From positions 186,001 to 250,000 of the forward strand of contig NZ_QCYG01000005.1 of NCBI RefSeq assembly GCF_003072065.1: a stretch of DNA of 64,000 bases, read 5' to 3'. This document shows, piece by piece, positions 1 through 64,000 of the stretch. Below the pieces are notes generated by a model. That model searched no databases, was not told where the DNA came from, and saw only the letters and a program-made list of their open reading frames with translations. How positions within the stretch are numbered: position 1 is the first letter of the stretch; each line of letters starts with the position of its first letter. The translations under genes were made by a program, and so were the position numbers. The DNA is from Thalassorhabdomicrobium marinisediminis (GTDB taxonomy: Bacteria; Pseudomonadota; Alphaproteobacteria; Rhodobacterales; Rhodobacteraceae).

Positions 1-443
1 CCGAGGCGGCGCTGTATCTGCCCGGCGGCCTGATCGTGCTGAACCGCGACCTGATCGAGGACACCGAAGACCCGGCGGTGGTCGCGGGCCATCTGATCGC
101 CGCCCGCGCCCAAGCCCATGAGGAAGACCCGCTGGCGGCGCTGCTGCGCGACAGCGGGTTTGGCACCACGTTTACGTTGCTCACCACCGGCGAGATCGGC
201 AGCGAGACCTTGCGCGCCTACGCCGAAGGGCTCCTCGCCGATCCGCCGCCCGCCCCGGTCGACGAGACGATGATCGATCTGTTCGACGCCGCGCGGCTGC
301 CAAGTTCGCCCTACGCCTATGCGCTCGACGTCACCGGAGAGGCGACGCTGGGCCTGATCGAGAGCGACCCGATGCAGGGGCAAGAGGTGCCGCCGCTTCT
401 GAGCGATGCGGAGTGGATCAGCCTGCAGGGGATTTGCAGCTAG
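1..443 (+). CDS. C-terminal part of a degenerate M48-like protein (5' end outside window)
   Basis: An open frame enters from the left edge (first full codon at position 3) and ends with TAG at 441-443; about 146 residues are visible. The start (LPGGLIVLNRDLIE...) looks like the segment just before the zinc site of M48 peptidases, where a strand and 'GG.I.v...L' precede the HExxH helix. Here the helix reads VVAGHLIAARAQAH: a histidine is present but the glutamate of HExxH is not. The later TTGEIGSETLRAYAEGLL also follows the M48 pattern. I infer an inactive or divergent M48-fold protein; another protein family is possible because the N-terminus is not in the window. Confidence 0.55.
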   Translation, partial: EAALYLPGGLIVLNRDLIEDTEDPAVVAGHLIAARAQAHEEDPLAALLRDSGFGTTFTLLTTGEIGSETLRAYAEGLLADPPPAPVDETMIDLFDAARLPSSPYAYALDVTGEATLGLIESDPMQGQEVPPLLSDAEWISLQGICS

Positions 444-465
444 GCCCCGCGGGGCCCGCGCACAG

Positions 466-504
466 CAAAAGGGCCGCGCCGGTGTCCCGCGCGGCCCTGT
501 TTTC
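466..504. terminator. Bidirectional intrinsic terminator
   Basis: A 10-bp perfect stem (470-479 with 489-498) has a 9-nt loop, an A-run on the left and GTTTT on the right. It separates the convergent 1-443 gene and the SPOR-domain gene and can serve both. Confidence 0.8.
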
Positions 505-523
505 GTGTTGTCGTTATGCGGTG

Positions 524-2176
524 TTATCGGCGGGTGAACGCCCCCGGAAACCCGGCGTTACGGGCTGCGCCAAGGGCAGATTGCAGCGCGCCCTCGGACG
601 AGAACGGCCCAGCCAGCACCAGCCGCAACTGTTGCCCGTTCTGGTCAAAGACGCCGATCCGCATGGGCAGACCCCGCGCGCGCAGGCTTTGCGCCACGGA
701 TTGCGCGTGGTTGCGGCTTTGGAAGGTGCCGATCTGCACATAACGGTGGCCGCTGATCTGCTCGGCCTGGGGCCGGGGCGCGGCGCTGCGGGTGGACAGG
801 CGCGCGGTCGTGGTCCGGGGCTGCGCCGCCGGAGCGGGGGCCGTGGCATAGGTCGTGGTCGCCGTGTAGCTGGGCTGCACGGAGGTGGCGGGCAAGCCGC
901 GCTGGGTGTTCAACCGCCCGTCGCCCCAGACGCGGGCATAGCCGTCGGGCACCCCGGGAGCCGCGGCATAGTGGGTGGGGTTCGAATAGGGCGGCGGCGC
1001 GGTGTTGACGATGTCCGCAAGAACGCCGCGCCGGGGGCTCGTGACGGTCGCCCGCGTGGTCGTCGCGGGGGCCGTGCGTTGGGCGGCAACCACGCGGATC
1101 GTCGGATTGCCCTGGGCGTCGCGGAAGGTGTCGCGGCAGACCGTCGACGCGCCACTTGGCACCGCCACCGTCCCGACCGGACACTGCGGAGCCAGCCGGG
1201 TGTTCATGTTCGGCACGAAGGTTGAGCCGGGCGCCGCATCCAGCGGGTTGGAATAGCCGCCCTGCCCCGCCCGTGCGAGGACCGGACCGGTGCTGCCGGG
1301 GGCCCAGTCCAACGGGTTGGAATAGCCCTGACGCGGCGCCGCGGGCGTGGGGGCGGCTTGCGCGATGGTTGGGGCGGCCACAGGCGTGCCGGGGCAGACC
1401 AGCGGCTGGCCGGTGCTGACGATCACGTAACGCTGGTTGGTCGCGGCCATGGCGGCGCAGGCCTGGGTGCGGGTCATGCGCACCGTGCGCGGGCCGGTGG
1501 GCGTGGCGACCGGAGGTGCGGCCACCACGGGCGGCGCGACGTTTGCCACCACGGGTGCCGGCGCCGTGCCGCCGCAGTCGATGGGCTGCCCGCTGCGCTG
1601 GCCGATGAAGTTGGGCTGAACGCCCGTGCGCCCGGCGCAGGCTTCCGCGCGGGTGATGACGCGCGGCTCGGGCGCGGGGGCGGGCGTTGTGATCACACGG
1701 GGTGAGGGGCGCGCCACAGCGACCGGCACAGGTGCAGGCTCGGGCTGGCGCACCGTAGCGGGGGCCGGCGCAGGTGTGGGGGTCGGGTTTGCCGCGATGA
1801 CCGGCGCGGGGCTGGGCGTGGGTGCGGGTTGCTGCGCGGGCTCGGGTGCAGGGCGCGGCGCGGGGTCAACCGGCGCGCGCGGTGCGGGCGCGGCGGCCCC
1901 TGCGATCCGCGTGGGCTGGAAACCACACAGCTGGCGCCGTTCCCGCGTCACACGGGGCACCCAGTTCGTCTGGCCCCCGATCCCGGCGCGCACGAAAACG
2001 CAGCCCTTGCTGTCGATATACTGGTTGGCGGTGTAGGACGACGGCGGCACCTCGGCCGGACCGCCCGCGCCGCGCAGCGACTGCGCGGCGACGCCGGTTG
2101 CCGCCCCGGTTGCCAAAAGACCCACCGTCAGCGCCATCGTTGAAAGAACGCTGCCTTTGAAACCTGAAAATGCCAT
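524..2176 (-). CDS. SPOR-domain envelope protein with Pro/Ala-rich linker
   Basis: Protein of 550 residues if started at the ATG at 2176, which is preceded by a purine-rich GTGGGGGC site; a longer frame to 2215 exists but would put non-signal residues before the signal peptide. Residues 1 to about 32 form a signal peptide (MAFSGFKGSVLSTMALTVGL...). Two related modules with paired cysteines (around ACAGRTGVQPNFIGQRSG and ACAAMAATNQRYVIVSTG) sit in long Pro/Ala linkers. The last 75 residues are a SPOR domain (RYVQIGTFQSRNHAQSVAQS...), a peptidoglycan-binding fold that recognises denuded glycan strands at division sites. The role in envelope or division biology is inferred from SPOR. The gene stands alone with a terminator behind it. 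Confidence 0.85.
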   Translation of the reverse strand: MAFSGFKGSVLSTMALTVGLLATGAATGVAAQSLRGAGGPAEVPPSSYTANQYIDSKGCVFVRAGIGGQTNWVPRVTRERRQLCGFQPTRIAGAAAPAPRAPVDPAPRPAPEPAQQPAPTPSPAPVIAANPTPTPAPAPATVRQPEPAPVPVAVARPSPRVITTPAPAPEPRVITRAEACAGRTGVQPNFIGQRSGQPIDCGGTAPAPVVANVAPPVVAAPPVATPTGPRTVRMTRTQACAAMAATNQRYVIVSTGQPLVCPGTPVAAPTIAQAAPTPAAPRQGYSNPLDWAPGSTGPVLARAGQGGYSNPLDAAPGSTFVPNMNTRLAPQCPVGTVAVPSGASTVCRDTFRDAQGNPTIRVVAAQRTAPATTTRATVTSPRRGVLADIVNTAPPPYSNPTHYAAAPGVPDGYARVWGDGRLNTQRGLPATSVQPSYTATTTYATAPAPAAQPRTTTARLSTRSAAPRPQAEQISGHRYVQIGTFQSRNHAQSVAQSLRARGLPMRIGVFDQNGQQLRLVLAGPFSSEGALQSALGAARNAGFPGAFTRR

Positions 2177-2184
2177 TGGTGCCC

Positions 2185-2200
2185 CCACAATATATTGTGG
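2185..2200. promoter_or_regulatory. Perfect 16-bp palindrome upstream of the SPOR gene
   Basis: CCACAATATATTGTGG is fully self-complementary and ends 8 bp before the ATG of the SPOR-domain gene. It lies in the 5' leader/promoter region and looks like a dimeric repressor operator, though its right end also overlaps the ribosome-binding site. No regulator can be named from the sequence. Confidence 0.4.
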
Positions 2201-2244
2201 AAGAATGCCCAACAATGACTAATAAGTAAAGAAATTGTTGCCCG

Positions 2245-2883
2245 TTATTTGGTGCCAAACATGCGGTCACCCGCATCCCCCAGCCCCGGCACGATATAGC
2301 CCCGCTCGTCCAGCCCGCGGTCCACGGCGGCGGTGACGATGGGCACATCGGGGTGCGCGGCCTTCATGGTGGCGATCCCCTCGGGCGAGGCGAGCAGACA
2401 CAGGAAACGGATGTCCTTGGCCCCCGCCTTCTTGAGCAGATCGATCGCCGCGACAGAGGAGTTGCCGGTGGCCAGCATCGGATCGACCGCGATCACCAGC
2501 CGTTCGTCCATATGCTCGGGCACCTTGAAATAATACTGCACCGGCTGCAGCGTCTCTTCGTCGCGATACATCCCCACGAAGCCGATCCGCGCCGAGGGGA
2601 TAAGCTCGGTCATGCCGTCCAGCAAGCCGTTCCCCGCCCGCAGGATCGAGATCAGCGCCAGCTTGCGGCCCTTGAGCGTGGGCGCGTCCATCGGCTCCAT
2701 CGGGGTGTCGATGCGCTTGGTGGTCGTGGGCAGTTCGCGCGTCACCTCATAGGCGAGAAGTTGGCTGATCTCGCGCAGGAGCTGCCGGAACACCGCCGTC
2801 GACGTCCTCTTGTCGCGCATGATGGTCAGTTTGTGCTGCACCAGCGGGTGCGTGACATGGGTGAGGTGCGGCAGGTCGGTCAT
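2245..2883 (-). CDS. upp: Uracil phosphoribosyltransferase
   Basis: 212 residues, normal for the family. It converts uracil plus PRPP to UMP in pyrimidine salvage in the cytoplasm. The PRPP loop [11 protein letters not shown] lies at about residues 133-143 and the uracil-binding region [13 protein letters not shown] at 195-207; both are intact. It is the last gene of a five-gene minus-strand operon (cdd-deoA-deoB-add-upp), and its ATG overlaps the stop of add by 4 nt, which implies translational coupling. Uracil released by thymidine/uridine phosphorolysis and cytidine deamination upstream in the pathway is recaptured here. Confidence 0.97.
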
Positions 2884-3866
2884 GCGATGTCCAGTCGTTT
2901 GGCGATGGTTTGGCGGGTGGCGTCGTCGCAGAAGGCGGCGGCAAGGGCGGTGCGGTTGACCTCGTCGAAGTCGGGCTTGGTCCAGCCGAAGGTCTTGTTC
3001 AACATCTCGTATTCGCGGGTCATGGTGGTGCCGAAGAAGGGTGGATCGTCGGTCGAGACGGTGACCTTCACGCCCGCGTCGCGCAGCTTCTGGATCGGGT
3101 GGCTTTCCCAGCTATCGACGGCGCCTAGGAATACGTTGGAGCCGGGGCAAACCTCAAGCGTGACGCCGCTGTCGGCGAGGCGCTGGACCAAAGCGGGATC
3201 GTCAATCGCGCCGATGCCGTGGCCGATGCGGTCCACCTTGAGGTGGTCGAGCGTCTCTTGCACCATCGAGGGGCCGCCCCATTCGCCCGCGTGACAGTGC
3301 AGCGGCATGCCCGCTTCACGCGCCTGATCGAAAAGATAGCTGTAATCGGCGGGCCGGCCGACCATCTCACCGCCTGCCATGCCGAAGCCGCGCACGAAGC
3401 CGCCGAAGGTCTCGACCCCGCAATGGGCCGCAGGCTTGCCGGCTTCCGGGCCGAAATGCCGGATCACGGTGACGATGCCGCGCAGGGTGATGCCCAGATC
3501 GCGGTCGGCTTCGGCTGCGGCTTCTTCCATGGCGGCAAGGTATTCGCGCCACGCGCCCAGATCGCCGCCGCCGCAGAAGTCAGGGCTGATGAAGGTTTCC
3601 TGATAGACCACCCCGTGGCTTGCGCTTTCCTCGAGCACGGCCTTGGTCAGGCGGTAGAAATCCTGCGGGCCTTGCAGGGTGGTGCAGGCAGCCTCATAAA
3701 CCTCAAGGAAGTGGTCGAAATCACGGTAGGCATAGGTGCCGTCGGCGTTGAAGATGCCGCTCAGGTCAAGGCCCTTTTCCTTGGCCAGCATGCGGATGAA
3801 CTCCGGCGGGGCGCAGCCTTCGAGGTGGGTGTGCAGTTCGACCTTCGGCATGTCCTGAAAATTCAT
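2880..3866 (-). CDS. add: Adenosine deaminase
   Basis: 328 residues, typical of bacterial adenosine deaminases. Zinc and catalytic motifs are visible: the N-terminal HTHLEG (His12, His14), the HCHAGE segment carrying the third ligand and catalytic Glu, and STDDPP near the C-terminus with the aspartates. It deaminates adenosine/deoxyadenosine to (deoxy)inosine. It overlaps deoB by 4 nt at its start and upp by 4 nt at its end, so it is translated as part of the nucleoside salvage operon. An adenine-deaminase specificity within the same family cannot be fully excluded, but the nucleoside operon favours adenosine. Confidence 0.92.
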
Positions 3867-5101
3867 AGAAAGCTCTTTCCCGTGCCCTGTGACGGCACGC
3901 CCAAATAATCCGCAATCGAGGCCCCGACATCGACAAAGGCCACCTGCCCCAGATCGCGGGGTCCAATCCCGTGGATCAGCACCGGCACCCGTTCGCGGGT
4001 GTGGTCGCCGCCGATCCAGGTGGGGTCATTGCCATGATCGGCGGTGACGCACAACAGGTCGCCGTCGCGCAGTTTTGGCAGCAGCGCCCCTAACGCCGCG
4101 TCAAACCACTCCAGATGCCGCGCATAGCCCGAGACGTCGCGGCGGTGGCCATACTGGCTGTCGAACTCGACGAAATTGGCAAAGACCAGCCCGCCGTCCG
4201 GCGCCGCGTCGATGAGGTCGGACAGATGCCCCATAAGCGCCTCGTCCGAGCCTTTGCGCACCTCGTCGATGCCGCGCATGGAGAAGATGTCGCCGATCTT
4301 GCCGATGGCCTGCACCGCGCGGCCCGCGTCATGGACCCAGTCGCACAAGGTGGGCGACGGGGGCGCGATGGCGTAATCCTTGCGGTTCTGGGTGCGCTGG
4401 AACGCGCCGGGCTCGCCCAGAAACGGGCGCGCGATCACCCGGCCCACCTTCATCTCGTGCAGCATTGGCGCGAGGTCTTTGCAAAGCTGAAGCAACCGGT
4501 CGAGGCCGAAATGCTCTTCATGGGCGGCGATTTGCAGCACGCTGTCCACGGAGGTGTAGCAGATCGGCCAGCCGGTGCGGATGTGCTCTTCGCCGAAATC
4601 GTCGATCACCTGCGTGCCGCTGGCGTGGGAATTGGCAAGGATGCCTTGCGTTCCGGCCAGCGCGCAAATGCGGTCGGTGACGTGCTGGGGAAAGGCGGGC
4701 TGCGTGTCGGGGAAGGTCGTCCAGTCCCAGGGCACGGGGACGCCCGCAAGCTCCCAATGGCCCGAGGGGGTGTCCTTGCCCATGCTGACCTCGTTGGCCG
4801 CCGCGAAGGCCCCGGTGGGCGCGGGCCAATTTAGATCGAGACCGGTGGCGAGCGTCATTGCCGCCCCTGCCCCCATGGCGTTGAGCGTGGGGATCTGAAG
4901 CGGGCCGGAGCGCCCCTCTTCCGCCTCACCGGCCGCACAGGCCTGCGCAATATGGCCCAGCGTGTTCGCTCCGGTATCGGGCACATCGCCGTTGAAGAAC
5001 TGGTCGGCGTCCGTGGCCCCGCCGATGCCGACGCTGTCGATCACGATAAGAAAGGCGCGTTTGCCGGTCGGCGTTCTGGTCTGGGGTGCGGGTTCGGTCA
5101 T
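3863..5101 (-). CDS. deoB: Phosphopentomutase
   Basis: 412 residues, close to the family norm. It interconverts (deoxy)ribose 1-phosphate and 5-phosphate, the step after nucleoside phosphorolysis. Alkaline-phosphatase-superfamily metal motifs are present: IDSVGIGGATDA near the N-terminus and VTADHGNDPTW followed by GGDHTRE near the C-terminus. It sits between deoA and add with 4-nt overlaps on both sides, so product transfer and expression are coupled with thymidine phosphorylase. Confidence 0.96.
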   Translation of the reverse strand: MTEPAPQTRTPTGKRAFLIVIDSVGIGGATDADQFFNGDVPDTGANTLGHIAQACAAGEAEEGRSGPLQIPTLNAMGAGAAMTLATGLDLNWPAPTGAFAAANEVSMGKDTPSGHWELAGVPVPWDWTTFPDTQPAFPQHVTDRICALAGTQGILANSHASGTQVIDDFGEEHIRTGWPICYTSVDSVLQIAAHEEHFGLDRLLQLCKDLAPMLHEMKVGRVIARPFLGEPGAFQRTQNRKDYAIAPPSPTLCDWVHDAGRAVQAIGKIGDIFSMRGIDEVRKGSDEALMGHLSDLIDAAPDGGLVFANFVEFDSQYGHRRDVSGYARHLEWFDAALGALLPKLRDGDLLCVTADHGNDPTWIGGDHTRERVPVLIHGIGPRDLGQVAFVDVGASIADYLGVPSQGTGKSFL

Positions 5102-6402
5102 GGGTCGATCCGATCATGAATAAGGTCAGGAGTTGGCGCGGCGGGGCCGATGGTGATGGCACCCTGCACGGCGCGAATGGCGGCCTCGGCTGCTGTGTCG
5201 TTGGCGGCGTGAACAGTGCAGAGCGCGTCGCCCACGGACACGTTCCGGCCCAGCTCGGCCACGTCGGAGAGGCCCACGGCGGGATTGATCCGGTCGCTTT
5301 CCACCCGCCGCCCGCCGCCCAGCGCCACCACGGCGAGGCCCAGCGCCTCTCCGTCGATGGCGGCGACGGTGCCCGAGGTGGGCGCGGGCACGTCGCGCTG
5401 CACGGGCGCTTGGGGCAATTGGGTGGTCCAGTCGTCGCTGATGTCGCGCGGGCCGCCCATGGCGCGGACCATGGCGGCGAAGCGCTCCATCGCGGCGCCC
5501 GAGGTGATCGCCGTGGTGATGCGGGCTGTCGCTGCGTCTTCCGGCGTGCCGCCCAGCGCCATGATGCGCGCGCAGAGTGCGACGGTCAGATCGTGCAAAC
5601 GGGGCGCGGCGGCGCGGTTGCCCGAGAGCACGTCAAGGCAGGTCGCCACCTCAAGCGCGTTGCCAAGGCTGGGGGCGAGCGGCTGGTTCATGTCGGTGAT
5701 CAGCGCCGCCGTGGGCGTGCCCGCGCCATTCGCGGTCGAGGTCAGCGCGGCGGCGAGTGCCCGCGCCTCATCAGGGGTTTTCATGAACGCACCGCTGCCA
5801 GCTTTGACGTCCAGCACCATCCCCTCAAGCCCGGCGGCGAGTTTCTTGGACAGGATCGAGGCGCAGATCAGATCGACGCTGTCCACCGTGGCGGTCACAT
5901 CGCGCACCGCGTAAAGACGTTTGTCGGCGGGGGCGATGTCGCCGGTGGCGCTGACGATGGCACAGCCGACCTCGCGCGTGATCTGGCGGAAGGCATCCGC
6001 GCTTACCCCCGTATCAAGGCCGGGGATGCTTTCGAGTTTGTCGAGCGTGCCGCCGGTGTGCCCCAGCCCCCGCCCCGACACCATGGGCACGTAAACGTCA
6101 CAGGCCGCAAGCGCAGGCGCGAGGATCAATGAGACCGGATCCCCCACCCCGCCGGTGGAATGTTTGTCGAGCACCGGACCGGGCAGATCCCATGACAACA
6201 CCTCACCGCTGTCGCGCATGCCCAGCGTGAGGGCGACGCGGCCCTCCTCGCTCAGCCCGTTCAGGCAGACCGCCATGGCAAAGGCCCCCGCTTGCGCGTC
6301 CGACACCGCGCCCGAGGCGAGACCGGCGCAGAAATGGGCGAGGTCTTCGGCCGCCGGCGTGCCACCCTGCCGCACGGTGGCGATGATCGCGCGGGCGTCC
6401 AT
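5098..6402 (-). CDS. deoA: Thymidine phosphorylase
   Basis: 434 residues. It splits thymidine (and deoxyuridine) with phosphate to the base and deoxyribose 1-phosphate. The glycosyltransferase family 3 signature region LDKHSTGGVGD and the following GRGLGHTGGTLDKLESIPG are intact. It begins only 3 nt after the cdd stop codon and overlaps deoB by 4 nt. The gene order deaminase - phosphorylase - mutase matches the flow of pyrimidine deoxynucleoside breakdown. Confidence 0.95.
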   Translation of the reverse strand: MDARAIIATVRQGGTPAAEDLAHFCAGLASGAVSDAQAGAFAMAVCLNGLSEEGRVALTLGMRDSGEVLSWDLPGPVLDKHSTGGVGDPVSLILAPALAACDVYVPMVSGRGLGHTGGTLDKLESIPGLDTGVSADAFRQITREVGCAIVSATGDIAPADKRLYAVRDVTATVDSVDLICASILSKKLAAGLEGMVLDVKAGSGAFMKTPDEARALAAALTSTANGAGTPTAALITDMNQPLAPSLGNALEVATCLDVLSGNRAAAPRLHDLTVALCARIMALGGTPEDAATARITTAITSGAAMERFAAMVRAMGGPRDISDDWTTQLPQAPVQRDVPAPTSGTVAAIDGEALGLAVVALGGGRRVESDRINPAVGLSDVAELGRNVSVGDALCTVHAANDTAAEAAIRAVQGAITIGPAAPTPDLIHDRIDP

Positions 6403-6405
6403 GGC

Positions 6406-6798
6406 TTAGCTGTTCGCCATGTGGTCGGCGGTGAAACGTCCGGGCAGAAGCTCGGCCACGGTCATGGATTTTGTGGTGCCGTCCATGGTGGACATGGTGA
6501 CAACCACGTCGGCCTTGGCAAATTCGGCGATCTTCTGGCGGCACCCGCCGCAGGGCGGCACGGGGGCCGGCGCATCGGCGATGACGGCGATTTCCGCGAT
6601 CTCACGCGCACCGGCGGCGCACATGGCGGCGATGGCGCCCGCTTCGGCGCAGGTGCCCTCGGGATAGGCCACGTTTTCCACGTTGCTGCCAGCATAGACC
6701 GTGCCGTCCGGTGTGCGCAGGGCCGCGCCGACCTTGAAGTTGGAATAGGGCGCATAGGCGTTTTCGCGTACCGCGCGGGCGTCATCTAGCAAAGTCAT
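6406..6798 (-). CDS. cdd: Cytidine deaminase (small homotetrameric type)
   Basis: 130 residues from the ATG at 6798, which has a good AGGAG site 6 nt upstream; the open frame runs longer but without homology. Zinc motif CAEAGA (Cys50, Glu52) and PCGGC (Cys83, Cys86) define the three-cysteine, short-chain class. It deaminates cytidine and deoxycytidine. It is the first gene of the salvage operon; the promoter should lie in the 108 bp between it and the divergent DUF3072 gene. Confidence 0.95.
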   Translation of the reverse strand: MTLLDDARAVRENAYAPYSNFKVGAALRTPDGTVYAGSNVENVAYPEGTCAEAGAIAAMCAAGAREIAEIAVIADAPAPVPPCGGCRQKIAEFAKADVVVTMSTMDGTTKSMTVAELLPGRFTADHMANS

Positions 6799-6906
6799 GG
6801 CAGCTCCTGTCTTTCGCGCAAGTTTGGCGGGCACGGTCCCGATGTGCAAGAGGAACCCCGACCGGTGCCCATGCGTTTTACCCTTAACCACGAAAGGAGA
6901 GCACCC

Positions 6907-7101
6907 ATGATGGCACCGATCAAAGTGGTCGCCGGCAAGGAAGAGCGCCTGATGGGCGCCGACGACGGCGAACCGATGACAGAAGAGCAGGCCGTGCGCC
7001 TGCGGGTCCTGTGCGAACAGCAGGATCTTGAATTCGACGGCAATCTGACCCGCGCAGAGGCCGAGGCCCGCATCCACGCGCTGGAAGAGGCGCAAGACTG
7101 A
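6907..7101 (+). CDS. DUF3072 family small protein
   Basis: 64 residues from the ATG at 6907, preceded by AAAGGAGAG. The C-terminal half (PMTEEQAVRLRVLCEQQDLE and ...LTRAEAEARIHALEE) has the helical pattern of DUF3072 proteins. Function is unknown. It is divergent from cdd and followed by a terminator-like hairpin, so it is probably monocistronic. An upstream in-frame extension to 6844 lacks a ribosome-binding site. Confidence 0.8.
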   Translation: MMAPIKVVAGKEERLMGADDGEPMTEEQAVRLRVLCEQQDLEFDGNLTRAEAEARIHALEEAQD

Positions 7102-7103
7102 CC

Positions 7104-7143
7104 GCGCGGAAGGGGGGGCGCGTCGTGCCCCTCCGCGCCTTTC
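7104..7143 (+). terminator. Terminator-like hairpin behind the DUF3072 gene
   Basis: Stem GCGCGG/CCGCGC (7104-7109, 7133-7138) continues after a bulged A into AGGGG/CCCCT, and is followed by CTTTC. The T-tract is short, so efficiency is uncertain. Confidence 0.5.
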
Positions 7144-7207
7144 GGATTTGCAAGAGACAGTGTCTTGCCCTTATGACAGGGAAGACCCTTTCTTTGCGGC
7201 CGGCGGA

Positions 7208-7225
7208 TAGTTTAATGTTAAACTA
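7208..7225. promoter_or_regulatory. Inverted repeat operator candidate before malic enzyme
   Basis: TAGTTTAATGTTAAACTA has 8-bp arms around a 2-nt centre and lies 33 bp before the maeB start codon, in an AT-rich patch of an otherwise GC-rich region. A loose -35 (TTGCGG at 7194-7199) would place the -10 inside the palindrome, so binding there would repress. The symmetric TTTAA..TTAAA form resembles MarR-type sites, but no regulator is encoded nearby. Confidence 0.5.
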
Positions 7226-7258
7226 ATTTCCCCCGAGCCCCCAATTCATGGTGATCCG

Positions 7259-9562
7259 ATGGACGATAAAACGCCGAAACCCGCGACCGAGGCCCACCGC
7301 GAAGCCGTGCGGCAGGCGGCGCTGGATTACCACCGCCTGCCCAAACCCGGCAAGCTGGAGATCCGCGCGACCAAGCCGATGGCCAACGGCCGCGATCTGG
7401 CGCGGGCCTATTCCCCCGGCGTGGCCGAGGCCTGTATCGAGATCCAGAAGAACCCCGCCACGGCCAGCGATTACACCGCGCGTGGCAATCTGGTGGCCGT
7501 GGTCACCAACGGCACGGCGGTGCTGGGGCTGGGCAACATCGGCAGCCTTGCGTCCAAGCCGGTGATGGAAGGCAAGGCCGTCCTGTTCAAGAAATTTGCC
7601 AACATCGACTGTTTCGACATCGAGCTGGACGAATCCGACCCCGAAAAACTGGCCGAGATCGTCTGCGCGCTGGAACCCACCTTCGGCGCGATCAACCTTG
7701 AGGACATCAAGGCCCCCGATTGTTTCATCGTCGAGAAGATCTGCCGTGAGCGGATGGGCATTCCGGTGTTCCACGACGACCAGCACGGCACGGCGATCGT
7801 CGTGGGCGCCGCGGCGACCAATGCGCTGCGGGTGACCGGCAAGCGGTTCGAGGATATCAAGATCGTCAGCACCGGTGGCGGCGCGGCGGGGATTGCCTGC
7901 CTCAACATGCTGCTGAAACTCGGCGTCAAACGCGAGAATGTCTGGCTGTGTGACATCGAAGGGCTCGTCTATGAGGGGCGGGAAGCGGATATGACGCCGC
8001 AGAAGGCTGAGTTCGCCCAAGGCACCACGCACGCCACGCTGGACGATGTGATCGGCGGGGCGGACATGTTTCTGGGCCTCTCGGGTCCCGGCGTGCTCAA
8101 GCCCGAGATGGTCGCGAAAATGACCAAAGCGCCGATCATCTTCGCGCTGGCCAATCCCAACCCCGAGATCACCCCCGACGCGGTGCGTGACGTGGCCCCC
8201 GATGCGATCATGGCCACGGGGCGCAGCGATTTTCCCAATCAGGTCAACAACGTGCTGTGTTTTCCCTTCATCTTCCGCGGGGCGCTGGACGTGGGCGCGT
8301 CGCAGATCAACGACGCCATGCAGATCGGCTGCGTCGAGGGGATCGCGGCGCTGGCGCGGGCCACCACGAGCGCCGAGGCGGCGGCAGCCTATCAGGGCGA
8401 ACAGCTCACCTTCGGGCCGGAATACCTGATCCCGAAGCCGTTTGACCCACGCCTGATGGGGGTTGTCGCCTCAAGCGTGGCCAAGGCCGCGATAGAGACC
8501 GGCGTGGCCTCGAAAGAGCTGGATCTGGAGGCCTACAAGGCGCAGCTCGATGCCTCGGTGTTCAAATCCGCCATGCTCATGCGGCCGGTGTTCGAAGCCG
8601 CCGCGAAAGAGACCCGGCGCATCGTCTTCGCCGAAGGCGAGGATGAGCGTGTGTTGCGCGCCAGTCAGGCCATGCTGGAAGAGACGACCGAGACCCCGAT
8701 CCTGATCGGGCGGCCGGACGTGATCGCCCAGCGGATGGAACGTGCGGGGCTGCAGATCGACGTGCGCTCGCTTGATATCGTGAACCCCGAGAACGACCCG
8801 CGCTACCGCGATTACTGGCAGACCTATCACGGGATCATGGCGCGCAAGGGGGTGACGCCAGACATCGCCCGCGCGGTGATGCGCACCAACACTACCGCCA
8901 TCGGCGCGGTCATGGTCCACCGGGGCGAGGCCGACAGCCTGATCTGCGGCACGCTGGGGCAGTTCCGCTGGCATCTGGATTACATCGAAAAGGTTCTGGG
9001 CGTGCCGGGGGCGGAGCACACGGCGCAGGGCGCGCTGAGCCTGATGATCCTTGAGGACGGGCCGCTGTTCATCGCCGACACCCATTGCCGGTCCGAACCC
9101 TCACCCGAGCAGATCGCCGCGTCGGCCATTGGTGCGGCGCGCCATGTGCGGCGCTTCGGGCTGGAGCCCAAGGTCGCCTTTTGTGCGCAGTCGCAGTTCG
9201 GCGATCTGAAGGGCGACACCGGCGACCGCATCCGCGCGGCGATCAAGCTGATCGACCAGCAAGAGGTGGATTTCACCTATGAGGGCGAGATGAACGTGGA
9301 CGCGGCGCTCGACCCCGAGCTGCGTGAGCGGCTGTTGCCCAATGGACGGATGGACGGCCCGGCGAACGTGCTGATTTTCGGCCATGCGGATGCGGCCAGC
9401 GGCGTGCGCAACGTGCTCAAGATGAAGGCGGGCGGGCTTGAGGTCGGGCCGATCCTGATGGGCATGGGCAACCGCGCGCATATCGTCACCCCGTCGATCA
9501 CCGCGCGGGGGCTGCTCAATATGGCGGCGGTGGCGGGCACGCCGGTGAAACACTACGGATAG
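7259..9562 (+). CDS. maeB: NADP-dependent malic enzyme with C-terminal phosphotransacetylase-like domain
   Basis: 767 residues, the length of the fused MaeB type. Residues 1 to about 430 are the malic enzyme: SPGVAEAC near residue 60 and DDQHGTAIV near 170 belong to the malate/metal site, followed by a Rossmann NAD(P) domain with STGGGAAG. Residues from about 440 to the end form a phosphate acetyltransferase-like domain (RIVFAEGEDERVLRASQ...), which in this family is usually regulatory, binding acetyl-CoA. It decarboxylates malate to pyruvate with NADPH production. An inverted repeat at 7208-7225 suggests transcriptional control. Confidence 0.93.
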   Translation: MDDKTPKPATEAHREAVRQAALDYHRLPKPGKLEIRATKPMANGRDLARAYSPGVAEACIEIQKNPATASDYTARGNLVAVVTNGTAVLGLGNIGSLASKPVMEGKAVLFKKFANIDCFDIELDESDPEKLAEIVCALEPTFGAINLEDIKAPDCFIVEKICRERMGIPVFHDDQHGTAIVVGAAATNALRVTGKRFEDIKIVSTGGGAAGIACLNMLLKLGVKRENVWLCDIEGLVYEGREADMTPQKAEFAQGTTHATLDDVIGGADMFLGLSGPGVLKPEMVAKMTKAPIIFALANPNPEITPDAVRDVAPDAIMATGRSDFPNQVNNVLCFPFIFRGALDVGASQINDAMQIGCVEGIAALARATTSAEAAAAYQGEQLTFGPEYLIPKPFDPRLMGVVASSVAKAAIETGVASKELDLEAYKAQLDASVFKSAMLMRPVFEAAAKETRRIVFAEGEDERVLRASQAMLEETTETPILIGRPDVIAQRMERAGLQIDVRSLDIVNPENDPRYRDYWQTYHGIMARKGVTPDIARAVMRTNTTAIGAVMVHRGEADSLICGTLGQFRWHLDYIEKVLGVPGAEHTAQGALSLMILEDGPLFIADTHCRSEPSPEQIAASAIGAARHVRRFGLEPKVAFCAQSQFGDLKGDTGDRIRAAIKLIDQQEVDFTYEGEMNVDAALDPELRERLLPNGRMDGPANVLIFGHADAASGVRNVLKMKAGGLEVGPILMGMGNRAHIVTPSITARGLLNMAAVAGTPVKHYG

Positions 9563-9819
9563 GGGCGGGCGGGCGGGCGCGTCTGGCTCGCACTTTATGG
9601 AAATGAGGTAAGGGTAACGCCGGACCGCCGGGGTGGCGGAACGCCGCCCCGGGGGGGGGCGGGACGGCGTTGCCCGGCGTGCCGCCGGGCGGGGCAGTTG
9701 GCGCTGATCCCCCGCCCCATTCCCACAGCCCTGCCCTTCCGTCCCCACTGTTGGCGCGAACAGTCTTGCGCGCCCCTTCCCGGTCGGCCAGTTTCTGGTC
9801 AACCCGAGGGAGGACATAC
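9563..9819. other. 257-bp intergenic region with GC-rich hairpin
   Basis: No gene is apparent. A hairpin at 9628-9652 has 11-bp arms (CCGGGGTGGCG with CGCCGCCCCGG, one G-T pair) and a GAA loop, followed by a G-run rather than a T-run, so it is not a classical terminator. The downstream part must hold the prpE promoter; I see no convincing -35/-10 pair. Confidence 0.5.
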
Positions 9820-11712
9820 ATGGGATATCGCGACATCTACCAAAGCTGGCAGGATGACCCCGAAGCGTTCTGGATGAATGCGGCACGGGCGATCGACTGG
9901 GACCGCGCCCCGACCAAGGCGCTGTTTGACGACCGCGCCCCGCTGTATGAATGGTTCCGCGACGCCCGCGTCAACACCTGCTACAACGCGGTGGACCGTC
10001 ATGTTGAGGCCGGGCACGGCGACCGGGTCGCGATCATCCATGACAGCCCGATCACCGGCACCAAGGCCAAGATCACCTATGCCGAGTTGCAAAGCCGCGT
10101 GGCCGCCTTGGCCGGAGGGCTGAAGGCAAAGGGGATCACCAAGGGCGACCGGGTGCTGATCTATATGCCCATGGTGCCCGAAGCATTGGTCGCGATGCTC
10201 GCCTGTGCGCGGCTGGGGGCGATCCATTCGGTGGTCTTCGGCGGCTTTGCGGCCAACGAACTGGCGGTGCGGATTGACGATGCCACCCCGAAAGCCATCA
10301 TCGCCGCGTCCTGCGGGATCGAGCCGGGGCGCGTGGTGCCCTATATGCCGTTGCTGGACGGCGCGCTTGAGATGGCGCGCCACAAGCCGGAGGTCTGCGT
10401 CATCCTGCAACGCGAACAGGAACGCGCGGAGTTGACCGAAAGGCGCGACGTGGACTGGCACGAGCTGCAAGAGGGCGCGACGCCCGCCGATTGCGTTCCG
10501 GTCGAGGGCACCCATCCCGCCTATATCCTTTACACCTCGGGCACCACCGGCGCGCCCAAGGGCGTGGTGCGGCCCACGGCGGGGCATCTGGTGGCATTGA
10601 ACTGGACCATGAAAAACATCTACAACGTGGACCCGGGCGATGTGTTCTGGGCGGCGTCGGACGTGGGCTGGGTCGTGGGGCACAGCTATATCTGCTACGC
10701 GCCGCTGATCCACGGCAACACCACCGTGGTGTTCGAGGGCAAGCCCGTGGGCACGCCGGATGCCGGCACCTTCTGGCGGGTGATCGAAGAGCACGGCGTG
10801 CGCAGCTTCTTCACCGCGCCCACTGCGTTCCGCGCGGTCAAGCGCGAGGATCCGGACGGCGACTTGATCAAGGAGTATGACCTGTCCTGCCTTGAGCAGA
10901 TCTATCTAGCGGGGGAACGGGCGGACCCGGATACCATCGAATGGATGCAGGACAAGCTGGGCAAGCCGGTCTATGACCACTGGTGGCAGACCGAGACGGG
11001 CTTCACCATCGTCGGCAACCCCGCGGGGATCGAGGCCCTGCCGGTGAAGGTCGGCTCCCCCACGGTGGCGATGCCGGGCTATGACGTGCGGATTCTTGAC
11101 GAAGGCGGCCAGCCCCTGCCCGCGGGCGAGCTGGGCGCGATTGCGGTGAAGCTGCCGCTGCCGCCGGGGACCCTGCCGACCCTGTGGAACGCGGAAGAGC
11201 GGTTCCGCAAAAGCTACCTTGAGACCTTTCCGGGCTATTACGAGACCGGCGACGCGGGGTTGATAGACGAGGACGGCTATCTTTACGTGATGGCGCGGAC
11301 CGATGATGTGATCAACGTGGCCGGACACCGGTTAAGCACCGGCGGGATGGAGGAAATCCTCGCCTCGCACCGGGATGTGGCCGAATGCGCGGTGATCGGG
11401 GTCAAGGATGCGGTCAAGGGACAGGTGCCCATGGGGTTCGTCTGCCTCAACAAGGGCAGCGACACGCCCGAGGCGCAGGTGGTCGAGGAGTGCATCGCGC
11501 TGGTGCGCGCACGGTTGGGCCCGGTGGCCGCGTTCAAACTCTGCGCGGTGGTCGACCGGCTGCCGAAGACCCGCTCGGGCAAGATCCTGCGCGCGACCAT
11601 GGCGAAGATCGCCGACGGGGAAGAGTTCAAATTGCCCGCGACGATCGACGATCCGGCCATTCTGGACGAAATCGCGGCGGCGGTGAAACCTTTGGGCTAC
11701 GCGACGACCTGA
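9820..11712 (+). CDS. prpE: Propionyl-CoA synthetase (propionate-CoA ligase)
   Basis: 630 residues from the ATG at 9820, which has GAGGGAGGA upstream; the upstream open extension is proline-rich and non-coding in character. Adenylate-forming motifs are intact: YTSGTTGAPKGVV at about 237-249, the AGERAD / WWQTETGF core, GDAGLIDEDGYLYVMARTDD, and PKTRSGKILR at about 581-590 with the lysine that is reversibly acylated in this family. The N-terminus (GYRDIYQSWQDDPEAFW) fits PrpE rather than Acs. It activates propionate to propionyl-CoA, feeding the methylmalonyl-CoA route whose MeaB-type GTPase and epimerase genes are also in this window. Confidence 0.9.
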   Translation: MGYRDIYQSWQDDPEAFWMNAARAIDWDRAPTKALFDDRAPLYEWFRDARVNTCYNAVDRHVEAGHGDRVAIIHDSPITGTKAKITYAELQSRVAALAGGLKAKGITKGDRVLIYMPMVPEALVAMLACARLGAIHSVVFGGFAANELAVRIDDATPKAIIAASCGIEPGRVVPYMPLLDGALEMARHKPEVCVILQREQERAELTERRDVDWHELQEGATPADCVPVEGTHPAYILYTSGTTGAPKGVVRPTAGHLVALNWTMKNIYNVDPGDVFWAASDVGWVVGHSYICYAPLIHGNTTVVFEGKPVGTPDAGTFWRVIEEHGVRSFFTAPTAFRAVKREDPDGDLIKEYDLSCLEQIYLAGERADPDTIEWMQDKLGKPVYDHWWQTETGFTIVGNPAGIEALPVKVGSPTVAMPGYDVRILDEGGQPLPAGELGAIAVKLPLPPGTLPTLWNAEERFRKSYLETFPGYYETGDAGLIDEDGYLYVMARTDDVINVAGHRLSTGGMEEILASHRDVAECAVIGVKDAVKGQVPMGFVCLNKGSDTPEAQVVEECIALVRARLGPVAAFKLCAVVDRLPKTRSGKILRATMAKIADGEEFKLPATIDDPAILDEIAAAVKPLGYATT

Positions 11713-11731
11713 CACGAGAAAAGCTGACACC

Positions 11732-11764
11732 AAAAAAAGGCGGCCCGCGATGGGCCGCCTTTCG
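11732..11764. terminator. Bidirectional intrinsic terminator between prpE and csbD-like gene
   Basis: Perfect 10-bp stem (11737-11746 with 11752-11761) with a 5-nt loop, a seven-A run before it and TTT at its end. It serves the convergent prpE and CsbD-like genes. Confidence 0.85.
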
Positions 11765-11785
11765 CAAACACGTAGGGGTCGGCGC

Positions 11786-11986
11786 TTAGCCGTGGCGCGC
11801 GGCGAATTCGTCGACTTCGCGCTCGGCCTCGGTTTTGGAGCGGCCATATTTCTCCTGCACCTTGCCGACAAGCTTCTCACGCTCACCCGCGGCTTCGGTG
11901 ATGTCATCATCCGTCAGCTCGCCCCATTGCTCTTTGACAGAGCCCGTCATCTGCTTCCAGTTGCCTTTGATGGTATCCCAATTCAT
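11786..11986 (-). CDS. CsbD family stress protein
   Basis: 66 residues with the CsbD/YjbJ pattern MNWDTIKGNWKQMTGSVKEQ and ...LTDDDITEAAGEREKLVGKV. These small, highly charged helical proteins are commonly induced by general or envelope stress; their molecular action is not known. A GAAGGAGA site precedes the ATG. It is transcribed alone and ends at the shared terminator with prpE. Confidence 0.92.
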   Translation of the reverse strand: MNWDTIKGNWKQMTGSVKEQWGELTDDDITEAAGEREKLVGKVQEKYGRSKTEAEREVDEFAARHG

Positions 11987-12123
11987 GGTCTTCTCCTTCG
12001 TCTCGACTAACTCCGGGGGACCGCCCCGTTCGGCTTCGATGACACAACGGATCAGCGGGCGAATGGTTCCCCCTGTTCGGGCGACAAAGGCTTGCGAAGA
12101 CGCGGAATTTCGCCGACGGGGGA

Positions 12124-12891
12124 TCAGGCGAATTGTTCGCGGATCAGACGTTCTTCCAGACCGTGGCCGGGGTCGAACAGGATGCGGTGCTCGATCTCGG
12201 GGGCGGAGCGGATGTCGACGCGGGCGATGTTCTTGAACGACACGCCGTCGGCGTCGGCATGAACGGGGCGCTTGGCGGCGTTGACGATCTCGAACGTCAC
12301 TTGCGCGGCCTTGGGCAAGAGCGCCCCGCGCCAGCGGCGGGGCCGGAACGCGGCGACGGCGGTCAGCGCCAGAACCTCGGACCCGATGGGCACGATGGGC
12401 CCGTGGGCGGAGTAGTTGTAGGCGGTGGAGCCTGCCGGGGTGGAGAGAAGCGCGCCGTCGCAGACCAACTCGTCCATGCGCAGCTTGCCGTCAACGTGGA
12501 TGCGCAGCTTCGCCGCCTGCGGCCCCGAGCGCAGCATCGACACCTCGTTGATGGCCAGCGCCTCGTGCAGGGTGCCATCCACCGAGGTGGCGGTCATCCG
12601 CAGGGGGTTGATCACCTCTTCCTCGGCCCGGGCGAGGCGGTCGCGCAGCCCTTGCGAGGAATAGTTGTTCATCAGAAAGCCCACGGTGCCGCGGTTCATG
12701 CCGTAGACCGGCACGTCGAGTTCCTGCGTGTCGTGGAGGGTTTCCAGCATGAAGCCATCACCGCCCAGCGCGACGATGATCTCGGCCTCCTCCAGCGGCA
12801 CGCCGTTATATTGCGCATGCAGCGTGGCTTTCGCCTGTTGCGCGATCGGCGCGTCACTGGCCACGAAGGCAAGCCTCATCTGGGGGGGCAT
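12124..12891 (-). CDS. nadK: NAD kinase
   Basis: 255 residues from the ATG at 12891, chosen because AAAGGA stands 8 nt upstream; an in-frame extension to 12966 has no such site. The GGDGFML motif (residues 43-49) and the STPAGSTAYNYSAHGPI segment of the ATP-NAD kinase fold are intact. It phosphorylates NAD to NADP in the cytoplasm. It is divergent from glyA across 175 bp that should hold both promoters. Confidence 0.93.
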   Translation of the reverse strand: MPPQMRLAFVASDAPIAQQAKATLHAQYNGVPLEEAEIIVALGGDGFMLETLHDTQELDVPVYGMNRGTVGFLMNNYSSQGLRDRLARAEEEVINPLRMTATSVDGTLHEALAINEVSMLRSGPQAAKLRIHVDGKLRMDELVCDGALLSTPAGSTAYNYSAHGPIVPIGSEVLALTAVAAFRPRRWRGALLPKAAQVTFEIVNAAKRPVHADADGVSFKNIARVDIRSAPEIEHRILFDPGHGLEERLIREQFA

Positions 12892-13066
12892 GGATCGTTC
12901 CTTTTGTTCCGGTTTCCCTTTGTCCATCGCACGTGGCCGAAAGGCAAGTCGCAGATCTGAAGCCACGTGTCGGAACCGGCACCGTCAAGGCGCTGATTTT
13001 GGGGGTTTATAGGCGCGAGGCGAACCCCTATGAACGCCTGAACCGTCGCGCCAAAGGAGAGCTGCC

Positions 13067-14362
13067 ATGACCGCATCCACCAAAGACACCGGGTTCTTCA
13101 CCGAGGACCTTGCCACCCGTGACCCGGACATCGCCGCCGCCATTGAGGCCGAGCTGGGCCGCCAGCGCAAAGAGATCGAGCTGATCGCCTCGGAAAACAT
13201 CGTCAGCGCCGCCGTGATGGAAGCCCAAGGCAGCGTGATGACGAACAAATACGCCGAAGGCTATCCCGGGCGGCGCTACTACGGCGGCTGCCAGCACGTG
13301 GACGTGGCCGAAAACCTTGCCATCGACCGTGCTAAGCAGTTGTTCGGCTGTGACTTCGCCAACGTGCAGCCCAACTCCGGCTCTCAGGCGAACCAGGGCG
13401 TGTTTCAGGCGCTGCTGTCGCCGGGCGACACCATTCTGGGCATGAACCTTGCTTCGGGCGGGCACCTGACCCACGGTGCGCCGCCAAACCAGTCGGGCAA
13501 GTGGTTCAACGCGGTGCAATACGGCGTCCGTGAGAGCGACAATCTGATCGACTACGATCAGGTGCAGGAACTGGCCACCGAGCACAAACCGAAGATGATC
13601 ATCGCCGGCGGCTCGGCCATTCCGCGAGTGATCAACTTCGAGAAGATGCGCGAGATTGCCGACAGCGTGGGCGCCTATCTGCTGGTGGATATGGCGCATT
13701 TCGCGGGGCTGGTGGCGGCCGGTGAGCACCCCTCGCCCTTCCCGCATGCCCATGTGGCCACCACGACCACCCACAAGACCCTGCGCGGCCCGCGCGGCGG
13801 CATGATCCTGACCAATGACGAGGGCATGGCGAAGAAGTTCAATTCGGCCATCTTCCCCGGCATTCAGGGCGGCCCGTTGATGCATGTGATCGCCGGCAAG
13901 GCCGTGGCCTTTGGTGAAGCGCTGCGCCCCGAGTTCAAGGATTACATGCGCCGGGTGCGCGCGAATGCCGATGCGCTGGCTGACCAGTTGATCAAGGGCG
14001 GGCTGGATATCGTCACCGGCGGCACGGACACCCATGTGATGCTGGTGGACCTGCGCCCCAAGGGCGTGACCGGCAACATCACCGATGCCGCTTTGGGCCG
14101 CGCCAATATCACCACCAACAAGAACGGCATCCCCTTCGATCCCGAAAAGCCCACGGTAACATCCGGAATCCGTCTGGGCACCCCTGCGGGCACCACACGC
14201 GGCTTTGACGAGGATGATTTCCGCCAGATCGCGGACTGGATCGTCGAGGTGGTGGACGGGCTGGCCGCCAACGGGCCCGACGGCAACGGCGCGGTCGAAG
14301 CCAAGGTCAAGGCAGAGGTGGAAGCCTTCTGCGACCGCTTCCCGCTTTATCCGAACCTGTAA
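13067..14362 (+). CDS. glyA: Serine hydroxymethyltransferase
   Basis: 431 residues. It converts serine and tetrahydrofolate to glycine and methylene-tetrahydrofolate. The PLP-lysine motif [13 protein letters not shown] is at about residues 229-241, and the N-terminal [11 protein letters not shown] substrate motif is intact. AAAGGAGAG lies before the ATG. It ends at a strong terminator at 14390-14415, so it is monocistronic. I looked for a glycine riboswitch in the 175-bp leader and saw none. Confidence 0.97.
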
Positions 14363-14389
14363 GGCCGGACGGGTCGACGACATGAGGCG

Positions 14390-14417
14390 AAAGGGCGTGC
14401 TGCGGCGCGCCCTTTTG
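14390..14417 (+). terminator. Intrinsic terminator of glyA
   Basis: An 11-bp stem (AAAGGGCGTGC with GCGCGCCCTTT, one G-T pair) with a TGCG tetraloop, then TTGTTATTTT. It lies 28 bp after the stop codon. Confidence 0.85.
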
Positions 14418-14433
14418 TTATTTTGGGGGTGTT

Positions 14434-14492
14434 GGGGGGCCAGCCCCCCGCCGCTGCGCGGCGTCCCCCGGGATATTTTTGAAGCAAAGATG
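14434..14492 (+). repeat. Dispersed intergenic element, copy A
   Basis: A GC hairpin (GGGGGGC / GCCCCCC type) and a second small hairpin (CCGC/GCGG) are followed by CCCCCGGGATATTTTTGAAG and CAAAGATG. Copies B (27016-27071, reverse) and C (30609-30652) share the same order and the same AT-rich end. It lies just behind the glyA terminator. Confidence 0.75.
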
Positions 14493-14503
14493 GACGGGTG
14501 GGG

Positions 14504-14584
14504 CGTGGGCCGGTGGGGGCGTGGGCCGGTGGGGGCTTGGGCCGGTGGGGGCTTGGGCCTGATGGGGGCTTGGGGCCTGATGGG
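14504..14584 (+). repeat. Minisatellite, five 16-17 bp units
   Basis: Five head-to-tail units of the form C(G/T)TGGGCC(GG/TGA)TGGGGG run from 14504 to 14584. The last two units carry the TGAT variant, consistent with stepwise duplication by slippage. It lies between element copy A and the DUF817 gene. Confidence 0.8.
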
Positions 14585-14654
14585 CGGCGCGGCCCGCCTT
14601 CGGAGCGCTTTTCCGTGGTGGACTTTGGCAGCGATTTTGCGGCATTTGCCCGTC

Positions 14655-15500
14655 ATGGATACCGTACAATCTTTCGAGACCGCCGTGGGCGCCCCTTTGC
14701 GCCGCGCCCTGCCCGCGCCCTTGGCCGAGGCTGCGGTCTTTGTGCTCAAGACGCTTTGGGCCTGCCTGTTCGGGGCGCTGATCCTGCTGGCGGTGATTAC
14801 CACGAAAGCGGTCTGGAACGCCGACTGGCCCGTTGCGCGCTATGACGCGCTGTTCGTCTTCGCGCTGGGTCTGCAGGCGGTGATGTTGCTGTTCCGACTG
14901 GAAACCCGCGCCGAGGCGAAGGTGATTTTGCTGTTTCATCTGACCGGTACGGGGATGGAGTGGTTCAAGGTCAACGTCGGCTCCTGGACCTATCCGGAGG
15001 AGGCGATCTTCATGGTCTGGAACGTGCCGCTGTTCAGCGGGTTCATGTATGCCTCGGTCGGGAGCTTCATCGCCCGTGTGATCCGGCTGTTCGACATGCG
15101 GTTCACGCCATATCCGCCGTTCTGGACGACCGCTGTGCTCGCCGTGGCAATCTATGCGAACTTCTTCGCGCACCATTACTGGTATGATCTGCGTTGGCTG
15201 CTGTTCGCCGCGACGCTGCTGCTATTCGCGCGCACGCGGGTCGTGTTCCATCTGTCGCGCCGCTACTGGATGCCGCTGCCGCTGGCCGCACTCGGGGCCA
15301 GCGGGATGCTTTACATCGCCGAGAACGTGGGCACACTGACGGGCACGTGGGTCTATGCTGGAGCGGCGCTGTTTGACTGGACGCCCCCGTCAAAGATGGG
15401 CAGCTGGTATCTGTTGCTGTTCGTGGCCTTCGTAACGGTCACCTGCGTGGTGCGCGCGCCGCTTGATATCAGACGAAGCCGCGCCACCACAGATAGGTGA
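14655..15500 (+). CDS. DUF817 family integral membrane protein
   Basis: 281 residues from the ATG at 14655; the frame is open far upstream but there it runs through a minisatellite. Seven or eight hydrophobic segments are visible, with conserved polar patches (HLTGTGMEWFKVNVGSWTYP, FFAHHYWYDLRW, YIAENVGTLTGTWVYAG, MGSWYLL) that mark DUF817, a family of unknown function. No strong ribosome-binding site precedes the ATG. Its 3' end overlaps the convergent gene at 15469 by 32 nt. Confidence 0.8.
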   Translation: MDTVQSFETAVGAPLRRALPAPLAEAAVFVLKTLWACLFGALILLAVITTKAVWNADWPVARYDALFVFALGLQAVMLLFRLETRAEAKVILLFHLTGTGMEWFKVNVGSWTYPEEAIFMVWNVPLFSGFMYASVGSFIARVIRLFDMRFTPYPPFWTTAVLAVAIYANFFAHHYWYDLRWLLFAATLLLFARTRVVFHLSRRYWMPLPLAALGASGMLYIAENVGTLTGTWVYAGAALFDWTPPSKMGSWYLLLFVAFVTVTCVVRAPLDIRRSRATTDR

Positions 15501-15840
15501 TGAGTGCCCCGGCGACCGTGAGCAGGCCGAAGCTGATGGAGCCGAGAATGCCCAGGACCAGCGTCTTGCGGCGCGCGTTCGGGTCCAGCGTCTGCAGGTG
15601 CTGCACGAGGCTTTGATGCGCCTTCTCGACCGCCGCTCCGTCGATCCTGCGGTGCAATTCGGGGTGCGTGCTGTGCAGTTGGGCCTGCGTCAGTGTGTGC
15701 CCCGCCCGCCGTGCCCAAGGCGGCAACAGACGGCCCGCCCGGCGCAGCGATTGCTCGAGGGTCGCGCCCCGGATGCGCAGACGCTCCTCAATCAGGGTGC
15801 GGACCTCTTCGGTGTAACTCTGGATTGGCTGATCGCTCAT
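15469..15840 (-). CDS. Small single- or two-span membrane protein of unknown function
   Basis: 123 residues. The first 90 are charged and helical (SYTEEVRTLIEERLRIRG...) and the last 35 form one long or two short membrane helices (LVLGILGSISFGLLTVAGALITYLWW). I do not recognise a named family. The stop codon lies inside the 3' end of the convergent DUF817 gene (32-nt overlap), and it is divergent from the hydrolase at 15905 with only 64 bp between. Confidence 0.7.
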   Translation of the reverse strand: MSDQPIQSYTEEVRTLIEERLRIRGATLEQSLRRAGRLLPPWARRAGHTLTQAQLHSTHPELHRRIDGAAVEKAHQSLVQHLQTLDPNARRKTLVLGILGSISFGLLTVAGALITYLWWRGFV

Positions 15841-15904
15841 GCCCCGCAGGTAGCGCAGTGCGCGGGGGGTTTCAATTCGCGCGGGCGCGGGCTAGCAGAT
15901 TGGC

Positions 15905-16633
15905 ATGTTGAATGTCCTGACCCAAGGCGACCCCAAGGCGCCGCCCCTGATCATCGCGCACGGCCTGTTCGGATCGGCCCGCAACTGGGGCGTGATCGCC
16001 AAACGCCTGTCGGACCGGTTTCACGTGATCACGCCGGACATGCGCAATCACGGTGCAAGCCCTTGGTTCGACACGCATTCCTATTTCGACATGGCCGGCG
16101 ATCTGGCGCAATTGATCGACGCACCGGCCTTTGTGGTGGGCCATTCCATGGGCGGCAAGGCGGCGATGGTGCTGGCGCTGGAGCGCCCCGAGCTGGTCCG
16201 GCGGCTGATCGTGGCCGATATCGCGCCGGTGACCTATGGCCACAGCCAGACCCAGCATATCGAGGCAATGCGGCGGGTGGACCTCGCGGGGCTCGAGAAA
16301 CGCTCGGACGCGGGCGCGGCGCTGGACCCGCAGGTGCGCGATTTCCTGCTGCAAAGCCTTGATGTGCAGGGGCGGCGCTGGACGCTTAACCTTGATGTGC
16401 TGGAGGCGGAGATGCCCAGGATCCTCGGGTTTCCGGAGGTGTCGGGCACCTACGCGGGCGAGGCGCTGTTCCTGTCGGGCGACGAGAGCGACTACGTCCT
16501 GCCCGCCCACCGCCCGGCGATCAAGGCGCTGTTCCCTAAAGCGCGCTTTGCCAAGCTGCGCGGGGCGGGCCACTGGCTGCACGCGCAAAAACCGCGGGAG
16601 TTCGAGGCGGCGGTGCGGGCGTTCTGCGTCTGA
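15905..16633 (+). CDS. Alpha/beta hydrolase (YbfF-like esterase)
   Basis: 242 residues. The oxyanion HG (19-20), the nucleophile elbow GHSMGG with Ser81, an acidic residue in LSGDESDYV and the C-terminal catalytic His in GAGHWLHAQKP are all in place. The spacing and the MRNHGAS segment after strand 4 fit the YbfF/ABHD11-like branch of esterases. The natural substrate is unknown. It is divergent from the preceding gene and convergent with the small membrane protein behind it. Confidence 0.88.
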   Translation: MLNVLTQGDPKAPPLIIAHGLFGSARNWGVIAKRLSDRFHVITPDMRNHGASPWFDTHSYFDMAGDLAQLIDAPAFVVGHSMGGKAAMVLALERPELVRRLIVADIAPVTYGHSQTQHIEAMRRVDLAGLEKRSDAGAALDPQVRDFLLQSLDVQGRRWTLNLDVLEAEMPRILGFPEVSGTYAGEALFLSGDESDYVLPAHRPAIKALFPKARFAKLRGAGHWLHAQKPREFEAAVRAFCV

Positions 16634-16640
16634 CGGGGGC

Positions 16641-16826
16641 CTATCCGCGTTCGATGATGGCCTTGGACACCAGCCAAGTGATGGGCACGGCGACAAGCAC
16701 CCCGAGTGAGACGGCGATGATGATCGGGCGCGCGGTGTCGTAGCCCATGACGAGCGCCGCGATCATGAAGGTGCCGGCGGTCGACGTGCCGATGATCGAG
16801 AAAAGAATTGCTGCGAGCCGTGCCAT
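16641..16826 (-). CDS. Small two-helix membrane protein
   Basis: 61 residues from the ATG at 16826, chosen because AGGAGG precedes it; the longer frame to 16895 has no site. Two membrane helices (LAAILFSIIGTSTAGTFMIA and IIIAVSLGVLVAVPITWLV) flank a short loop. Similar small proteins are found in many Rhodobacteraceae; some database entries call them CTP synthetase, for which I see no basis. Function unknown. Confidence 0.7.
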   Translation of the reverse strand: MARLAAILFSIIGTSTAGTFMIAALVMGYDTARPIIIAVSLGVLVAVPITWLVSKAIIERG

Positions 16827-16921
16827 CCGGGCCTCCTGTAACGGGTTTGTGCCGGTATGGCAGGGGATCACAGGCGCGGCTTTGATTTGGGTCAAAGGGG
16901 GGCGGGTTCTGGCGGTGTGAG

Positions 16922-17450
16922 GGCGCGTGATCTTGGCGGAAGCTGAGTGGCTTAGATGCGCCCCGTGGGGGGGGTCGGACTGGTCCGGCAGCGCCGGATC
17001 GGAAGGTCCAGTGGACCTTTCGAAAGCCCGAACGCGGATATCGCAAGATATTCGCAGGGGAAACGGGAGGTAACGTTATTGGCTGTCCGCGCCCGAACCG
17101 AGAGGCTGGTGCGAAGCGCCCGCCCCGTGTGGGGGTTCGGACTGGTCCGGCAGCGCCGGATCGGAAGGTCCAGTGGACCTTTCGAAAGTCCGAACGCGGA
17201 TATCGCAAGATATTCGCCGGGGAAACGGGAGGTAACGTTATTGGCTTGGTCGCGCCCGAACCGAGGGGCTGGTGCGAAGCGCCCGCCCCGTGTGGGTGGG
17301 TGAACCCCGCCTTGGAATTGATCCAGTGGATCAATTCAGGGGTGAACGCGCGAAGCGCCGGACACGGGCGCATGATCTTGGTGGAACCATAATGGCTTGG
17401 TCGCGCCCGGACCGAGGGGTTGGTGCGAAGCGCCCGCGCTAAGCGGGTGG
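16922..17450 (+). repeat. Degenerate tandem array with ~162-bp unit and nested hairpins
   Basis: Two nearly identical units are offset by 162 bp (for example TCGGACTGGTCC at 16975 and 17137; GGTAACGTTA at 17069 and 17231). A third, partial unit from about 17284 has different palindrome content. Each full unit contains CGGAC/GTCCG, TCCGGC-AGC-GCCGGA, AAGGTCCA-G-TGGACCTT (17003-17019, 17165-17181) and a 9-bp stem closed by a GCAA tetraloop (17034-17055, 17196-17217). No credible coding frame crosses it. It fills the gap between the small membrane protein and the AT-rich orphan gene. Confidence 0.85.
17315..17337. repeat. Short palindrome, TCCAGTGGA-core type
   Basis: 10-bp arms GAATTGATCC / GGATCAATTC around AGT, in the third, divergent unit of the tandem array. 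A near-identical copy (centre GGT) lies 31 kb away at 48699-48721. Confidence 0.8.
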
Positions 17451-17525
17451 TTCGGGCCCTGAAACAAGCCGCTTTGTAACTATCTTTCATAAACACCCAA
17501 AATACAACATCCCGAGAAACGTGTC

Positions 17526-18545
17526 TTAATTTTGACAGATATTTCCTCTCATCCATTTGCAGACCGAGTTTTCCTGCAACCAGACGGTTAAAGCATCATT
17601 TGCATCATATCCCCCTCCGCCAGGCAAACGTTGAGCTATGTATCCTGCGTCGTGGGGCACAAACAAAAACCCATCCTCCGCTTCTCCGACAAGATACATC
17701 CCCCGCTCACTGCTCAAAAAAATTGTATACTCACCATTTTTAAAACGATGGCTCTCGGAAGGAAAGTACATTTGATAAGTTGACTCTACTGATACTGCCG
17801 CACCTTTTAGAAGTCCTAGACAGCCGCTGAAAGTCAGAAATATCAATATAGCATAACTTTGAATCCACTCATTCCAATCCACTCTACCAAACGCTTGCCT
17901 CCCGAAGGCGTAATAAATTGACATTGAGCCACTTCGATCAAGTCTAGTTAGAAGTTTCGATTTTTGGATGGTCAGGATCGATAACTTCAAAGTCAAAGTG
18001 ACTGATAAAGTAATAAAAAATAATAACGCGATAAGACCTAGAGATGTAAGGAACATCTGCCAGCCTAGATATAGCCAAAGGAAAAGGACTATGGACAGAG
18101 TTATCCGAATTGGCATTTCAATCCGATCTAGGGTACTATCTAACGATCTGCCGATTGCTTTATGCCATCTGGTTCGATTTTGCTGATTTATCGCACCTGC
18201 CCTACCTAGATCATTATTTAAATTTCCTTTCATTGCGCGCAAGCGAAGTAGTTTAAATTTCTTCCGCCTATACTTTAGTATAAAGAAAATTATGGGATAT
18301 GGAATAATATTGGACATAATAAAAACAAGGATCAGCTCCGCACCAACCCTCGCAAGAGCGAAATATATCAACGGTATAAAGACAAATCCAGCGACTGCTG
18401 TGACATCTGTCAAAACCGGGACTTCCTTAGAAAAGAAGTAGAAGTATCCTGAAAAATGCACTATCGTCGTAGATAGGATGCCCAGAATAAATTTCAGGAC
18501 ATTATGGACCTTTAGCTTCGTTGCAAATTTCTTAAATACTGCCAT
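17526..18545 (-). CDS. AT-rich orphan membrane protein of unknown function
   Basis: 339 residues. Base composition is strikingly lower in GC than everything around it, and the codons are AT-ending, which indicates recent acquisition. About six hydrophobic segments are visible (around residues 17-37, 48-65, 69-92, 145-165, 167-190 and 228-250), with a basic cytoplasmic loop at about 92-140. A soluble C-terminal tail of about 85 residues follows (YQMYFPSESHRFKNGEYTIF..., GGGGYDANDALTVWLQEN). I do not recognise any family. No good ribosome-binding site precedes the ATG. It is flanked by the tandem array on one side and hairpin repeats on the other. Confidence 0.75.
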   Translation of the reverse strand: MAVFKKFATKLKVHNVLKFILGILSTTIVHFSGYFYFFSKEVPVLTDVTAVAGFVFIPLIYFALARVGAELILVFIMSNIIPYPIIFFILKYRRKKFKLLRLRAMKGNLNNDLGRAGAINQQNRTRWHKAIGRSLDSTLDRIEMPIRITLSIVLFLWLYLGWQMFLTSLGLIALLFFITLSVTLTLKLSILTIQKSKLLTRLDRSGSMSIYYAFGRQAFGRVDWNEWIQSYAILIFLTFSGCLGLLKGAAVSVESTYQMYFPSESHRFKNGEYTIFLSSERGMYLVGEAEDGFLFVPHDAGYIAQRLPGGGGYDANDALTVWLQENSVCKWMRGNICQN

Positions 18546-18856
18546 CTATTTTCAAAGCTTCACTGAAAGTAATAATATTCGAGCGTCAATATCAAGCTTA
18601 TCGTTGCCTTGCCACACCCCCCTGAGCAGCGCACGTAACGTTACCCCTTACAACTCTCCATAACCCAGAAACTTGGACTAAGTGTCCAGCAGAATCGAGC
18701 CCTATCCGCCGCGTGCGACCACATTTGGCTACGCCAAACGTTTACCCCCACCGTCCTTCATGACGTGTCAAAAAGGAGCGCGCCCTAACTCTCGAGTGCG
18801 GCCGCAATTGGCTGCGCCAATCGCTTCCCCGCACGCGCGCAAAAAATGGCCAGCTT
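18546..18856. repeat. 311-bp non-coding flank with two diverged 39-bp repeats
   Basis: The first 110 bp are AT-rich and must contain the orphan gene's promoter; no clear -35/-10 pair is seen. Two 39-bp copies at 18713-18751 and 18796-18834 match at 31 positions. Each has a hairpin with a 3-nt loop: TTTGGC-TAC-GCCAAA (18724-18738) and ATTGGC-TGC-GCCAAT (18807-18821). The outermost pair is T-A in one and A-T in the other, a compensatory change. TAACGTTACC at 18636-18645 is the reverse of the 10-mer found in each unit of the tandem array. Confidence 0.7.
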
Positions 18857-20653
18857 TTAGCTGTCCATTTTGAGTGCGCTGATGAAGGCTTCCTGCGGGA
18901 TATCCACCTTCCCGAACTGGCGCATCTTCTTCTTACCCGCCTTCTGCTTGTCCAGCAGCTTGCGCTTCCGGCTCGCATCCCCGCCATAACACTTGGCGGT
19001 CACGTCCTTGCGCATGGCGGACAGGGTCTCGCGGGCGATGACCTTGCCGCCGATCGCCGCCTGGATCGGGATCTTGAACATGTGGCGGGGGATCAGGTCT
19101 TTGAGCTTCTCGACCATGGCGCGACCGCGGACCTCGGCGCGGTCGCGGTGGACCATCATCGACAGCGCGTCCACGGGCTCGTCGTTCACCAGCACTGACA
19201 TTTTGACCAGATTGTCCTGCCGGTAGCCGGTGAGCTGGTAGTCGAAGCTGGCGTAGCCCTTGGTGACGGATTTCAAGCGGTCGTAGAAGTCGAACACCAC
19301 CTCGTTCAGGGGCAGGTCATAGACCGCCATCGCGCGCGAGCCCGCGTAGGTGAGGTCTTCCTGAATGCCGCGGCGGTCCTGACAGAGTTTCAACACTTCG
19401 CCCAGATATTCGTCCGGCACAAGGATCGTCGCCTTGATGCGCGGCTCGGCCACGTGGTCGACCAACGTGGGGTCGGGGAAGTCGGCGGGGTTGTGCAACT
19501 GCGTGACCGTGCCGTCCTTCATGTGGATGTCGTAGATCACGCTGGGCGCGGTGGTGATCAGGTCGATGTCATATTCGCGCTCGATCCGGTCGCGGATCAC
19601 CTCAAGGTGCAAAAGGCCCAGAAAGCCGCAGCGGAAGCCGAAGCCCAAGGCGGCGGAGCTTTCCATCTCGTAGGAGAAAGAGGCATCGTTCAGGGCCAGC
19701 TTGTCGATGGCTTCGCGCAGATCCTCGAACTGGGCGCTGTCCACGGGGAACAGGCCACAGAAGACCACCGGCTGGGCGGGTTTGAAGCCGGGCAGCGGCT
19801 CAACCTCGGAGCGCTGGTGGGTGATCGTGTCGCCCACGCGGGTGTCGCGGACCTGTTTGATCGACGCGGTGAGAAAGCCGATCTCACCGGGGCCAAGCTC
19901 TTCGATCACGGTCATTTCCGGGCGGAACACGCCGATGCGGTCAACGTGGTGGACCGTGTCGTTGGAGAGGAACTTGATCTTCTCGCCCTTCTTCAGCTTG
20001 CCGTCGATGATGCGGACCAGAACGATCACGCCGAGGTAGCTGTCATACCACGAATCCACCAGCATCGCCTTGAGCGGCGCATCCGGATCGCCCTTGGGCG
20101 CGGGCAGTTGGGTGACGATGGCTTCCAACGTCTCCTTGATCCCCTGCCCCGTTTTGGCCGAGACCGCGATGGCGCCGGAGGCATCGATGCCGATCACATC
20201 CTCGACCTGTTCGGCCACGCGGGAAATGTCCGACGCGGGCAGGTCGATCTTGTTGAACACGGGCACAAGCTCATGATCCGCATCAATGGCGTGATAGACG
20301 TTGGCCAGTGTCTGCGCCTCGACCCCCTGGGTGCTGTCCACGACCAGCAGAGAGCCTTCGACCGCGCGCATGGAGCGCGACACCTCATAGGCGAAATCGA
20401 CGTGTCCGGGCGTGTCGATGAGGTTGAGGACATAGGTCTCCCCATCCTCGGCGGTGTAGTCGATGCGGACGGTGTTCGCCTTGATGGTGATGCCGCGTTC
20501 CCGCTCAATGTCCATCGAATCCAGCATCTGCGCCTTCATGTCCCGTTCCGCCACCGTGTTGGTGGACTGGATCAGCCGGTCGGCAAGGGTGGATTTCCCG
20601 TGGTCGATGTGGGCAACGATGGAGAAATTGCGGATTTTCGATATGTCGGTCAT
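18857..20653 (-). CDS. lepA: Elongation factor 4 (LepA)
   Basis: 598 residues, the standard length. The GTPase motifs are intact: [10 protein letters not shown] at the N-terminus, DTPGHVDF and NKIDLPASD. The C-terminal domain unique to LepA ends in RKKLLDKQK-type basic residues ([20 protein letters not shown]). It acts on stalled or mistranslocated ribosomes. Its 3' end borders the hairpin-rich accessory islet, and upstream there are 196 bp to the divergent peroxiredoxin gene. Confidence 0.97.
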
Positions 20654-20849
20654 GGGGTGAGGATATGGGGTGAAACAAGGGGTTTGGCAACATGAATTGC
20701 CATGCCTGCGGCTTTATTCCCCGCACGTGCGCGCACCTGTGACGCACCGGAACGGGGTGGGGCAATGGGACGCTCTTGCAAGCGGGCGCGCAGGGCCCTA
20801 GTTGATCTGCGAACCGACGTTCGAACCATTGAATTTCAGGAGTGATGAT

Positions 20850-21398
20850 ATGAAATCCGGAGTGAAGCTGCCCGAGGTAACCTTCCACACGCGCGTGCGC
20901 GACGAATCCATCGACGGCCCGAACCCCTTCCGTTGGGACGACAAGACGACTGCCGATTATTTCGCCGGCAAGCGGGTTGTGCTGTTCTCGCTGCCCGGCG
21001 CGTTCACGCCCACCTGCTCGACCTACCAACTGCCCGGTTTTGAAGAGAATTTCGAAAAGTTCCAGGAGGCCGGCATCGACGAGATCTACTGTCTGTCCGT
21101 GAACGACGCCTTCGTGATGAACCAGTGGGCCAAGGCGCAAGAGATCAAGAACGTGAAGGTGATCCCCGATGGCTCCGCCGAGTTCACCCGCCGCGTGGGC
21201 ATGCTGGTGGCCAAAGACAATCTGGGTTTCGGCATGCGGTCCTGGCGCTATGCGGCGATCATCAATGACGGTGTCGTCGAAGCCTGGTTCGAAGAGCCCG
21301 GCCTGTGCGACAACCACGGCGAAGATCCCTACGGCGAAAGCTCGCCCGAGAACGTGCTGAAGTATCTCGAGACCGCAGGCAAGACCGCAGCCGCCTAA
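20850..21398 (+). CDS. Prx5-type peroxiredoxin
   Basis: 182 residues from the ATG at 20850, preceded by CAGGAG. The peroxidatic site PGAFTPTCS (Cys56) and the SWRYAAI arginine segment are those of the Prx5/AhpE-like branch; a second cysteine in GLCDNHG near residue 152 could serve as resolving cysteine, or glutathione may do so. It reduces H2O2 and organic peroxides. The gene is divergent from lepA and ends at a strong terminator, so it forms its own unit. Confidence 0.93.
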   Translation: MKSGVKLPEVTFHTRVRDESIDGPNPFRWDDKTTADYFAGKRVVLFSLPGAFTPTCSTYQLPGFEENFEKFQEAGIDEIYCLSVNDAFVMNQWAKAQEIKNVKVIPDGSAEFTRRVGMLVAKDNLGFGMRSWRYAAIINDGVVEAWFEEPGLCDNHGEDPYGESSPENVLKYLETAGKTAAA

Positions 21399-21426
21399 GG
21401 CGCCGCGCTTCGCCGTGATCTAGAAC

Positions 21427-21457
21427 GCCCCGTCGGCCCGCGCCGGCGGGGCTTTTT
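21427..21457 (+). terminator. Intrinsic terminator of the peroxiredoxin gene
   Basis: A 10-bp stem (GCCCCGTCGG with CCGGCGGGGC, one G-T pair), 6-nt loop, then TTTTT. Confidence 0.9.
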
Positions 21458-21590
21458 GTTGCGCGACCGCATCGTGCGCCTTGCAATTCGTGATCACCCA
21501 CCCCCTTCCCCGCTTGCGGCCTTTGCGGCATAGTCGGGTGCAGCAGGCAAAGGCCCAGCCGGAAAACCGGCGGGCAGGTTATGAGGTGAT

Positions 21591-21923
21591 ATGATGCGGG
21601 TTATCGTAGCTTTGACGTGTGTGGCAGCTTTGGCAGCGTGCGGCGGGGGGCGGGGGGCCTCGTCAACGGCGCGGCTGGCGTCGGGGCCGATCGCGCAGGC
21701 CTGTCTGGCCGCAGACCGGTCGCGGGCCTCGGTGCCGTTGTGCTCATGCGTGCAAGGGGTGGCCAACGTGGAGTTGAGCCGCAGGGACCGCAACAGGATG
21801 GTGGCGTTCTTCGACGATCCGGAAGTGGCCCATGCCACCAAGATCAGCGACACGGAAGCCGATGATGACTTCTGGCGGCGCTATCAAGCCTTTGTGCGGT
21901 CGGCGCGGCGTCAGTGCGGCTGA
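21591..21923 (+). CDS. Small lipoprotein of unknown function
   Basis: 110 residues. Lipobox: a hydrophobic signal ends in LAAC followed by GGG, so Cys17 would be lipidated. The mature part has three further cysteines (ACLAAD, LCSCVQG and the C-terminal QCG) and a pattern (VANVELSRRDRNRMVAFFDD..., DDDFWRRYQAFV) seen in conserved Rhodobacteraceae lipoproteins. No function is known to me. Two adjacent ATGs (21591, 21594) could start it; GAGGTGAT lies just upstream. Confidence 0.8.
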   Translation: MMRVIVALTCVAALAACGGGRGASSTARLASGPIAQACLAADRSRASVPLCSCVQGVANVELSRRDRNRMVAFFDDPEVAHATKISDTEADDDFWRRYQAFVRSARRQCG

Positions 21924-21991
21924 CGACCTGCACTTGATGGCAGGATAACGGCGCGCACCGCTAGGAGCGCGCGCCGCTTGGGTCTGGGCGG

Positions 21992-22513
21992 TCAGTCGGA
22001 CGCGGGCGTGTCGCCGTGGTCCATGGTGCCGTGCTCCGTGTCGGAATGATCCATCTCCGAATGATCCATATCACCGTGGGCCATCGGCGCGCGGGTCTGG
22101 TCGACGGGCAGTGTCACCGGGATCTCTCCGGCGTCTTCGAAGATCAGCGTGATCGTGATCTCCGCGTCCTGCTCCAGCGGGGCCTCAAGCCCCATGAACA
22201 TCACGTGATCGGCGCCACGTTGCAGCACCAGCGTGCCGCCTGCCGGCAGGGGGCGGCCCGCTTCCACGTGGGTCATGCGCATCACGCCCTCGTCGGTCTC
22301 CTCATGGGTGTGAAGCTCCGTACGGGCGGCGATCTCCGAGGTCACGCCGATCAGGTGATCGTCGGTCTCGGCGGTGTTGTGGATCACCATGAACGCGGCG
22401 CCCGAGACCGGGTTCGAAGAGCGGGCGTAGGCGTGCTCCACCGTGATCTCGGCCCATGCGGCGGTTGAGATCAGGGCGGCGGCCGCGGTGAGGATCGGAA
22501 GTTTGAAGGACAT
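21992..22513 (-). CDS. Copper chaperone PCu(A)C family protein with His/Met-rich tail
   Basis: 173 residues from the ATG at 22513 (GGAGAG upstream). A signal peptide (about 1-21, ending AWA) is followed by the PCuAC fold with the ligands expected of this family: an early His (VEHAYARSS), MRMTHVEAG and HVMFMGL. PCuAC proteins deliver Cu(I) to the CuA site of cytochrome oxidase in the periplasm. The last 30 residues are an unusual tail of repeated MDHS/MDHG-type units (HGDMDHSEMDHSDTEH...), likely extra copper ligands. The gene at 22555 immediately upstream on the same strand is probably co-transcribed. Confidence 0.9.
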   Translation of the reverse strand: MSFKLPILTAAAALISTAAWAEITVEHAYARSSNPVSGAAFMVIHNTAETDDHLIGVTSEIAARTELHTHEETDEGVMRMTHVEAGRPLPAGGTLVLQRGADHVMFMGLEAPLEQDAEITITLIFEDAGEIPVTLPVDQTRAPMAHGDMDHSEMDHSDTEHGTMDHGDTPASD

Positions 22514-22554
22514 CAAGTCTCTCCTGTGTCTGAGTTCGATTGTGTTGGCGAAGG

Positions 22555-22905
22555 TCAGACAGGAAAGGGCGGTGCCCGCGCCCGCGGAGCATCGCGGAAG
22601 GCCAGCGCCAGCGCGGGGCGCGGTAGTGGTGCATCGACTGCACGCAGGAGCGTCCAGTCCGGACGGGGCAGCGGTGCTGTGGCTGGCGCAGCGGCCAGAG
22701 TGATCGCGCAGTCGGGGCAGACCGCCGGCGGGTCCATGGGCGCGCCGGAGCGGTCCACGGTGACCGTGACGACCCCCTGCCCGGTGCACAGCACCATGGT
22801 GCCCGCCGCATTCGCCATCTGCACCCGTGCCTGCGCCATCTGTTGGGTCGACAGGACAACCAACAGGGCAAGCGTCAGGGACAAAAAGCGGGCAAGGCGC
22901 GTCAT
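22555..22905 (-). CDS. DUF2946-like secreted protein with CxxC motif
   Basis: 116 residues. An N-terminal membrane/signal helix (LARFLSLTLALLVVLS) is followed by MVLCTGQGVVTVTVDRSG and VCPDCA, the pattern of short DUF2946-type proteins commonly found beside copper genes. The C-terminus is Ala/Pro-rich. It starts 41 nt upstream of the PCu(A)C gene on the same strand, suggesting a shared role in copper handling. That role is inferred from context only. Confidence 0.65.
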   Translation of the reverse strand: MTRLARFLSLTLALLVVLSTQQMAQARVQMANAAGTMVLCTGQGVVTVTVDRSGAPMDPPAVCPDCAITLAAAPATAPLPRPDWTLLRAVDAPLPRPALALAFRDAPRARAPPFPV

Positions 22906-23008
22906 GTCACGGTGCTAGCAAGCAGCACGGGCCACGGGAAGGGGTGAATGGTCGCAGGGCGCCCGAAGCGGCAAAACGCCCGAGCGGTGCAATCCCCCCC
23001 CCGAACGC

Positions 23009-23036
23009 AAAAAGCCCGGACACAAGTCCGGGCCTT
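23009..23036 (-). terminator. Intrinsic terminator of rpmB
   Basis: On the minus strand, stem GCCCGGA / TCCGGGC (23027-23033 with 23014-23020), loop CTTGTG, then TTTTTGCG. It begins 21 bp after the rpmB stop. Confidence 0.85.
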
Positions 23037-23056
23037 CGCAAATCGATCGAACGGGA

Positions 23057-23344
23057 TCAGGCCTCGGCCTGCGCCTTGGCGATGTCTTTCTTGACCTTCA
23101 GCGCGGCGGCCGAAAGCTCGGCATCCTTGGCTTTCAGGAAGAACGCATCAAGGCCACCCCGGTGGTCCACGGTGCGCAGCGCAGCGCTGGACACGCGAAA
23201 CTTGAACGAACGGTCCAGCGCGTCAGAGCGCAGAGACACGTCTTGCAGGTTGGGCAGGAACCGACGGCGCGTGCGGTTCTTGGCGTGGCTCACGTTGTTG
23301 CCCGTCATGGGGCCTTTTCCGGTCAGTTCGCAACGGCGCGACAT
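23057..23344 (-). CDS. rpmB: 50S ribosomal protein L28
   Basis: 95 residues from the ATG at 23344 ([20 protein letters not shown]), the conserved L28 start; an in-frame ATG at 23362 would add six residues without precedent. The basic core [13 protein letters not shown] is intact. It is a component of the large ribosomal subunit, encoded alone with its own terminator. Only one cysteine (Cys5) is visible, so this is the non-zinc type. Confidence 0.96.
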
Positions 23345-23544
23345 AGCGTTTTCCTTGTTCATCCGGGGTCAGCCGCACTGCGCAGGACCCGTCCGTATAT
23401 CGTGTTGAGCCCGCAGGAAACCTTGGGGCTGAATTCATTGGGCGGGAATTAGGTGGATTCCGCCGTCCCGTCAACCCATATCACGGCCTTTGCGCCAGAT
23501 CGCGGGGCATTCGCCGCCCCGGGTGCAGGTCTGGGTGGCTGTCG

Positions 23545-24528
23545 TCAGGCTTTCGCAGGGAAAAGCGCGGAAATCAAGGCCTGCGCGGCGGCGGCGGGCG
23601 GGGTTTGTCCGGCGGCGACCGCGTCTTCGAGGGTAGCCAGCCGCGCCTTGACCTGCGCATCGGCGGTCAGATGGGCAAGAAGCCCGGCGCGGACTTCCTC
23701 ATGGAACCAGAATCGCGCCTGTTCCGCGCGGCGGGCGTCCCAGATGCCTTGCTCCTGTCGCCATGTGGCAAGGGCCTGCATCTCGCCCCAGGCCTTCTCG
23801 ATCCCGCCCCGCTCCAGCGCCGAGACCGCCAGCGCCTTGGGAAACCCTTCGGAGTCGCGGGCGCGTTTGCGCAAGAGTCGCAGCGCCCCGGCATAATCGG
23901 CGCGGGTGCGCATGGCCTGCGCCTTGAGATCGCCATCGGCCTTGTTCACAAGGATCATGTCGCAAGTTTCCATGATGCCCCGTTTCACGCCCTGCAACTC
24001 GTCCCCGCCCGCAGGCGCGAGCAGCAGCAAGAAGAGGTCCGACATCTCGGCCACGGCGGTCTCGGACTGGCCCACGCCCACGGTTTCGATGATCACCACG
24101 TCGAAGCCCGCAGCTTCACACAGGGCGATGGCTTCGCGGGTGCGGCGGGCCACACCGCCCAGTTGCGTCTGGCTGGGCGAGGGCCTGATGAATGCGTGCG
24201 GGTCACGGGCGAGGTCGTCCATCCGCGTCTTGTCGCCCAGTATCGAGCCTCCGGAGCGCGTCGAGCTGGGATCGACCGCCAGCACCGCCACGCGCTTGCC
24301 CTGCCCCGTGAGCATCGTTCCGAAGGCTTCGATGAAGGTGGATTTGCCCACGCCGGGCGTGCCCGAGAGGCCGATGCGCAGGGCCTGCCGGTCGGTGCCG
24401 AGGGTGGCGAGCAGGTCGGCGGCCTTCGCGCGGTCCTGGGGCCGCGTGCTTTCGACCAGCGTGATGGCGCGGGCCAGCGCACGGCGGTCTCCGGCGCGGA
24501 GTTTCTGGGCGGTCTCGGCGATGTTCAT
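23545..24528 (-). CDS. meaB: MeaB/ArgK-type G3E GTPase, methylmalonyl-CoA mutase chaperone
   Basis: 327 residues from the ATG at 24528; the open frame continues to 24975 but only as antisense of hrpB. Walker A GTPGVGKS is at 56-63, with VDPSSTRSGGSILGDKTRM, ETVGVGQSE and LVNKADGD as the other nucleotide and switch motifs. MeaB gates cobalamin loading and protects methylmalonyl-CoA mutase. No mutase gene is in the window, but prpE (9820) and the epimerase (54538) are. It is divergent from hrpB across 78 bp. Confidence 0.9.
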   Translation of the reverse strand: MNIAETAQKLRAGDRRALARAITLVESTRPQDRAKAADLLATLGTDRQALRIGLSGTPGVGKSTFIEAFGTMLTGQGKRVAVLAVDPSSTRSGGSILGDKTRMDDLARDPHAFIRPSPSQTQLGGVARRTREAIALCEAAGFDVVIIETVGVGQSETAVAEMSDLFLLLLAPAGGDELQGVKRGIMETCDMILVNKADGDLKAQAMRTRADYAGALRLLRKRARDSEGFPKALAVSALERGGIEKAWGEMQALATWRQEQGIWDARRAEQARFWFHEEVRAGLLAHLTADAQVKARLATLEDAVAAGQTPPAAAAQALISALFPAKA

Positions 24529-24579
24529 GGGGCGTTTATGACCAGCCGCGCCCGAGGCGTCCAGACGGGCGGTTGTAAT

Positions 24580-24602
24580 TGAGTTTATTTGGTCAGATGA
24601 AG
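24580..24602 (+). repeat. 23-bp sequence shared with the ABC-2 permease promoter region (copy 1)
   Basis: The sequence from 24580 to 24602 (key part TTTATTTGGTCAGATGAAG) is identical over all 23 bp to the reverse complement of 33435-33457. Here it ends 4 nt before the hrpB ATG, so it includes or abuts the ribosome-binding site (GAAGAGG). Both copies point towards the downstream gene. Confidence 0.85.
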
Positions 24603-24606
24603 AGGC

Positions 24607-27009
24607 ATGGTTGAGGTCCTGCCCATTGACGAGGTGATCCCCGAGCTGCGCGCACAGGTGCGCGCGCGTGGCTGCGTGGTGCTGCAGGCACCGCCCGGCG
24701 CGGGCAAGACGAGCCGGGTGCCGCTGGCCCTGCTGGACGACGTTACGGGCAAGATCGTGATGCTTGAGCCGCGTCGGCTGGCGGCACGGGCGGCGGCGGA
24801 GCGGCTGGCGCAGCAATTGGGCGAGACGGTCGGGCAGACCGTGGGCTACCGGATGCGGGGCGAAAGCGTCGCCGGCGCGCGGATCGAGGTGGTGACCGAA
24901 GGCATTCTGACGCGGATGCTGCAATCGGACCCGGAGCTGCCCGGCGTCGGCGCGGTGATTTTTGACGAATTTCATGAACGGTCACTGAATGCCGATCTGG
25001 GGCTGGCGCTGGTGCTTGAGGTGCGGGCCGCGCTGCGGGACGATCTGGCGCTGGTGGTGATGTCGGCCACGCTGGATGCGGGTCCGGTGGCCGAGTTGAT
25101 CGGCGCGCCGGTGGTCACCTCGCAGGGGCGGGCCTATCCGGTTGAGACACGCTGGCTTGACCGCCCCTTGCGCAAGGACGTGCGGTTCGAGGCGGCGCTG
25201 GCCGATCTGGTGGTGCAGGCCGTGGGCGAGACCTCCGGCGGCGTGCTGGTGTTTCTGCCCGGTGAGGGGGAAATTCGCCGGGTGCAGGGGGTGCTTGGCG
25301 GACGGCTGCCCGAAGACTGCAAGGTGCGCCCGCTTTACGGGGCCCTGCCCTTCAAGGACCAGCGCGCGGCGATTGCCCCGATGGTTGCGGGGCGCAAGGT
25401 GGTGTTGGCCACGTCGATTGCCGAAACCTCGCTGACGATCGAGGATATCCGCGTGGTCGTGGACGGGGGCCGCGCGCGGCGGGCGCGGTTCGATCCGGGC
25501 TCGGGCATGTCGCGGCTGGTCACCGAACGGGTGACGCGGGCCGAGGCCATGCAACGGGCCGGCCGTGCCGGGCGGGTGGCCGAAGGGGTGGCCTATAAGC
25601 TCTGGTCGCGGGGCGAGGATGGCGCGCTTGCGGCCTATCCCCCGGCCGAGATCGAGGCGGCGGACCTGACCGGGCTGGCGCTGGAGCTGGCCGCCTGGGG
25701 CAGTGGTGATCTGCCGTTCCTCACCCCGCCGCCCGAGGGCGCTTTGAGTGAGGCGCGCAGCCTGCTTGAGGGGCTGGGCGCCCTGCGGGACGGACGCATC
25801 ACCGATCACGGGCGGAAGCTTGCGACGTTGCCGCTGCACCCGCGGCTGGCGCATATGCTGGTGCGCGGTGGCAAGCCCGCGGCGGGGTTGGCGGCGCTTC
25901 TGGCCGAGCGCGATGTGCTGCAAGGGGGGCCGGTGGATTACGCGGAACGGCTGAAAGCGCTGGCGGGCGCATCCGGCGCCTCTACCCCACGGCAGGGCGC
26001 GCTGGCGCGGGTCCGGGCCGAAGCGAAGCGGCTGGCCAAGATGGTGCCCGACCGCCCTGCCCTGCCGCCGGAGGAATACGCCGCTTTCGCCTACCCCGAC
26101 CGGATTGCACAACGTCGCCCCGGTGGCGCGCCGCGGTTCATCCTGTCCGGCGGTAAGGGCGCGGTGATGGAGGCGGCAGACCCGCTCGCGGGGCAGGCAT
26201 TTCTGGTGGTGACGGACACCGACGGCAACCCGCGCGAGGCACGCATCCGCACAGCCTTTGCGATCTCGGAGACGCAGCTGCGCGAGATTTTCGCCGACCG
26301 GATCGACGCGCTGCACCTGTGCCACTGGTCCCGCCGCGACGGACGCGTATTGGCGCGAGAGCAGGACCGGCTGGGGGCGTTGATCCTGTCCGACAAACGC
26401 TGGAATAACGCGCCGGACGAGGCCGTGGCGACCGCGATGCTGGAGGGCATCCGCGAGATCGGCCTAAAGCTCAGCCCCGCCGCCGAACGGTTCCGGGCGC
26501 GTGTGGCGCTGGTGCGCGCACAGGACGACACCCTGCCCGCCATGGATGACACGGCTTTACTTGCAACCCTTGAAGATTGGCTGCTGCCCTACCTGACGGG
26601 CGTGCACTCGACGGCGGACTGGAAAGCCTTCGACAAGCTGCCCGCGTTGCGCGCGCGCCTGACATGGGCGCAGATGCAGGCCGTTGATACCGCCGCGCCT
26701 GCGGCTTTCACCACGCCGCTGGGCCGTCAGGTGCCCATCGACTACGATGGCGATGCGCCGCAGATCACGCTGCGATTGCAGGAGATGTTTGGCACAACGC
26801 GGCACCCCACCGTCGCGGGTCGACCGCTGCGCGTCACCTTTCTGTCACCGGGTCACAAGCCGATCCAGACGACGATGGATGTTCCGGGCTTCTGGGCGTC
26901 GTCCTATGCGGATGTCCGCAAGGACATGCGCGGACAGTATCCGAAACATCCCTGGCCCGAAGACCCGACCCAAGCCGACCCGACATTGCGCGCCAAACCG
27001 CGCAAATAA
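24607..27009 (+). CDS. hrpB: ATP-dependent DEAH-box helicase HrpB
   Basis: 800 residues. Motifs in order: Walker A QAPPGAGKTSRVPLAL (about 27-42), DEFHERSLNADLGLAL (about 120-135), SAT (MSATLDAG), and QRAGRAGRVAEGVAYKLWS of motif VI. The C-terminal HrpB-specific region ends in HPWPEDPTQADPT, the conserved C-terminal signature of HrpB proteins. It is a putative RNA helicase whose role is poorly defined. The gene is convergent with gnd; an intergenic element copy lies between their stops. Confidence 0.95.
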   Translation: MVEVLPIDEVIPELRAQVRARGCVVLQAPPGAGKTSRVPLALLDDVTGKIVMLEPRRLAARAAAERLAQQLGETVGQTVGYRMRGESVAGARIEVVTEGILTRMLQSDPELPGVGAVIFDEFHERSLNADLGLALVLEVRAALRDDLALVVMSATLDAGPVAELIGAPVVTSQGRAYPVETRWLDRPLRKDVRFEAALADLVVQAVGETSGGVLVFLPGEGEIRRVQGVLGGRLPEDCKVRPLYGALPFKDQRAAIAPMVAGRKVVLATSIAETSLTIEDIRVVVDGGRARRARFDPGSGMSRLVTERVTRAEAMQRAGRAGRVAEGVAYKLWSRGEDGALAAYPPAEIEAADLTGLALELAAWGSGDLPFLTPPPEGALSEARSLLEGLGALRDGRITDHGRKLATLPLHPRLAHMLVRGGKPAAGLAALLAERDVLQGGPVDYAERLKALAGASGASTPRQGALARVRAEAKRLAKMVPDRPALPPEEYAAFAYPDRIAQRRPGGAPRFILSGGKGAVMEAADPLAGQAFLVVTDTDGNPREARIRTAFAISETQLREIFADRIDALHLCHWSRRDGRVLAREQDRLGALILSDKRWNNAPDEAVATAMLEGIREIGLKLSPAAERFRARVALVRAQDDTLPAMDDTALLATLEDWLLPYLTGVHSTADWKAFDKLPALRARLTWAQMQAVDTAAPAAFTTPLGRQVPIDYDGDAPQITLRLQEMFGTTRHPTVAGRPLRVTFLSPGHKPIQTTMDVPGFWASSYADVRKDMRGQYPKHPWPEDPTQADPTLRAKPRK

Positions 27010-27015
27010 CGCCCC

Positions 27016-27071
27016 CATCTTTGCTTGGAAAATATCCCGGGGGAGGCCGCAGGCCGGGGGCAGCGCCCCCC
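27016..27071 (-). repeat. Dispersed intergenic element, copy B
   Basis: Reverse orientation of the element at 14434-14492: CATCTTTGCTTGGAAAATAT followed by CCCGGGGGA, GGCCGCAGGCC and a GGGGGCAGCGCCCCC hairpin. It fills most of the 97 bp between the convergent hrpB and gnd stop codons. Confidence 0.75.
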
Positions 27072-27106
27072 TTATGCGCCCCCAAACGCCCCCTTGCGCG
27101 CCCGGT

Positions 27107-28522
27107 TCACGCTACGTCCCACCAGGGCCCGTGCTGGTTCTCGCGCCCGTCCATCCGGACGAACCCGTGATAGCCGAAGAAGTCCCGTTGCGCCTGGATG
27201 AGGTCGGTGGTGCCGCGTTCGGTGCGCATGGTATCAAGGAAGCCCAGCGCCGAGGCCAGCGCCGGGATCGCGTGGCCGCCGGTGTGGGCGGCGCAAACCA
27301 CTTTACGCAGATGCGGCAAGGCGTCCTTCATGATCGACGCCAGAGTGGGTGCGAAAATCAACTCCCCCTCGGGCAAATCCTCGCGAAATGCCGTGGCGAT
27401 GTCGTCGAGCAGGGCGGAGCGGATGATGCAGCCGGCGCGCCAGACCTCGGCGGTGCGGGCGTAATCGATCTGCCAGTCGAATTCGGCGGCGGCGGCGGAG
27501 AGGATGCGGAAGCCCTGCGCGTAGGAGACGATGCGCCCGATGACCAGCGCGGCCTCAAGCTCGTCTTCCGTGAGATCGACCGGCCGGCGCGGCTCATCGA
27601 AGATCGCGGCCCCGGCGCGGCGGGCGGCGGTGTCGGTGGACCAGGCGCGGGCGGCGACGGCGGCTTCGACCAGATTGGCCGAATGCCCCATGCGGATCGC
27701 CTCGATCGCGGTCCAGCGGCCGGTGCCCTTCTGGCCTGCGGAATCAAGGATCACGTCCACCGCCGGTTTGCCCGTTTCGGTATCGGTGGCCTGCAGGATC
27801 TCGCCGGTGATCTCAACCAGATAACTGTCGAGCCGCCCGGTGTTCCAGCGCTCGAACGTCTCGCCGATGCTGGCGGGGTCGCGTCCGGCGCCGTAGCGTA
27901 GCAGGCCGTAGACTTCGGCGATGAGCTGCATGTCGGCGTATTCGATGCCATTGTGCACGGTCTTGATGAAGTGCCCGGCCCCGTCGGGGCCCAGATGGTC
28001 GGCACAGGGCGAGCCGTCGAACTTCGCGGCGATGGCTTCGATCACGTCGCGGATGCCGCCCCAGGCTTGGGGCGAGCCGCCGACCATCATCGAGGGCCCG
28101 TGCCGCGCGCCATTCTCACCACCCGAGACGCCCATGCCGATATAGGTCAGGCCGCGGTCCTCCATCTGGCGCGTGCGGCGGCGGGTGTCGCGGAAGTCGG
28201 AATTGCCCGCGTCGATGATCGTATCGCCGGGGGCCAGCATGGGCGCGAGGAGGTCGATCGTATCCTCGACAGGCTTGCCCGAGGGGATCAGCAGAATGAT
28301 GGCGCGGGGGGCGGGCATCGCCGCGACCATGTCCTGCAGGGTGTCGGCGGGGTGCAACCTGTCGCCCAGCCCCTCGGCCTGCGCTTCGCGGACGAAGTCG
28401 CCGATCATGCCCACCTCGCGGTTGGTCACATGCAGCGCGAAGCCCTTCTCGAGGATATTGAGCGAGAGCGCGCTGCCCATGGTGCCAAGGCCGTAAAGCC
28501 CAAGTGTTGCGGACGTGGTCAT
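27107..28522 (-). CDS. gnd: 6-phosphogluconate dehydrogenase (decarboxylating)
   Basis: 471 residues from the ATG at 28522 (AAAGGAGCC upstream). The N-terminal Rossmann motif is GLYGLGTMGSAL; the catalytic region has GVSGGENGARHGPSMMVGG and HFIKTVHNGIEYADMQ, and the C-terminus RGTTDLIQAQRDFFGYHGF. It oxidises 6-phosphogluconate to ribulose 5-phosphate with NADPH formation in the pentose phosphate route. The length fits the long homodimeric form. Confidence 0.96.
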   Translation of the reverse strand: MTTSATLGLYGLGTMGSALSLNILEKGFALHVTNREVGMIGDFVREAQAEGLGDRLHPADTLQDMVAAMPAPRAIILLIPSGKPVEDTIDLLAPMLAPGDTIIDAGNSDFRDTRRRTRQMEDRGLTYIGMGVSGGENGARHGPSMMVGGSPQAWGGIRDVIEAIAAKFDGSPCADHLGPDGAGHFIKTVHNGIEYADMQLIAEVYGLLRYGAGRDPASIGETFERWNTGRLDSYLVEITGEILQATDTETGKPAVDVILDSAGQKGTGRWTAIEAIRMGHSANLVEAAVAARAWSTDTAARRAGAAIFDEPRRPVDLTEDELEAALVIGRIVSYAQGFRILSAAAAEFDWQIDYARTAEVWRAGCIIRSALLDDIATAFREDLPEGELIFAPTLASIMKDALPHLRKVVCAAHTGGHAIPALASALGFLDTMRTERGTTDLIQAQRDFFGYHGFVRMDGRENQHGPWWDVA

Positions 28523-28591
28523 GTCGGCTCCTTTCGCATCCGGTGTCGGCTTAGGGGTATGCGGCGACCGGCGGGGGTGCAAGGGCGGCGG

Positions 28592-29350
28592 TCAGAGCTT
28601 GCGGTCAACAAAGATCCGGTCCGCCACCGCGCGGGCCCATTCGGCATAGACCACAGGGCCCGGGTGGAAGCCGTCGGGGGCCATGTTGTCCTCGCTCAGA
28701 CCCATGTCGAGGGTGATCCACGTCGCATCGCCCCGCGCGGCCAGATGCTGGCGCAGGGCGCGGTCGAAGCGTTCTGCCTGATGGCCCAGCGTCCAGCGCA
28801 GGGGGTTTTGCAGCACGGGGAACTGCCACAGCGGCGGGATGCCGGCCAGATAGACCTGCTGCGCGCCCAGATCGCCGCGCAGATGGTCGATCAGCGCGTC
28901 GGTGCGGCGCAGCCATTGGCTGACCGTGGCACCCGAGGTGATGTCGTTCACGCCCAGCCCCACCACCGCCACATCGACGGGACGCGGCTGCGCCTTTTGC
29001 AACTGGCGCAGCGCAGTGGGCGTGGTGTTGCCACATTTCGCTACCAGCTGCCAGTCCACGCGGGCGCGGCGCGCCAGCCGGCGGGTCAACTGCCCCGAGA
29101 GCGCGTCGTCCTGTGTATCAACACCCACGCCAGCGGCCGAGGAATCCCCCGCGATCAACACGCGCAGATCCGGCCCCTCGCCCAACACGCCCTCGCGTAC
29201 GCCCTCGGGCTCCGGCAGGCGCGGCGTCCGGGCCTTGATCCACGGCCCCTGCGTCAGCAGCACCGGATAGAAACACATCTTGTGGAGCCAACGGGAATGG
29301 CGCGGAAGGCGCGCGGGATGAATTTGCGGAAATGATTGAATGTCAGACAT
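28592..29350 (-). CDS. SGNH/GDSL-family hydrolase
   Basis: 252 residues from the ATG at 29350 (AAGGGTGG upstream); the frame is open to 29485. Block I is AGDSSAAGVG with the nucleophilic serine, block III GLGVND, and block V DGFHPG with the catalytic Asp and His. No signal peptide is seen, though MCFYPVLL near residue 26 is mildly hydrophobic. Esterase or acyl hydrolase of unknown substrate. It lies downstream of the duplicated argF tail. Confidence 0.85.
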   Translation of the reverse strand: MSDIQSFPQIHPARLPRHSRWLHKMCFYPVLLTQGPWIKARTPRLPEPEGVREGVLGEGPDLRVLIAGDSSAAGVGVDTQDDALSGQLTRRLARRARVDWQLVAKCGNTTPTALRQLQKAQPRPVDVAVVGLGVNDITSGATVSQWLRRTDALIDHLRGDLGAQQVYLAGIPPLWQFPVLQNPLRWTLGHQAERFDRALRQHLAARGDATWITLDMGLSEDNMAPDGFHPGPVVYAEWARAVADRIFVDRKL

Positions 29351-29531
29351 GAAACCACCCTTCAACAAACCGGAAATATCGGCATGAAGATAACCCCGGA
29401 CAGGGGATAGGGTTCCCGAGCCGCGCAATGACGTGGGGTCAAAGCCTTTGAAACCGGTGGATTTTCGAAGGTCTGGCACCGCCACCGCGGGGCGCGCGGA
29501 GGCGGTCGTGCCGGGTTAGCCGGTCTGCACC

Positions 29532-29596
29532 TCAGACGTCCAGGCAATACCTCATGATGGCTTTCTGCGCGTGGAGGCGGTTCTCGGCCTCGTCCC
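29532..29596 (-). pseudogene. Duplicated fragment of the argF 3' end
   Basis: 65 bp match the last 65 bp of argF (29674-29738) at 58 positions. It encodes the argF C-terminus again, [20 protein letters not shown] plus stop, against ...MRFCLGV in the intact gene. The copy lies 77 bp downstream of the argF stop, beyond two hairpins. The small frame 29532-29714 that contains it is not otherwise gene-like. Confidence 0.85.
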
Positions 29597-29673
29597 TGTC
29601 GAAACGAAGTTTCGACAACGCGGAGGTAGCGATTGGCACAATCGCGTTCCGCGCTGGGGCGGAGACTTGCGTT
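29597..29673. repeat. Two hairpins between argF and its duplicated tail
   Basis: A 9-bp-arm palindrome TGTCGAAAC-GAA-GTTTCGACA (29597-29617) and a 7-bp-arm GCGATTG-GCA-CAATCGC (29629-29645), the latter nested in a longer imperfect stem (GCGGA/TCCGC). Both have 3-nt loops. The remaining sequence from 29351 to 29531 holds nothing recognisable beyond the leader of the SGNH gene. Confidence 0.75.
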
Positions 29674-30579
29674 TCAGACGCCCAGACAGAACCGCATGAT
29701 GGCTTTCTGCGCATGGAGGCGGTTCTCGGCTTCGTCCCAGATCACCGAGTTCGGGCCGTCCATCACTTCGGAGGTGGCTTCGTCGTCACGGTGGGCGGGC
29801 AGGCAGTGCATGAAGAGCGCGTCGGGTTTGGCGCGGTCCATGAGACCCTGGTTCACCTGATAGCCGCGCAACTGGTTGTGGCGGCGTTCGCGGGCCGACT
29901 GGGGATCGTGCATCGAAACCCAGGTGTCGGTGACCACAAGGTCCGCCCCTTCGACCGCCTTCGCCGGGTCACGCTCGGTGGTGTAAAGGCCATCTAGGGC
30001 GGTTTCGGGTTGCAGCGGTTCGGGGCCGGTGAAGGTCAGGTCGAAGTCGAACTGTTTCGCCGCATGGGCGAAGCTGGCAAAGACGTTGTTGCCGTCGCCG
30101 GACCAGACGACCTTCTTGCCCTTGATCGGACCGTTGTGTTCCTCGAACGTGAGGATGTCGGCCATGATCTGGCAGGGGTGCGTGCGGTCGGTGAGGCCGT
30201 TGATGACCGGCACGGTGGCGTATTCGGCCATCTCGAGCAGGGTCTGCTCTTCGAAGGTGCGGATCATGATAAGGTCAACGTAGCGCGAGAGCACGCGGGC
30301 GGTGTCGGCGATGGTCTCGCCATGGCCCAGTTGCATGTCCTTGCCCGACAGCACCATCGTCTCACCGCCCATCTGGCGCACGCCGACGTCGAAGCTGATG
30401 CGCGTACGGGTCGAGGGTTTTTCGAAGATCAGCGCCACCATTTGCCCGGACAGGGGCTGGTCGGCGTCGCGGGTGCCCTTGGGTTTGCCGGTGCGGGCGG
30501 ACTTCATCGCCGCAGCGGTGTCGATGATGCCCCTCAGATCGGTGGGGTCGGTTTTGTGGATGTCGAGAAAATGCGGCAT
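29674..30579 (-). CDS. argF: Ornithine carbamoyltransferase
   Basis: 301 residues. The carbamoyl-phosphate motif STRTR (about 55-59, in [12 protein letters not shown]), HPCQIMAD and the ornithine site [12 protein letters not shown] are intact. It makes citrulline from ornithine and carbamoyl phosphate. It is the last gene of an argD-acetyltransferase-argF series; an intergenic element (copy C) lies 97 bp upstream in the gap to the acetyltransferase gene. Its 3' end is partly duplicated downstream. Confidence 0.96.
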
Positions 30580-30608
30580 GTGCTGGAACTCTTGTTGGCT
30601 GTCGGACC

Positions 30609-30652
30609 GGGGCGCTGCCCCGGACCCCGGGATATTTGAAAAGCAAAGATGA
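30609..30652 (+). repeat. Dispersed intergenic element, copy C
   Basis: GGGGCGCTGCCCC hairpin, GGACCCCGGGATATTTGAAA and AGCAAAGATGAG. Same order as copies A and B, with a shorter middle. It lies between the acetyltransferase stop (30677) and the argF start (30579), oriented against transcription. Confidence 0.75.
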
Positions 30653-30676
30653 GGGGGCGTCGATAAGGAGGGGGCG

Positions 30677-31159
30677 TCAGTGGTAGGTCATCACCTGCAC
30701 GGGGCGGCCGTCTTCGGCGGGGGCCACGGGACCTCGGGTGAAGCCCGCGCGACGGTAGGCGGCGATGGCGCGGGTGTTCGCAGGGTCCGGATCGGTGAGG
30801 ATCACGGGATAGCTGCTGCGCAGGTCCGCCACCCGCGCGGCGATGTAGCCCGCGCCGTAGCCCTGCCCCAGATAGGCCGGATCGCCCAGAAAGGTGTCGA
30901 TGGCACGGGCGTCCTTGTCGAACCCCTTGTAGTGGGGTGCGCCGAAGGCATGGGCGTTATAATCCTGAATGAAGGCAAAAGGGTCGCCGTCGTGTTCAAC
31001 CACGCGCATGTCGACGACGCCCTTATCCATGTCCTGTTCCACGAGCCGCGCCTCGGTGCCGCTGTCGCCCCACCAGCCGCCCATATGCGGCTGGTCGAGC
31101 CAGCGGCGGAACATCGGCAGATCGGTCCGTGTCATCGGTCTGAAGGTCAGGTCAAACAT
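30677..31159 (-). CDS. GNAT acetyltransferase, AAC(6')-like
   Basis: 160 residues. The sequence [20 protein letters not shown], the acetyl-CoA loop around [11 protein letters not shown] and the C-terminal [14 protein letters not shown] fit the GNAT branch that includes aminoglycoside 6'-N-acetyltransferases and siderophore or lysine N-acylases. Substrate unknown. Its ATG overlaps the argD stop by 8 nt, so it is translationally coupled with arginine biosynthesis; an N-acetyl transfer linked to ornithine metabolism is possible but unproven. Confidence 0.85.
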
Positions 31160-32333
31160 GCAAGGCTACCTTGACGGCTGTCCGCTCAAGCCGGGCGATG
31201 GCCTCGTCGATCTCGCTGTCGGTGATGGTCAGGGGCGGCAACAGGCGCACGGTGTTGTCGGCCGCCGGCACGGTGAGGAGGTTTTCGCCGTAAGCGGTCT
31301 GCACGATCTCGGTGTTGGGGGCGGTGCATTTCAGGCCGAGCATGAGGCCCAGGCCACGCACGCTGTCGAAGACCGCCGGATTGCCCGCGACGAGGCTTTC
31401 GAGCTTCTGGCGCAAGAGCCCTGCCTTGCGGTTCACATCGGCGAGGAACGCGGGGTCGCCGACGATCTCGAGCACCTTGCAGCCCACGGCACAGGCCAGC
31501 GGGTTGCCGCCGTAGGTGGAGCCGTGGGTGCCGGCGGTCATGGCGCGGGCTGCGTTTTCTGTCGCCAGCACCGCGCCCAGGGGAAAGCCGCCGCCGATGC
31601 CCTTGGCGACCATCATGATGTCCGGCGTGATGCCCGCCCATTCGTGGGCGAAGAGCTTGCCCGTGCGCCCGACGCCGCATTGCACCTCGTCCAGGATCAA
31701 CAGGATGCCGTGTTTGTTGCACAGCGCGCGCATGGCCTTGAGGTCGGCGTCGGCCAGCGGGCGGATGCCGCCTTCGCCCTGCACCGGTTCAACCATGATC
31801 GCGGCCACGGTGGACGAGGCCGCGGCCTTCTCCAGCGCGTCCATGTCGCCGAAGGGCAGGTGCACGAAGCCGGGCAACAGCGGGCCGAAGCCTGCGGTCA
31901 TCTTCTCGGACCCCGCTGCGGCGATGCCCGCCGAAGACCGCCCGTGGAAGGCGCCCTCGAAGGTGAGGATATCGCTGCGTTCGGGGTGGCCCGCGTCGTG
32001 GTGGTGCTTGCGCGCCATCTTGACCGCAAGCTCGCAGGCTTCGGTGCCCGAGTTGGTGAAGAACACCGTGTCGGCAAAGGTCTGGGCCACCAGCGCGTCG
32101 GCGAGCTCCTGTTGCGGGCCGATGTGATAGAGGTTCGAGGTGTGCCAGAGCTTGCCGGCTTGCGTCGTCAAAGCCTCGACCAGCGCCGGATGGGCGTGTC
32201 CCAGCGCGTTCACCGCGATCCCGGCGCCCAGATCAAGAAACCGTCGGCCATCCGCTTCGATCAGCCAGACCCCTTCGCCTTTGACGAAGGTCAGGGGCGC
32301 GCGGGAATAGGTGGGCAGGACGGAAGCGATCAT
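31152..32333 (-). CDS. argD: Acetylornithine / class III aminotransferase
   Basis: 393 residues from the ATG at 32333. Class III PLP aminotransferase: FFTNSGTEACELAVKMARKH, ILDEVQCGVGRTGKLF and the PLP lysine in MMVAKGIGGGFPLGA (about residue 244). It makes N-acetylornithine from the semialdehyde, and may also serve succinyl-diaminopimelate. It overlaps the following GNAT gene by 8 nt, and argF lies behind. About 250 bp of low-complexity sequence separates it from the ABC-2 permease gene; no gene is seen there. Confidence 0.93.
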   Translation of the reverse strand: MIASVLPTYSRAPLTFVKGEGVWLIEADGRRFLDLGAGIAVNALGHAHPALVEALTTQAGKLWHTSNLYHIGPQQELADALVAQTFADTVFFTNSGTEACELAVKMARKHHHDAGHPERSDILTFEGAFHGRSSAGIAAAGSEKMTAGFGPLLPGFVHLPFGDMDALEKAAASSTVAAIMVEPVQGEGGIRPLADADLKAMRALCNKHGILLILDEVQCGVGRTGKLFAHEWAGITPDIMMVAKGIGGGFPLGAVLATENAARAMTAGTHGSTYGGNPLACAVGCKVLEIVGDPAFLADVNRKAGLLRQKLESLVAGNPAVFDSVRGLGLMLGLKCTAPNTEIVQTAYGENLLTVPAADNTVRLLPPLTITDSEIDEAIARLERTAVKVALHV

Positions 32334-32551
32334 GGGGAAACCTTTGCGGTTGAGACGGGGGACGGTGCCAAGGGGCGGGCCCGGTGTCAATGGAGGTGTC
32401 AATGGATGTGTCTGGCACCGGGGGCGGGACGGCAGGATCCGGCAGCACGGCGGGCGCTGGATCGGGACGGATCAGCGTCGGCGTCGGAGACGGGTCTGGG
32501 TCACACCTGCGGTCATGGGGTTCCCTTAGGGCAATCAGCGGCGGCTGTGAA

Positions 32552-32574
32552 GCCCCGACGTGACGCCGGGGCAG
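32552..32574 (-). terminator. Possible terminator behind the ABC-2 permease gene
   Basis: On the minus strand GCCCCG - 9 nt - CGGGGC followed by TT. The U-tract is very short, so this is a weak call. Confidence 0.35.
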
Positions 32575-32586
32575 AACGGCCGGGGC

Positions 32587-33390
32587 TTAGGTCTTGAGCC
32601 GGTAGCCGATCTTCAGCCAGCGCCAGACAATGCCCAGCACGATGGCGGCGGTGAACAGGATCACCCCGAGGCCCAGCCAAGGGTTGCTGTCCGACACACC
32701 GATGGTGCCGAAGCGCACCCCGTCGATGATGTAGAAGAACGGGTTCCAATGCGACAACGTGCGCAGCAGCGGCGGCAGCGCGTCGATGGAATAGAACGTG
32801 CCCGACAGGAAGGCGAGCGGGGTGATGATGAAATTGGTCATCGCTGACAACTGGTCGAACTTGTTGGCGAAAATGCCGCCGATCATGCCCAGCCCGCCCA
32901 TGACGATCGAGCCCAGCACAACAAAGGTCAGCGCCCAGATCGGGTGCTCCACCGGCATTCCGATAAACACGACCGCGCCCAGCGTGATCGCTGCCGCGAC
33001 GATCAGACCGCGGGCGACGGCGCCACCGAGATAGCCCACCAGAAGCTCGGCCGCGGACAGGGGCGGCATCAGCGTATCGACGATATTGCCGCCCACCTTG
33101 GCGCTGGCAAGCGAGCTTGAAGTGTTGGCAAACGCGTTCTGGATCACCGTCATCGTCAGAATGCCGGGGGCGAGAAACTCCATGAACGGCACGCCCATCA
33201 CATCGCCGCGCCGGGGGCCGATGGCGATGGTGAAGATCAAGAGAAACAGGCCCGCGTTCACCAGCGGCCCCATGATCGTCTGGCTCCAGACGTTCATGAA
33301 GCGCAAAACCTCGCGCCGGATCAGGGTATAGGTGCCCAGCCAGTTTACCGCGCCGAAGCGCCGCACGCCCATCTGTTTCTGCTCGCTCAT
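32587..33390 (-). CDS. ABC-2 type transporter permease
   Basis: 267 residues from the ATG at 33390 (AAAGGACAGG upstream; an earlier ATG at 33405 is also in frame). Six hydrophobic segments and the ABC-2 hallmark region around FLSGTFYSIDALPPLLR...WNPFFYIIDGVRFG mark it as the membrane subunit of a YadH-type exporter. No ATPase gene is adjacent, so the partner must be encoded elsewhere. Substrate unknown. Confidence 0.9.
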   Translation of the reverse strand: MSEQKQMGVRRFGAVNWLGTYTLIRREVLRFMNVWSQTIMGPLVNAGLFLLIFTIAIGPRRGDVMGVPFMEFLAPGILTMTVIQNAFANTSSSLASAKVGGNIVDTLMPPLSAAELLVGYLGGAVARGLIVAAAITLGAVVFIGMPVEHPIWALTFVVLGSIVMGGLGMIGGIFANKFDQLSAMTNFIITPLAFLSGTFYSIDALPPLLRTLSHWNPFFYIIDGVRFGTIGVSDSNPWLGLGVILFTAAIVLGIVWRWLKIGYRLKT

Positions 33391-33434
33391 CGCCTGTCCT
33401 TTCATCGTTCCCGCCGGTGTGGCGGCTGTCCGGG

Positions 33435-33457
33435 CTTCATCTGACCAAATAAACTCA
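33435..33457 (-). repeat. 23-bp sequence shared with the hrpB promoter region (copy 2)
   Basis: The reverse complement of 33435-33457 equals 24580-24602 exactly. On the minus strand it stands 44 bp before the permease ATG at 33390, in the 189-bp divergent gap to gcrA. Confidence 0.85.
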
Positions 33458-33538
33458 TATCCGACCGGGATTACCGCGCGCCCGCGCCTTGTATCCGCCG
33501 CACGGGTGCTTAAAATAGGGGATCTACAGAATTCTCAA

Positions 33539-33557
33539 CCCCATAAGCGATATGGGG
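33539..33557 (+). promoter_or_regulatory. Hairpin in the gcrA leader
   Basis: CCCCATA-AGCGA-TATGGGG gives a 7-bp stem and 5-nt loop about 22 bp before the gcrA ATG, upstream of its AGGGGAAG ribosome-binding site. Possibly a 5'-UTR stabilising or regulatory hairpin. Confidence 0.4.
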
Positions 33558-33579
33558 CGAACCCAGATAGGGGAAGTTT

Positions 33580-34203
33580 ATGTCCTGGACCGACGAACGC
33601 GTCGAAGTTTTGAAGAAGATGTGGGGGGAGGGTCAGTCCGCCAGCCAGATCGCCAAAGAGCTTGGCGGCGTCACCCGCAACGCCGTGATCGGCAAGGTGC
33701 ATCGGCTGGGGCTGAGCAATCGCGCAAGCCCTGCGGGGGCGGCGAAACCCGCCGCGACGGAAGCCAAGGCCGAGGCCAAGCCAAAGGCCCCCGCCAAGCC
33801 CAAGTCACCCCCCAAGAAGGCCGAGGCCGAGCCACCCAAGGTTGAGGAAGAGGCCGCCGAGGTGCAGGAGCCGCGCACCGAAAGCGCCTCGCCCCCTGCG
33901 CAGCCCAAGGTGCCCCATGCTCGCCGTCAGATCATCCCGGCCGGCCAGCCGCTGCCACCGCAGCCCAGCGCCAACGAGATCAGCCCCGAGGCTTTGGCCA
34001 AGGTTAACGAGGTGGAGAAGACCGCCAAGAAGATCAGCCTGATGGAGTTGACCGAGAAGACTTGCAAATGGCCCGTGGGCGACCCGGCGACGGACCAGTT
34101 CTGGTTCTGCGGGCTGAACGTGCAGCAGGGCAAACCCTATTGCGAGGCGCATGTGGGCGTGGCCTTCCAGCCGATGTCGTCGCGCCGCGACCGCCGTCGC
34201 TAA
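33580..34203 (+). CDS. gcrA: GcrA cell cycle regulator
   Basis: 207 residues. The N-terminal DNA-binding domain is classical for GcrA (SWTDERVEVLKKMWGEGQSA, followed by SQIAKELGGVTRNAVIGKVHRLGL). A long Ala/Lys/Pro-rich linker follows. The C-terminal sigma70-binding domain has TCKWPVGDP...FWFCG and PYCEAHVGVAFQP. In alphaproteobacteria GcrA works with CcrM-methylated GANTC sites to drive cell-cycle promoters. It is divergent from the ABC-2 permease and upstream of a GT30 gene. Confidence 0.95.
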   Translation: MSWTDERVEVLKKMWGEGQSASQIAKELGGVTRNAVIGKVHRLGLSNRASPAGAAKPAATEAKAEAKPKAPAKPKSPPKKAEAEPPKVEEEAAEVQEPRTESASPPAQPKVPHARRQIIPAGQPLPPQPSANEISPEALAKVNEVEKTAKKISLMELTEKTCKWPVGDPATDQFWFCGLNVQQGKPYCEAHVGVAFQPMSSRRDRRR

Positions 34204-34223
34204 GACACCTTTGAACATGACAA

Positions 34224-34267
34224 AAAGGGCCGGAGGCGCATGATCCTGTTTGCGTTTTCGGCCCTTT
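34224..34267 (+). promoter_or_regulatory. Hairpin enclosing the kdtA ribosome-binding site and start codon
   Basis: A perfect 9-bp stem, AAAGGGCCG (34224-34232) with CGGCCCTTT (34259-34267), encloses a 26-nt loop. The GGAGG site (34232-34236) and ATG (34240-34242) lie in the loop or at its edge. This could limit translation initiation of kdtA. An alternative is a weak terminator for gcrA, but there is no T-run. Confidence 0.45.
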
Positions 34268-35553
34268 ATCCTTTGCTCTGGGTGGTGCTGACGACGCTGG
34301 TGCTCGCCTATCTGTGGCACCGGAGCCGCCGCGATCCGCTGTATTTCAAGCATCTGGGTGAGCGGTTCGGCCGCTATGACGCCCTGCCCCAACGTCCGGT
34401 CTGGATCCATGCGGTCAGTCTGGGCGAGACGCGTTCGGCGGTGCCTTTGGCGCGGGATCTGCTGGCGGCGGGCGAGCGGGTCGTTTTCACCCATTTCACC
34501 CCGGCGGGCCGACGTGAGGCTCAGGCCGTCTTCGGTGCGGAGATTGCCGCGGGTCAGGTGGCGAGCGTTTGGGTGCCGCTCGACATGGGCTGGACCTTCG
34601 CGCGGTTCTTTCGCGCCTGTCGCCCGAAGATCGGCCTGACCATGGAGATCGAGATCTGGCCGGCGATGATCCTTGCAGCGAAACGTCATGGCGTGCCGTT
34701 CTATCTGTGCAACGCGCAATATCCCGTACCGTCGCTGGCGCGCGACAGTCGCGGGCTGCGACTGCGACAAAGGATCATGGCGCAGGTGGCGGGGGCTTTC
34801 GTGAAATCCGACCTGCAGGCAGAACGGTTCGCAGGGATCGGGCTGGGCAACATCCATGTCACCGGTGAGCTGCGCTTCGATCAACCGATCCCCCCGGCCC
34901 TGCTCAAGGCCGCCGAGGACGCGCGCGCCGCCCTGCCGCCGCGTCCGGTGATCACCATCGCCAGCGCGGTCGAGGGGGAGGATGCGCTCTACATCGACAC
35001 GATTCGCGCGCTGCTAGACGCGCCCGTGCCGCCACTGGTCATCTATGTCCCCCGCGCGCCCGAGCGATTCGACGCGGTGGCGCAGATGTTGCAGGCGGCG
35101 GGTTTGACCATCGCGCGGCGCAGCGTGATTTTTGATGCGGCGCTTCGGATGCAAAGCCCCTGGCCCAAGGGGGCGGATGTGCTGTTGGGCGACAGCATGG
35201 GCGAGATGTATTTCTATCTTTCGCTGGCACAACGCGTCGTGGTCGGCGGGGGCTTCCACCCCAAGGGCGCACACAATGTGATCGAACCCCTTGCGCTGGG
35301 CAAACCCGTTGTCACCGGCCCGGTCACCCACACCATCGAATTCCCCTTTCGAGAGGCCGAGGCCGCCGGGGTGGCGCTCTCCGTGGCCGATGGTATGGCG
35401 CTGATCAATGCTCTGGGCGGCCCGAGTTGGACCAGCGCAGAGCGCGCGCAGGCCTTTATGGCTGAACATCGTGGCGCCAGTGCGCGCACGGCGGCGGCGA
35501 TCCTTGGTATCATTAACGGGGGCGACGCGGCCCCACGTCGCGGTGCGGGTTAG
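34240..35553 (+). CDS. kdtA: 3-deoxy-D-manno-octulosonic acid transferase family (GT30), first copy
   Basis: 437 residues. An N-terminal membrane anchor (LFAFSALYPLLWVVLTTLVL) is followed by WIHAVSLGET with the conserved GT30 catalytic Glu, TMEIEIWPAMI, and the CMP-sugar site GGGFHPKGAHNVIEPLALGKP. GT30 enzymes transfer Kdo from CMP-Kdo to lipid A precursors at the inner membrane. Its sequence differs in style from the second GT30 gene at 42745, so the two are not recent duplicates, and I cannot tell from the window which one is the essential lipid A Kdo transferase. It overlaps the convergent receiver gene by 4 nt. Confidence 0.85.
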   Translation: MILFAFSALYPLLWVVLTTLVLAYLWHRSRRDPLYFKHLGERFGRYDALPQRPVWIHAVSLGETRSAVPLARDLLAAGERVVFTHFTPAGRREAQAVFGAEIAAGQVASVWVPLDMGWTFARFFRACRPKIGLTMEIEIWPAMILAAKRHGVPFYLCNAQYPVPSLARDSRGLRLRQRIMAQVAGAFVKSDLQAERFAGIGLGNIHVTGELRFDQPIPPALLKAAEDARAALPPRPVITIASAVEGEDALYIDTIRALLDAPVPPLVIYVPRAPERFDAVAQMLQAAGLTIARRSVIFDAALRMQSPWPKGADVLLGDSMGEMYFYLSLAQRVVVGGGFHPKGAHNVIEPLALGKPVVTGPVTHTIEFPFREAEAAGVALSVADGMALINALGGPSWTSAERAQAFMAEHRGASARTAAAILGIINGGDAAPRRGAG

Positions 35554-35939
35554 TCCGCCAGCGACGGACAGGCCTGCGTCTGCGCAATCATGGCGGTGAC
35601 AGCCTCAACCAGTGCATCGCTTTCGAAGGGTTTCGTCATCCGGCGCGCGCCCGACAGATCCGCAGGCAGCGCGTCGGTTGCATCGCTGTAGCCGGTCAGG
35701 AACGCAAAGGGGACGCCCACCTCTTTCAGGCGTGTCGCAACCGTGACGCTGGTTTCCCCTTGGCCCAGATTGACGTCGAGCAACGCGGCATGGGGGGTGG
35801 CGTCGGCCAGCCATTGCAGCGCCGAGTCCGAGCGGGTGTGCACCGATATGTTCTGGAACCCGGCTTCGGCCAGGGTCAGTTCGATATCCAGTGCAATGAA
35901 GGTCTCATCTTCCAGAACGAGAATTTCACACTCAACCAT
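35550..35939 (-). CDS. Stand-alone response regulator receiver domain
   Basis: 129 residues from the ATG at 35939 (GGTGGGGGTG upstream). Receiver landmarks: acidic pair in VLEDE (10-12), phosphorylatable Asp55 in LLDVNLG, Thr82 in FLTGYSD and Lys103 in MTKPFE. There is no output domain, so it acts as a phosphotransfer relay or by protein binding. It resembles the single-domain receivers linked to HWE-type kinases, but no kinase is nearby. Confidence 0.9.
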   Translation of the reverse strand: MVECEILVLEDETFIALDIELTLAEAGFQNISVHTRSDSALQWLADATPHAALLDVNLGQGETSVTVATRLKEVGVPFAFLTGYSDATDALPADLSGARRMTKPFESDALVEAVTAMIAQTQACPSLAD

Positions 35940-36073
35940 TTGCACCCCCACCAACAAGGCCCACCAGCGCACTTGGGCCAACACCAGCATAGGGGATTGC
36001 AACCGCTGCGGGAAAGTCAATCTTTGTTAACGTTCTAGCGGGCAGAAAGTCGCTTTTATCCTGCACAACGCCG

Positions 36074-36102
36074 GGCGTCACCGAAGGGTGTCCGGTGACG
36101 CC
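36074..36102. repeat. Strong hairpin behind pirin gene
   Basis: GGCGTCACC / GGTGACGCC, 9-bp stem and 11-nt loop, 13 bp after the pirin stop on the minus strand. No T-run follows in either direction. The rest of the 175-bp gap shows nothing else. Confidence 0.45.
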
Positions 36103-36114
36103 ATGAGCTCGGCC

Positions 36115-37026
36115 CTAGTGGGCGGGCTTGATGAAGGTGCCGTTGCGCAGGTCGCGCATGGCGGTCTGCAACTCTTCTTGCGTGTTCATCACGATGGGCC
36201 CGTGCCATGCGACAGGCTCTTCGATGGGCGCGCCCGAGATCAGCAGGAAGCGCACGCCCTGCTCGCCCGCTTGCACGGTGACCTCATCGCCCGTGCCAAA
36301 GCGGATCAGGGTGCGGTCGCCGGACATGTCGCGGATGTTGACCTCCTGGCCCATCACCTCTTTTTCCAGCAGCACGCCCGAGGGGGCGGAGGCGTCGGCA
36401 AAGGCCGCCTGCCCTTCGAAGACATAGGCGAAAGCGCGGCGGTAGGTGTCGATCTTGAAGGTCTTTTTCACCCCCGCTGGCATGGAAATATCGAGGTATT
36501 GCGGATCGGCGGCGATGCCGTCAACAGGCCCCCGTTTGCCCCAGAACTCGCCGGTGATGACGCGGACCTTGGTGCCGTCATCGTCGATCACCTCGGGGAT
36601 TTCTTTGGCCTCGACGTCCTGATAGCGCGGGTCGACCATTTTCTGCGCGCTGGGCAGGTTGCCCCAAAGCTGGAAGCCGTGCATTTGCCCCTTGGCGTTC
36701 CCTTGCGGCATTTCCTGGTGCATGATGCCCGATCCGGCGGTCATCCATTGCACGTCACCGGCCCCCAAGGTGCCACGGTTGCCAAGACTGTCGCCGTGCT
36801 CCACCGTGCCGTTGAGCACATAGGTGATGGTTTCGATGCCGCGGTGCGGGTGCCACGGAAAGCCGTTTTCGTACAGTTCGGGGATGTCGTTGCGGAAATC
36901 ATCGAACAGCAAGAAGGGGTCAAGCTCCGACGGGTCCTGAAAGCCGAAGGCGCGGTGCAGGTGAACGCCCGCGCCTTCCATAGTGGGAACGGCCTTGCGG
37001 GTCTCAAGCGTGGGTCTGATGGACAT
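36115..37026 (-). CDS. Pirin family bicupin protein
   Basis: 303 residues. The N-terminal cupin carries the metal ligands of pirin in FPWHPHRGIETITYVLNG (two His) and SGIMHQEMP (His, Glu), and a C-terminal cupin region follows (RVITGEFWGKRGPV...). Some bacterial pirins act as quercetinases or regulate pyruvate dehydrogenase; which applies here is unknown. It is divergent from the acyltransferase gene at 37166. Confidence 0.92.
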   Translation of the reverse strand: MSIRPTLETRKAVPTMEGAGVHLHRAFGFQDPSELDPFLLFDDFRNDIPELYENGFPWHPHRGIETITYVLNGTVEHGDSLGNRGTLGAGDVQWMTAGSGIMHQEMPQGNAKGQMHGFQLWGNLPSAQKMVDPRYQDVEAKEIPEVIDDDGTKVRVITGEFWGKRGPVDGIAADPQYLDISMPAGVKKTFKIDTYRRAFAYVFEGQAAFADASAPSGVLLEKEVMGQEVNIRDMSGDRTLIRFGTGDEVTVQAGEQGVRFLLISGAPIEEPVAWHGPIVMNTQEELQTAMRDLRNGTFIKPAH

Positions 37027-37165
37027 GGACTGTCTCCGGGTGTTTTTTGCGTTGCTGCAGATTTAGTCAGCGGCCCTGCCGCCCACAATGGGCCAGCGTG
37101 AACCTTGACTGTGCGCGAATGCACACTCTTGCGGCGGCCCGCGCCGCGGCCTAAACCCATGCCGT

Positions 37166-38035
37166 ATGCGCACGTTGGAAACCGCCACCAGAACGGATTG
37201 GGTCATTGATCGTATCGTGCAGGGCTTCATCCGCTCTGCGCTGGCGCTGCCCTATGACAAACGGGTGCGGCTGTTCGGGCGACTGAGCCAGCACGGGCTG
37301 TCGCCGCTGACCGGCTATCGCAAGCGGGCCATCGAGCAGTTGCAGTTCATCTGGCCGGACATGGACCCGGCCGAGCGGAAGCGGATCGCCGACGGGGTGG
37401 GCAACAATTTCGGCCGCACCATGATCGAGAATTATTCCGGCGCGGATTTCGCCAAGCAAGTGTCGCAGGCCGAGGTCTATGGCGGCGGGCTTGAGGCCGT
37501 GGCCGAAGCCAAAGCACAGGGGCGTCCGGTGCTGTTCGTGACGGGCCATTTCGGCAATCATGAGGCCCCGCGCATGGCGCTGACCCAGCGCGGCTACACC
37601 ATCGGCGGGCTGTATCGGCCCATCGCCAACCCCTATTTCAACGACCATTACGTCAAGAACATGCAGGCCATGTCGGGGCCGGTGTTTCCGCAAGGGCGGC
37701 GCGGCACCTCGGGCTTTGTGCGCATGTTGAAGGGTGGCGGCATGGGCACCTTGCTGTTCGACGTGCGCGCCGCGAAGTTCCCGCGCATCCCCTTCATGGG
37801 CAAGCCCGCGCACACCGCCACTTCGGTCGCGGATATCGCGCTCAAGCTGGACACGCTCGTGGTACCCTATTTCGGCATCCGCCAGCCAGACGGGCTGTCG
37901 TTCCGCATCGCCATCGAGGAGCCCATCGCCCACAGCACACCCGCGCAGATGATGGGTGAAATCACCGCGCGGCTGGAGGCCCATGTCAACGCCCACCCCG
38001 AACAATGGTTCTGGGTCCACCGCCGCTGGAAATAG
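37166..38035 (+). CDS. lpxL: Lipid A biosynthesis (lauroyl) acyltransferase, LpxL/HtrB family
   Basis: 289 residues. The acyltransferase motif HX4(D/E) is seen as TGHFGNHEAPRMAL at about residue 127, followed by GGLYRPIANPYFNDHYVK and QGRRGTSGFVRMLKGGG, both typical of HtrB proteins. It adds a secondary acyl chain to lipid A at the inner membrane. No strong ribosome-binding site precedes the ATG. It is 50 bp upstream of neuB on the same strand, linking lipid A modification with the nonulosonate genes. The exact acyl specificity (LpxL or LpxM type) is not readable from sequence. Confidence 0.88.
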   Translation: MRTLETATRTDWVIDRIVQGFIRSALALPYDKRVRLFGRLSQHGLSPLTGYRKRAIEQLQFIWPDMDPAERKRIADGVGNNFGRTMIENYSGADFAKQVSQAEVYGGGLEAVAEAKAQGRPVLFVTGHFGNHEAPRMALTQRGYTIGGLYRPIANPYFNDHYVKNMQAMSGPVFPQGRRGTSGFVRMLKGGGMGTLLFDVRAAKFPRIPFMGKPAHTATSVADIALKLDTLVVPYFGIRQPDGLSFRIAIEEPIAHSTPAQMMGEITARLEAHVNAHPEQWFWVHRRWK

Positions 38036-38085
38036 CGCCGCCGCTGGTGCATCCTTACGCTGAACCCCTGACCGGAGAGACCCCC

Positions 38086-39129
38086 ATGAAAATCGCCCAT
38101 CGAGAGATCGGCCCGGAACATCCGCCCCTTGTCATCGCCGAGATCGGCATCAACCACGGCGGCGATCTGGCGGTCGCAAAGGAAATGGCACGGCTGGCGG
38201 CCCTGTCGGGCTGCGAGATGATCAAGCACCAGACGCATATCGTCGAGGACGAGATGACCGAGGAGGCGAAACAGATCTTCCCGCCCAACGCCGATGTCTC
38301 GATCTGGGAGGTGATGGAGGCCTGTGCGCTTAGCCGCGAGGATGAGGCCGCGCTGAAGGCCTATGTCGAAGAGCTGGGGATGATCTTCATCTCGACCCCG
38401 TTTTCCCGCGCGGCCTGCGATTTTCTGGAAACGCTGGACGTGCCCGCCTACAAGATCGGCTCGGGCGAGGCGGACAACCTGCCGCTGATCCGCCACGTGG
38501 CCAGCAAGGGCAAACCGGTGATCATGTCCACGGGGATGCAAACCATCGACTCCGTGCGCGCCAGCGTGCAGATCCTTGAGGACAGCGGCGTGGAGTATGC
38601 GCTGCTGGAATGCACGAACCTCTACCCCTCCCCGCCCGAGATCGTGTCGCTGCAGGGGGTCACGGACCTGAAAGCGGCCTTCCCCAAGGCGGTCGTGGGC
38701 TTTTCGGACCATTCCATCGGGCCGGAGATGGCGCTGGCGTCGGTGGCGCTGGGGGCCTGCATCCTTGAGCGGCACTACACCGACACGCGGTATCGGCAGG
38801 GGCCGGATATCATCTGCTCCATGGACCCCGCCGAGCTGCGCCACCTGATCGACCGCAGCCGCGAGATCCATACCGCCCTGCACAACCCCAAGCAGCGCAC
38901 CGCCCCGGAAGAGGACGTCTATCGCTTCGCCCGCGCCAGCGTCGTGGCCGACGCGGACCTGCCCGCGGGCCACGTCATCACCGAAGCCGACATCTGGGCG
39001 CGACGTCCCGGATCGGGACCCATTGCGGGGTACGATTTCGACAAGGTACTGGGAAAGACACTGAAGGTGGCGGTGACGCGGAACCGGCAGTTGGACTGGG
39101 GTGATTTTGAGGAGGTGCCAGCATTCTAG
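38086..39129 (+). CDS. neuB: Nonulosonic acid synthase (NeuB family, legionaminate-synthase-like)
   Basis: 347 residues from the ATG at 38086 (GGAGAG upstream). It condenses a 6-carbon N-acyl hexosamine with phosphoenolpyruvate to a nine-carbon sugar. The N-terminal barrel contains AEIGINHGGD, MIKHQTHIVEDEMTEEAK, KIGSGEADN and MSTGMQ. The C-terminal 60 residues are the SAF/antifreeze-like domain (ASVVADADLPAGHVITEADI). KHQTHIVEDEM is the form I recall in the Campylobacter legionaminate synthase (PtmC/LegI) rather than the KFQT of sialate synthases. This supports a legionaminate-type product, but the specificity is inference. Confidence 0.9.
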   Translation: MKIAHREIGPEHPPLVIAEIGINHGGDLAVAKEMARLAALSGCEMIKHQTHIVEDEMTEEAKQIFPPNADVSIWEVMEACALSREDEAALKAYVEELGMIFISTPFSRAACDFLETLDVPAYKIGSGEADNLPLIRHVASKGKPVIMSTGMQTIDSVRASVQILEDSGVEYALLECTNLYPSPPEIVSLQGVTDLKAAFPKAVVGFSDHSIGPEMALASVALGACILERHYTDTRYRQGPDIICSMDPAELRHLIDRSREIHTALHNPKQRTAPEEDVYRFARASVVADADLPAGHVITEADIWARRPGSGPIAGYDFDKVLGKTLKVAVTRNRQLDWGDFEEVPAF

Positions 39130-39166
39130 GCACTATTCAACTCGCGACGTGCTTGCGTAGATATAA

Positions 39167-39943
39167 TTAACGGCTGTATCGCTTCCAATAAGTCGTGAGC
39201 CACTTCGGTGGTTTGCGTCCCGAACGCGGCGGACGTGCCCATGGCTGGATGGGTTCGACCACGGCACGAGGCCGGGGGAAGCCGTGGAAGGCAACCAGTC
39301 GCGTGGAAGGCGCAGGATCGCGCGGAGGCAAAAACAGATCAACGAGGTAGGGTCGGCGCAGGTGGTATTTGAAACTCTGCACCCATTCGACCGGATAGAA
39401 TGAAAGGTCCTTCGCCATCTGGCCAACAAACTGTTGTTCGAGCGTGATGGTCGAGGTGTAGTGTTCTTTGTTGCGCTGGAATTCCTCAAAGATACCGATG
39501 TGGAGCTCTGGCCGGTAGGTGATCGCGGCGGTGGCGGCCTGTGGCTCGATGCCTTCGTCCATTTGCCGCCACCGGTCCCCACAGCTGAGCATGCGCAGGG
39601 TCTGGCCGGGATCCTCGAAAAAGCCGTCCAGCGGGCCGGTGACAACCATGTCAATGTCGAGAAACAGGAAAATGTCGGCGAGGCCTACGAGATCGGGGTG
39701 AAACAGGCTGATCTTCGGCCAAACACCCCGGCCCGGGGTATCGGCGTAGAAATCGAACGCGGGGATCGGGTGAACCTCAATATCGGGGTCAAGCCCTTCG
39801 CCGTCATCTGTCAAGCAAATGAAACGGACCGGCTGAGATAGATGATCGAGCGCGGCCCGTTTCAGAACGTTGAGGTCTTGCGGGTCGAACTCCCTTCCCC
39901 ATTTGATCGACAGGATGGCCCTTTCAGGCGTCGTTTGCGTCAT
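39167..39943 (-). CDS. Glycosyltransferase with DxD motif
   Basis: 258 residues from the ATG at 39943, whose ATGA overlaps the stop of the preceding GT2 gene. LADIFLFLDIDMVVTGPLDG carries a DxD metal motif in the position used by GT-A fold retaining transferases such as GT8. Basic C-terminal residues suggest peripheral membrane association. It is translated with the GT2 gene; both face neuB convergently. The donor and acceptor are unknown, but the context indicates LPS core or another surface glycan. Confidence 0.75.
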   Translation of the reverse strand: MTQTTPERAILSIKWGREFDPQDLNVLKRAALDHLSQPVRFICLTDDGEGLDPDIEVHPIPAFDFYADTPGRGVWPKISLFHPDLVGLADIFLFLDIDMVVTGPLDGFFEDPGQTLRMLSCGDRWRQMDEGIEPQAATAAITYRPELHIGIFEEFQRNKEHYTSTITLEQQFVGQMAKDLSFYPVEWVQSFKYHLRRPYLVDLFLPPRDPAPSTRLVAFHGFPRPRAVVEPIQPWARPPRSGRKPPKWLTTYWKRYSR

Positions 39944-40860
39944 TGAGAGGCCCCTTTCTTGCGGGTCAAGCGCCGCAGTACCAACTGGAGACCGTGATAG
40001 GTCTGCCATTTCGCGATATCGGTCCGTGACAAACGGTGTTTGACCGGCTCGGGTAGATCGAAAGCTGCGCCGCCCTTGGCCCGCAATTCAAGCGCGCGAC
40101 GGATGCAGAAACGCTGCAGCGCGGCCCCGTCGGATGTTTGGAAAAAATCGTCGTGGTAGATCAGGATCAGGTCGAAACATTCGGCGCGGCTCAGCGCCTT
40201 CGCGCTCTTGGTTATGTTGATCGCCTGAGCCTGTGCCTGCCTGTCGATGACTGCATCGCCCGCGTCGACGACGACGCCTTGGCCGGAGAACCGAACGCCC
40301 CGCGCCGGACTACGGGCAAGGTTGATAGCAAACTCGGTATCCTGATTGGTGGTGAGCGCTGGTTTGAGGCGGCCGATCCTATTGAAAACATCTTTGCGAA
40401 CCCAGACGCCAAGGCTGAGAGGAAACAGGCTGCTGGTATCTGGCGGATCAGGCAGGGGATCGAACGCATTTCGCCCGTCGGCCTTGTCCGGACGGGCGCA
40501 ACAGCCATAATCCGCCGCCTCCGCAGTGGACCAATGGTTGCGCAGGCGATCAAGGTAGCCGGGTGCGAATGCGTCGTCATCGTCCAGAAAGACGATCATG
40601 TCATTGGAAGCTGCTGCAACACCGGTGTTACGAGCGGCAGCGGAGCGTTGAGGCGTCGCGTGTCGCAGGACTTTGACGTTGGACGCACCTGCGCCAAGGC
40701 CTGAATTCAAACTGTCTTCGATCGGGGAAGTGCTGCCATCGTCAACGACGATAACCTCGTCGCCATCGTGAAGTTGTGTCAGAGCGGTCTGCACCGCGTG
40801 GCGCACCATCAGTGGACGATCCTTGGATGGGATGACCACGGACAAGGCAAGATGGTTCAT
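39940..40860 (-). CDS. Glycosyltransferase family 2
   Basis: 306 residues. The GT2 N-terminus is clear: LSVVIPSKDRPLMVRHAVQT, VIVVDDGSTSP and MIVFLDDDDAFAPGYLDRL with the DXD metal site. It is the first gene of a two-gene minus-strand unit with the DxD transferase. The 123-bp divergent gap to the YrbL-like gene should hold both promoters. Confidence 0.88.
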   Translation of the reverse strand: MNHLALSVVIPSKDRPLMVRHAVQTALTQLHDGDEVIVVDDGSTSPIEDSLNSGLGAGASNVKVLRHATPQRSAAARNTGVAAASNDMIVFLDDDDAFAPGYLDRLRNHWSTAEAADYGCCARPDKADGRNAFDPLPDPPDTSSLFPLSLGVWVRKDVFNRIGRLKPALTTNQDTEFAINLARSPARGVRFSGQGVVVDAGDAVIDRQAQAQAINITKSAKALSRAECFDLILIYHDDFFQTSDGAALQRFCIRRALELRAKGGAAFDLPEPVKHRLSRTDIAKWQTYHGLQLVLRRLTRKKGASQ

Positions 40861-40983
40861 ACGCGTTCACTCCGGGTCCATGCGCCAAAAAGATTGAGCC
40901 TTGGTTTGTTCTCCAATATCAGGGGGGAAGGCCTGTTGCCACCCTTGAAGAGCGCCCCCGCGAGGTGGAGCGTAAGGAACCCG

Positions 40984-41640
40984 ATGCTAGATCGCCCCTC
41001 CCTGCCTTTGACGGATAATCTTCTACTTGCCCGGGGCGGCGGACGTTTGATCTATGCCCATCCGGTGCAGAAGGGGGTAATCATCAAGATCCACAGGACC
41101 TCTGCGCCGAGACCCTTTGCGGCGCTGCGCAACTTGTTCCGCGGGAATAAACGGCGGTTCGGTACGATTCTAAACTCAGCGGTCGAGATCGAAGAGATCG
41201 CAGCCAGTGTCGGGCGCACCGGACAGGTGCCCGCCTGTTGCGCGCAGTTTCTGGGGTTCATTCAGACCGATCAGGGCGCGGGGGCAATGTTCGAAGCCCT
41301 GCGCGGGGCCGACGGCGCGCTGGCGCCGCACCTGAAGGCCCATGCCACCGCTCATGGCTACGAGCCCGAAATTGAAGCCGCCATTGTCCGGCTCTGGGAC
41401 GCGGTGGAGGCGGCGGGGCTGTCCGTGTCGGATCGGGCATTGGTCAATGTGGTCGTAACTGGAACCCGCGACGCAGGCTATGTGCTGACCATCGTGGACG
41501 GGCTGGGCGACCGGACGTTGATCCCGATCCAGCGCATGTCGCGCACACTCTATGCCCGCAAATGCCGGCGCCTGCGCGCCGAGATGCTTGCCGCCTACCG
41601 CGCGCTGACCCTTCCCCCGACTTCGAAAGACAGCCCATGA
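40984..41640 (+). CDS. YrbL-like (PhoP network) kinase-fold protein
   Basis: 218 residues from the ATG at 40984 (GTAAGGA upstream); the open frame continues upstream antisense to the GT2 gene. LLARGGGRLIYAHPVQKGVIIKIHR resembles the ATP-binding lobe start of YrbL-PhoP_reg proteins, with a Lys in IIKIHR and a possible partner Glu in EIEEIA. YrbL proteins are kinase-like with no assigned substrate. Its stop overlaps the neuC ATG (ATGA), so it is translationally coupled to nonulosonate synthesis. A sugar, lipid A or protein kinase role is possible but speculative. Confidence 0.7.
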   Translation: MLDRPSLPLTDNLLLARGGGRLIYAHPVQKGVIIKIHRTSAPRPFAALRNLFRGNKRRFGTILNSAVEIEEIAASVGRTGQVPACCAQFLGFIQTDQGAGAMFEALRGADGALAPHLKAHATAHGYEPEIEAAIVRLWDAVEAAGLSVSDRALVNVVVTGTRDAGYVLTIVDGLGDRTLIPIQRMSRTLYARKCRRLRAEMLAAYRALTLPPTSKDSP

Positions 41641-42755
41641 AACGCTCCCTCCTTTTCGTCACCGGCACCCGTGCGGACTTCGGCAAGCTTGAACCCTTGG
41701 CCGTGGCGGCGCGGGATGCGGGGCATGCGGTGTCGTTCTGGGTGACGGGGATGCACATGCTCGACCGCTACGGGCTGACCCGCAAAGAGGTGGCGCGGGT
41801 GCCGGGGGTGACGGTGCATGAATACCTCAACCAGCGGCCGGGTGATCCGCAAGACCATGTGCTGGCCAAGACGGTCACGGGATTTTCCGACTTCATCGCC
41901 GAGCACCGGCCCGATCTGGTGGTGATCCACGGCGACCGGATCGAAGCGTTGGCCTGCGCGCTGGTCACCGCCACGAACTACGTGCGCTCGGCCCATATCG
42001 AAGGGGGCGAAGTCTCGGGCACCATTGACGAGATTTTCAGGCACTGCAATTCCAAGCTCGCCAGCCACCATTTCGTCAGCTCGCAAGAGGCGCGGCGGCG
42101 GGTGATGGCCATGGGTGAGCCGCATGAGACGATCCATGTGATCGGCTCGCCCGAGCTGGATTTCCACTCGGCCCCCTCGGGCGTGACGCTGGACGAGGTG
42201 CGCGACCGCTACGAGATTCCCTGGGCCGATTACGGCATCGTCGCCTTCCATCCGGTCACCTCGGAAGCCGCGACCATGGGGCAACAGGCGCGCGATTTGT
42301 TCTCGGCACTTGAGGTGTCGGGGCGACCCTTCGTGGTGATCGCGCCGAACAACGACCCCGGCTCGGAAGAGATTTTCGGGGTGCTGGGCGACCTGCCCAA
42401 GGACCGGTTTCGCATCCTGCCGTCGATGCGGTTCGCGCATTTCTCAGAACTGATGAAGAACGCCGCCTGCATGATCGGCAATTCCAGCGCCGGCGTGCGC
42501 GAGGCACCGTTTCTGGGCACGCCCTCGCTCGATGTGGGCACGCGGCAGACCAACCGCGCGGCGGCCCCGTCGCTGCGCGGAGTCAAGGCCTCGGACGCCG
42601 CGGCCATCGCGGATTTTCTGGCCGAGGAATGGGGCAAACGCTATCCGCGCCACGACGCCTTCGGACAGGGCAATGCGGCGACGCGCTTTGCCGAGATCGT
42701 CAGCGATCCGGCCTTCTGGACCGGCGATCTGCAAAAACGGTTCCATGACCAATAG
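41637..42755 (+). CDS. neuC: Hydrolysing UDP/GDP-HexNAc 2-epimerase (NeuC family)
   Basis: 372 residues from the ATG at 41637. GTRADFGKLEPLA at the N-terminus, HGDRIEALACALV, AHIEGGEVSGTIDEIFRH and the C-terminal IGNSSAGVREAPFLGTPSLD and VGTRQ segment define the hydrolysing 2-epimerase fold used by NeuC/LegG. It releases the nucleotide and yields ManNAc or a diacetyl-bacillosamine-derived hexose, the substrate for NeuB. ATGA overlap with the YrbL-like gene and an 11-nt overlap with the following GT30 gene make a tight three-gene unit. Confidence 0.92.
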   Translation: MKRSLLFVTGTRADFGKLEPLAVAARDAGHAVSFWVTGMHMLDRYGLTRKEVARVPGVTVHEYLNQRPGDPQDHVLAKTVTGFSDFIAEHRPDLVVIHGDRIEALACALVTATNYVRSAHIEGGEVSGTIDEIFRHCNSKLASHHFVSSQEARRRVMAMGEPHETIHVIGSPELDFHSAPSGVTLDEVRDRYEIPWADYGIVAFHPVTSEAATMGQQARDLFSALEVSGRPFVVIAPNNDPGSEEIFGVLGDLPKDRFRILPSMRFAHFSELMKNAACMIGNSSAGVREAPFLGTPSLDVGTRQTNRAAAPSLRGVKASDAAAIADFLAEEWGKRYPRHDAFGQGNAATRFAEIVSDPAFWTGDLQKRFHDQ

Positions 42756-44031
42756 GCCCGCCCGGCCCTGGATCGGCCCGATGCTGCGCATGGTTCTGGG
42801 CGCGGGCCATGCCTTGCAACCCTTGGCTGCTCCGATGCTGCGACGGCGGCTGGACCGGGGCAAGGAAGACCCCGAGCGCTGGCGTGAGAAGCTGGGCGAG
42901 GCGACGGAAGTGCGGCCCGACGGGGTGCTGGTCTGGCTGCACGGCGTCGGCGTGGGTGAGGTGATGGCCCTGCGCGGATTGATCGAGAGGATGGCCGACG
43001 CGCGGCCAGACCTGCGGTTTCTGGTGACGTCAACGGCGCGGTCCTCGGGCGAGGTGATTGCCCGCAACTTGCCGCCCCGGGCGCAGCACCAATATCTGCC
43101 CTTGGACCTGCCGCGCCCTGTGGCGCGTTTTCTGGACCATTGGCGACCCGATCTGGCAGTCTGGTCCGATCAGGAGGTCTGGCCCCGGCTTGCGGTCGAA
43201 CTCGCCCGGCGCGGCATCCCGCAGGCCTATGTGGCGGCGCGGATCACCGAGGCCTCGGCCCGCGCGCGGGCGCGGTTCGGGCGAGCCTACGGCGACCTGT
43301 ATGGGCTGATGGACCGGCTTCACGCGCAGGACGCAGGCACGGCGGCGCATCTGCGCGCGCTGGTCGGGGACCGCGCGCAGGTCGAGGTCTCGGGCTCGTT
43401 GAAGGCGGCGGCCGCGCCCCTGGCCGTGGCGCCCGGGGCGCAAACGGCGTTCGAGGCGGCCCTGGCGGGGCGCAGGTGCTGGGTGCTCGCCTCGTCCCAC
43501 CCCGCAGATGAACCCTTGGCCCTTGCGGCGCATCAGGCGGTGCGCGCGGCGGATCCCGACGCGCTTCTGGTGATCGCGCCGCGCGACGTGACGCGGGGGG
43601 GCGCAATCGTGCAGGCGGCGCAGACGGCGGGCTTTGGCACCAGCTTGCGGAGCGCGGGCGCCCTGCTCGACGCGGGCACGGCGGTCTATGTGGCCGATAC
43701 CTTCGGCGAGCTGGGCCTGTGGTATCGCAGCTGCCCCGTGGCGCTGATCGGAGGCACCTTCGACGCCGTCGAAGGCCACAACCCGTGGGAGGCCGTCAGC
43801 CTTGGCGCGGCGGTTCTACACGGCCCGCACACCGCGAATTTCGCAATGGATTACAAGATGTTGCAAGAGGGTGGCGGTGCGCGTCTGGTGCAATCGTCCG
43901 ACCAGATTGCAGCGGCGGTGCTGTCACCTGACACGGCCGACATGCGCGCCGCCGCGACAGCGGTTCAGGCGGACATGGCGCGGGGGGTCGCGGCGATCAC
44001 GCAGGATCTGTTGGCGCTGCTGGACCGCTAG
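42745..44031 (+). CDS. Second GT30 (Kdo transferase family) glycosyltransferase
   Basis: 428 residues from the ATG at 42745, inside the neuC 3' end. GT30 landmarks: VWLHGVGVGEVMAL with the conserved catalytic Glu, WRPDLAVWSDQEVWPRL, VSGSLKAA, LASSHPADE and the CMP-sugar site IGGTFDAVEGHNPWEAVSLG plus HGPHTANF. It has a hydrophobic N-terminal stretch but no long anchor. Family knowledge: GT30 enzymes use CMP-Kdo. Inference: behind neuC, with neuA and neuB in the same locus, it may use CMP-nonulosonate, or it may add Kdo next to the nonulosonate. It converges with the oxidoreductase gene (4-nt overlap). Confidence 0.85.
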   Translation: MTNRPARPWIGPMLRMVLGAGHALQPLAAPMLRRRLDRGKEDPERWREKLGEATEVRPDGVLVWLHGVGVGEVMALRGLIERMADARPDLRFLVTSTARSSGEVIARNLPPRAQHQYLPLDLPRPVARFLDHWRPDLAVWSDQEVWPRLAVELARRGIPQAYVAARITEASARARARFGRAYGDLYGLMDRLHAQDAGTAAHLRALVGDRAQVEVSGSLKAAAAPLAVAPGAQTAFEAALAGRRCWVLASSHPADEPLALAAHQAVRAADPDALLVIAPRDVTRGGAIVQAAQTAGFGTSLRSAGALLDAGTAVYVADTFGELGLWYRSCPVALIGGTFDAVEGHNPWEAVSLGAAVLHGPHTANFAMDYKMLQEGGGARLVQSSDQIAAAVLSPDTADMRAAATAVQADMARGVAAITQDLLALLDR

Positions 44032-44960
44032 AAAGCCATCTTGGCGGTGCCCGTGAAGCGGCGTTTGGTCCAGGCGTCCGCGATCAGGTCCGCTGAGGCG
44101 CGCATGTCCGACAGGCGCGGCGCGAGGGGGTGCAGCTTCGCGTCGGGGTCGTCGATCAGCCTCAGCCAGTCGCGGGTAATGGCGCGGAACATGTCGTTGC
44201 GCTCATGGGGAAAGCTTTGCGTGTCGCTGCCTGAGGGGCCGTCCACCGTCAGCGTCGCCGCCAGCAAATCAAGGCGGCGCAGGGCGTCAGTGCCGGCAAG
44301 GTCCGAACGGCGCTGGCTCACCGGCGCGAGGTAGTCCATCGCGACGGTGCCCGCCCGCCCCTGCGGATCGGCGAGCGCGATGCGGCTGGCGAAATCGACA
44401 CCGTTGAAATCCGCGTGGCCCACGCTGCTGACCGCCTGCACAGTGAGGCCGGGAAACAGCGCGAGGGCAAGGTCGAGTTCGTGGCAGAGGTCAAGCAGCA
44501 CTCCGCCACCGTCCGGGCGGGCGGCGTAGCTGTCGGGGAAGGACCAGTTCTGCCGCCATTGGCGCACGTCGTGGCCAATCTCGAAGGTGAAGCCGTAAAC
44601 CTCCGAGAGGTCCTGCGCGGCCAATGCCTGCACAACCGGGTGATAGCGCGCCATGAAGCCCAGCATGGAGCGCGCTGCCAGATCGCCCGCGCGGTTGTAG
44701 ATCTCGGCCACGCCCTGAGCGGTCCAGTGCAGGGGTTTTTCCACGTAGAAGGGCCAGCCTTTGGCGGCGCAAAGATCGATCAGCTCAAGCCGCACCTGCG
44801 TCGCCGTGGCGATGACCATACCCTTGACGTCACTTCGTTTTTCCAGCGCCGCCCGGTCGAAGGAGCGCCACGGGATCAGCACCGCAGGCTCACCCAGCGC
44901 AGCAAGGTTGTCCGCGTGGCGCCGCCCGATGGAGCCCGCGCCGACGACTGCGATCACCAT
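44028..44960 (-). CDS. Gfo/Idh/MocA family oxidoreductase
   Basis: 310 residues. N-terminal NAD(P) fold VIAVVGAGSIGRRHADNL, then YVEKPLH, the conserved EKP motif of the family, and GGGVLLDLCHELDLAL with the His in the active-site helix. It should oxidise or reduce a sugar or nucleotide sugar. It is the last gene of the minus-strand unit phosphatase-neuA-SDR-oxidoreductase and overlaps the SDR gene by 7 nt. I infer a role in preparing or tailoring the nonulosonate precursor. Confidence 0.88.
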   Translation of the reverse strand: MVIAVVGAGSIGRRHADNLAALGEPAVLIPWRSFDRAALEKRSDVKGMVIATATQVRLELIDLCAAKGWPFYVEKPLHWTAQGVAEIYNRAGDLAARSMLGFMARYHPVVQALAAQDLSEVYGFTFEIGHDVRQWRQNWSFPDSYAARPDGGGVLLDLCHELDLALALFPGLTVQAVSSVGHADFNGVDFASRIALADPQGRAGTVAMDYLAPVSQRRSDLAGTDALRRLDLLAATLTVDGPSGSDTQSFPHERNDMFRAITRDWLRLIDDPDAKLHPLAPRLSDMRASADLIADAWTKRRFTGTAKMAF

Positions 44961-45742
44961 GCGGCAAACCCGCCGTCGACGTTGAAAATCTCACCGGTCA
45001 TATAGCCGGATTGTTTGGAGGCGAGGAACAACATGGCATCGGCGATCTCGTCAGGTTCGCACATGCGCCCGGCCATGATGAGCTCACCCACGCGGCGTTG
45101 AAACTCTTCCGAATGGCCGTTGTAAACCGCCCCCGGCGCGATGGTGTTCACCGTCGCCTGCCGCTTCGCCCAATAGCCCGCAAGCCAGACCGTTAGCCCG
45201 TGAATCCCCGCTTTCGTCACACCGTAGGCGGAGAAATTCTTGAACGGCATCCCCTCATAAATCTGGTGATGCGCACCGTTGAGCGCATACATCGACGCCA
45301 CGTTGATCAGGGAGCTAGGGCGTTTGCCGACGATGTCGCGGTCCATCTGGCGGGCGACCAGAAAGGCCCCGGTGAGGTTTGTGCGCATGGTCCTTTCCCA
45401 ATCGTCGAGCGTCGTGTCGGCGAAGTCGGGAAAGGAGGCGCCCGCGCCCATCAGCATCTCGCCGGTGATGGCGGCGTTGTTGAGCACGACATTGGGTTGC
45501 CAGCCGTCGGCCTCAACGGTTTTGAAGATCTCGACCACCTGTTCTTCGGACGAGACATCGAGGGGGTAGAGCGCGAAATCCGGATTGTCGCCGTGCGCCT
45601 CTTGCAGAGCGTCGAACCGATGGCCCGGCAGATCGGTGGCCACGACCTTGGCCCCCTCGGCCAGCATCCGCCGCACATAGGTGCTGCCCAGAACCCCGCC
45701 GGAGCCTGTGATAAAGACGGTTCTGCCTTCAAGTTGCGCCAT
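44954..45742 (-). CDS. Short-chain dehydrogenase/reductase (PtmA-like)
   Basis: 262 residues. The cofactor motif is TGSGGVLG (residues 11-18), with NNAA, an active-site Ser in LINVASMYA and FSAYGVTKAG with the YxxxK pair. The SAYGVTKAGIHGLTVWLAGYWA region resembles PtmA of the Campylobacter flagellin-glycosylation locus, which also neighbours a CMP-nonulosonate synthetase (PtmB). It overlaps neuA by 14 nt and the oxidoreductase by 7 nt. The substrate is not known. Confidence 0.88.
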   Translation of the reverse strand: MAQLEGRTVFITGSGGVLGSTYVRRMLAEGAKVVATDLPGHRFDALQEAHGDNPDFALYPLDVSSEEQVVEIFKTVEADGWQPNVVLNNAAITGEMLMGAGASFPDFADTTLDDWERTMRTNLTGAFLVARQMDRDIVGKRPSSLINVASMYALNGAHHQIYEGMPFKNFSAYGVTKAGIHGLTVWLAGYWAKRQATVNTIAPGAVYNGHSEEFQRRVGELIMAGRMCEPDEIADAMLFLASKQSGYMTGEIFNVDGGFAAW

Positions 45743-46430
45743 TCAGTCGATCCTTCATCAGAAATTGCACGATTTTCCAGTCCAGCGGGTCGTCCACGTC
45801 CATGCACCGCTCGGGCGGCATGACGAAGGGGATAACGCGCCCCTCATAGATGCTGGACGCGTCGCGCAGGTAGCTGGGCCGCAGAACATAGGTCGAGGCC
45901 GCGTGTTCATAAACCGCCGGCGCGTTCTGCCGCGCCCAGACCCCGCCCGGAAGCGGTTTCGAGACGTGCAGGGCGCCGGTCTCGTCCGCCTCGACCATGT
46001 TGAAATAGGGGTTTTTTCGGGCGTGACAGCAGGACATCACCATGTCCGGCGCTTTGGTCTGAAAAAGGTCGATCGCGCCGTCGAGGTCTTCCATCAGCCG
46101 CAGGGGCGAGGTGCAGTCGAGATCGACAAAGGCAGAGGCCGTGCCCGCCAACGCCTCGGCCGCGGCCAGCGAGTGTTGCCAGACACCCCACTTCGGCGCG
46201 TCGTCCGTGGCCAGATGGGCGGGGCGCATTCCGATGTCGAGCGCACCCTTGGCGACCGCGTGGTCGTACATCTCGGGGCTGTCGGTGCTGACCACCACGG
46301 CGTCGATACGGGGGCTTTCGAGAAGCTGGTCCAGTGACCAGTCGATCAGCGGTTTGCCGCAGAGCATGCGGAAGTTCTTGCCCGGCACGCCCTTCGAGCC
46401 GCGGCGCGCGCCGATATGTCCGATTATCAA
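45729..46430 (-). CDS. neuA: CMP-nonulosonic acid synthetase (NeuA/PtmB family)
   Basis: 233 residues if started at the TTG at 46430, whose TTGA overlaps the stop of the upstream phosphatase gene and which has GGAAGG 8 nt before it; GTG at 46439 and TTG at 46460 are alternatives. The nucleotidyltransferase signature ARRGSKGVPGKNFRML, VDLDCTSPLRLMEDLDGAI and ARKNPYFNMVE are those of CMP-sialate/legionaminate synthetases. It activates the nine-carbon acid with CTP, providing the donor for a surface glycosyltransferase. Together with neuB and neuC it completes the common core of nonulosonate synthesis. Confidence 0.9.
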   Translation of the reverse strand: MIIGHIGARRGSKGVPGKNFRMLCGKPLIDWSLDQLLESPRIDAVVVSTDSPEMYDHAVAKGALDIGMRPAHLATDDAPKWGVWQHSLAAAEALAGTASAFVDLDCTSPLRLMEDLDGAIDLFQTKAPDMVMSCCHARKNPYFNMVEADETGALHVSKPLPGGVWARQNAPAVYEHAASTYVLRPSYLRDASSIYEGRVIPFVMPPERCMDVDDPLDWKIVQFLMKDRLNGAT

Positions 46431-47089
46431 TCTGCCCACCTTCCGGCACCCGCGCGCCAATCATTGAAATCTGCTTTGATCATCTTGGGGTTATAGCCCG
46501 TCTCGAGCCAGTTGCGGAACCCCTGCCCGCCGGGTTCGACGTCACGCAGATAAACCCGGAAAATATGGTCCAGCACGCCCGAACGCGTGCGGTTGAAATG
46601 AAAATGCCGCGCGGCCAGTTGCCCGGCGGCGTCCGCCACGGGCACCCCTTCGACAAGGATCAGGAACAGCGCGGCGATGAAGCCCGTGCGGTCGGCGCCG
46701 GATTTGCAGTGGAACACGAAGGGGCGCGGCACCTGCGCCATGGCGTCGATGGTCTGCAGGATCGTCTCCGCCTCGACAAGCCGCCGTGCGGTCACCCCGC
46801 GCAGGTTGACGAAATTCAACCCCAGCGCGGCGCAGGCCTCGGCCTCGAGCAGGGTATAGGCGATGGGTTTGTCGGCGCGCAGGGTCACGACCGAGGTGAT
46901 GCCCATGGCCTTGTAGCGGGCCAGCCTGCGCGGCCCCGGCTGGTTCGAGCGCCAGACGCCGGGGGCGATCTGGTGCAGGTTCCACCAGAACAGCCGCAGC
47001 AGGTGGTGATCGACGAACAGGAACTGGACCCACGCGGCCAAGCGACCCCGAAAGGTGGACAGATCAAAGGCGGGGGGCTTGCGGCTCAT
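46427..47089 (-). CDS. Tyrosine/dual-specificity protein phosphatase-like protein
   Basis: 220 residues from the ATG at 47089. The cysteine-phosphatase loop HCKSGADRTG (CX5R) is intact and preceded by PFVFHCK; the N-terminal WRSNQPGPRRLARYKAMGIT is typical of DSP-like enzymes with an upstream substrate-entry segment. It may act on a phosphorylated sugar, lipid A phosphate or phosphotyrosine. It is the first gene of the operon with neuA (TTGA overlap), SDR and oxidoreductase, so its job is probably tied to the glycan. Confidence 0.85.
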   Translation of the reverse strand: MSRKPPAFDLSTFRGRLAAWVQFLFVDHHLLRLFWWNLHQIAPGVWRSNQPGPRRLARYKAMGITSVVTLRADKPIAYTLLEAEACAALGLNFVNLRGVTARRLVEAETILQTIDAMAQVPRPFVFHCKSGADRTGFIAALFLILVEGVPVADAAGQLAARHFHFNRTRSGVLDHIFRVYLRDVEPGGQGFRNWLETGYNPKMIKADFNDWRAGAGRWAD

Positions 47090-47234
47090 GGTGTGCTGAT
47101 AGCCGCCCCGCCGCACCGGCACAACAACGCGCGAGCCCCCCGCGCGGACCGGATGCGCCCTGCGGGTCGGAACGGCGCGTCACTATCATGCAAACGGGGG
47201 TTTTCGCAGCCTTGATCGGAGGATATAGGACCCC

Positions 47235-48647
47235 ATGGAGCACACCAAGACCCCCCCGAACCTTGGCGCGAGGCCTGACCTTGCGCCGAAAATCCAGACC
47301 CCAGACAGCCGCCGCGCGGGCCGCAAAGGGGACCAGCCGACCATCGGCATGGTCTCGTTGGGGTGTCCCAAGGCGCTGGTGGACAGTGAACGCATCCTGA
47401 CGCGGCTGCGGGCCGAGGGCTATGCGATTTCCCCCGATTACGCCGGGGCCCATGCGGTGATCGTGAACACCTGCGGGTTTCTCGATTCCGCCAAGGCCGA
47501 GTCGCTTGAGGCCATCGGCGAGGCCCTGCAAGAAAACGGCAAGGTGATCGTGACCGGTTGTCTGGGCGCCGAGCCGGAGTATATCCGCGAACATCATCCG
47601 CAAATTCGTGCCGTGACCGGTCCGCACCAATACGAACAGGTGCTCGATGCGGTGCACGGCGTGGTCCCGCCCGCGCCCGATCCGTTTGTCGATCTGCTGC
47701 CCGCCAGCGGGGTGAGCCTGACGCCGCGGCACTTCAGCTATCTGAAGATTTCCGAGGGCTGCAATCACAAGTGCAAGTTCTGCATCATCCCCGACATGCG
47801 TGGCCGTCTGCAAAGCCGCCCGGCCCATGCGGTGGTGCGTGAGGCGGAAAAACTGGTCGAGAGTGGCGTGAAAGAGCTTTTGGTGATCTCGCAGGACACC
47901 AGCGCCTTTGGGGTGGACATCAAACACGCCGAGGATCGCGGACACCGCGCGCATATCACCGATCTGGCGCGGGATCTGGGGGCACTGGGCGCAGCGGAGC
48001 GGCCGTGGGTGCGGCTGCATTACGTCTATCCCTACCCCCATGTGCGCCAGTTGATCCCGCTCATGGCCGAAGGTCTGATCCTGCCCTATCTTGATATCCC
48101 CTTCCAACACGCAAGCACCGATGTGCTGCGGCGCATGGCGCGGCCTGCGGCGGCGGCAAAGACGCTGGACGAGATCGCCGCGTGGCGCGAGATCTGCCCC
48201 GAGATCACGCTGCGTTCGACCTTCATCGTCGGCTATCCAGGCGAAACCGAAGACGAGTTTCAGGTGCTGCTGGATTGGATGGACGAAGCGCAGCTCGACC
48301 GGGTCGGGTGTTTCCAATACGAAAACGTCGCCGGCGCGCGGTCGAACGACCTGCCCGACCACGTCCCCGCCGAGGTGAAACAGGACCGGTGGGAGCGTTT
48401 CATGGCAAAGGCGCAGGCGATTTCCGAAGCCAAGCTGGCCGCGAAGGTGGGACAGACGCTCGACGTCATCGTGGACGAGATCGACGCCGACGGCGTGGCC
48501 ACCTGCCGCACCAAGGCCGACGCGCCGGAGATCGACGGCAACCTGTTCATCGACGACGGGACGGAGGGGCTGAAGGTCGGAGAGATCGTGCAGGTCGAGG
48601 TGGACGAAGCCGGCGAGTATGATCTTTGGGGGTTCATTCGGAACTAG
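47235..48647 (+). CDS. rimO: Ribosomal protein S12 methylthiotransferase RimO
   Basis: 470 residues. The N-terminal MTTase domain ([17 protein letters not shown]) is followed by the radical-SAM cluster motif [14 protein letters not shown] (CxxxCxxC) and a C-terminal TRAM domain. It methylthiolates Asp89 of S12. [12 protein letters not shown] is diagnostic for RimO rather than MiaB. The stop codon is the first base of a palindromic repeat at 48647-48669. Confidence 0.96.
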
Positions 48648-48790
48648 AAAACGTCCTGATGACGTTTTCCCGAATGAACGGGCGCCCCCGGCGTCCCGGA
48701 ATTGATCCGGTGGATCAATTCAGCCAAACATGGTCGGAGACCCAGCCCACGTTGAAAACGTCCAGATGACGTTTTCCCGAATGAACGGGC
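48647..48790. repeat. Three palindromes in A-B-A order behind rimO
   Basis: Palindrome A (GAAAACGTC-N5-GACGTTTTC, 48647-48669) is followed by CCGAATGAACGGGC. Palindrome B (10-bp arms GAATTGATCC around GGT) lies at 48699-48721. A second copy of A at 48754-48776 is followed by the same 14-mer, ending at 48790. The two A copies differ only in the loop (CTGAT, CAGAT). B matches 17315-17337 except for one loop base. The whole 166-bp gap between rimO and the YigZ-like gene is taken up by these. Confidence 0.85.
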
Positions 48791-48813
48791 AAAGCCCCGC
48801 TGCCCGCGTCGCC

Positions 48814-49176
48814 CTACCCCGCGTCGAAGTAGTAGCGCACGGCGTCCTGCACGCGGCGGAAGCGGTCTCCGCCCAGATGGGTGCCGCCGAACCAGCGGGT
48901 CACGACGACGATCTCGCCCTGCCGGCCCTCGCGCTCCAGCATTCGCAGGATCACCATGCCGGCGCCGGCTTCTCCATCGTCGTTCTTGAGCGGCGTGCCG
49001 TCAGGCAGGATCAGCCCCCATGTGTTATGCGTGGCTTTGGCGAATTTCTTCTTGCGGCACAGGGCTTTGACAAAGGCCTTCGCCGCTTGGGCACTGTCGC
49101 ACGGCCCGCCCGAGACCGCGTATTTCGAACCGCGATCGGTGAGGATGTTTTCGTAAATGGTCATTGGCGGCGTCAT
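48814..49176 (-). CDS. Short YigZ/UPF0029 (IMPACT) family protein
   Basis: 120 residues from the ATG at 49176 (a second ATG five codons on is also possible). The IMPACT N-terminal domain pattern is seen: YENILTDRGSKYAVSGGPCD, THNTWGLILPDGTPLKNDDGEAGAG and VTRWFGGTHLGG. The C-terminal ferredoxin-like DUF1949 domain of standard YigZ (about 200 residues) is absent, so this is a short form. Function is not established. Confidence 0.82.
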   Translation of the reverse strand: MTPPMTIYENILTDRGSKYAVSGGPCDSAQAAKAFVKALCRKKKFAKATHNTWGLILPDGTPLKNDDGEAGAGMVILRMLEREGRQGEIVVVTRWFGGTHLGGDRFRRVQDAVRYYFDAG

Positions 49177-49293
49177 GGCAGCACCCTGTCCCAGAGGCCT
49201 GCGGGGTGCAAGCGCTGCACGTCGTGGCAATGTGACGCCAAAATGACGTAACGGCACCCTATTTCCGGCAGGATCTTGACTTAGGTTGAGGGC

Positions 49294-49947
49294 ATGACCC
49301 GAGCCGACCCATATCCCCAGTTCAGCCGCAGCGAGCGGATCGCGGATTTCGCCGTGCATATCGTCGCCATCCTTGCGGCGCTGATCGCGACCATCGTGCT
49401 TATGGTCTGGGTGAGCGGCACCTCGTCGCTGGGGATGTTGGCGGGCTTGTGGATCTACGGCGTGGCGCTGATCGGGTCGTTCATCGCCTCGACCTGTTAT
49501 CATTTCACCCCGTGGGAGCGTCCGCGCCACCTGTTGCGGCGGATCGATCACGCGGCGATCTATCTGAAAATCGCCGGGACCTATACGCCGCTGGTGGTGA
49601 TGATCGGGTCGGCGTTCGCCTATGGCGTGCTGGCTTTGGTCTGGACGCTGGCCGCCATTGGGGCGGCGGCGAAGCTGTTCTTCTGGGCGCGCCCAGGCCG
49701 GTTCGGCGCGGGGCTCTACGTGGGGCTGGGCTGGCTGAGCGTTCTGCTCGTCTCGTCGCTGGTCCCTGTCGTGCCCGGCGCGGCGCTGGCGCTAATCGTG
49801 GCGGGTGGGCTGGTCTATTCCATCGGGGCGGTGTTGTTCAGCCTTGACGAATGGCGGTTCCAGAATGCGGTTTGGCACGGGTTCGTGCTGACCGCCTCGG
49901 CCTGTTTCTTCGCCGCCATCGCGCTGAGCGTGCCCGCGACCGCCTGA
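49294..49947 (+). CDS. HlyIII / YqfA family membrane protein (PAQR type)
   Basis: 217 residues and seven hydrophobic segments. Hallmarks of the HlyIII family are STCYHFTPW, RRIDHAAIYLKIAGTYTP and the C-terminal NAVWHGFVL with its His; these His/Asp residues correspond to the putative metal-hydrolase site of PAQR proteins. The link to haemolysis is doubtful in most bacteria; a role in membrane homeostasis is more likely. Confidence 0.92.
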   Translation: MTRADPYPQFSRSERIADFAVHIVAILAALIATIVLMVWVSGTSSLGMLAGLWIYGVALIGSFIASTCYHFTPWERPRHLLRRIDHAAIYLKIAGTYTPLVVMIGSAFAYGVLALVWTLAAIGAAAKLFFWARPGRFGAGLYVGLGWLSVLLVSSLVPVVPGAALALIVAGGLVYSIGAVLFSLDEWRFQNAVWHGFVLTASACFFAAIALSVPATA

Positions 49948-49994
49948 GGTGCGGCGCCCCCTGTTCCGCTGCCCTATCCTTCAGTCAGACGTGG

Positions 49995-50762
49995 CTAGAG
50001 CCCGGCGACCGTCTGGCGCACGGCGGCGATGCGGGCGGCGTTGGCCGGATGCGTGCCCAGAAACTTGTCGCCCGGATCGGGGATGCGGAAGAAGAAGTCC
50101 GCACCGCGCAACGGGTCGTAGCCTGCCTTGGCAGTGATGATCGCGCCCAAGCGGTCCGCTTCGAGTTCGAAATCCTTGGAATAGGTGCGCGCGCCCACCG
50201 CCGCACCCAGTTCCTGCGCGGTGCGCACGGAGTCCGCTCCGCCGCCGGTCACCCCGGCCAACTGCCCGAAGACCACCGCGCCCAGCGTCGCGTTGCGCCG
50301 TTGCAGGCTGAGGTGGTCGCGGATGTGGTGGGCGGCCTCGTGGGCCATGACAAAAGCGATCTCGTCGGTGTTGCGCGCATCGGCGATCAGCGCAAGGGTG
50401 AAGGCGATGATCGGGCGGCCCTGCTCATCCACGGTCTGGAAGGCGTTGGCGGGCTGGCCGGGCCGGTCGTCGACGACGATCAGGAAGTCGCAGTTCAACC
50501 CGCGCGCGCGGGCGCGGCATTCCCGTTCGGCCACCGGTTCAACGCGGTTCAGGACCTGCACGAAAGCGCGTTCCATGGCTCGCCGGTTGCGCGGAATCTC
50601 CGACACCGGCGCCGGGGTGGGAATGCCCGAAGGCGTGGGGCCGGTCTGAGGCGCGGGGCCGGGTGCGGGCTGCACGACCACGGGGCCACAGGCAGACAGC
50701 GCAAGGCTGCTGATGGCGAGGGCGGCAAACCCGAGCCTGCGCAGGGGGGACGGTCTGGGCAT
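49995..50762 (-). CDS. M48 family metalloprotease lipoprotein
   Basis: 255 residues. The signal ends in LALSAC (lipobox), giving a lipidated Cys25. A Pro-rich stretch follows and then the M48 domain with the zinc motif AHEAAHH (HExxH) and the third ligand region FELEADRLG. It likely acts in the periplasm as a quality-control peptidase related to BepA/LoiP. Unlike the fragment at 1-443, its catalytic residues are complete. Confidence 0.93.
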   Translation of the reverse strand: MPRPSPLRRLGFAALAISSLALSACGPVVVQPAPGPAPQTGPTPSGIPTPAPVSEIPRNRRAMERAFVQVLNRVEPVAERECRARARGLNCDFLIVVDDRPGQPANAFQTVDEQGRPIIAFTLALIADARNTDEIAFVMAHEAAHHIRDHLSLQRRNATLGAVVFGQLAGVTGGGADSVRTAQELGAAVGARTYSKDFELEADRLGAIITAKAGYDPLRGADFFFRIPDPGDKFLGTHPANAARIAAVRQTVAGL

Positions 50763-50958
50763 CGAACTCTCCTTTCGGTCACGCGTGATGGGACGCAGGG
50801 CGCGTGGTGGGGGATCGGGGGTGCGTGCGCCTGATTAGCGCAGGTAGGCCACGCCGGGCAACCACCCTGCCCGCCCCGCCCCCGTTCGGGCAAGCCGGTC
50901 CGCGCCGGGGCTTGCCACGACGCGTCGCCGCAGGCAGGGTGAGAGCAAAGGGGGCCAA

Positions 50959-51198
50959 ATGTTTACAATCGAACACGAATTCGACGCGACGGTGGTCACA
51001 CTGGTGGATGAGGCGGGGCCGCACCTCACCGAAGATGTGGTGATCTCGGCCTTTGACGATTGCGTGACCGTGACCCAAGTGGACAGCCGCACGGACATGC
51101 CGGTGACCATCACGCTGTCGCTGTCGCAACTGCGCGACCTATCCATGGCGCTGGACCTGCCCGAGGGGTCTTACCGGCTGCGCAAGGACGAGACGTGA
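50959..51198 (+). CDS. Small acidic protein of unknown function
   Basis: 79 residues, predicted all-beta then a helix (FTIEHEFDATVVTLVDEAGP..., ITLSLSQLRDLSMALDLPEG). A ribosome-binding site (AAGGGGGCC) precedes the ATG, and base usage at codon third positions is coding-like. It lies 49 bp upstream of the deacetylase-like gene on the same strand. I do not recognise a family. Confidence 0.65.
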   Translation: MFTIEHEFDATVVTLVDEAGPHLTEDVVISAFDDCVTVTQVDSRTDMPVTITLSLSQLRDLSMALDLPEGSYRLRKDET

Positions 51199-51247
51199 GG
51201 GCGGTGCAGCAGGTATTTGAGAACCAGAGAAGCAGGGGGAGGCGCAG

Positions 51248-52348
51248 ATGAGCACGGGGTTCTTTTGGGACGAGCGGTGTTTCTGGCACGGGGGCGGAAA
51301 TTATGCGGGAATGTTGCCCGTGGGCGGGCTGGTGCAGCCCGTGGCCAGCGGCGGCCTGCCCGAGAGCCCCGAGAGCAAGCGGCGACTGAAAAACCTGATG
51401 GATGTGACGGGGTTGTCCGGTGATCTGGCCCTGCGTGGCGGGGCTGAGGCTGCGCACGAGGATCTGTTGCGGGTGCATCCGGCGTCCTATCTCGATGCCT
51501 TCAAAGCCGCATCGGATGCCGGCGGCGGCGAGATGGGGAGGCGCACGCCGTTCGGGCCCGGCGGTTACGAGATTGCGGCGCTGTCGGCGGGGTTGAGCGT
51601 GGCGGCGTTGGAGGCGGTGTTGCGGGGCGAGCTGCGCAACGCCTATGCGCTGTCGCGCCCGCCGGGACATCATTGCCTGCCGGATTACCCCAACGGGTTC
51701 TGCCTTATGGCCAACCTTGCCATTGCGATTGAGGCCGCGCGGGCCAAGGGGCTGGCCGAGCGGGTGGTGGTGCTGGACTGGGATGTGCATCACGGCAACG
51801 GCACCGAGGCGATCTTCTACGAGGATCCCGATGTGCTTACGATTTCGATCCATCAGGAGCGGAACTATCCGATGGATACCGGCGAATTCGCGGATCGCGG
51901 GCGCGGCAAGGGGACGGGCGCGAACCTCAATGTGCCTTTGCCGCCGGGCGTGGGGCACCGGGGCTATCTTGCGGCCTTGGAGCGGATCATCCTGCCGCAG
52001 ATCCGCGCGTTTCAGCCCGATGTGATCGTGATCGCCTGTGGTTTTGACGCAGCGGCGATTGATCCGCTGGGGCGGATGCTCGCCACGGCCGAGACCTTTC
52101 GGATGATGACGCAGCAGGTCATGACGCTGGCCGATGAGATTTGCGGTGGACGTCTGATGATGGCGCATGAGGGGGGCTATTCCGAGGCCTACGTGCCGTT
52201 TTGCGGGCATCACGTCCTGCAGGAAATGTCGGGCAGTGCGATCACCGCGCCGGACCCGTTCGGTGACGTCTTCCCCTTGCGACAGCCGGGGGCGGCCTTC
52301 GACCGCTTTGTCGAGCAATGGCTGGCCGAGATGGCCGAGGCCCTGTGA
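51248..52348 (+). CDS. Class II histone deacetylase / acetylpolyamine amidohydrolase family
   Basis: 366 residues. Zinc and charge-relay motifs are complete: LSRPPGHHCLPDYPNGFC, VVVLDWDVHHGNGT with the Asp/His ligands, and ACGFDAAAIDPLG with the second Asp; HEGGYSEAYVPFCG near the C-terminus is the glycine-rich tyrosine loop. Bacterial members deacetylate polyamines or other small acetyl-amides. GGGGGAGGCGC precedes the ATG. A small unknown gene lies just upstream on the same strand. Confidence 0.92.
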   Translation: MSTGFFWDERCFWHGGGNYAGMLPVGGLVQPVASGGLPESPESKRRLKNLMDVTGLSGDLALRGGAEAAHEDLLRVHPASYLDAFKAASDAGGGEMGRRTPFGPGGYEIAALSAGLSVAALEAVLRGELRNAYALSRPPGHHCLPDYPNGFCLMANLAIAIEAARAKGLAERVVVLDWDVHHGNGTEAIFYEDPDVLTISIHQERNYPMDTGEFADRGRGKGTGANLNVPLPPGVGHRGYLAALERIILPQIRAFQPDVIVIACGFDAAAIDPLGRMLATAETFRMMTQQVMTLADEICGGRLMMAHEGGYSEAYVPFCGHHVLQEMSGSAITAPDPFGDVFPLRQPGAAFDRFVEQWLAEMAEAL

Positions 52349-52372
52349 CGCCGCGCAGGTGGCCCGGGCCAT

Positions 52373-52753
52373 TCAGTCGTCCCGTGTCACTTCGGGCGCG
52401 CCGGTCGCCTTGTTGATCGCGATATAATCCAGCCCCGCCTTTTTCCACGCGCCCATGCCGCCGTCCATGTGGGCGATGGGGCCTTTCTGGTCGGCCAACA
52501 CCTTGTCCGCCATCTTGCCCGAGCGCATGCCCGAGCCGCAGTGCAGCACGATGGGCTTGTCGCCTTGCGCGGGCAGGTGTCGTGCTTCAAAGCCCTGCAT
52601 CGGGAACAGCAAAGCGCCCGGAATGCGTTCGACGGTGAACTCCTCGGGGCTGCGCACGTCGATGAGGGTGATCTCACCCTTGGCGAGGGCCTCGGACACT
52701 TCTTGCGGTGTCCAGACGTCGAGGCGGCCATTGTCGGTGGTTTCTGTTTTCAT
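52373..52753 (-). CDS. Rhodanese-like sulfurtransferase
   Basis: 126 residues from the ATG at 52753 (GGAG upstream); the longer frame is antisense. ITLIDVRSPEEFTVERIPGA is the CH2A region and VLHCGSGMRSGKM contains the active-site cysteine loop. The C-terminal HMDGGMGAWKKAGL is typical of single-domain rhodaneses. Sulfur acceptor unknown. It is divergent from the nitroreductase gene. Confidence 0.92.
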   Translation of the reverse strand: MKTETTDNGRLDVWTPQEVSEALAKGEITLIDVRSPEEFTVERIPGALLFPMQGFEARHLPAQGDKPIVLHCGSGMRSGKMADKVLADQKGPIAHMDGGMGAWKKAGLDYIAINKATGAPEVTRDD

Positions 52754-52911
52754 CTCGGGGCTCCGGTTCTGGGGTAGGCTTACCCGCACAACACTCCTCC
52801 GGGCCATTGGTTCCGCCGCGGGCCCGTGGCGCGGGTCCGGGCGCGACCCTGCGCCCCACTGGAACCCCGGCGCGCAAAGGCATATGTGAGACGCAACACC
52901 AAGGAGGTTCC

Positions 52912-53490
52912 ATGCCAAAGCGTAATCAAGCCGCTCTCGATTTTCTTCTCAGCCGCCGGTCTCGTCCGGCCAAGACGTTGCGCGGCCCCGTGCCCGACCG
53001 GGCCGAGATCGAGCTGCTTCTGACCGCAGCGGCGCGCACTCCGGATCACGGCAAGCTTGAGCCCTGGCGGTTCATCGTGCTGGAAAAGCCCGCGCTGGAG
53101 CGGCTGGCCGGGATGGTGCCCGCGCGGGCCGCAGCGCTGGACGTGCCTGAGGACAAGCGCGACAAGGTGCTGGCGCAGTTCCGCGATGCGGATCTGGTGA
53201 TCGCCGTGATCGAAAGCCCGGTCCTGTCCGACAAGATCCCGCCGATCGAGCAGACCTATTCCGCCGGCGCGGTCTGTCTGTCGCTGCTCAACGCGGCGCT
53301 GGCGTCGGGCTGGGGCGCGAACTGGCTGTCGGGCTGGGCGTCGCACGATCCGGAGTTCTGCATCGAAGGGCTGGGCCTGACCCCGAATGAACGCGTCGCG
53401 GGGCTGATCCACATCGGCACCGAGACGAGCACCCCGCCGGAGCGGCCGCGCCCGGACATCGCCGCCAAGACGACCTGGCGCAGCGCATGA
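52912..53490 (+). CDS. Nitroreductase family protein (YdjA-like)
   Basis: 192 residues with a strong AAGGAGG before the ATG. FLLSRRSRPAKTLRGPVPD and LTAAARTPDHGKLEPWRFIVL are the FMN-binding and dimer motifs of the small YdjA-like nitroreductases. It reduces nitro compounds or quinones with NAD(P)H; the natural substrate is unknown. Its stop overlaps the ATG of the CysZ-like gene by 4 nt. Confidence 0.9.
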   Translation: MPKRNQAALDFLLSRRSRPAKTLRGPVPDRAEIELLLTAAARTPDHGKLEPWRFIVLEKPALERLAGMVPARAAALDVPEDKRDKVLAQFRDADLVIAVIESPVLSDKIPPIEQTYSAGAVCLSLLNAALASGWGANWLSGWASHDPEFCIEGLGLTPNERVAGLIHIGTETSTPPERPRPDIAAKTTWRSA

Positions 53491-54182
53491 TCCTGTCGGA
53501 CTTCGCGAAAGCGTTGGGGCAGCTGGACGATCGCGCCTTCCGCCGGGTCCTGTTTCTGGGGCTCGGCCTGACCGTGGCGCTGCTCGTCGGGCTTTACGCA
53601 GGTTATCTGTGGCTGGTCGACAGTTTTGCCGACGGGCCGCTCACCCTGCCCTTCGTGGGCGAAGTCACCTGGATCGGCAGTTTGCTGTCCTGGGGCGGGC
53701 TGGGCGTGTTTTTGTTGATGTCGGTGTTCCTGATGATCCCCGTCGCCAGTGCCATCACCTCGTTCTTTCTGGAAGATGTGGCCGACGCGGTCGAGGCAAA
53801 GCATTACCCCGCGCTCATGCCAGCGCCCAAGGTGCCCTTCCTGGAGGCGGCGCAGGACACGGTGGTGTTCTTCTTCGTGCTGATCGGCGCGAACCTTGCG
53901 GCGCTGGTCGCCTATGTTTTCCTGCCGTTCCTGGCCCTGCCGATCTTCTATGCGCTCAACGGCTTCTTGCTGGGTCGGGAATATTTCACCATTGCCGCTT
54001 TGCGTCGCGAAGGCCGGGCGGGGGCGAAGGCGATGCGGCAAAGGCATCTGCCGCAGATCTGGATTGCCGGGGTGCTGATGGCGATCCCGCTGACCATTCC
54101 GATCATGAACCTGATCATCCCGATTCTGGGGGCCGCGACGTTTACCCATCTCTATCACCGGTTGGCGCGGACCCCCGGCTGA
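53487..54182 (+). CDS. EI24/CysZ-like integral membrane protein
   Basis: 231 residues. Four main hydrophobic segments plus the FFLEDVADAVEAKHYPAL motif and the FYALNGFLLGREYFTIAALRR motif mark the EI24/CysZ family. CysZ is a sulfate permease in enterobacteria; whether this branch transports sulfate is not known. ATGA overlap with the nitroreductase gene implies coupled translation. Confidence 0.85.
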   Translation: MILSDFAKALGQLDDRAFRRVLFLGLGLTVALLVGLYAGYLWLVDSFADGPLTLPFVGEVTWIGSLLSWGGLGVFLLMSVFLMIPVASAITSFFLEDVADAVEAKHYPALMPAPKVPFLEAAQDTVVFFFVLIGANLAALVAYVFLPFLALPIFYALNGFLLGREYFTIAALRREGRAGAKAMRQRHLPQIWIAGVLMAIPLTIPIMNLIIPILGAATFTHLYHRLARTPG

Positions 54183-54190
54183 GGCCGGCC

Positions 54191-54487
54191 CTAGTCGGTG
54201 CTTTGCTGGACGCTTTGCGGCGTGGACATCCGGTCGAACCAGTCGATGTCGCGGATGGTGATCCAGCCCGACAGGATCACGCCGATGATCACCGCCCAGA
54301 TCGGCACTGCGATCAGCGTGGTCAGCCGCGCCTTGCCGCCCACGTTGGCGTTGGCCGGGGCGGATTTATGGGTGCCGGGCACAACCTCGCCCGCTTCTTC
54401 CTGAGTCACGTTGCGCAAGGGGAGCACAACGAAAAACACCATGAACCAGACGACGATCAGCAAGACGATGGCCGAGGTGATACCCAT
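54191..54487 (-). CDS. DUF1467 family membrane protein
   Basis: 98 residues, two membrane helices (AIVLLIVVWFMVFFVVLPL and TTLIAVPIWAVIIGVILSGW) with a short loop NVTQEEAGEVVPGTHKSAPA. This is the DUF1467 pattern seen throughout alphaproteobacteria, often close to methylmalonyl-CoA epimerase. Function unknown. It lies 50 nt downstream of the epimerase gene on the same strand and is likely co-transcribed. Confidence 0.9.
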   Translation of the reverse strand: MGITSAIVLLIVVWFMVFFVVLPLRNVTQEEAGEVVPGTHKSAPANANVGGKARLTTLIAVPIWAVIIGVILSGWITIRDIDWFDRMSTPQSVQQSTD

Positions 54488-54537
54488 GTTCGTTCCTTTT
54501 TTCCTTTGCTGCGGAGCCGCCCCGGGGGACGTGCCGC

Positions 54538-54942
54538 TCAGGCTTCTTCGAGTTCGATCAGACAGCCGTTGAAATCCTTGGGGTGCAGGAACAGGACCAG
54601 CTTTCCATGGGCCCCGATCTTCGGCTCTCCGCTGCCCAGAACCCGCGCGCCTTCGGCCTGCAACCGGTCGCGCGCGGCCATGATGTCGTCCACCTCGTAG
54701 CAGATGTGGTGGATGCCGCCTGCGGGGTTCTTCTCAAGAAACCCTGTGATCGGGCTGTTATCGCCAAGGGGATAGAGAAATTCGATCTTGGTGTTGGGCA
54801 GCTCGACGAAAACCACCGTGACGCCGTGATCTGGCTCATCCTGCGGAGCGCCTACCACCGCGCCCAAGGCGCCCCGGTATTGCGCGCAGGCGGCGTCAAG
54901 GTCAGGCACGGCAATGGCCACGTGGTTCAATCGTCCGATCAT
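54538..54942 (-). CDS. mce: Methylmalonyl-CoA epimerase
   Basis: 134 residues, the standard length of this vicinal-oxygen-chelate enzyme. RLNHVAIAVPDL (His7), GGIHHICYEVDD and LIELEE supply the metal ligands. It interconverts (2S)- and (2R)-methylmalonyl-CoA between propionyl-CoA carboxylation and the cobalamin mutase. It connects with prpE and meaB elsewhere in the window. DUF1467 follows in the same unit. Confidence 0.94.
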   Translation of the reverse strand: MIGRLNHVAIAVPDLDAACAQYRGALGAVVGAPQDEPDHGVTVVFVELPNTKIEFLYPLGDNSPITGFLEKNPAGGIHHICYEVDDIMAARDRLQAEGARVLGSGEPKIGAHGKLVLFLHPKDFNGCLIELEEA

Positions 54943-55101
54943 CGGGTCCCCCTTGGGTCAGCTTTGGCCGCTTTATCGGGCAAGCGTCGCCCGCCCGCAA
55001 CGGCCAGCATGTCGCAGCACGGAAATTCCCGCAGCGTTAACGCCAGATTCACCATCCCGCCGTCTAGTGGGCGTAGACGCAGATATGGACAGGACACGAC
55101 G

Positions 55102-55818
55102 ATGGACAGTTTGGACACTTTCATGCAAGCCCGCCCGCCCACGGCGGCCCGCCCCTTGCTGGGCCTGACCGTGCTGGTGGTTGAGGACAGCCGCTTCGCC
55201 TCGGACGCGATGCGCCTGCTGTGCCTGCGGTCTGGCGCGCGGATCCGGCGGGCGGACAGCCTGTTTCACGCGCATCGCCATTTGGCCGCCTACCGGCCTT
55301 CGGTCGTGATCGTCGATATCGGATTGCCCGATGGCTCGGGCGTGGATTTGATCCGCAATCTGGCCGGGGCGCACAACCGGGTTGAGGCGATCCTTGGCAC
55401 CTCGGGCGACCCGGATGGCGAGCTTTTGGCCCACAAGGCCGGGGCCGATGGTTTTCTGGCCAAACCCTTGACCAGTATCGGCTATTTCCAGTCGAAGATT
55501 CTCTCGCTGCTGCCCGAAGATCGCCAACCCAAGGGTCTGCGCGTCCTCTCGGACGAGGTGGTCGTGCCCGATCAGGTGGCCCTGCGGGACGATCTTGCGG
55601 CCGCGGCCATGGTGCTGGCGGATGCCGAGGATCGCCGCAGCATGCGTTATCTGACCCAGTTCCTGAGCGGTTTGGCCCGCTGCACCGAGGATCGGCCCCT
55701 CGCACAGGAGGTGGCAAAGCTCGAAGACCTCTACTCCAAGGGCCTTGACGTGGACCGGCAGGTGGCGCGGCTGACCGATCTTGTGCAGGACCGGATCGCG
55801 GAAACCGCTGTTCTCTAG
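55102..55818 (+). CDS. Response regulator with C-terminal helical extension
   Basis: 238 residues from the ATG at 55102. Receiver domain: acidic residues in VLVVEDS (28-29), Asp72 in VIVDIGLPDGSG, Thr100 and Lys121 (FLAKPLT). The remaining 100 residues (ALRDDLAAAAMVLADAEDRR... to the C-terminus) are helical, resembling a histidine-phosphotransfer or regulatory bundle, but no DNA-binding motif is seen. It has no kinase beside it. It may act by protein interaction. Confidence 0.85.
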   Translation: MDSLDTFMQARPPTAARPLLGLTVLVVEDSRFASDAMRLLCLRSGARIRRADSLFHAHRHLAAYRPSVVIVDIGLPDGSGVDLIRNLAGAHNRVEAILGTSGDPDGELLAHKAGADGFLAKPLTSIGYFQSKILSLLPEDRQPKGLRVLSDEVVVPDQVALRDDLAAAAMVLADAEDRRSMRYLTQFLSGLARCTEDRPLAQEVAKLEDLYSKGLDVDRQVARLTDLVQDRIAETAVL

Positions 55819-56002
55819 GGTGACGGGCCGACGGTCGCGGTCACCGGGCCAGTATTCAGACTCTGTTCAGCGCGGGTGTCGCTCAGGTCCGCTGTGTGCC
55901 TCTGGCCGGTCGCGTTCGAAGGAATGCCCCCTCTTCGGCAGAAAACTGCCACAATCGCCCCCCATACCCGCCCTATCCGTTCGCCGCAGCAGGAGGGGCG
56001 TC

Positions 56003-56185
56003 ATGTTGGAACGATTCGTGCAAAACCTCTGGGCCGAGGAGCGTCACAACCCGGTGCTGGACTGGCTGGCGCTGTCGGCGGGTGCCCTGCTCTTATCGGC
56101 GGCCCTGTTTGGCGCGACCACATTCGAGGCCCAGACCCGTTTGGCCGAGGCCCCGCCCCCCGCCATGCACCACGCGGACACCTGA
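56003..56185 (+). CDS. Small single-span membrane protein
   Basis: 60 residues with an AGGAGGGG site before the ATG. A helix spans about residues 19-41 (LDWLALSAGALLLSAALFG), and a short periplasmic tail ends in HHADT. The DW.ALSA pattern recalls small Flp-like proteins (DWVVLTA...) common in Rhodobacteraceae, but the usual DE.GAVT segment is replaced. Function unknown. Confidence 0.65.
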   Translation: MLERFVQNLWAEERHNPVLDWLALSAGALLLSAALFGATTFEAQTRLAEAPPPAMHHADT

Positions 56186-56239
56186 CCCGGAACAGACTGC
56201 GTGCGGGGCACGGTTCCAACCGCCCTAGCCAAGACCGCC

Positions 56240-57466
56240 CTAGACGATGCCAGGGTTCGCCCCCAGTTCAAGCCCCGGAAAGATCGCCTGTTCCAGCACA
56301 TCCGGCGCGATGCCCAGCAGGTCGTGCATCACCCAGGCCGGATAGGCACGCACGTCCCGCGTGGGCATGAGGTCGCGACCGGCATAAAGGTCGCCCTCGC
56401 CCAAGCCCGGCCATTGCCCCAGCACCTGCCCCCCGCGCAAGGCCCCGCCGGCAAACAGCATCGCGCCGCCAGTGCCATGATCTGTGCCCGCGCTGCCATT
56501 CTCGCGCGCGGTGCGGCCGAACTCGGTCAGGCAGAGCACGGCGGTTTTGCCCCAGACCGGCCCCAGCGCCGCCTTCAACGTCAGAATGGTATCGGTCAGC
56601 GCCCGCGCGCCGCGCTGGAGCGTGTTCTGCTGGCGCGCATGGGTGTCCCATCCGTTGATCGAGAACGAAGCAATCCGCGTGTCTCCGCGCAGGCGGTCCG
56701 CCGCAAACTGCGCGATTTCAACGTGTTCGCCGCTGCGCTGCACCGCCTGCATCATCGGATCGTCGGCCATCCGGTCGGCGGCTTCGGCGGCCATGGCGGT
56801 TTCCATCGAGAGTTGCTCGGCAATGGCCACCGCATCGTCCGAGGCATCGCGGAACAGCGGATCGTCGTGATGCACCACGTTGAGCAGCGCCCGCGCATTG
56901 GCGGAGAGGCGCAACTCGGCATCCGGCGACCAGCGCGCGGCGGAGGCCTCGCCGGTGAGCACAAGCATCTGTTCGCGTCCGATGGCAAAGGCGACCTCGG
57001 GTTCCAGCCCCGGCACCACCTGCAACATGCGGTTCAGCCAGCCATCGCGCAGACCGCCCCCCGTCAGGTCCGGCAGACCCGCTTCGAGAATGTCCTGCCC
57101 GTCGAAATGGCTGCGTTTGTCCCGGTAGGGGGTCGAGACCGCGTGCGCGGCCCCGAACTCACCGGCCTGCCAAAGCGGCAGCAGGGGGGCGAAATGCCGA
57201 TGCAGGGCGAAGAATCCGTCCAGGTCGTGGGCGCCGCCCGCCTCACCCGTCAGGAGCGTGGGGCGCAGCGCGGCAAGTGCGGGGTCGCCGTAGGGCTGGA
57301 TCACGTCTATCCCGTCCATGGCGCCGCGCAGGATCACCACGACAAGGCGCGTGTCCCAGGGTGCTGCGGCCAGCGCCACCGGTGTGACAAAGGGCGAGGC
57401 TGCAGCCGAGCAGCCCAGCGCCGCGCCGCCGATCAGGAACCGTCTGCGATCAAGTTGAGCGGGCAT
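56240..57466 (-). CDS. DUF1501 family exported protein
   Basis: 408 residues from the ATG at 57466 (AAAGGAGG 6 nt upstream). A twin-arginine signal is present (LDRRRFLIGGAALGCSAAA), so export in a folded state is likely. The sulfatase-like fold pattern of DUF1501 is seen in GAMDGIDVIQPYGDP, NGWDTHARQQNTL and CLTEFGRTARENGSAGTDHG. It lies just behind the DUF1800 gene; the two are a widespread pair of unknown function. Confidence 0.9.
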   Translation of the reverse strand: MPAQLDRRRFLIGGAALGCSAAASPFVTPVALAAAPWDTRLVVVILRGAMDGIDVIQPYGDPALAALRPTLLTGEAGGAHDLDGFFALHRHFAPLLPLWQAGEFGAAHAVSTPYRDKRSHFDGQDILEAGLPDLTGGGLRDGWLNRMLQVVPGLEPEVAFAIGREQMLVLTGEASAARWSPDAELRLSANARALLNVVHHDDPLFRDASDDAVAIAEQLSMETAMAAEAADRMADDPMMQAVQRSGEHVEIAQFAADRLRGDTRIASFSINGWDTHARQQNTLQRGARALTDTILTLKAALGPVWGKTAVLCLTEFGRTARENGSAGTDHGTGGAMLFAGGALRGGQVLGQWPGLGEGDLYAGRDLMPTRDVRAYPAWVMHDLLGIAPDVLEQAIFPGLELGANPGIV

Positions 57467-57468
57467 CG

Positions 57469-58887
57469 TCACCTCCTTTGGAACGCGGCAGAGGCCAGCA
57501 CCAGCCCGATGCCGTCGCTCACGGTTTCTGCGGCCCCGGCGGCAAAGACGACCGCTTCGGGCGGGTTCGGGCCTAGGGCGTGGAACACGAATTCGCGCGG
57601 GTCGGGCAAGGACTCAAGCAGCCGTTCCGGTACGCGCATCGCCCAGGTGATGCGGCCCGCCATGCCTTGCGGCGTGACCCAAGCCTCATCCGCTTCCGGC
57701 CAGCCGTCGGGGCCGACGGGGGCCTGCCACGTCTGCCCCATGACGGACAGGGGCCGCTGGATCAACTGGCGCACCCGCTGCATGGAGGCGTCACGGATCA
57801 CCCCTTCCGGCACCGCCAGCGCGCGCAGGGCCGAGGCCACGAAGTCCACCGGTTGCTTGACCTTTTCAAGCTGGGGCTGCCAGGCGGATGCGTGCCGCAG
57901 CATCACCTCATACATCGCGGGCAGATGCGTGTCGCCGTCCAGATAAGCGCGGGCCATGGCGTCGATCAGATCGGCCTCGGGTCGGGCTGACAGGAAATGC
58001 ACGGCCAGTTTATGGGCCAGATGGCGGGCCGTGTCCGGATGGCGTGCCAGATCGCGCAGGGCGTGGCGCACGTGCTCGATGGATTCCTCGGCCCCGCCAT
58101 AGGTCCGCCCCAGAACCGTCTCGGCCCCCGGTTCGGCCTGCTGCGCGCGGAAATACGCGCCGCTGCGGGCGTTCGCCGTCACCCCGGTGAGCAGTTCGGC
58201 AAATTCGCGCACGTCGGTCTGGTCGTAGCGGCCGCCCACGCCGAGGGTGTGCAGCTCCAACACCTCCCGCGCGAGGTTTTCGTTCAGCCCGCGATCATTG
58301 TGTTCCGCCGCCTTGCTGTTCGGCCCCATGGACTGGTGTTGATTGAAATAGAGAATCAACATCGGGCTTTCGACGGCCGCGATGAGCATGTCGTAGAAGC
58401 GGCCCGTGACGTTGGGGCGGATCGCCTCTTCGATGTAGGGCGACACCAGATGGCGCGCGCCGCCGTTGACCGGACGCACGGTGAAATGATCCGCCCAGAA
58501 CCGCGTGAGCCGTTCGCGGAAGCCGTCGCGCCCGTGGGCGGCGCGGGCCATTTCCGCTTTGATGAAAGCGATCACCGCTTCGCGCCCCGCCGCGCGCAGA
58601 TCATCGCGCAGCACCCGTGCGGCGGCTTCGGCGGCGTCATCGGGGGCTGAATTGATGGCAAGTGTCGCCGCGCGGAAGTCCCGCGGCGAAGGATAGACAT
58701 CGGCGTAGGTCGGAATGGGAAAGCGCTGCGCCGCCTCGTCCGGACCGGCCAGCCAATCAAGCATCTCGTCCACGGACGCGGGCGGCAGGATCACGGGCGA
58801 CAAACCCGTTCCGAACCGGATCGCAGCAAGGATGGGATCGAAGGACACGGGGGTAAGGGGCCTTTCCGTTTGGGGTCGTACCCCCAT
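57469..58887 (-). CDS. DUF1800 family protein
   Basis: 472 residues if started at the ATG at 58887; the frame is open to 59034 and a GTG near 58850 is another option, and no site is clearly better. DUF1800 landmarks: RLTRFWADHFTV, LNENLAREVLELHTLGVGG, DVREFAELLTG and HPDTARHLAHKLAVHFLS. There is no obvious signal peptide. The DUF1501 gene starts within 3 nt of its stop. The pair often occurs together in proteobacteria and planctomycetes; function unknown. Confidence 0.88.
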   Translation of the reverse strand: MGVRPQTERPLTPVSFDPILAAIRFGTGLSPVILPPASVDEMLDWLAGPDEAAQRFPIPTYADVYPSPRDFRAATLAINSAPDDAAEAAARVLRDDLRAAGREAVIAFIKAEMARAAHGRDGFRERLTRFWADHFTVRPVNGGARHLVSPYIEEAIRPNVTGRFYDMLIAAVESPMLILYFNQHQSMGPNSKAAEHNDRGLNENLAREVLELHTLGVGGRYDQTDVREFAELLTGVTANARSGAYFRAQQAEPGAETVLGRTYGGAEESIEHVRHALRDLARHPDTARHLAHKLAVHFLSARPEADLIDAMARAYLDGDTHLPAMYEVMLRHASAWQPQLEKVKQPVDFVASALRALAVPEGVIRDASMQRVRQLIQRPLSVMGQTWQAPVGPDGWPEADEAWVTPQGMAGRITWAMRVPERLLESLPDPREFVFHALGPNPPEAVVFAAGAAETVSDGIGLVLASAAFQRR

Positions 58888-59023
58888 GATATAGGGGCGC
58901 CCGGCCCCGTGTGCACGGCTTTTGCCGCAGGTTCGCGAAACCGGCGATGAAAGGCGCACCAGCGGAACCGGGATGCAGCGCCGGGCGTTGATGAGGTAGT
59001 GACCACCAATACGGGATAGAACC

Positions 59024-59500
59024 ATGCCGAACATTTACGACGCGATCAAAGCCGACCACGACGACCACCGCGAATTGCTCAAGACGCTTGAGGATACGTC
59101 GGGCGACAGCGACGAGCGCCGAAAGGCCTGGGACCGGTTCTATCACGACGTGAAGTCCCACGCGGCGGCCGAGGAAGAGACCTTTTATTCGAAGCTGATT
59201 TCCAAAACATGGGGCCAGGATTCTGCCCGCCATTCGGTGCATGAACACCAGCAGCTCGACGATCTGATGGAAGAGCTGAACGAGATGGACATGGCAAGCT
59301 CTGGCTGGCTGACCAAGTTCAAAACGCTCAAGCACGATTACGAACACCACATCGACGAGGAAGAGGATGAGGTGTTCACACGGGCCAAGGAAGTGATCCC
59401 CGAGGAGGAGATCGAGGGCTACGGCAAACGCTTTGAAGAGCGCAAGAAGGAGGAGCGCAAGCTGATCGACGAGAAGCGCGAAGACAGTCTGGAAGACTGA
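59024..59500 (+). CDS. Hemerythrin HHE-domain protein
   Basis: 158 residues. HHE motifs supply the di-iron ligands: IKADHDDHRELL, FYHDVKSHAAAEEETFY, HEHQQLDDLMEEL and LKHDYEHHIDEEEDEVF. The C-terminus is highly charged (EERKKEERKLIDEKRED). Such proteins bind O2 or NO or act as iron stores. It is divergent from DUF1800 and ends at a strong terminator. Confidence 0.92.
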   Translation: MPNIYDAIKADHDDHRELLKTLEDTSGDSDERRKAWDRFYHDVKSHAAAEEETFYSKLISKTWGQDSARHSVHEHQQLDDLMEELNEMDMASSGWLTKFKTLKHDYEHHIDEEEDEVFTRAKEVIPEEEIEGYGKRFEERKKEERKLIDEKREDSLED

Positions 59501-59514
59501 TTTTACTGGATAAA

Positions 59515-59550
59515 ACGCAAACGGGCGGGGATGATCCCCGCCCGTTTTCG
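59515..59550. terminator. Bidirectional intrinsic terminator between hemerythrin gene and aspS
   Basis: A 13-bp perfect stem (59519-59531 with 59535-59547) with a TGA loop, A-rich on the left and TTTTC on the right. Confidence 0.92.
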
Positions 59551-59568
59551 ATTGATTAGCCTTTTGGC

Positions 59569-61422
59569 TTAGCTTTCAGGCGGCAGAACCCGCAGGCCCA
59601 GTTCGCGCAGTTGTTCGTTCGTGGGTTCCGACGGCGCATCCATCATCAAGTCTTCGGCACGCTGGTTCATCGGGAACATCATCACGTCGCGCAGGTTGTC
59701 CGCATCGGCGAGCAGCATCACGATCCGGTCCACGCCAGCCGCACAGCCACCGTGGGGCGGCGCGCCGTATTGGAAGGCGTTGACCAGACCGCCGAAGCGC
59801 TTGCGCACCTCTTCGGGGCCATAGCCTGCAATTTCGAAGGCCTTGAACATGATCTCGGGCTTGTGATTCCGGATCGCGCCGGAGACGAGTTCATAGCCGT
59901 TGCAGGCGAGGTCATACTGGTAGCCCAGCACGTCCTCGGGGTCGCCCTCCAGCGCCTTCATCCCGCCTTGCGGCATCGAGAAGGGGTTGTGTTCGAAGTC
60001 GATCTCACCGGTTTCGGGATCACGTTCGTAGATCGGGAAATCGACGATCCAGGCGAAGGCGAAGCGGTTGGTGTCGGTCAGGCCCAGCTCATCGCCGATG
60101 ACCTGCCGCGCCTTGCCGGCCACACCTTCAAACGTCTTGGGCTTGCCGCCAAGGAAGAAGGCCGCGTCGCCGATATTCAGGCCCAGCTGCTGGCGGATCG
60201 CCTCGGTGCGCTCGGGCCCGATGTTTTTCGCAAGTGGTCCTGCGGCTTCCATGCCGCCCTCAACCTCACCGGATTTCAGCTTGGCCTGTGCCTCTTTGAC
60301 GGAAATGCCCAATTCCTGCGCTACAGCGTCGGCGGTCTTCTCACGCCAGAAAATATAGCCCATGCCGGGCAGGCCTTCTTTCTGGGCGAAGGCGTTCATC
60401 CGGTCGCAGAACTTGCGGCTGCCGCCGGTGGGGGCCGGAATGGCGCGAACCTCGGTGCCCTCCTGCTCGAGCAGCTTGGCGAAGATGGCAAAGCCGGAGC
60501 CTTTGAAGTGCTCTGAGACCACCTGCATCTTGATCGGGTTGCGCAGGTCGGGCTTGTCGGTGCCATACCAGAGCGCGGCATCGCGGTAGCTGATCTGCTC
60601 CCACGTCTGGTCCACTTTGCGGCCGCCGCCGAACTCTTCGAAAATCCCGGTGATCACCGGCTGGATCGTGTCGAAGACGTCCTGCTGGGTGACAAAGGAC
60701 ATCTCCATATCAAGCTGGTAGAAATCCGTGGGCGAACGGTCGGCGCGGGGATCTTCGTCGCGGAAACAGGGCGCGATCTGGAAATACTTGTCGTAGCCCG
60801 ACACCATGATGAGCTGCTTGAACTGCTGCGGGGCCTGCGGCAGCGCATAGAACTTGCCCGGATGCAGACGCGACGGCACGAGGAAGTCGCGCGCTCCTTC
60901 GGGCGACGATGCGGTGATGATCGGCGTCTGGTATTCGCGGAAGCCCTGATCCCACATCCGCTTGCGCATAGAGGCCACGACGTCCGAGCGCAGCTTCATG
61001 TTGTCCTGCATCTTCTCGCGCCGCAGGTCGAGGTAGCGATACTTCAGGCGGGTTTCCTCGGGGTATTCCTGATCGCCGAAGACCTGCAGGGGAAGCTCTT
61101 CCGCCTTGCCCAGCACTTCCATGTCGCGGATGAAGACCTCAATCTCGCCCGTGGGTAGCTTGGGGTTCACAAGGCTTTCGTCGCGGGCCTTCACCTCACC
61201 GTCGATGCGGATGCACCATTCCGAGCGGACTTTCTCGATCTCGGCGAAGACCGGGCTGTCGGGGTCGGCCATGACCTGTGTGGTGCCGTAGTGGTCCCGC
61301 AGGTCGATGAACAGCAGCCCGCCGTGATCGCGCACGCGGTGGACCCAGCCGGACAGGCGGACGGTTTCGCCCACGTTCTCCTTGGTGAGTTCGGCGCAGG
61401 TATGGGTGCGGTAAGGGTGCAT
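59569..61422 (-). CDS. aspS: Aspartyl-tRNA synthetase (bacterial type)
   Basis: 617 residues. An N-terminal OB-fold ([20 protein letters not shown]) is followed by class II motif 2 ([20 protein letters not shown]), the bacterial GAD insert in the middle, and motif 3 ([19 protein letters not shown]). It charges tRNA-Asp (or Asp/Asn in the non-discriminating form; this cannot be decided here). AAGGATCACG precedes the ATG. Confidence 0.97.
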
Positions 61423-61509
61423 ATCGTGATCCTTCGGGCGGAGAATTTATCGGCCCGATACACCGTGCACGGCACGGGAAGTCAAGCAGGAAAGGGTTGC
61501 GCCGCCGGG

Positions 61510-62184
61510 TCAGGCGGCCGGTGTTTCGTCCGCGAAAATGTCCACTGGCAGGATGTCCACCTCTTCGACGCCGTCGGGAAAGCTGCGCCCGGTGCTGAAG
61601 CTGTGCGCGAAACCCAGCGTCTCGATCCCGGCGGCGACGGCGGCGCGGGCGGCTTCCGGCGTGTCCTCGATGGCCAGCGCATCGCCCGCCGCCACGCCCA
61701 ACTCCTTCAGCGTCACCTCATAGATGTCGGGCGCGGGTTTGTTGCGGGTCACGTCCTCATGACTGCCGATATAGTCGAAGACCGAACGCGGCAGATCGGG
61801 GAACAACCCGCTGAACATCAATGTCAGCGTGTCCGGGGAAGCTGTCGTCGCGAAGCCCAGTGCCACGCCCGCCTTCTTGGCGTTCGAGACCATCTCGTAC
61901 ACCCCGGGGCGCGCGCGCAGGCCTTCGTCGTCCACGAGGCAGGACAGGTGTTTGATGGTGGAGGCATGCAGCGACATGGCGTCCACCTCCGTATCATGTT
62001 GCGCGGCGTATTGCTCGATCCGGCGCTCACCGTCGGGTTCCGTCAGCAGGTCGGCATAGGTCTCCTCATCCCATGTCCAGTCCAGCCCGTGTTCATCGAA
62101 GGCCGCGTTGAAGGCTCGGCGTTCCAGATCGGTGATCTCGGCCAGGGTGCCGATCGAGCCGAAGATCAGGGCTTTGGGGGGCAT
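61510..62184 (-). CDS. HAD-superfamily protein lacking the catalytic aspartate motif
   Basis: 224 residues from the ATG at 62184 (AAAGGA upstream; an ATG at 62214 adds ten). The fold is CbbY/phosphoglycolate phosphatase-like: motif II region [10 protein letters not shown], motif [11 protein letters not shown], motif [14 protein letters not shown]. Motif I, normally DxDGTL, reads FGSIGTL: both aspartates, including the nucleophile, are gone. Reading the codons directly (TTC GGC TCG ATC GGC ACC CTG) confirms this. It is probably not a phosphatase and may be a regulatory pseudoenzyme or have another chemistry. Confidence 0.85.
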
Positions 62185-62287
62185 GGTCGCGGTGTCCTTT
62201 GCTGGGGTGTTCATGGCTCAACGCGCGGCACAGCTCATCGGTTCACGCATAGCCGCTGGCCACCTTGCGCAAAGGCTGCTTTGCCCC

Positions 62288-62315
62288 TTGCACGTCAGCG
62301 CCCCATCCCTATAAC
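62288..62315 (+). promoter_or_regulatory. Possible promoter of carB
   Basis: TTGCAC (62288-62293) and TATAAC (62310-62315) are separated by 16 bp and lie 58 bp upstream of the carB ATG. Both hexamers are close to sigma70 consensus. No pyrimidine-responsive leader structure is obvious. Confidence 0.45.
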
Positions 62316-62373
62316 CCACGACAATTTGGCGCGCGGTGCCGCGTCGGGAATCTACATACAAAGGGGCGCGGCC

Positions 62374-64000
62374 ATGCCAAGACGTGATGATATCAAATCA
62401 ATCATGATTATCGGGGCGGGCCCTATTGTCATCGGACAGGCCTGCGAGTTCGACTACTCCGGCGCACAAGCCTGCAAGGCGCTGCGCGAGGAAGGCTATC
62501 GCGTCATCCTCGTCAACTCGAACCCCGCGACGATCATGACCGATCCGGGGCTGGCCGACGCCACCTATATCGAGCCGATCACCCCCGAGGTTGTCGCGAA
62601 GATCATCGAGAAAGAGCGCCCCGACGCGCTGTTGCCGACGATGGGCGGGCAGACGGGGCTGAACACCTCGCTGGCGCTGGCGGACATGGGCGTGTTGGAA
62701 AAATTCGGCGTCGAGATGATCGGCGCCAAGCGCGAAGCCATCGAGATGGCCGAAGACCGGCACCTGTTCCGCGAAGCCATGGACCGGCTGGGGATCGAGA
62801 ACCCCAAGGCGACCATCGTCACCGCGCCCACCAAGAACAAGGACGCCGCCCGCGTCACCGACAAGTTCGACATCAACGCAGGGCTCGCCATCGCCATGGA
62901 GGCGCTGGAGGAGATCGGCCTACCCGCGATCATCCGCCCCGCCTTCACGCTGGGCGGCACCGGCGGCGGCGTGGCCTACAACCGCGAACAATACGAACAC
63001 TTCTGCCGCACGGGGATGGAAGCCTCTCCCATGGCGCAGATCCTTGTCGACCAGTCCCTGCTGGGCTGGAAGGAATACGAGATGGAGGTGGTGCGCGACA
63101 GCGCCGACAACGCGATCATCGTCTGCTCCATTGAGAACGTGGACCCGATGGGCGTGCACACCGGCGACAGTATCACCGTGGCCCCTGCCCTGACGCTGAC
63201 TGACAAGGAATACCAGTTGATGCGCACGCACTCGATCAACGTGCTGCGCGAGATCGGGGTCGAGACCGGCGGGTCCAACGTGCAATGGGCCGTGAACCCC
63301 GAAGACGGGCGCATGGTGGTGATCGAGATGAACCCGCGGGTGTCGCGCTCCTCCGCTTTGGCATCCAAGGCCACGGGCTTCCCCATTGCCAAGATCGCGG
63401 CAAAGCTGGCCGTGGGCTTTACGCTGGACGAGCTGGACAACGACATCACCGGCGTGACACCGGCCAGCTTCGAGCCCTCCATCGACTATGTCGTCACCAA
63501 GATTCCGCGGTTCGCCTTCGAGAAGTTCCCCGGCTCCGAGCCGAACCTGACCACGGCGATGAAATCCGTGGGCGAGGTGATGGCGATTGGCCGGACTTTC
63601 CACGAATCCATGCAAAAGGCCCTGGCGTCGATGGAAAACGGGCTGACCGGCTTTGACGAGATCGAGATCGCGGGCGCATCGGACACCGCCGATGGCCGTG
63701 CGGCGATCACCAAGGCGCTGGCCCAACAAACCCCCGACCGCATCCGCGTGATCGCGCAGGCCATGCGTCTGGGGCTGAGCAACGACGACATTCAGGCGGT
63801 GACCTCGTTCGATCCGTGGTTCCTTGACCGCTTCCGCGAGATTGTGGATGCCGAGAATGGTGTGAAAGCGAACGGCCTGCCCGAAGATCCGGCGGCAATG
63901 CGGGCGCTGAAAATGCTCGGCTTCTCGGATGCGCGTCTGGCCAAGCTCGCCGGCGTGTCCGAGGCTGACGTGCGTAAGGCCCGTCACGCTTTGGATGTGC
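62374..64000 (+). CDS. carB: Carbamoyl-phosphate synthase large subunit, N-terminal half (3' end outside window)
   Basis: Open from the ATG at 62374 (AAAGGGGCG upstream) to the right edge, 542 codons visible of about 1,100. The start [20 protein letters not shown], then [35 protein letters not shown] and [20 protein letters not shown] are the first ATP-grasp half. It makes carbamoyl phosphate for pyrimidines and for argF (29674). A CarB insertion at [20 protein letters not shown] is seen in several alphaproteobacteria. Confidence 0.96.

What the first reader, a model, noticed from the sequence alone, without database searches (positions are those of the whole stretch)
37166..47089. A lipopolysaccharide nonulosonate locus with its own GT30 (Kdo-transferase family) enzyme
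Seen: lpxL-like, neuB, two glycosyltransferases, YrbL-like, neuC, GT30, Gfo/Idh/MocA, SDR, neuA and a phosphatase lie together with 4-14 nt overlaps inside three units. Known: NeuC, NeuB and NeuA make a CMP-activated nine-carbon acid; GT30 enzymes use CMP-Kdo, a chemically similar 8-carbon acid; neuraminic acid has been reported in Rhodobacter LPS. Inference: the GT30 protein at 42745, overlapping neuC by 11 nt and separate in sequence style from the GT30 at 34240, transfers CMP-nonulosonate (or a Kdo next to it) to lipid A or core. A GT30 member dedicated to nonulosonic acid would be a new donor specificity for the family.
Basis: partly seen in the sequence, partly recalled or inferred. Interest (0 to 1): 0.75.

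Follow-up and report, generated by a model that had tools for sequence, protein, structure and literature searches.

The report
Sugar-acid transferase beside sialic-acid genes
Next to genes that make a sialic-acid-like sugar, this bacterium carries two relatives of the enzyme that joins the sugar Kdo to lipopolysaccharide; comparison of many genomes suggests that one is an ordinary Kdo enzyme and that the other, not the one first suspected, attaches the sialic-acid-like sugar.

Summary
The locus is real: lpxL-like, neuB, a GT2, an unclassified gene, yrbL-like, neuC, a GT30, Gfo/Idh, SDR, neuA and a phosphatase-like gene. The genome has three GT30 matches: A (42745, behind neuC), B (34240) and C (another contig, beside lpxK). 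B is a separate, fully supported clade. In a 149-genome family sample all 19 B genomes have NeuB, against 16 of 130 others. B occurs beside neuB/C/A genes and, as a sister subclade, in pseB/C/F/I operons. B keeps the catalytic Glu but has changed Arg154, His241 and the Asn354-Phe355 pair that A keeps. Chemistry fits: Loktanella (now Yoonia) rosea carries Neu on an inner-core Kdo, R. capsulatus LPS has Neu5Ac, and two Yoonia species and R. capsulatus carry A, B, C and neu genes. I predict that B is a CMP-nonulosonate transferase, a donor not found for GT30 in the papers searched. Not shown biochemically; in some genomes B is the only intact GT30 seen.

The parts
34240..35553 (+). GT30-B, predicted CMP-nonulosonate transferase (437 aa)
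   Evidence: PF04413 148.9 bits; separate GT30 clade; 19 of 19 B genomes of the 149 have NeuB; AlphaFold model pLDDT 91.9, best PDB match WaaA 2xci
42745..44031 (+). GT30-A, WaaA-type Kdo transferase of the neu locus (428 aa)
   Evidence: PF04413 163.4 bits with the longer ORF; A rows keep R154, K208, H241, N354-F355 of canonical WaaA; S57 is G in 100 of 100 non-redundant A rows; overlaps neuC by 11 nt
41562..42755 (+). neuC, hydrolysing UDP-GlcNAc 2-epimerase (start perhaps 41637)
   Evidence: TIGR03568 338.2 bits over cut-off 235.9; best PDB match 4zht, UDP-GlcNAc 2-epimerase/ManNAc kinase, 166.9 bits
38005..39129 (+). neuB, nonulosonate synthase (start perhaps 38086)
   Evidence: PF03102 228.4 bits and SAF; best PDB match SiaC/NeuB 1xuu 368.3 bits, PseI 8h2c 126.9 bits
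45729..46460 (-). neuA, CMP-nonulosonate synthetase (start uncertain)
   Evidence: CTP_transf_3; best PDB matches CMP-Neu5Ac synthetases 6ifd, 1eyr; TIGR03584 PseF 90.4 bits, under its cut-off but above KdsB-type models
44954..45742 (-). SDR oxidoreductase, frequent partner
   Evidence: PF13561 149 bits; homologue in 36 of 80 named B loci
44028..44960 (-). Gfo/Idh/MocA oxidoreductase, frequent partner
   Evidence: PF22725 30.6 bits; homologue in 35 of 80 named B loci
37166..38035 (+). LpxL/HtrB-like late acyltransferase
   Evidence: PF03279 141.6 bits; homologue in 11 of 80 named B loci
39940..40860 (-). GT2 glycosyltransferase
   Evidence: PF00535 79.6 bits
39167..40009 (-). conserved protein of unknown family, possibly a glycosyltransferase (a guess)
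   Evidence: no Pfam, NCBIfam or PDB hit; homologue in 20 of 80 named B loci
40768..41640 (+). YrbL-like protein (start uncertain)
   Evidence: PF10707 87.8 bits
46427..47122 (-). PTP/DSP-like phosphatase (start uncertain)
   Evidence: PF22785 34.2 and PF13350 33.9 bits

Best explanation
The locus makes a CMP-activated nonulosonate by the neuraminate route (NeuC, NeuB, NeuA; that the product is Neu5Ac or a derivative is inferred), and two GT30 enzymes build the LPS inner core. GT30-A (42745) is the WaaA-type enzyme that adds Kdo to the lipid A precursor. GT30-B (34240) belongs to a GT30 subfamily whose donor has shifted from CMP-Kdo to a CMP-nonulosonate; it adds the nine-carbon acid, most simply to a Kdo, as in the alpha-Neu-(2->8)-Kdo core of Loktanella (Yoonia) rosea. 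Shown here: gene content, clades, co-occurrence, residue changes. Inferred: donor, acceptor, order of addition.
For: B is one clade (SH-aLRT 100*) apart from all 28 other-family alphaproteobacterial GT30s and all Rhodobacteraceae WaaA rows put in the trees. 149 genomes: 19 of 19 B genomes have NeuB vs 16 of 130 without B (Fisher p 8e-15, which takes no account of kinship). 394 genomes: B and window-type NeuC together in 53, B only 15, NeuC only 5, neither 321. Of the 15 B-only genomes 13 have NeuB; the other two have a PseI-like (L141) or NeuA-like (L326) stretch beside B. Subclade Bp lies in pseB-pseC-pseF-pseI operons (PseC and PseF over cut-off, PseI 339.2 against 340.25), in 7 of 7 Bp loci of 9 kb or more. 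Seven CMP synthetases of the window and of B loci all match the PseF model better than KdsB models. Non-redundant rows: B keeps E60, R269, N335, E338 in 113 of 113, but R154 is Q in 103, K208 is R in 112, H241 is V or I in 101, and N354-F355 becomes T (98) and I (112); Bp has N for R154 in 8 of 9, V/I for H241 in 9 of 9, G and I/V for N354-F355 in 9 of 9. A keeps R154 100, K208 100, H241 99, N354 97, F355 100 of 100. kdsA is over cut-off in the own genome, and a kdsB-type gene is there at 148.6 bits (cut-off 155.2), so Kdo is probably still made. L. rosea core has Neu on Kdo (PMC3210612, passages); R. capsulatus LPS has Neu5Ac (PMC9631793, passages); R. capsulatus DSM 1710 has neuB/C/A (L321), the A-B pair (L180) and C (L309); Y. 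vestfoldensis and Y. maricola have A, B, C and NeuB; L. rosea is now Yoonia rosea.
Against: No biochemistry. A too is found only with NeuC (18 of 18) and has its own fixed change (S57 to G, 100 of 100), so A could be the adapted enzyme. In some B genomes no other intact GT30 was found: G120 (contig of Amylibacter kogurei), G297 and G284 have B and a degraded C; G444 and G459 have B and a weak match that I did not read; G394 and G309 have B alone. There B may have to transfer Kdo, unless another family does. Window-type NeuB and NeuC also occur without B: G017 and G350 have only an ordinary WaaA beside lpxK, so that nonulosonate is placed by something else there. One named genome with B (L156, Cypionkella MAG) shows no NeuB, nor does G435 (71% complete). 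In 15 of 92 B loci of 9 kb or more no nonulosonate gene lies within 10 kb. K208 is unchanged in Bp (8 of 9). The linkage in the R. capsulatus trisaccharide was not read.
Confidence: 0.6

Rival explanations
1. One reading: A (42745) is the nonulosonate transferase, and B adds a second Kdo or does the ordinary Kdo transfer.
For: A directly follows and overlaps neuC, is restricted to NeuC genomes (18 of 18 of 149), forms its own 100* clade and has S57 to G (100 of 100) and E244 to D (98 of 100). B keeps the HAxSxGE motif that A has changed.
Against: B stands with nonulosonate genes where no A was found: pse loci L134, L135, L137-L140, L142, neu locus L136, and genome G120, while A without B was seen only in G147 (73% complete) and in G021, which has a B piece at a contig end. 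A keeps R154, H241 and N354-F355 of WaaA, B does not. The 28 other alphaproteobacterial GT30s score much closer to A than to B; E. coli WaaA about equally.
Confidence: 0.15
2. B is a Kdo transferase (second or third Kdo, or the main WaaA in some lineages), needed because a nonulosonate core changes the acceptor; the nonulosonate itself is added by another enzyme (GT2, orf39167 or one elsewhere).
For: Characterised GT30 enzymes use CMP-Kdo (recalled); B is the only intact GT30 found in several genomes; kdsA is kept in 142 of 149 genomes; window-type NeuB/NeuC occur without B in G017 and G350.
Against: Does not explain why B stays with the synthase and CMP synthetase across two pathways (neu and pse) or why WaaA residues are changed in B. 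Homologues of the window's GT2 were seen in 2 of 80 named B loci and of orf39167 in 20 of 80; enzymes elsewhere in the genome were not searched for.
Confidence: 0.2
3. Co-occurrence is hitch-hiking: A and B are LPS enzymes that sit in a transferable surface-polysaccharide island without working on the nonulosonate.
For: Gene order varies, and in R. capsulatus the A-B pair and the neu genes are on different contigs.
Against: Where apart they still share the genome: 16 of 17 named genomes, chosen mostly for few or no neu genes near B, have NeuB.
Confidence: 0.05

Closest known systems
WaaA/KdtA, CAZy GT30 (E. coli b3633; Aquifex 2xci; Acinetobacter C-terminal domain 4bfc)
   Same: PF04413 domain; WaaA 2xci is the best PDB match of the B model; catalytic Glu conserved (its role is recalled)
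   Different: B has changed R154, H241 and N354-F355 and is tied to nonulosonate genes; A is the same kind as WaaA
Known sialyltransferase families (GT29, 38, 42, 52, 80) and the pseudaminyltransferase KpsS1, GT118 (passages and a reference of PMC12887879)
   Same: CMP-nonulosonate donors
   Different: other families; no GT30 member was named as such in what I saw
Loktanella (Yoonia) rosea core alpha-Neu-(2->8)[alpha-Kdo-(2->4)]-alpha-Kdo (PMC3210612, passages)
   Same: three ulosonic acids in the inner core of a relative; no transferase is named in the passages
   Different: the genome of that strain was not examined here
Lst, a gonococcal sialyltransferase reported to transfer Kdo (PMC8092323, title and start of abstract in a listing)
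   Same: the CMP-Kdo / CMP-sialate border can be crossed
   Different: other family (recalled) and the opposite direction

Membership tests
GT30 (B, 34240) | PF04413 N-terminal domain over the curated cut-off | tested here: met
   148.9 bits vs 23.9
GT30 (B, 34240) | WaaA-like GT-B fold | tested here: met
   Model pLDDT 91.9; Foldseek best match 2xci, E 1.9e-21
GT30 (B, 34240) | catalytic Glu (E. coli E60) | tested here: met
   113 of 113 B and 9 of 9 Bp non-redundant rows
WaaA Kdo transferase proper (B) | residues conserved in other WaaA: R154, H241, N354-F355 | tested here: not met
   B: R154 Q 103/113, H241 V/I 101/113, N354 T 98/113, F355 I 112/113; roles of these residues not tested
WaaA Kdo transferase proper (A) | the same residues | tested here: met
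   R154 100, H241 99, N354 97, F355 100 of 100; exceptions S57 to G and E244 to D
WaaA Kdo transferase proper (A) | clade nested in Rhodobacteraceae WaaA | tested here: inconclusive
   Nested in the best trees, but AU does not reject other placements
nonulosonate transferase (B) | transfer from a CMP-nonulosonate | not testable with these tools
   needs an assay
NeuC/NeuB/NeuA neuraminate pathway | epimerase, synthase and CMP synthetase closest to Neu-type enzymes | tested here: met
   NeuB is below its TIGR03569 cut-off (344.9 vs 399.65), and NeuA is under the PseF cut-off

The most novel reading that the evidence does not exclude
B and Bp are GT30 enzymes with nonulosonate donors, one subclade for neuraminate and one for pseudaminate; in lineages where B is the only intact GT30 it may place a nonulosonate on lipid A where Kdo normally sits.
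Probability: 0.52. Interest if true: 0.8.

Novelty: new variant of a known kind. Interest (0 to 1): 0.63.

Why it matters
If right, GT30, known to me as a Kdo-only family, has a branch that moves sialic-acid-like sugars, with two subclades for two sugars, and naming these genes after the family would mislead in many genera (B was found in 67 of 393 genera sampled). It would offer a transferase for the neuraminate-bearing core of Yoonia (Loktanella) rosea, give a natural experiment in CMP-Kdo versus CMP-nonulosonate selectivity, and supply a marker gene for nonulosonate-bearing LPS in this family.

Tried and rejected
Hypothesis that the nonulosonate replaces Kdo in all neu genomes: not supported, since kdsA matches occur in 142 of 149 genomes and kdsB-type matches in 142 of 149 (only 10 over the kdsB cut-off; some kdsB-type matches may be neuA-like genes), own genome included. 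Hypothesis that C is the ordinary WaaA of this genome because it sits at the lpxK site: set aside because C rows have lost most catalytic motifs, but not excluded. NCBIfam labels did not decide: A and B both hit Kdo-transferase models below cut-off, B better (349.7 of 524) than A (266.5 of 617). AU tests of A's place were inconclusive. The tree warns that the long B and E. coli branches meet; the set gave no long-branch warning but also used a quick search. My first reading of the C-terminal signature as GPHxxNF was too narrow: the His is variable in ordinary WaaA too, and only the Asn-Phe pair discriminates. Paper searches for a GT30 sialyl- or pseudaminyltransferase found none (only listings and the passages cited were seen; most subscription journals are missing). 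The second structure job was not used; no docking tool.
Full report
1. What is there. Pfam and NCBIfam confirm the gene content of 37166-47122 and the two GT30 genes. NeuB is closest to SiaC/NeuB of the polysialate pathway among solved structures (368.3 bits; PseI 126.9), NeuC to a hydrolysing UDP-GlcNAc 2-epimerase (4zht 166.9 bits; GDP/UDP-diNAc-bacillosamine epimerase 140.1), NeuA to CMP-Neu5Ac synthetases. No dehydratase or aminotransferase of the legionaminate or pseudaminate routes was among the locus genes scanned, so a neuraminate is the simplest product (inference; the rest of the genome was not searched for them). The protein at 39167-40009 has no family match.

2. Three GT30 matches. 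A PF04413 search of the window's own genome found A (window 42745), B (window 34240) and C (contig 11, 371 aa). C lies beside lpxK, DUF4170, an inositol-monophosphatase-like gene and PmbA, the same neighbourhood as the single WaaA of genome G094.

3. Trees. In a 105-row tree and a 100-row tree without C, A rows form one clade (100*) among Rhodobacteraceae WaaA, and B rows one clade (100*) outside all alphaproteobacterial WaaA rows. The 28 rows from other families were the best matches to B in a 115-genome class sample, not a random set. In one search B splits into Bp (99*) and B (98*). AU tests do not reject holding A and B together (p 0.093, log-likelihood 42.4 lower) or taking A out of the WaaA set (p 0.33, 12.3 lower). 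So A's nested position is the best tree, not a proof.

4. Co-occurrence. Sample of 149 genomes of the family: 19 have B at E <= 1e-60 (G021 has in addition a 104-aa piece at a contig end). All 19 have a PF03102 NeuB match; of the other 130, 16 do (Fisher p 8e-15, kinship not corrected for). Eighteen have A (my classification); all 18 have NeuC over the TIGR03568 cut-off (in G056 it is a distant type). B without A: G120, G079 and G022 (in G022 the contigs break there). A without B: G147 (73% complete) and G021 (piece only). Sample of 394 genomes: B in 68; window-type NeuC (identity 50% or more) in 58, more distant NeuC in 17; both 53, B only 15, NeuC only 5, neither 321. Of the 15 B-only genomes 13 have NeuB; G309 has a PseI-like stretch and G435 a NeuA-like gene beside B. 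Of the 5 NeuC-only genomes, G021 has the B piece, G147 is incomplete, G286 has a distant GT30 (29% to B) beside NeuB and NeuC, and G017 and G350 have only an ordinary WaaA beside lpxK. The last two show that this NeuB/NeuC type does not always go with B.

5. Gene neighbourhoods. Eighty named B loci from the collection of 84,980 species genomes (the best 80 of at least 588 kept, so biased to close relatives): A in 72, NeuC 63, NeuA 57, NeuB 53, SDR 36, Gfo 35, with flanks of at most 8 kb. For 17 of these genomes, chosen mostly because few or no neu genes lay near, NeuB is in the genome in 16; the exception is the Cypionkella MAG of L156. In loci of 9 kb or more, a nonulosonate gene lies within 10 kb of B in 77 of 92, of Bp in 7 of 7, of A in 65 of 77, of C in 0 of 18 (most A loci were found through B or NeuC, so the A figure is biased).

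6. The pse operons. In G382 (L139) the order is Polysacc_synt_2, DegT aminotransferase, cytidylyltransferase, NeuB-family synthase, GT30-Bp. The aminotransferase is PseC over cut-off, the cytidylyltransferase of the parallel locus L134 is PseF over cut-off, and the synthase scores 339.2 for PseI against a cut-off of 340.25 and 271.6 for NeuB. Relatives of pseB, pseC, pseF and pseI lie with Bp in L134, L135, L137, L138, L140 and L142. A second pathway with the same GT30 branch is the strongest argument that B's link is to the nonulosonate.

7. Residues (E. coli numbering; rows under 90% identical to each other: 28 other-family alpha, 14 WaaA beside lpxK, 29 WaaA elsewhere, 100 A, 113 B, 9 Bp). 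E60, R269 and E338 are kept in all of them, and N335 in 27/28, 14/14, 29/29, 97/100, 113/113 and 9/9. R154: 27/28, 14/14, 27/29, A 100/100; B has Q in 103 and Bp N in 8. H241: 28/28, 14/14, 24/29, A 99/100; B has V or I in 101, Bp in 9. N354: 24/28, 14/14, 21/29, A 97/100; B T in 98, Bp G in 9. F355: 22/28, 13/14, 25/29, A 100/100; B I in 112, Bp I or V in 9. K208 is R in 112 B rows but unchanged in 8 of 9 Bp. A has its own changes: S57 to G 100/100, E244 to D 98/100, and H270 mostly lost (D in 44), as in B. The roles of these residues were not tested; positions 241-355 lie in the half that corresponds to 4bfc, titled the CMP-Kdo binding domain.

8. Structure. AlphaFold2 of B: mean pLDDT 91.9; among solved structures WaaA of Aquifex (2xci) ranks first and the Acinetobacter domain 4bfc fifth.

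9. Chemistry. A review gives alpha-Neu-(2->8)[alpha-Kdo-(2->4)]-alpha-Kdo for the core of L. rosea (PMC3210612, passages); L. rosea is now Yoonia rosea. Another lists R. capsulatus among bacteria with Neu5Ac in LPS (PMC9631793, passages; the 1992 structural paper was seen only as a reference). R. capsulatus DSM 1710 has three PF04413 matches, the A-B pair (L180) and C (L309), and NeuB, NeuC, Gfo, SDR and NeuA together on another contig (L321). Y. vestfoldensis and Y. maricola each have three GT30 matches and NeuB. The match between chemistry and genes is by genus or species, not by the strains analysed.

10. What does not fit. In several B genomes no other intact GT30 was found: B and a degraded C in G120, G297 and G284 (L292, L298, L300); B and a weak match not read in G444 and G459; B alone in G394 and G309. 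G382 has only the N-terminal half of an unlinked WaaA. In the 149 sample 9 genomes have no GT30 match and others only weak ones, although kdsA matches occur in 142. So C-like proteins, B, or an unknown family attach Kdo there, or some of these bacteria lack Kdo in lipid A. This is why confidence stays near 0.6; I lowered it slightly on re-checking because of G017, G350 and the narrower motif.

11. Verdict. The finding is real and interesting, but the GT30 to watch is most likely 34240, not 42745.

Noticed in passing
G000 C11:348162-348641 (L004:6512-7627, -): GT30-like protein C beside lpxK: of 21 such loci read (own genome and 20 of 22 weak matches) all 21 have LpxK close by, yet most have lost the catalytic GT30 motifs; a retained pseudoenzyme or an enzyme with a new function.
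   Followed up: partly
149-genome family sample and G350: In 14 of 14 genomes with an intact WaaA beside lpxK it is the only PF04413 match; of 18 genomes with an intact WaaA elsewhere among L005-L034, 17 have two or more matches.
   Followed up: partly
149-genome family sample: Nine genomes without any PF04413 match and several with only weak ones, although kdsA is nearly universal: an unknown Kdo transferase or Kdo-poor lipid A.
   Followed up: no
window 39167-40009 (-): Conserved protein without family match, with homologues near neuC or WaaA-type GT30 genes in many loci; candidate glycosyltransferase family (a guess).
   Followed up: no
L208, L218: A-B-neu loci in MAGs labelled Granulosicoccaceae and Chromatiales: transfer to Gammaproteobacteria or mis-binned contigs.
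   Followed up: no
L055, L056, L144, L148, L150, L151, L326: B genes with another kind of CMP-sugar synthetase, about 30% identical to NeuA or PseF, perhaps for another nonulosonate.
   Followed up: partly
L228:1566: An extra, diverged GT30 near the neu locus of Thalassobius vesicularis, in the same unclassified group as L073 of G009.
   Followed up: no
L312 (G382): Only the N-terminal half of an unlinked WaaA-type gene is matched, while B is intact.
   Followed up: no
L313 (G286): A GT30 only 29% identical to B stands beside NeuB and NeuC: possibly a third, more distant nonulosonate-linked GT30.
   Followed up: no
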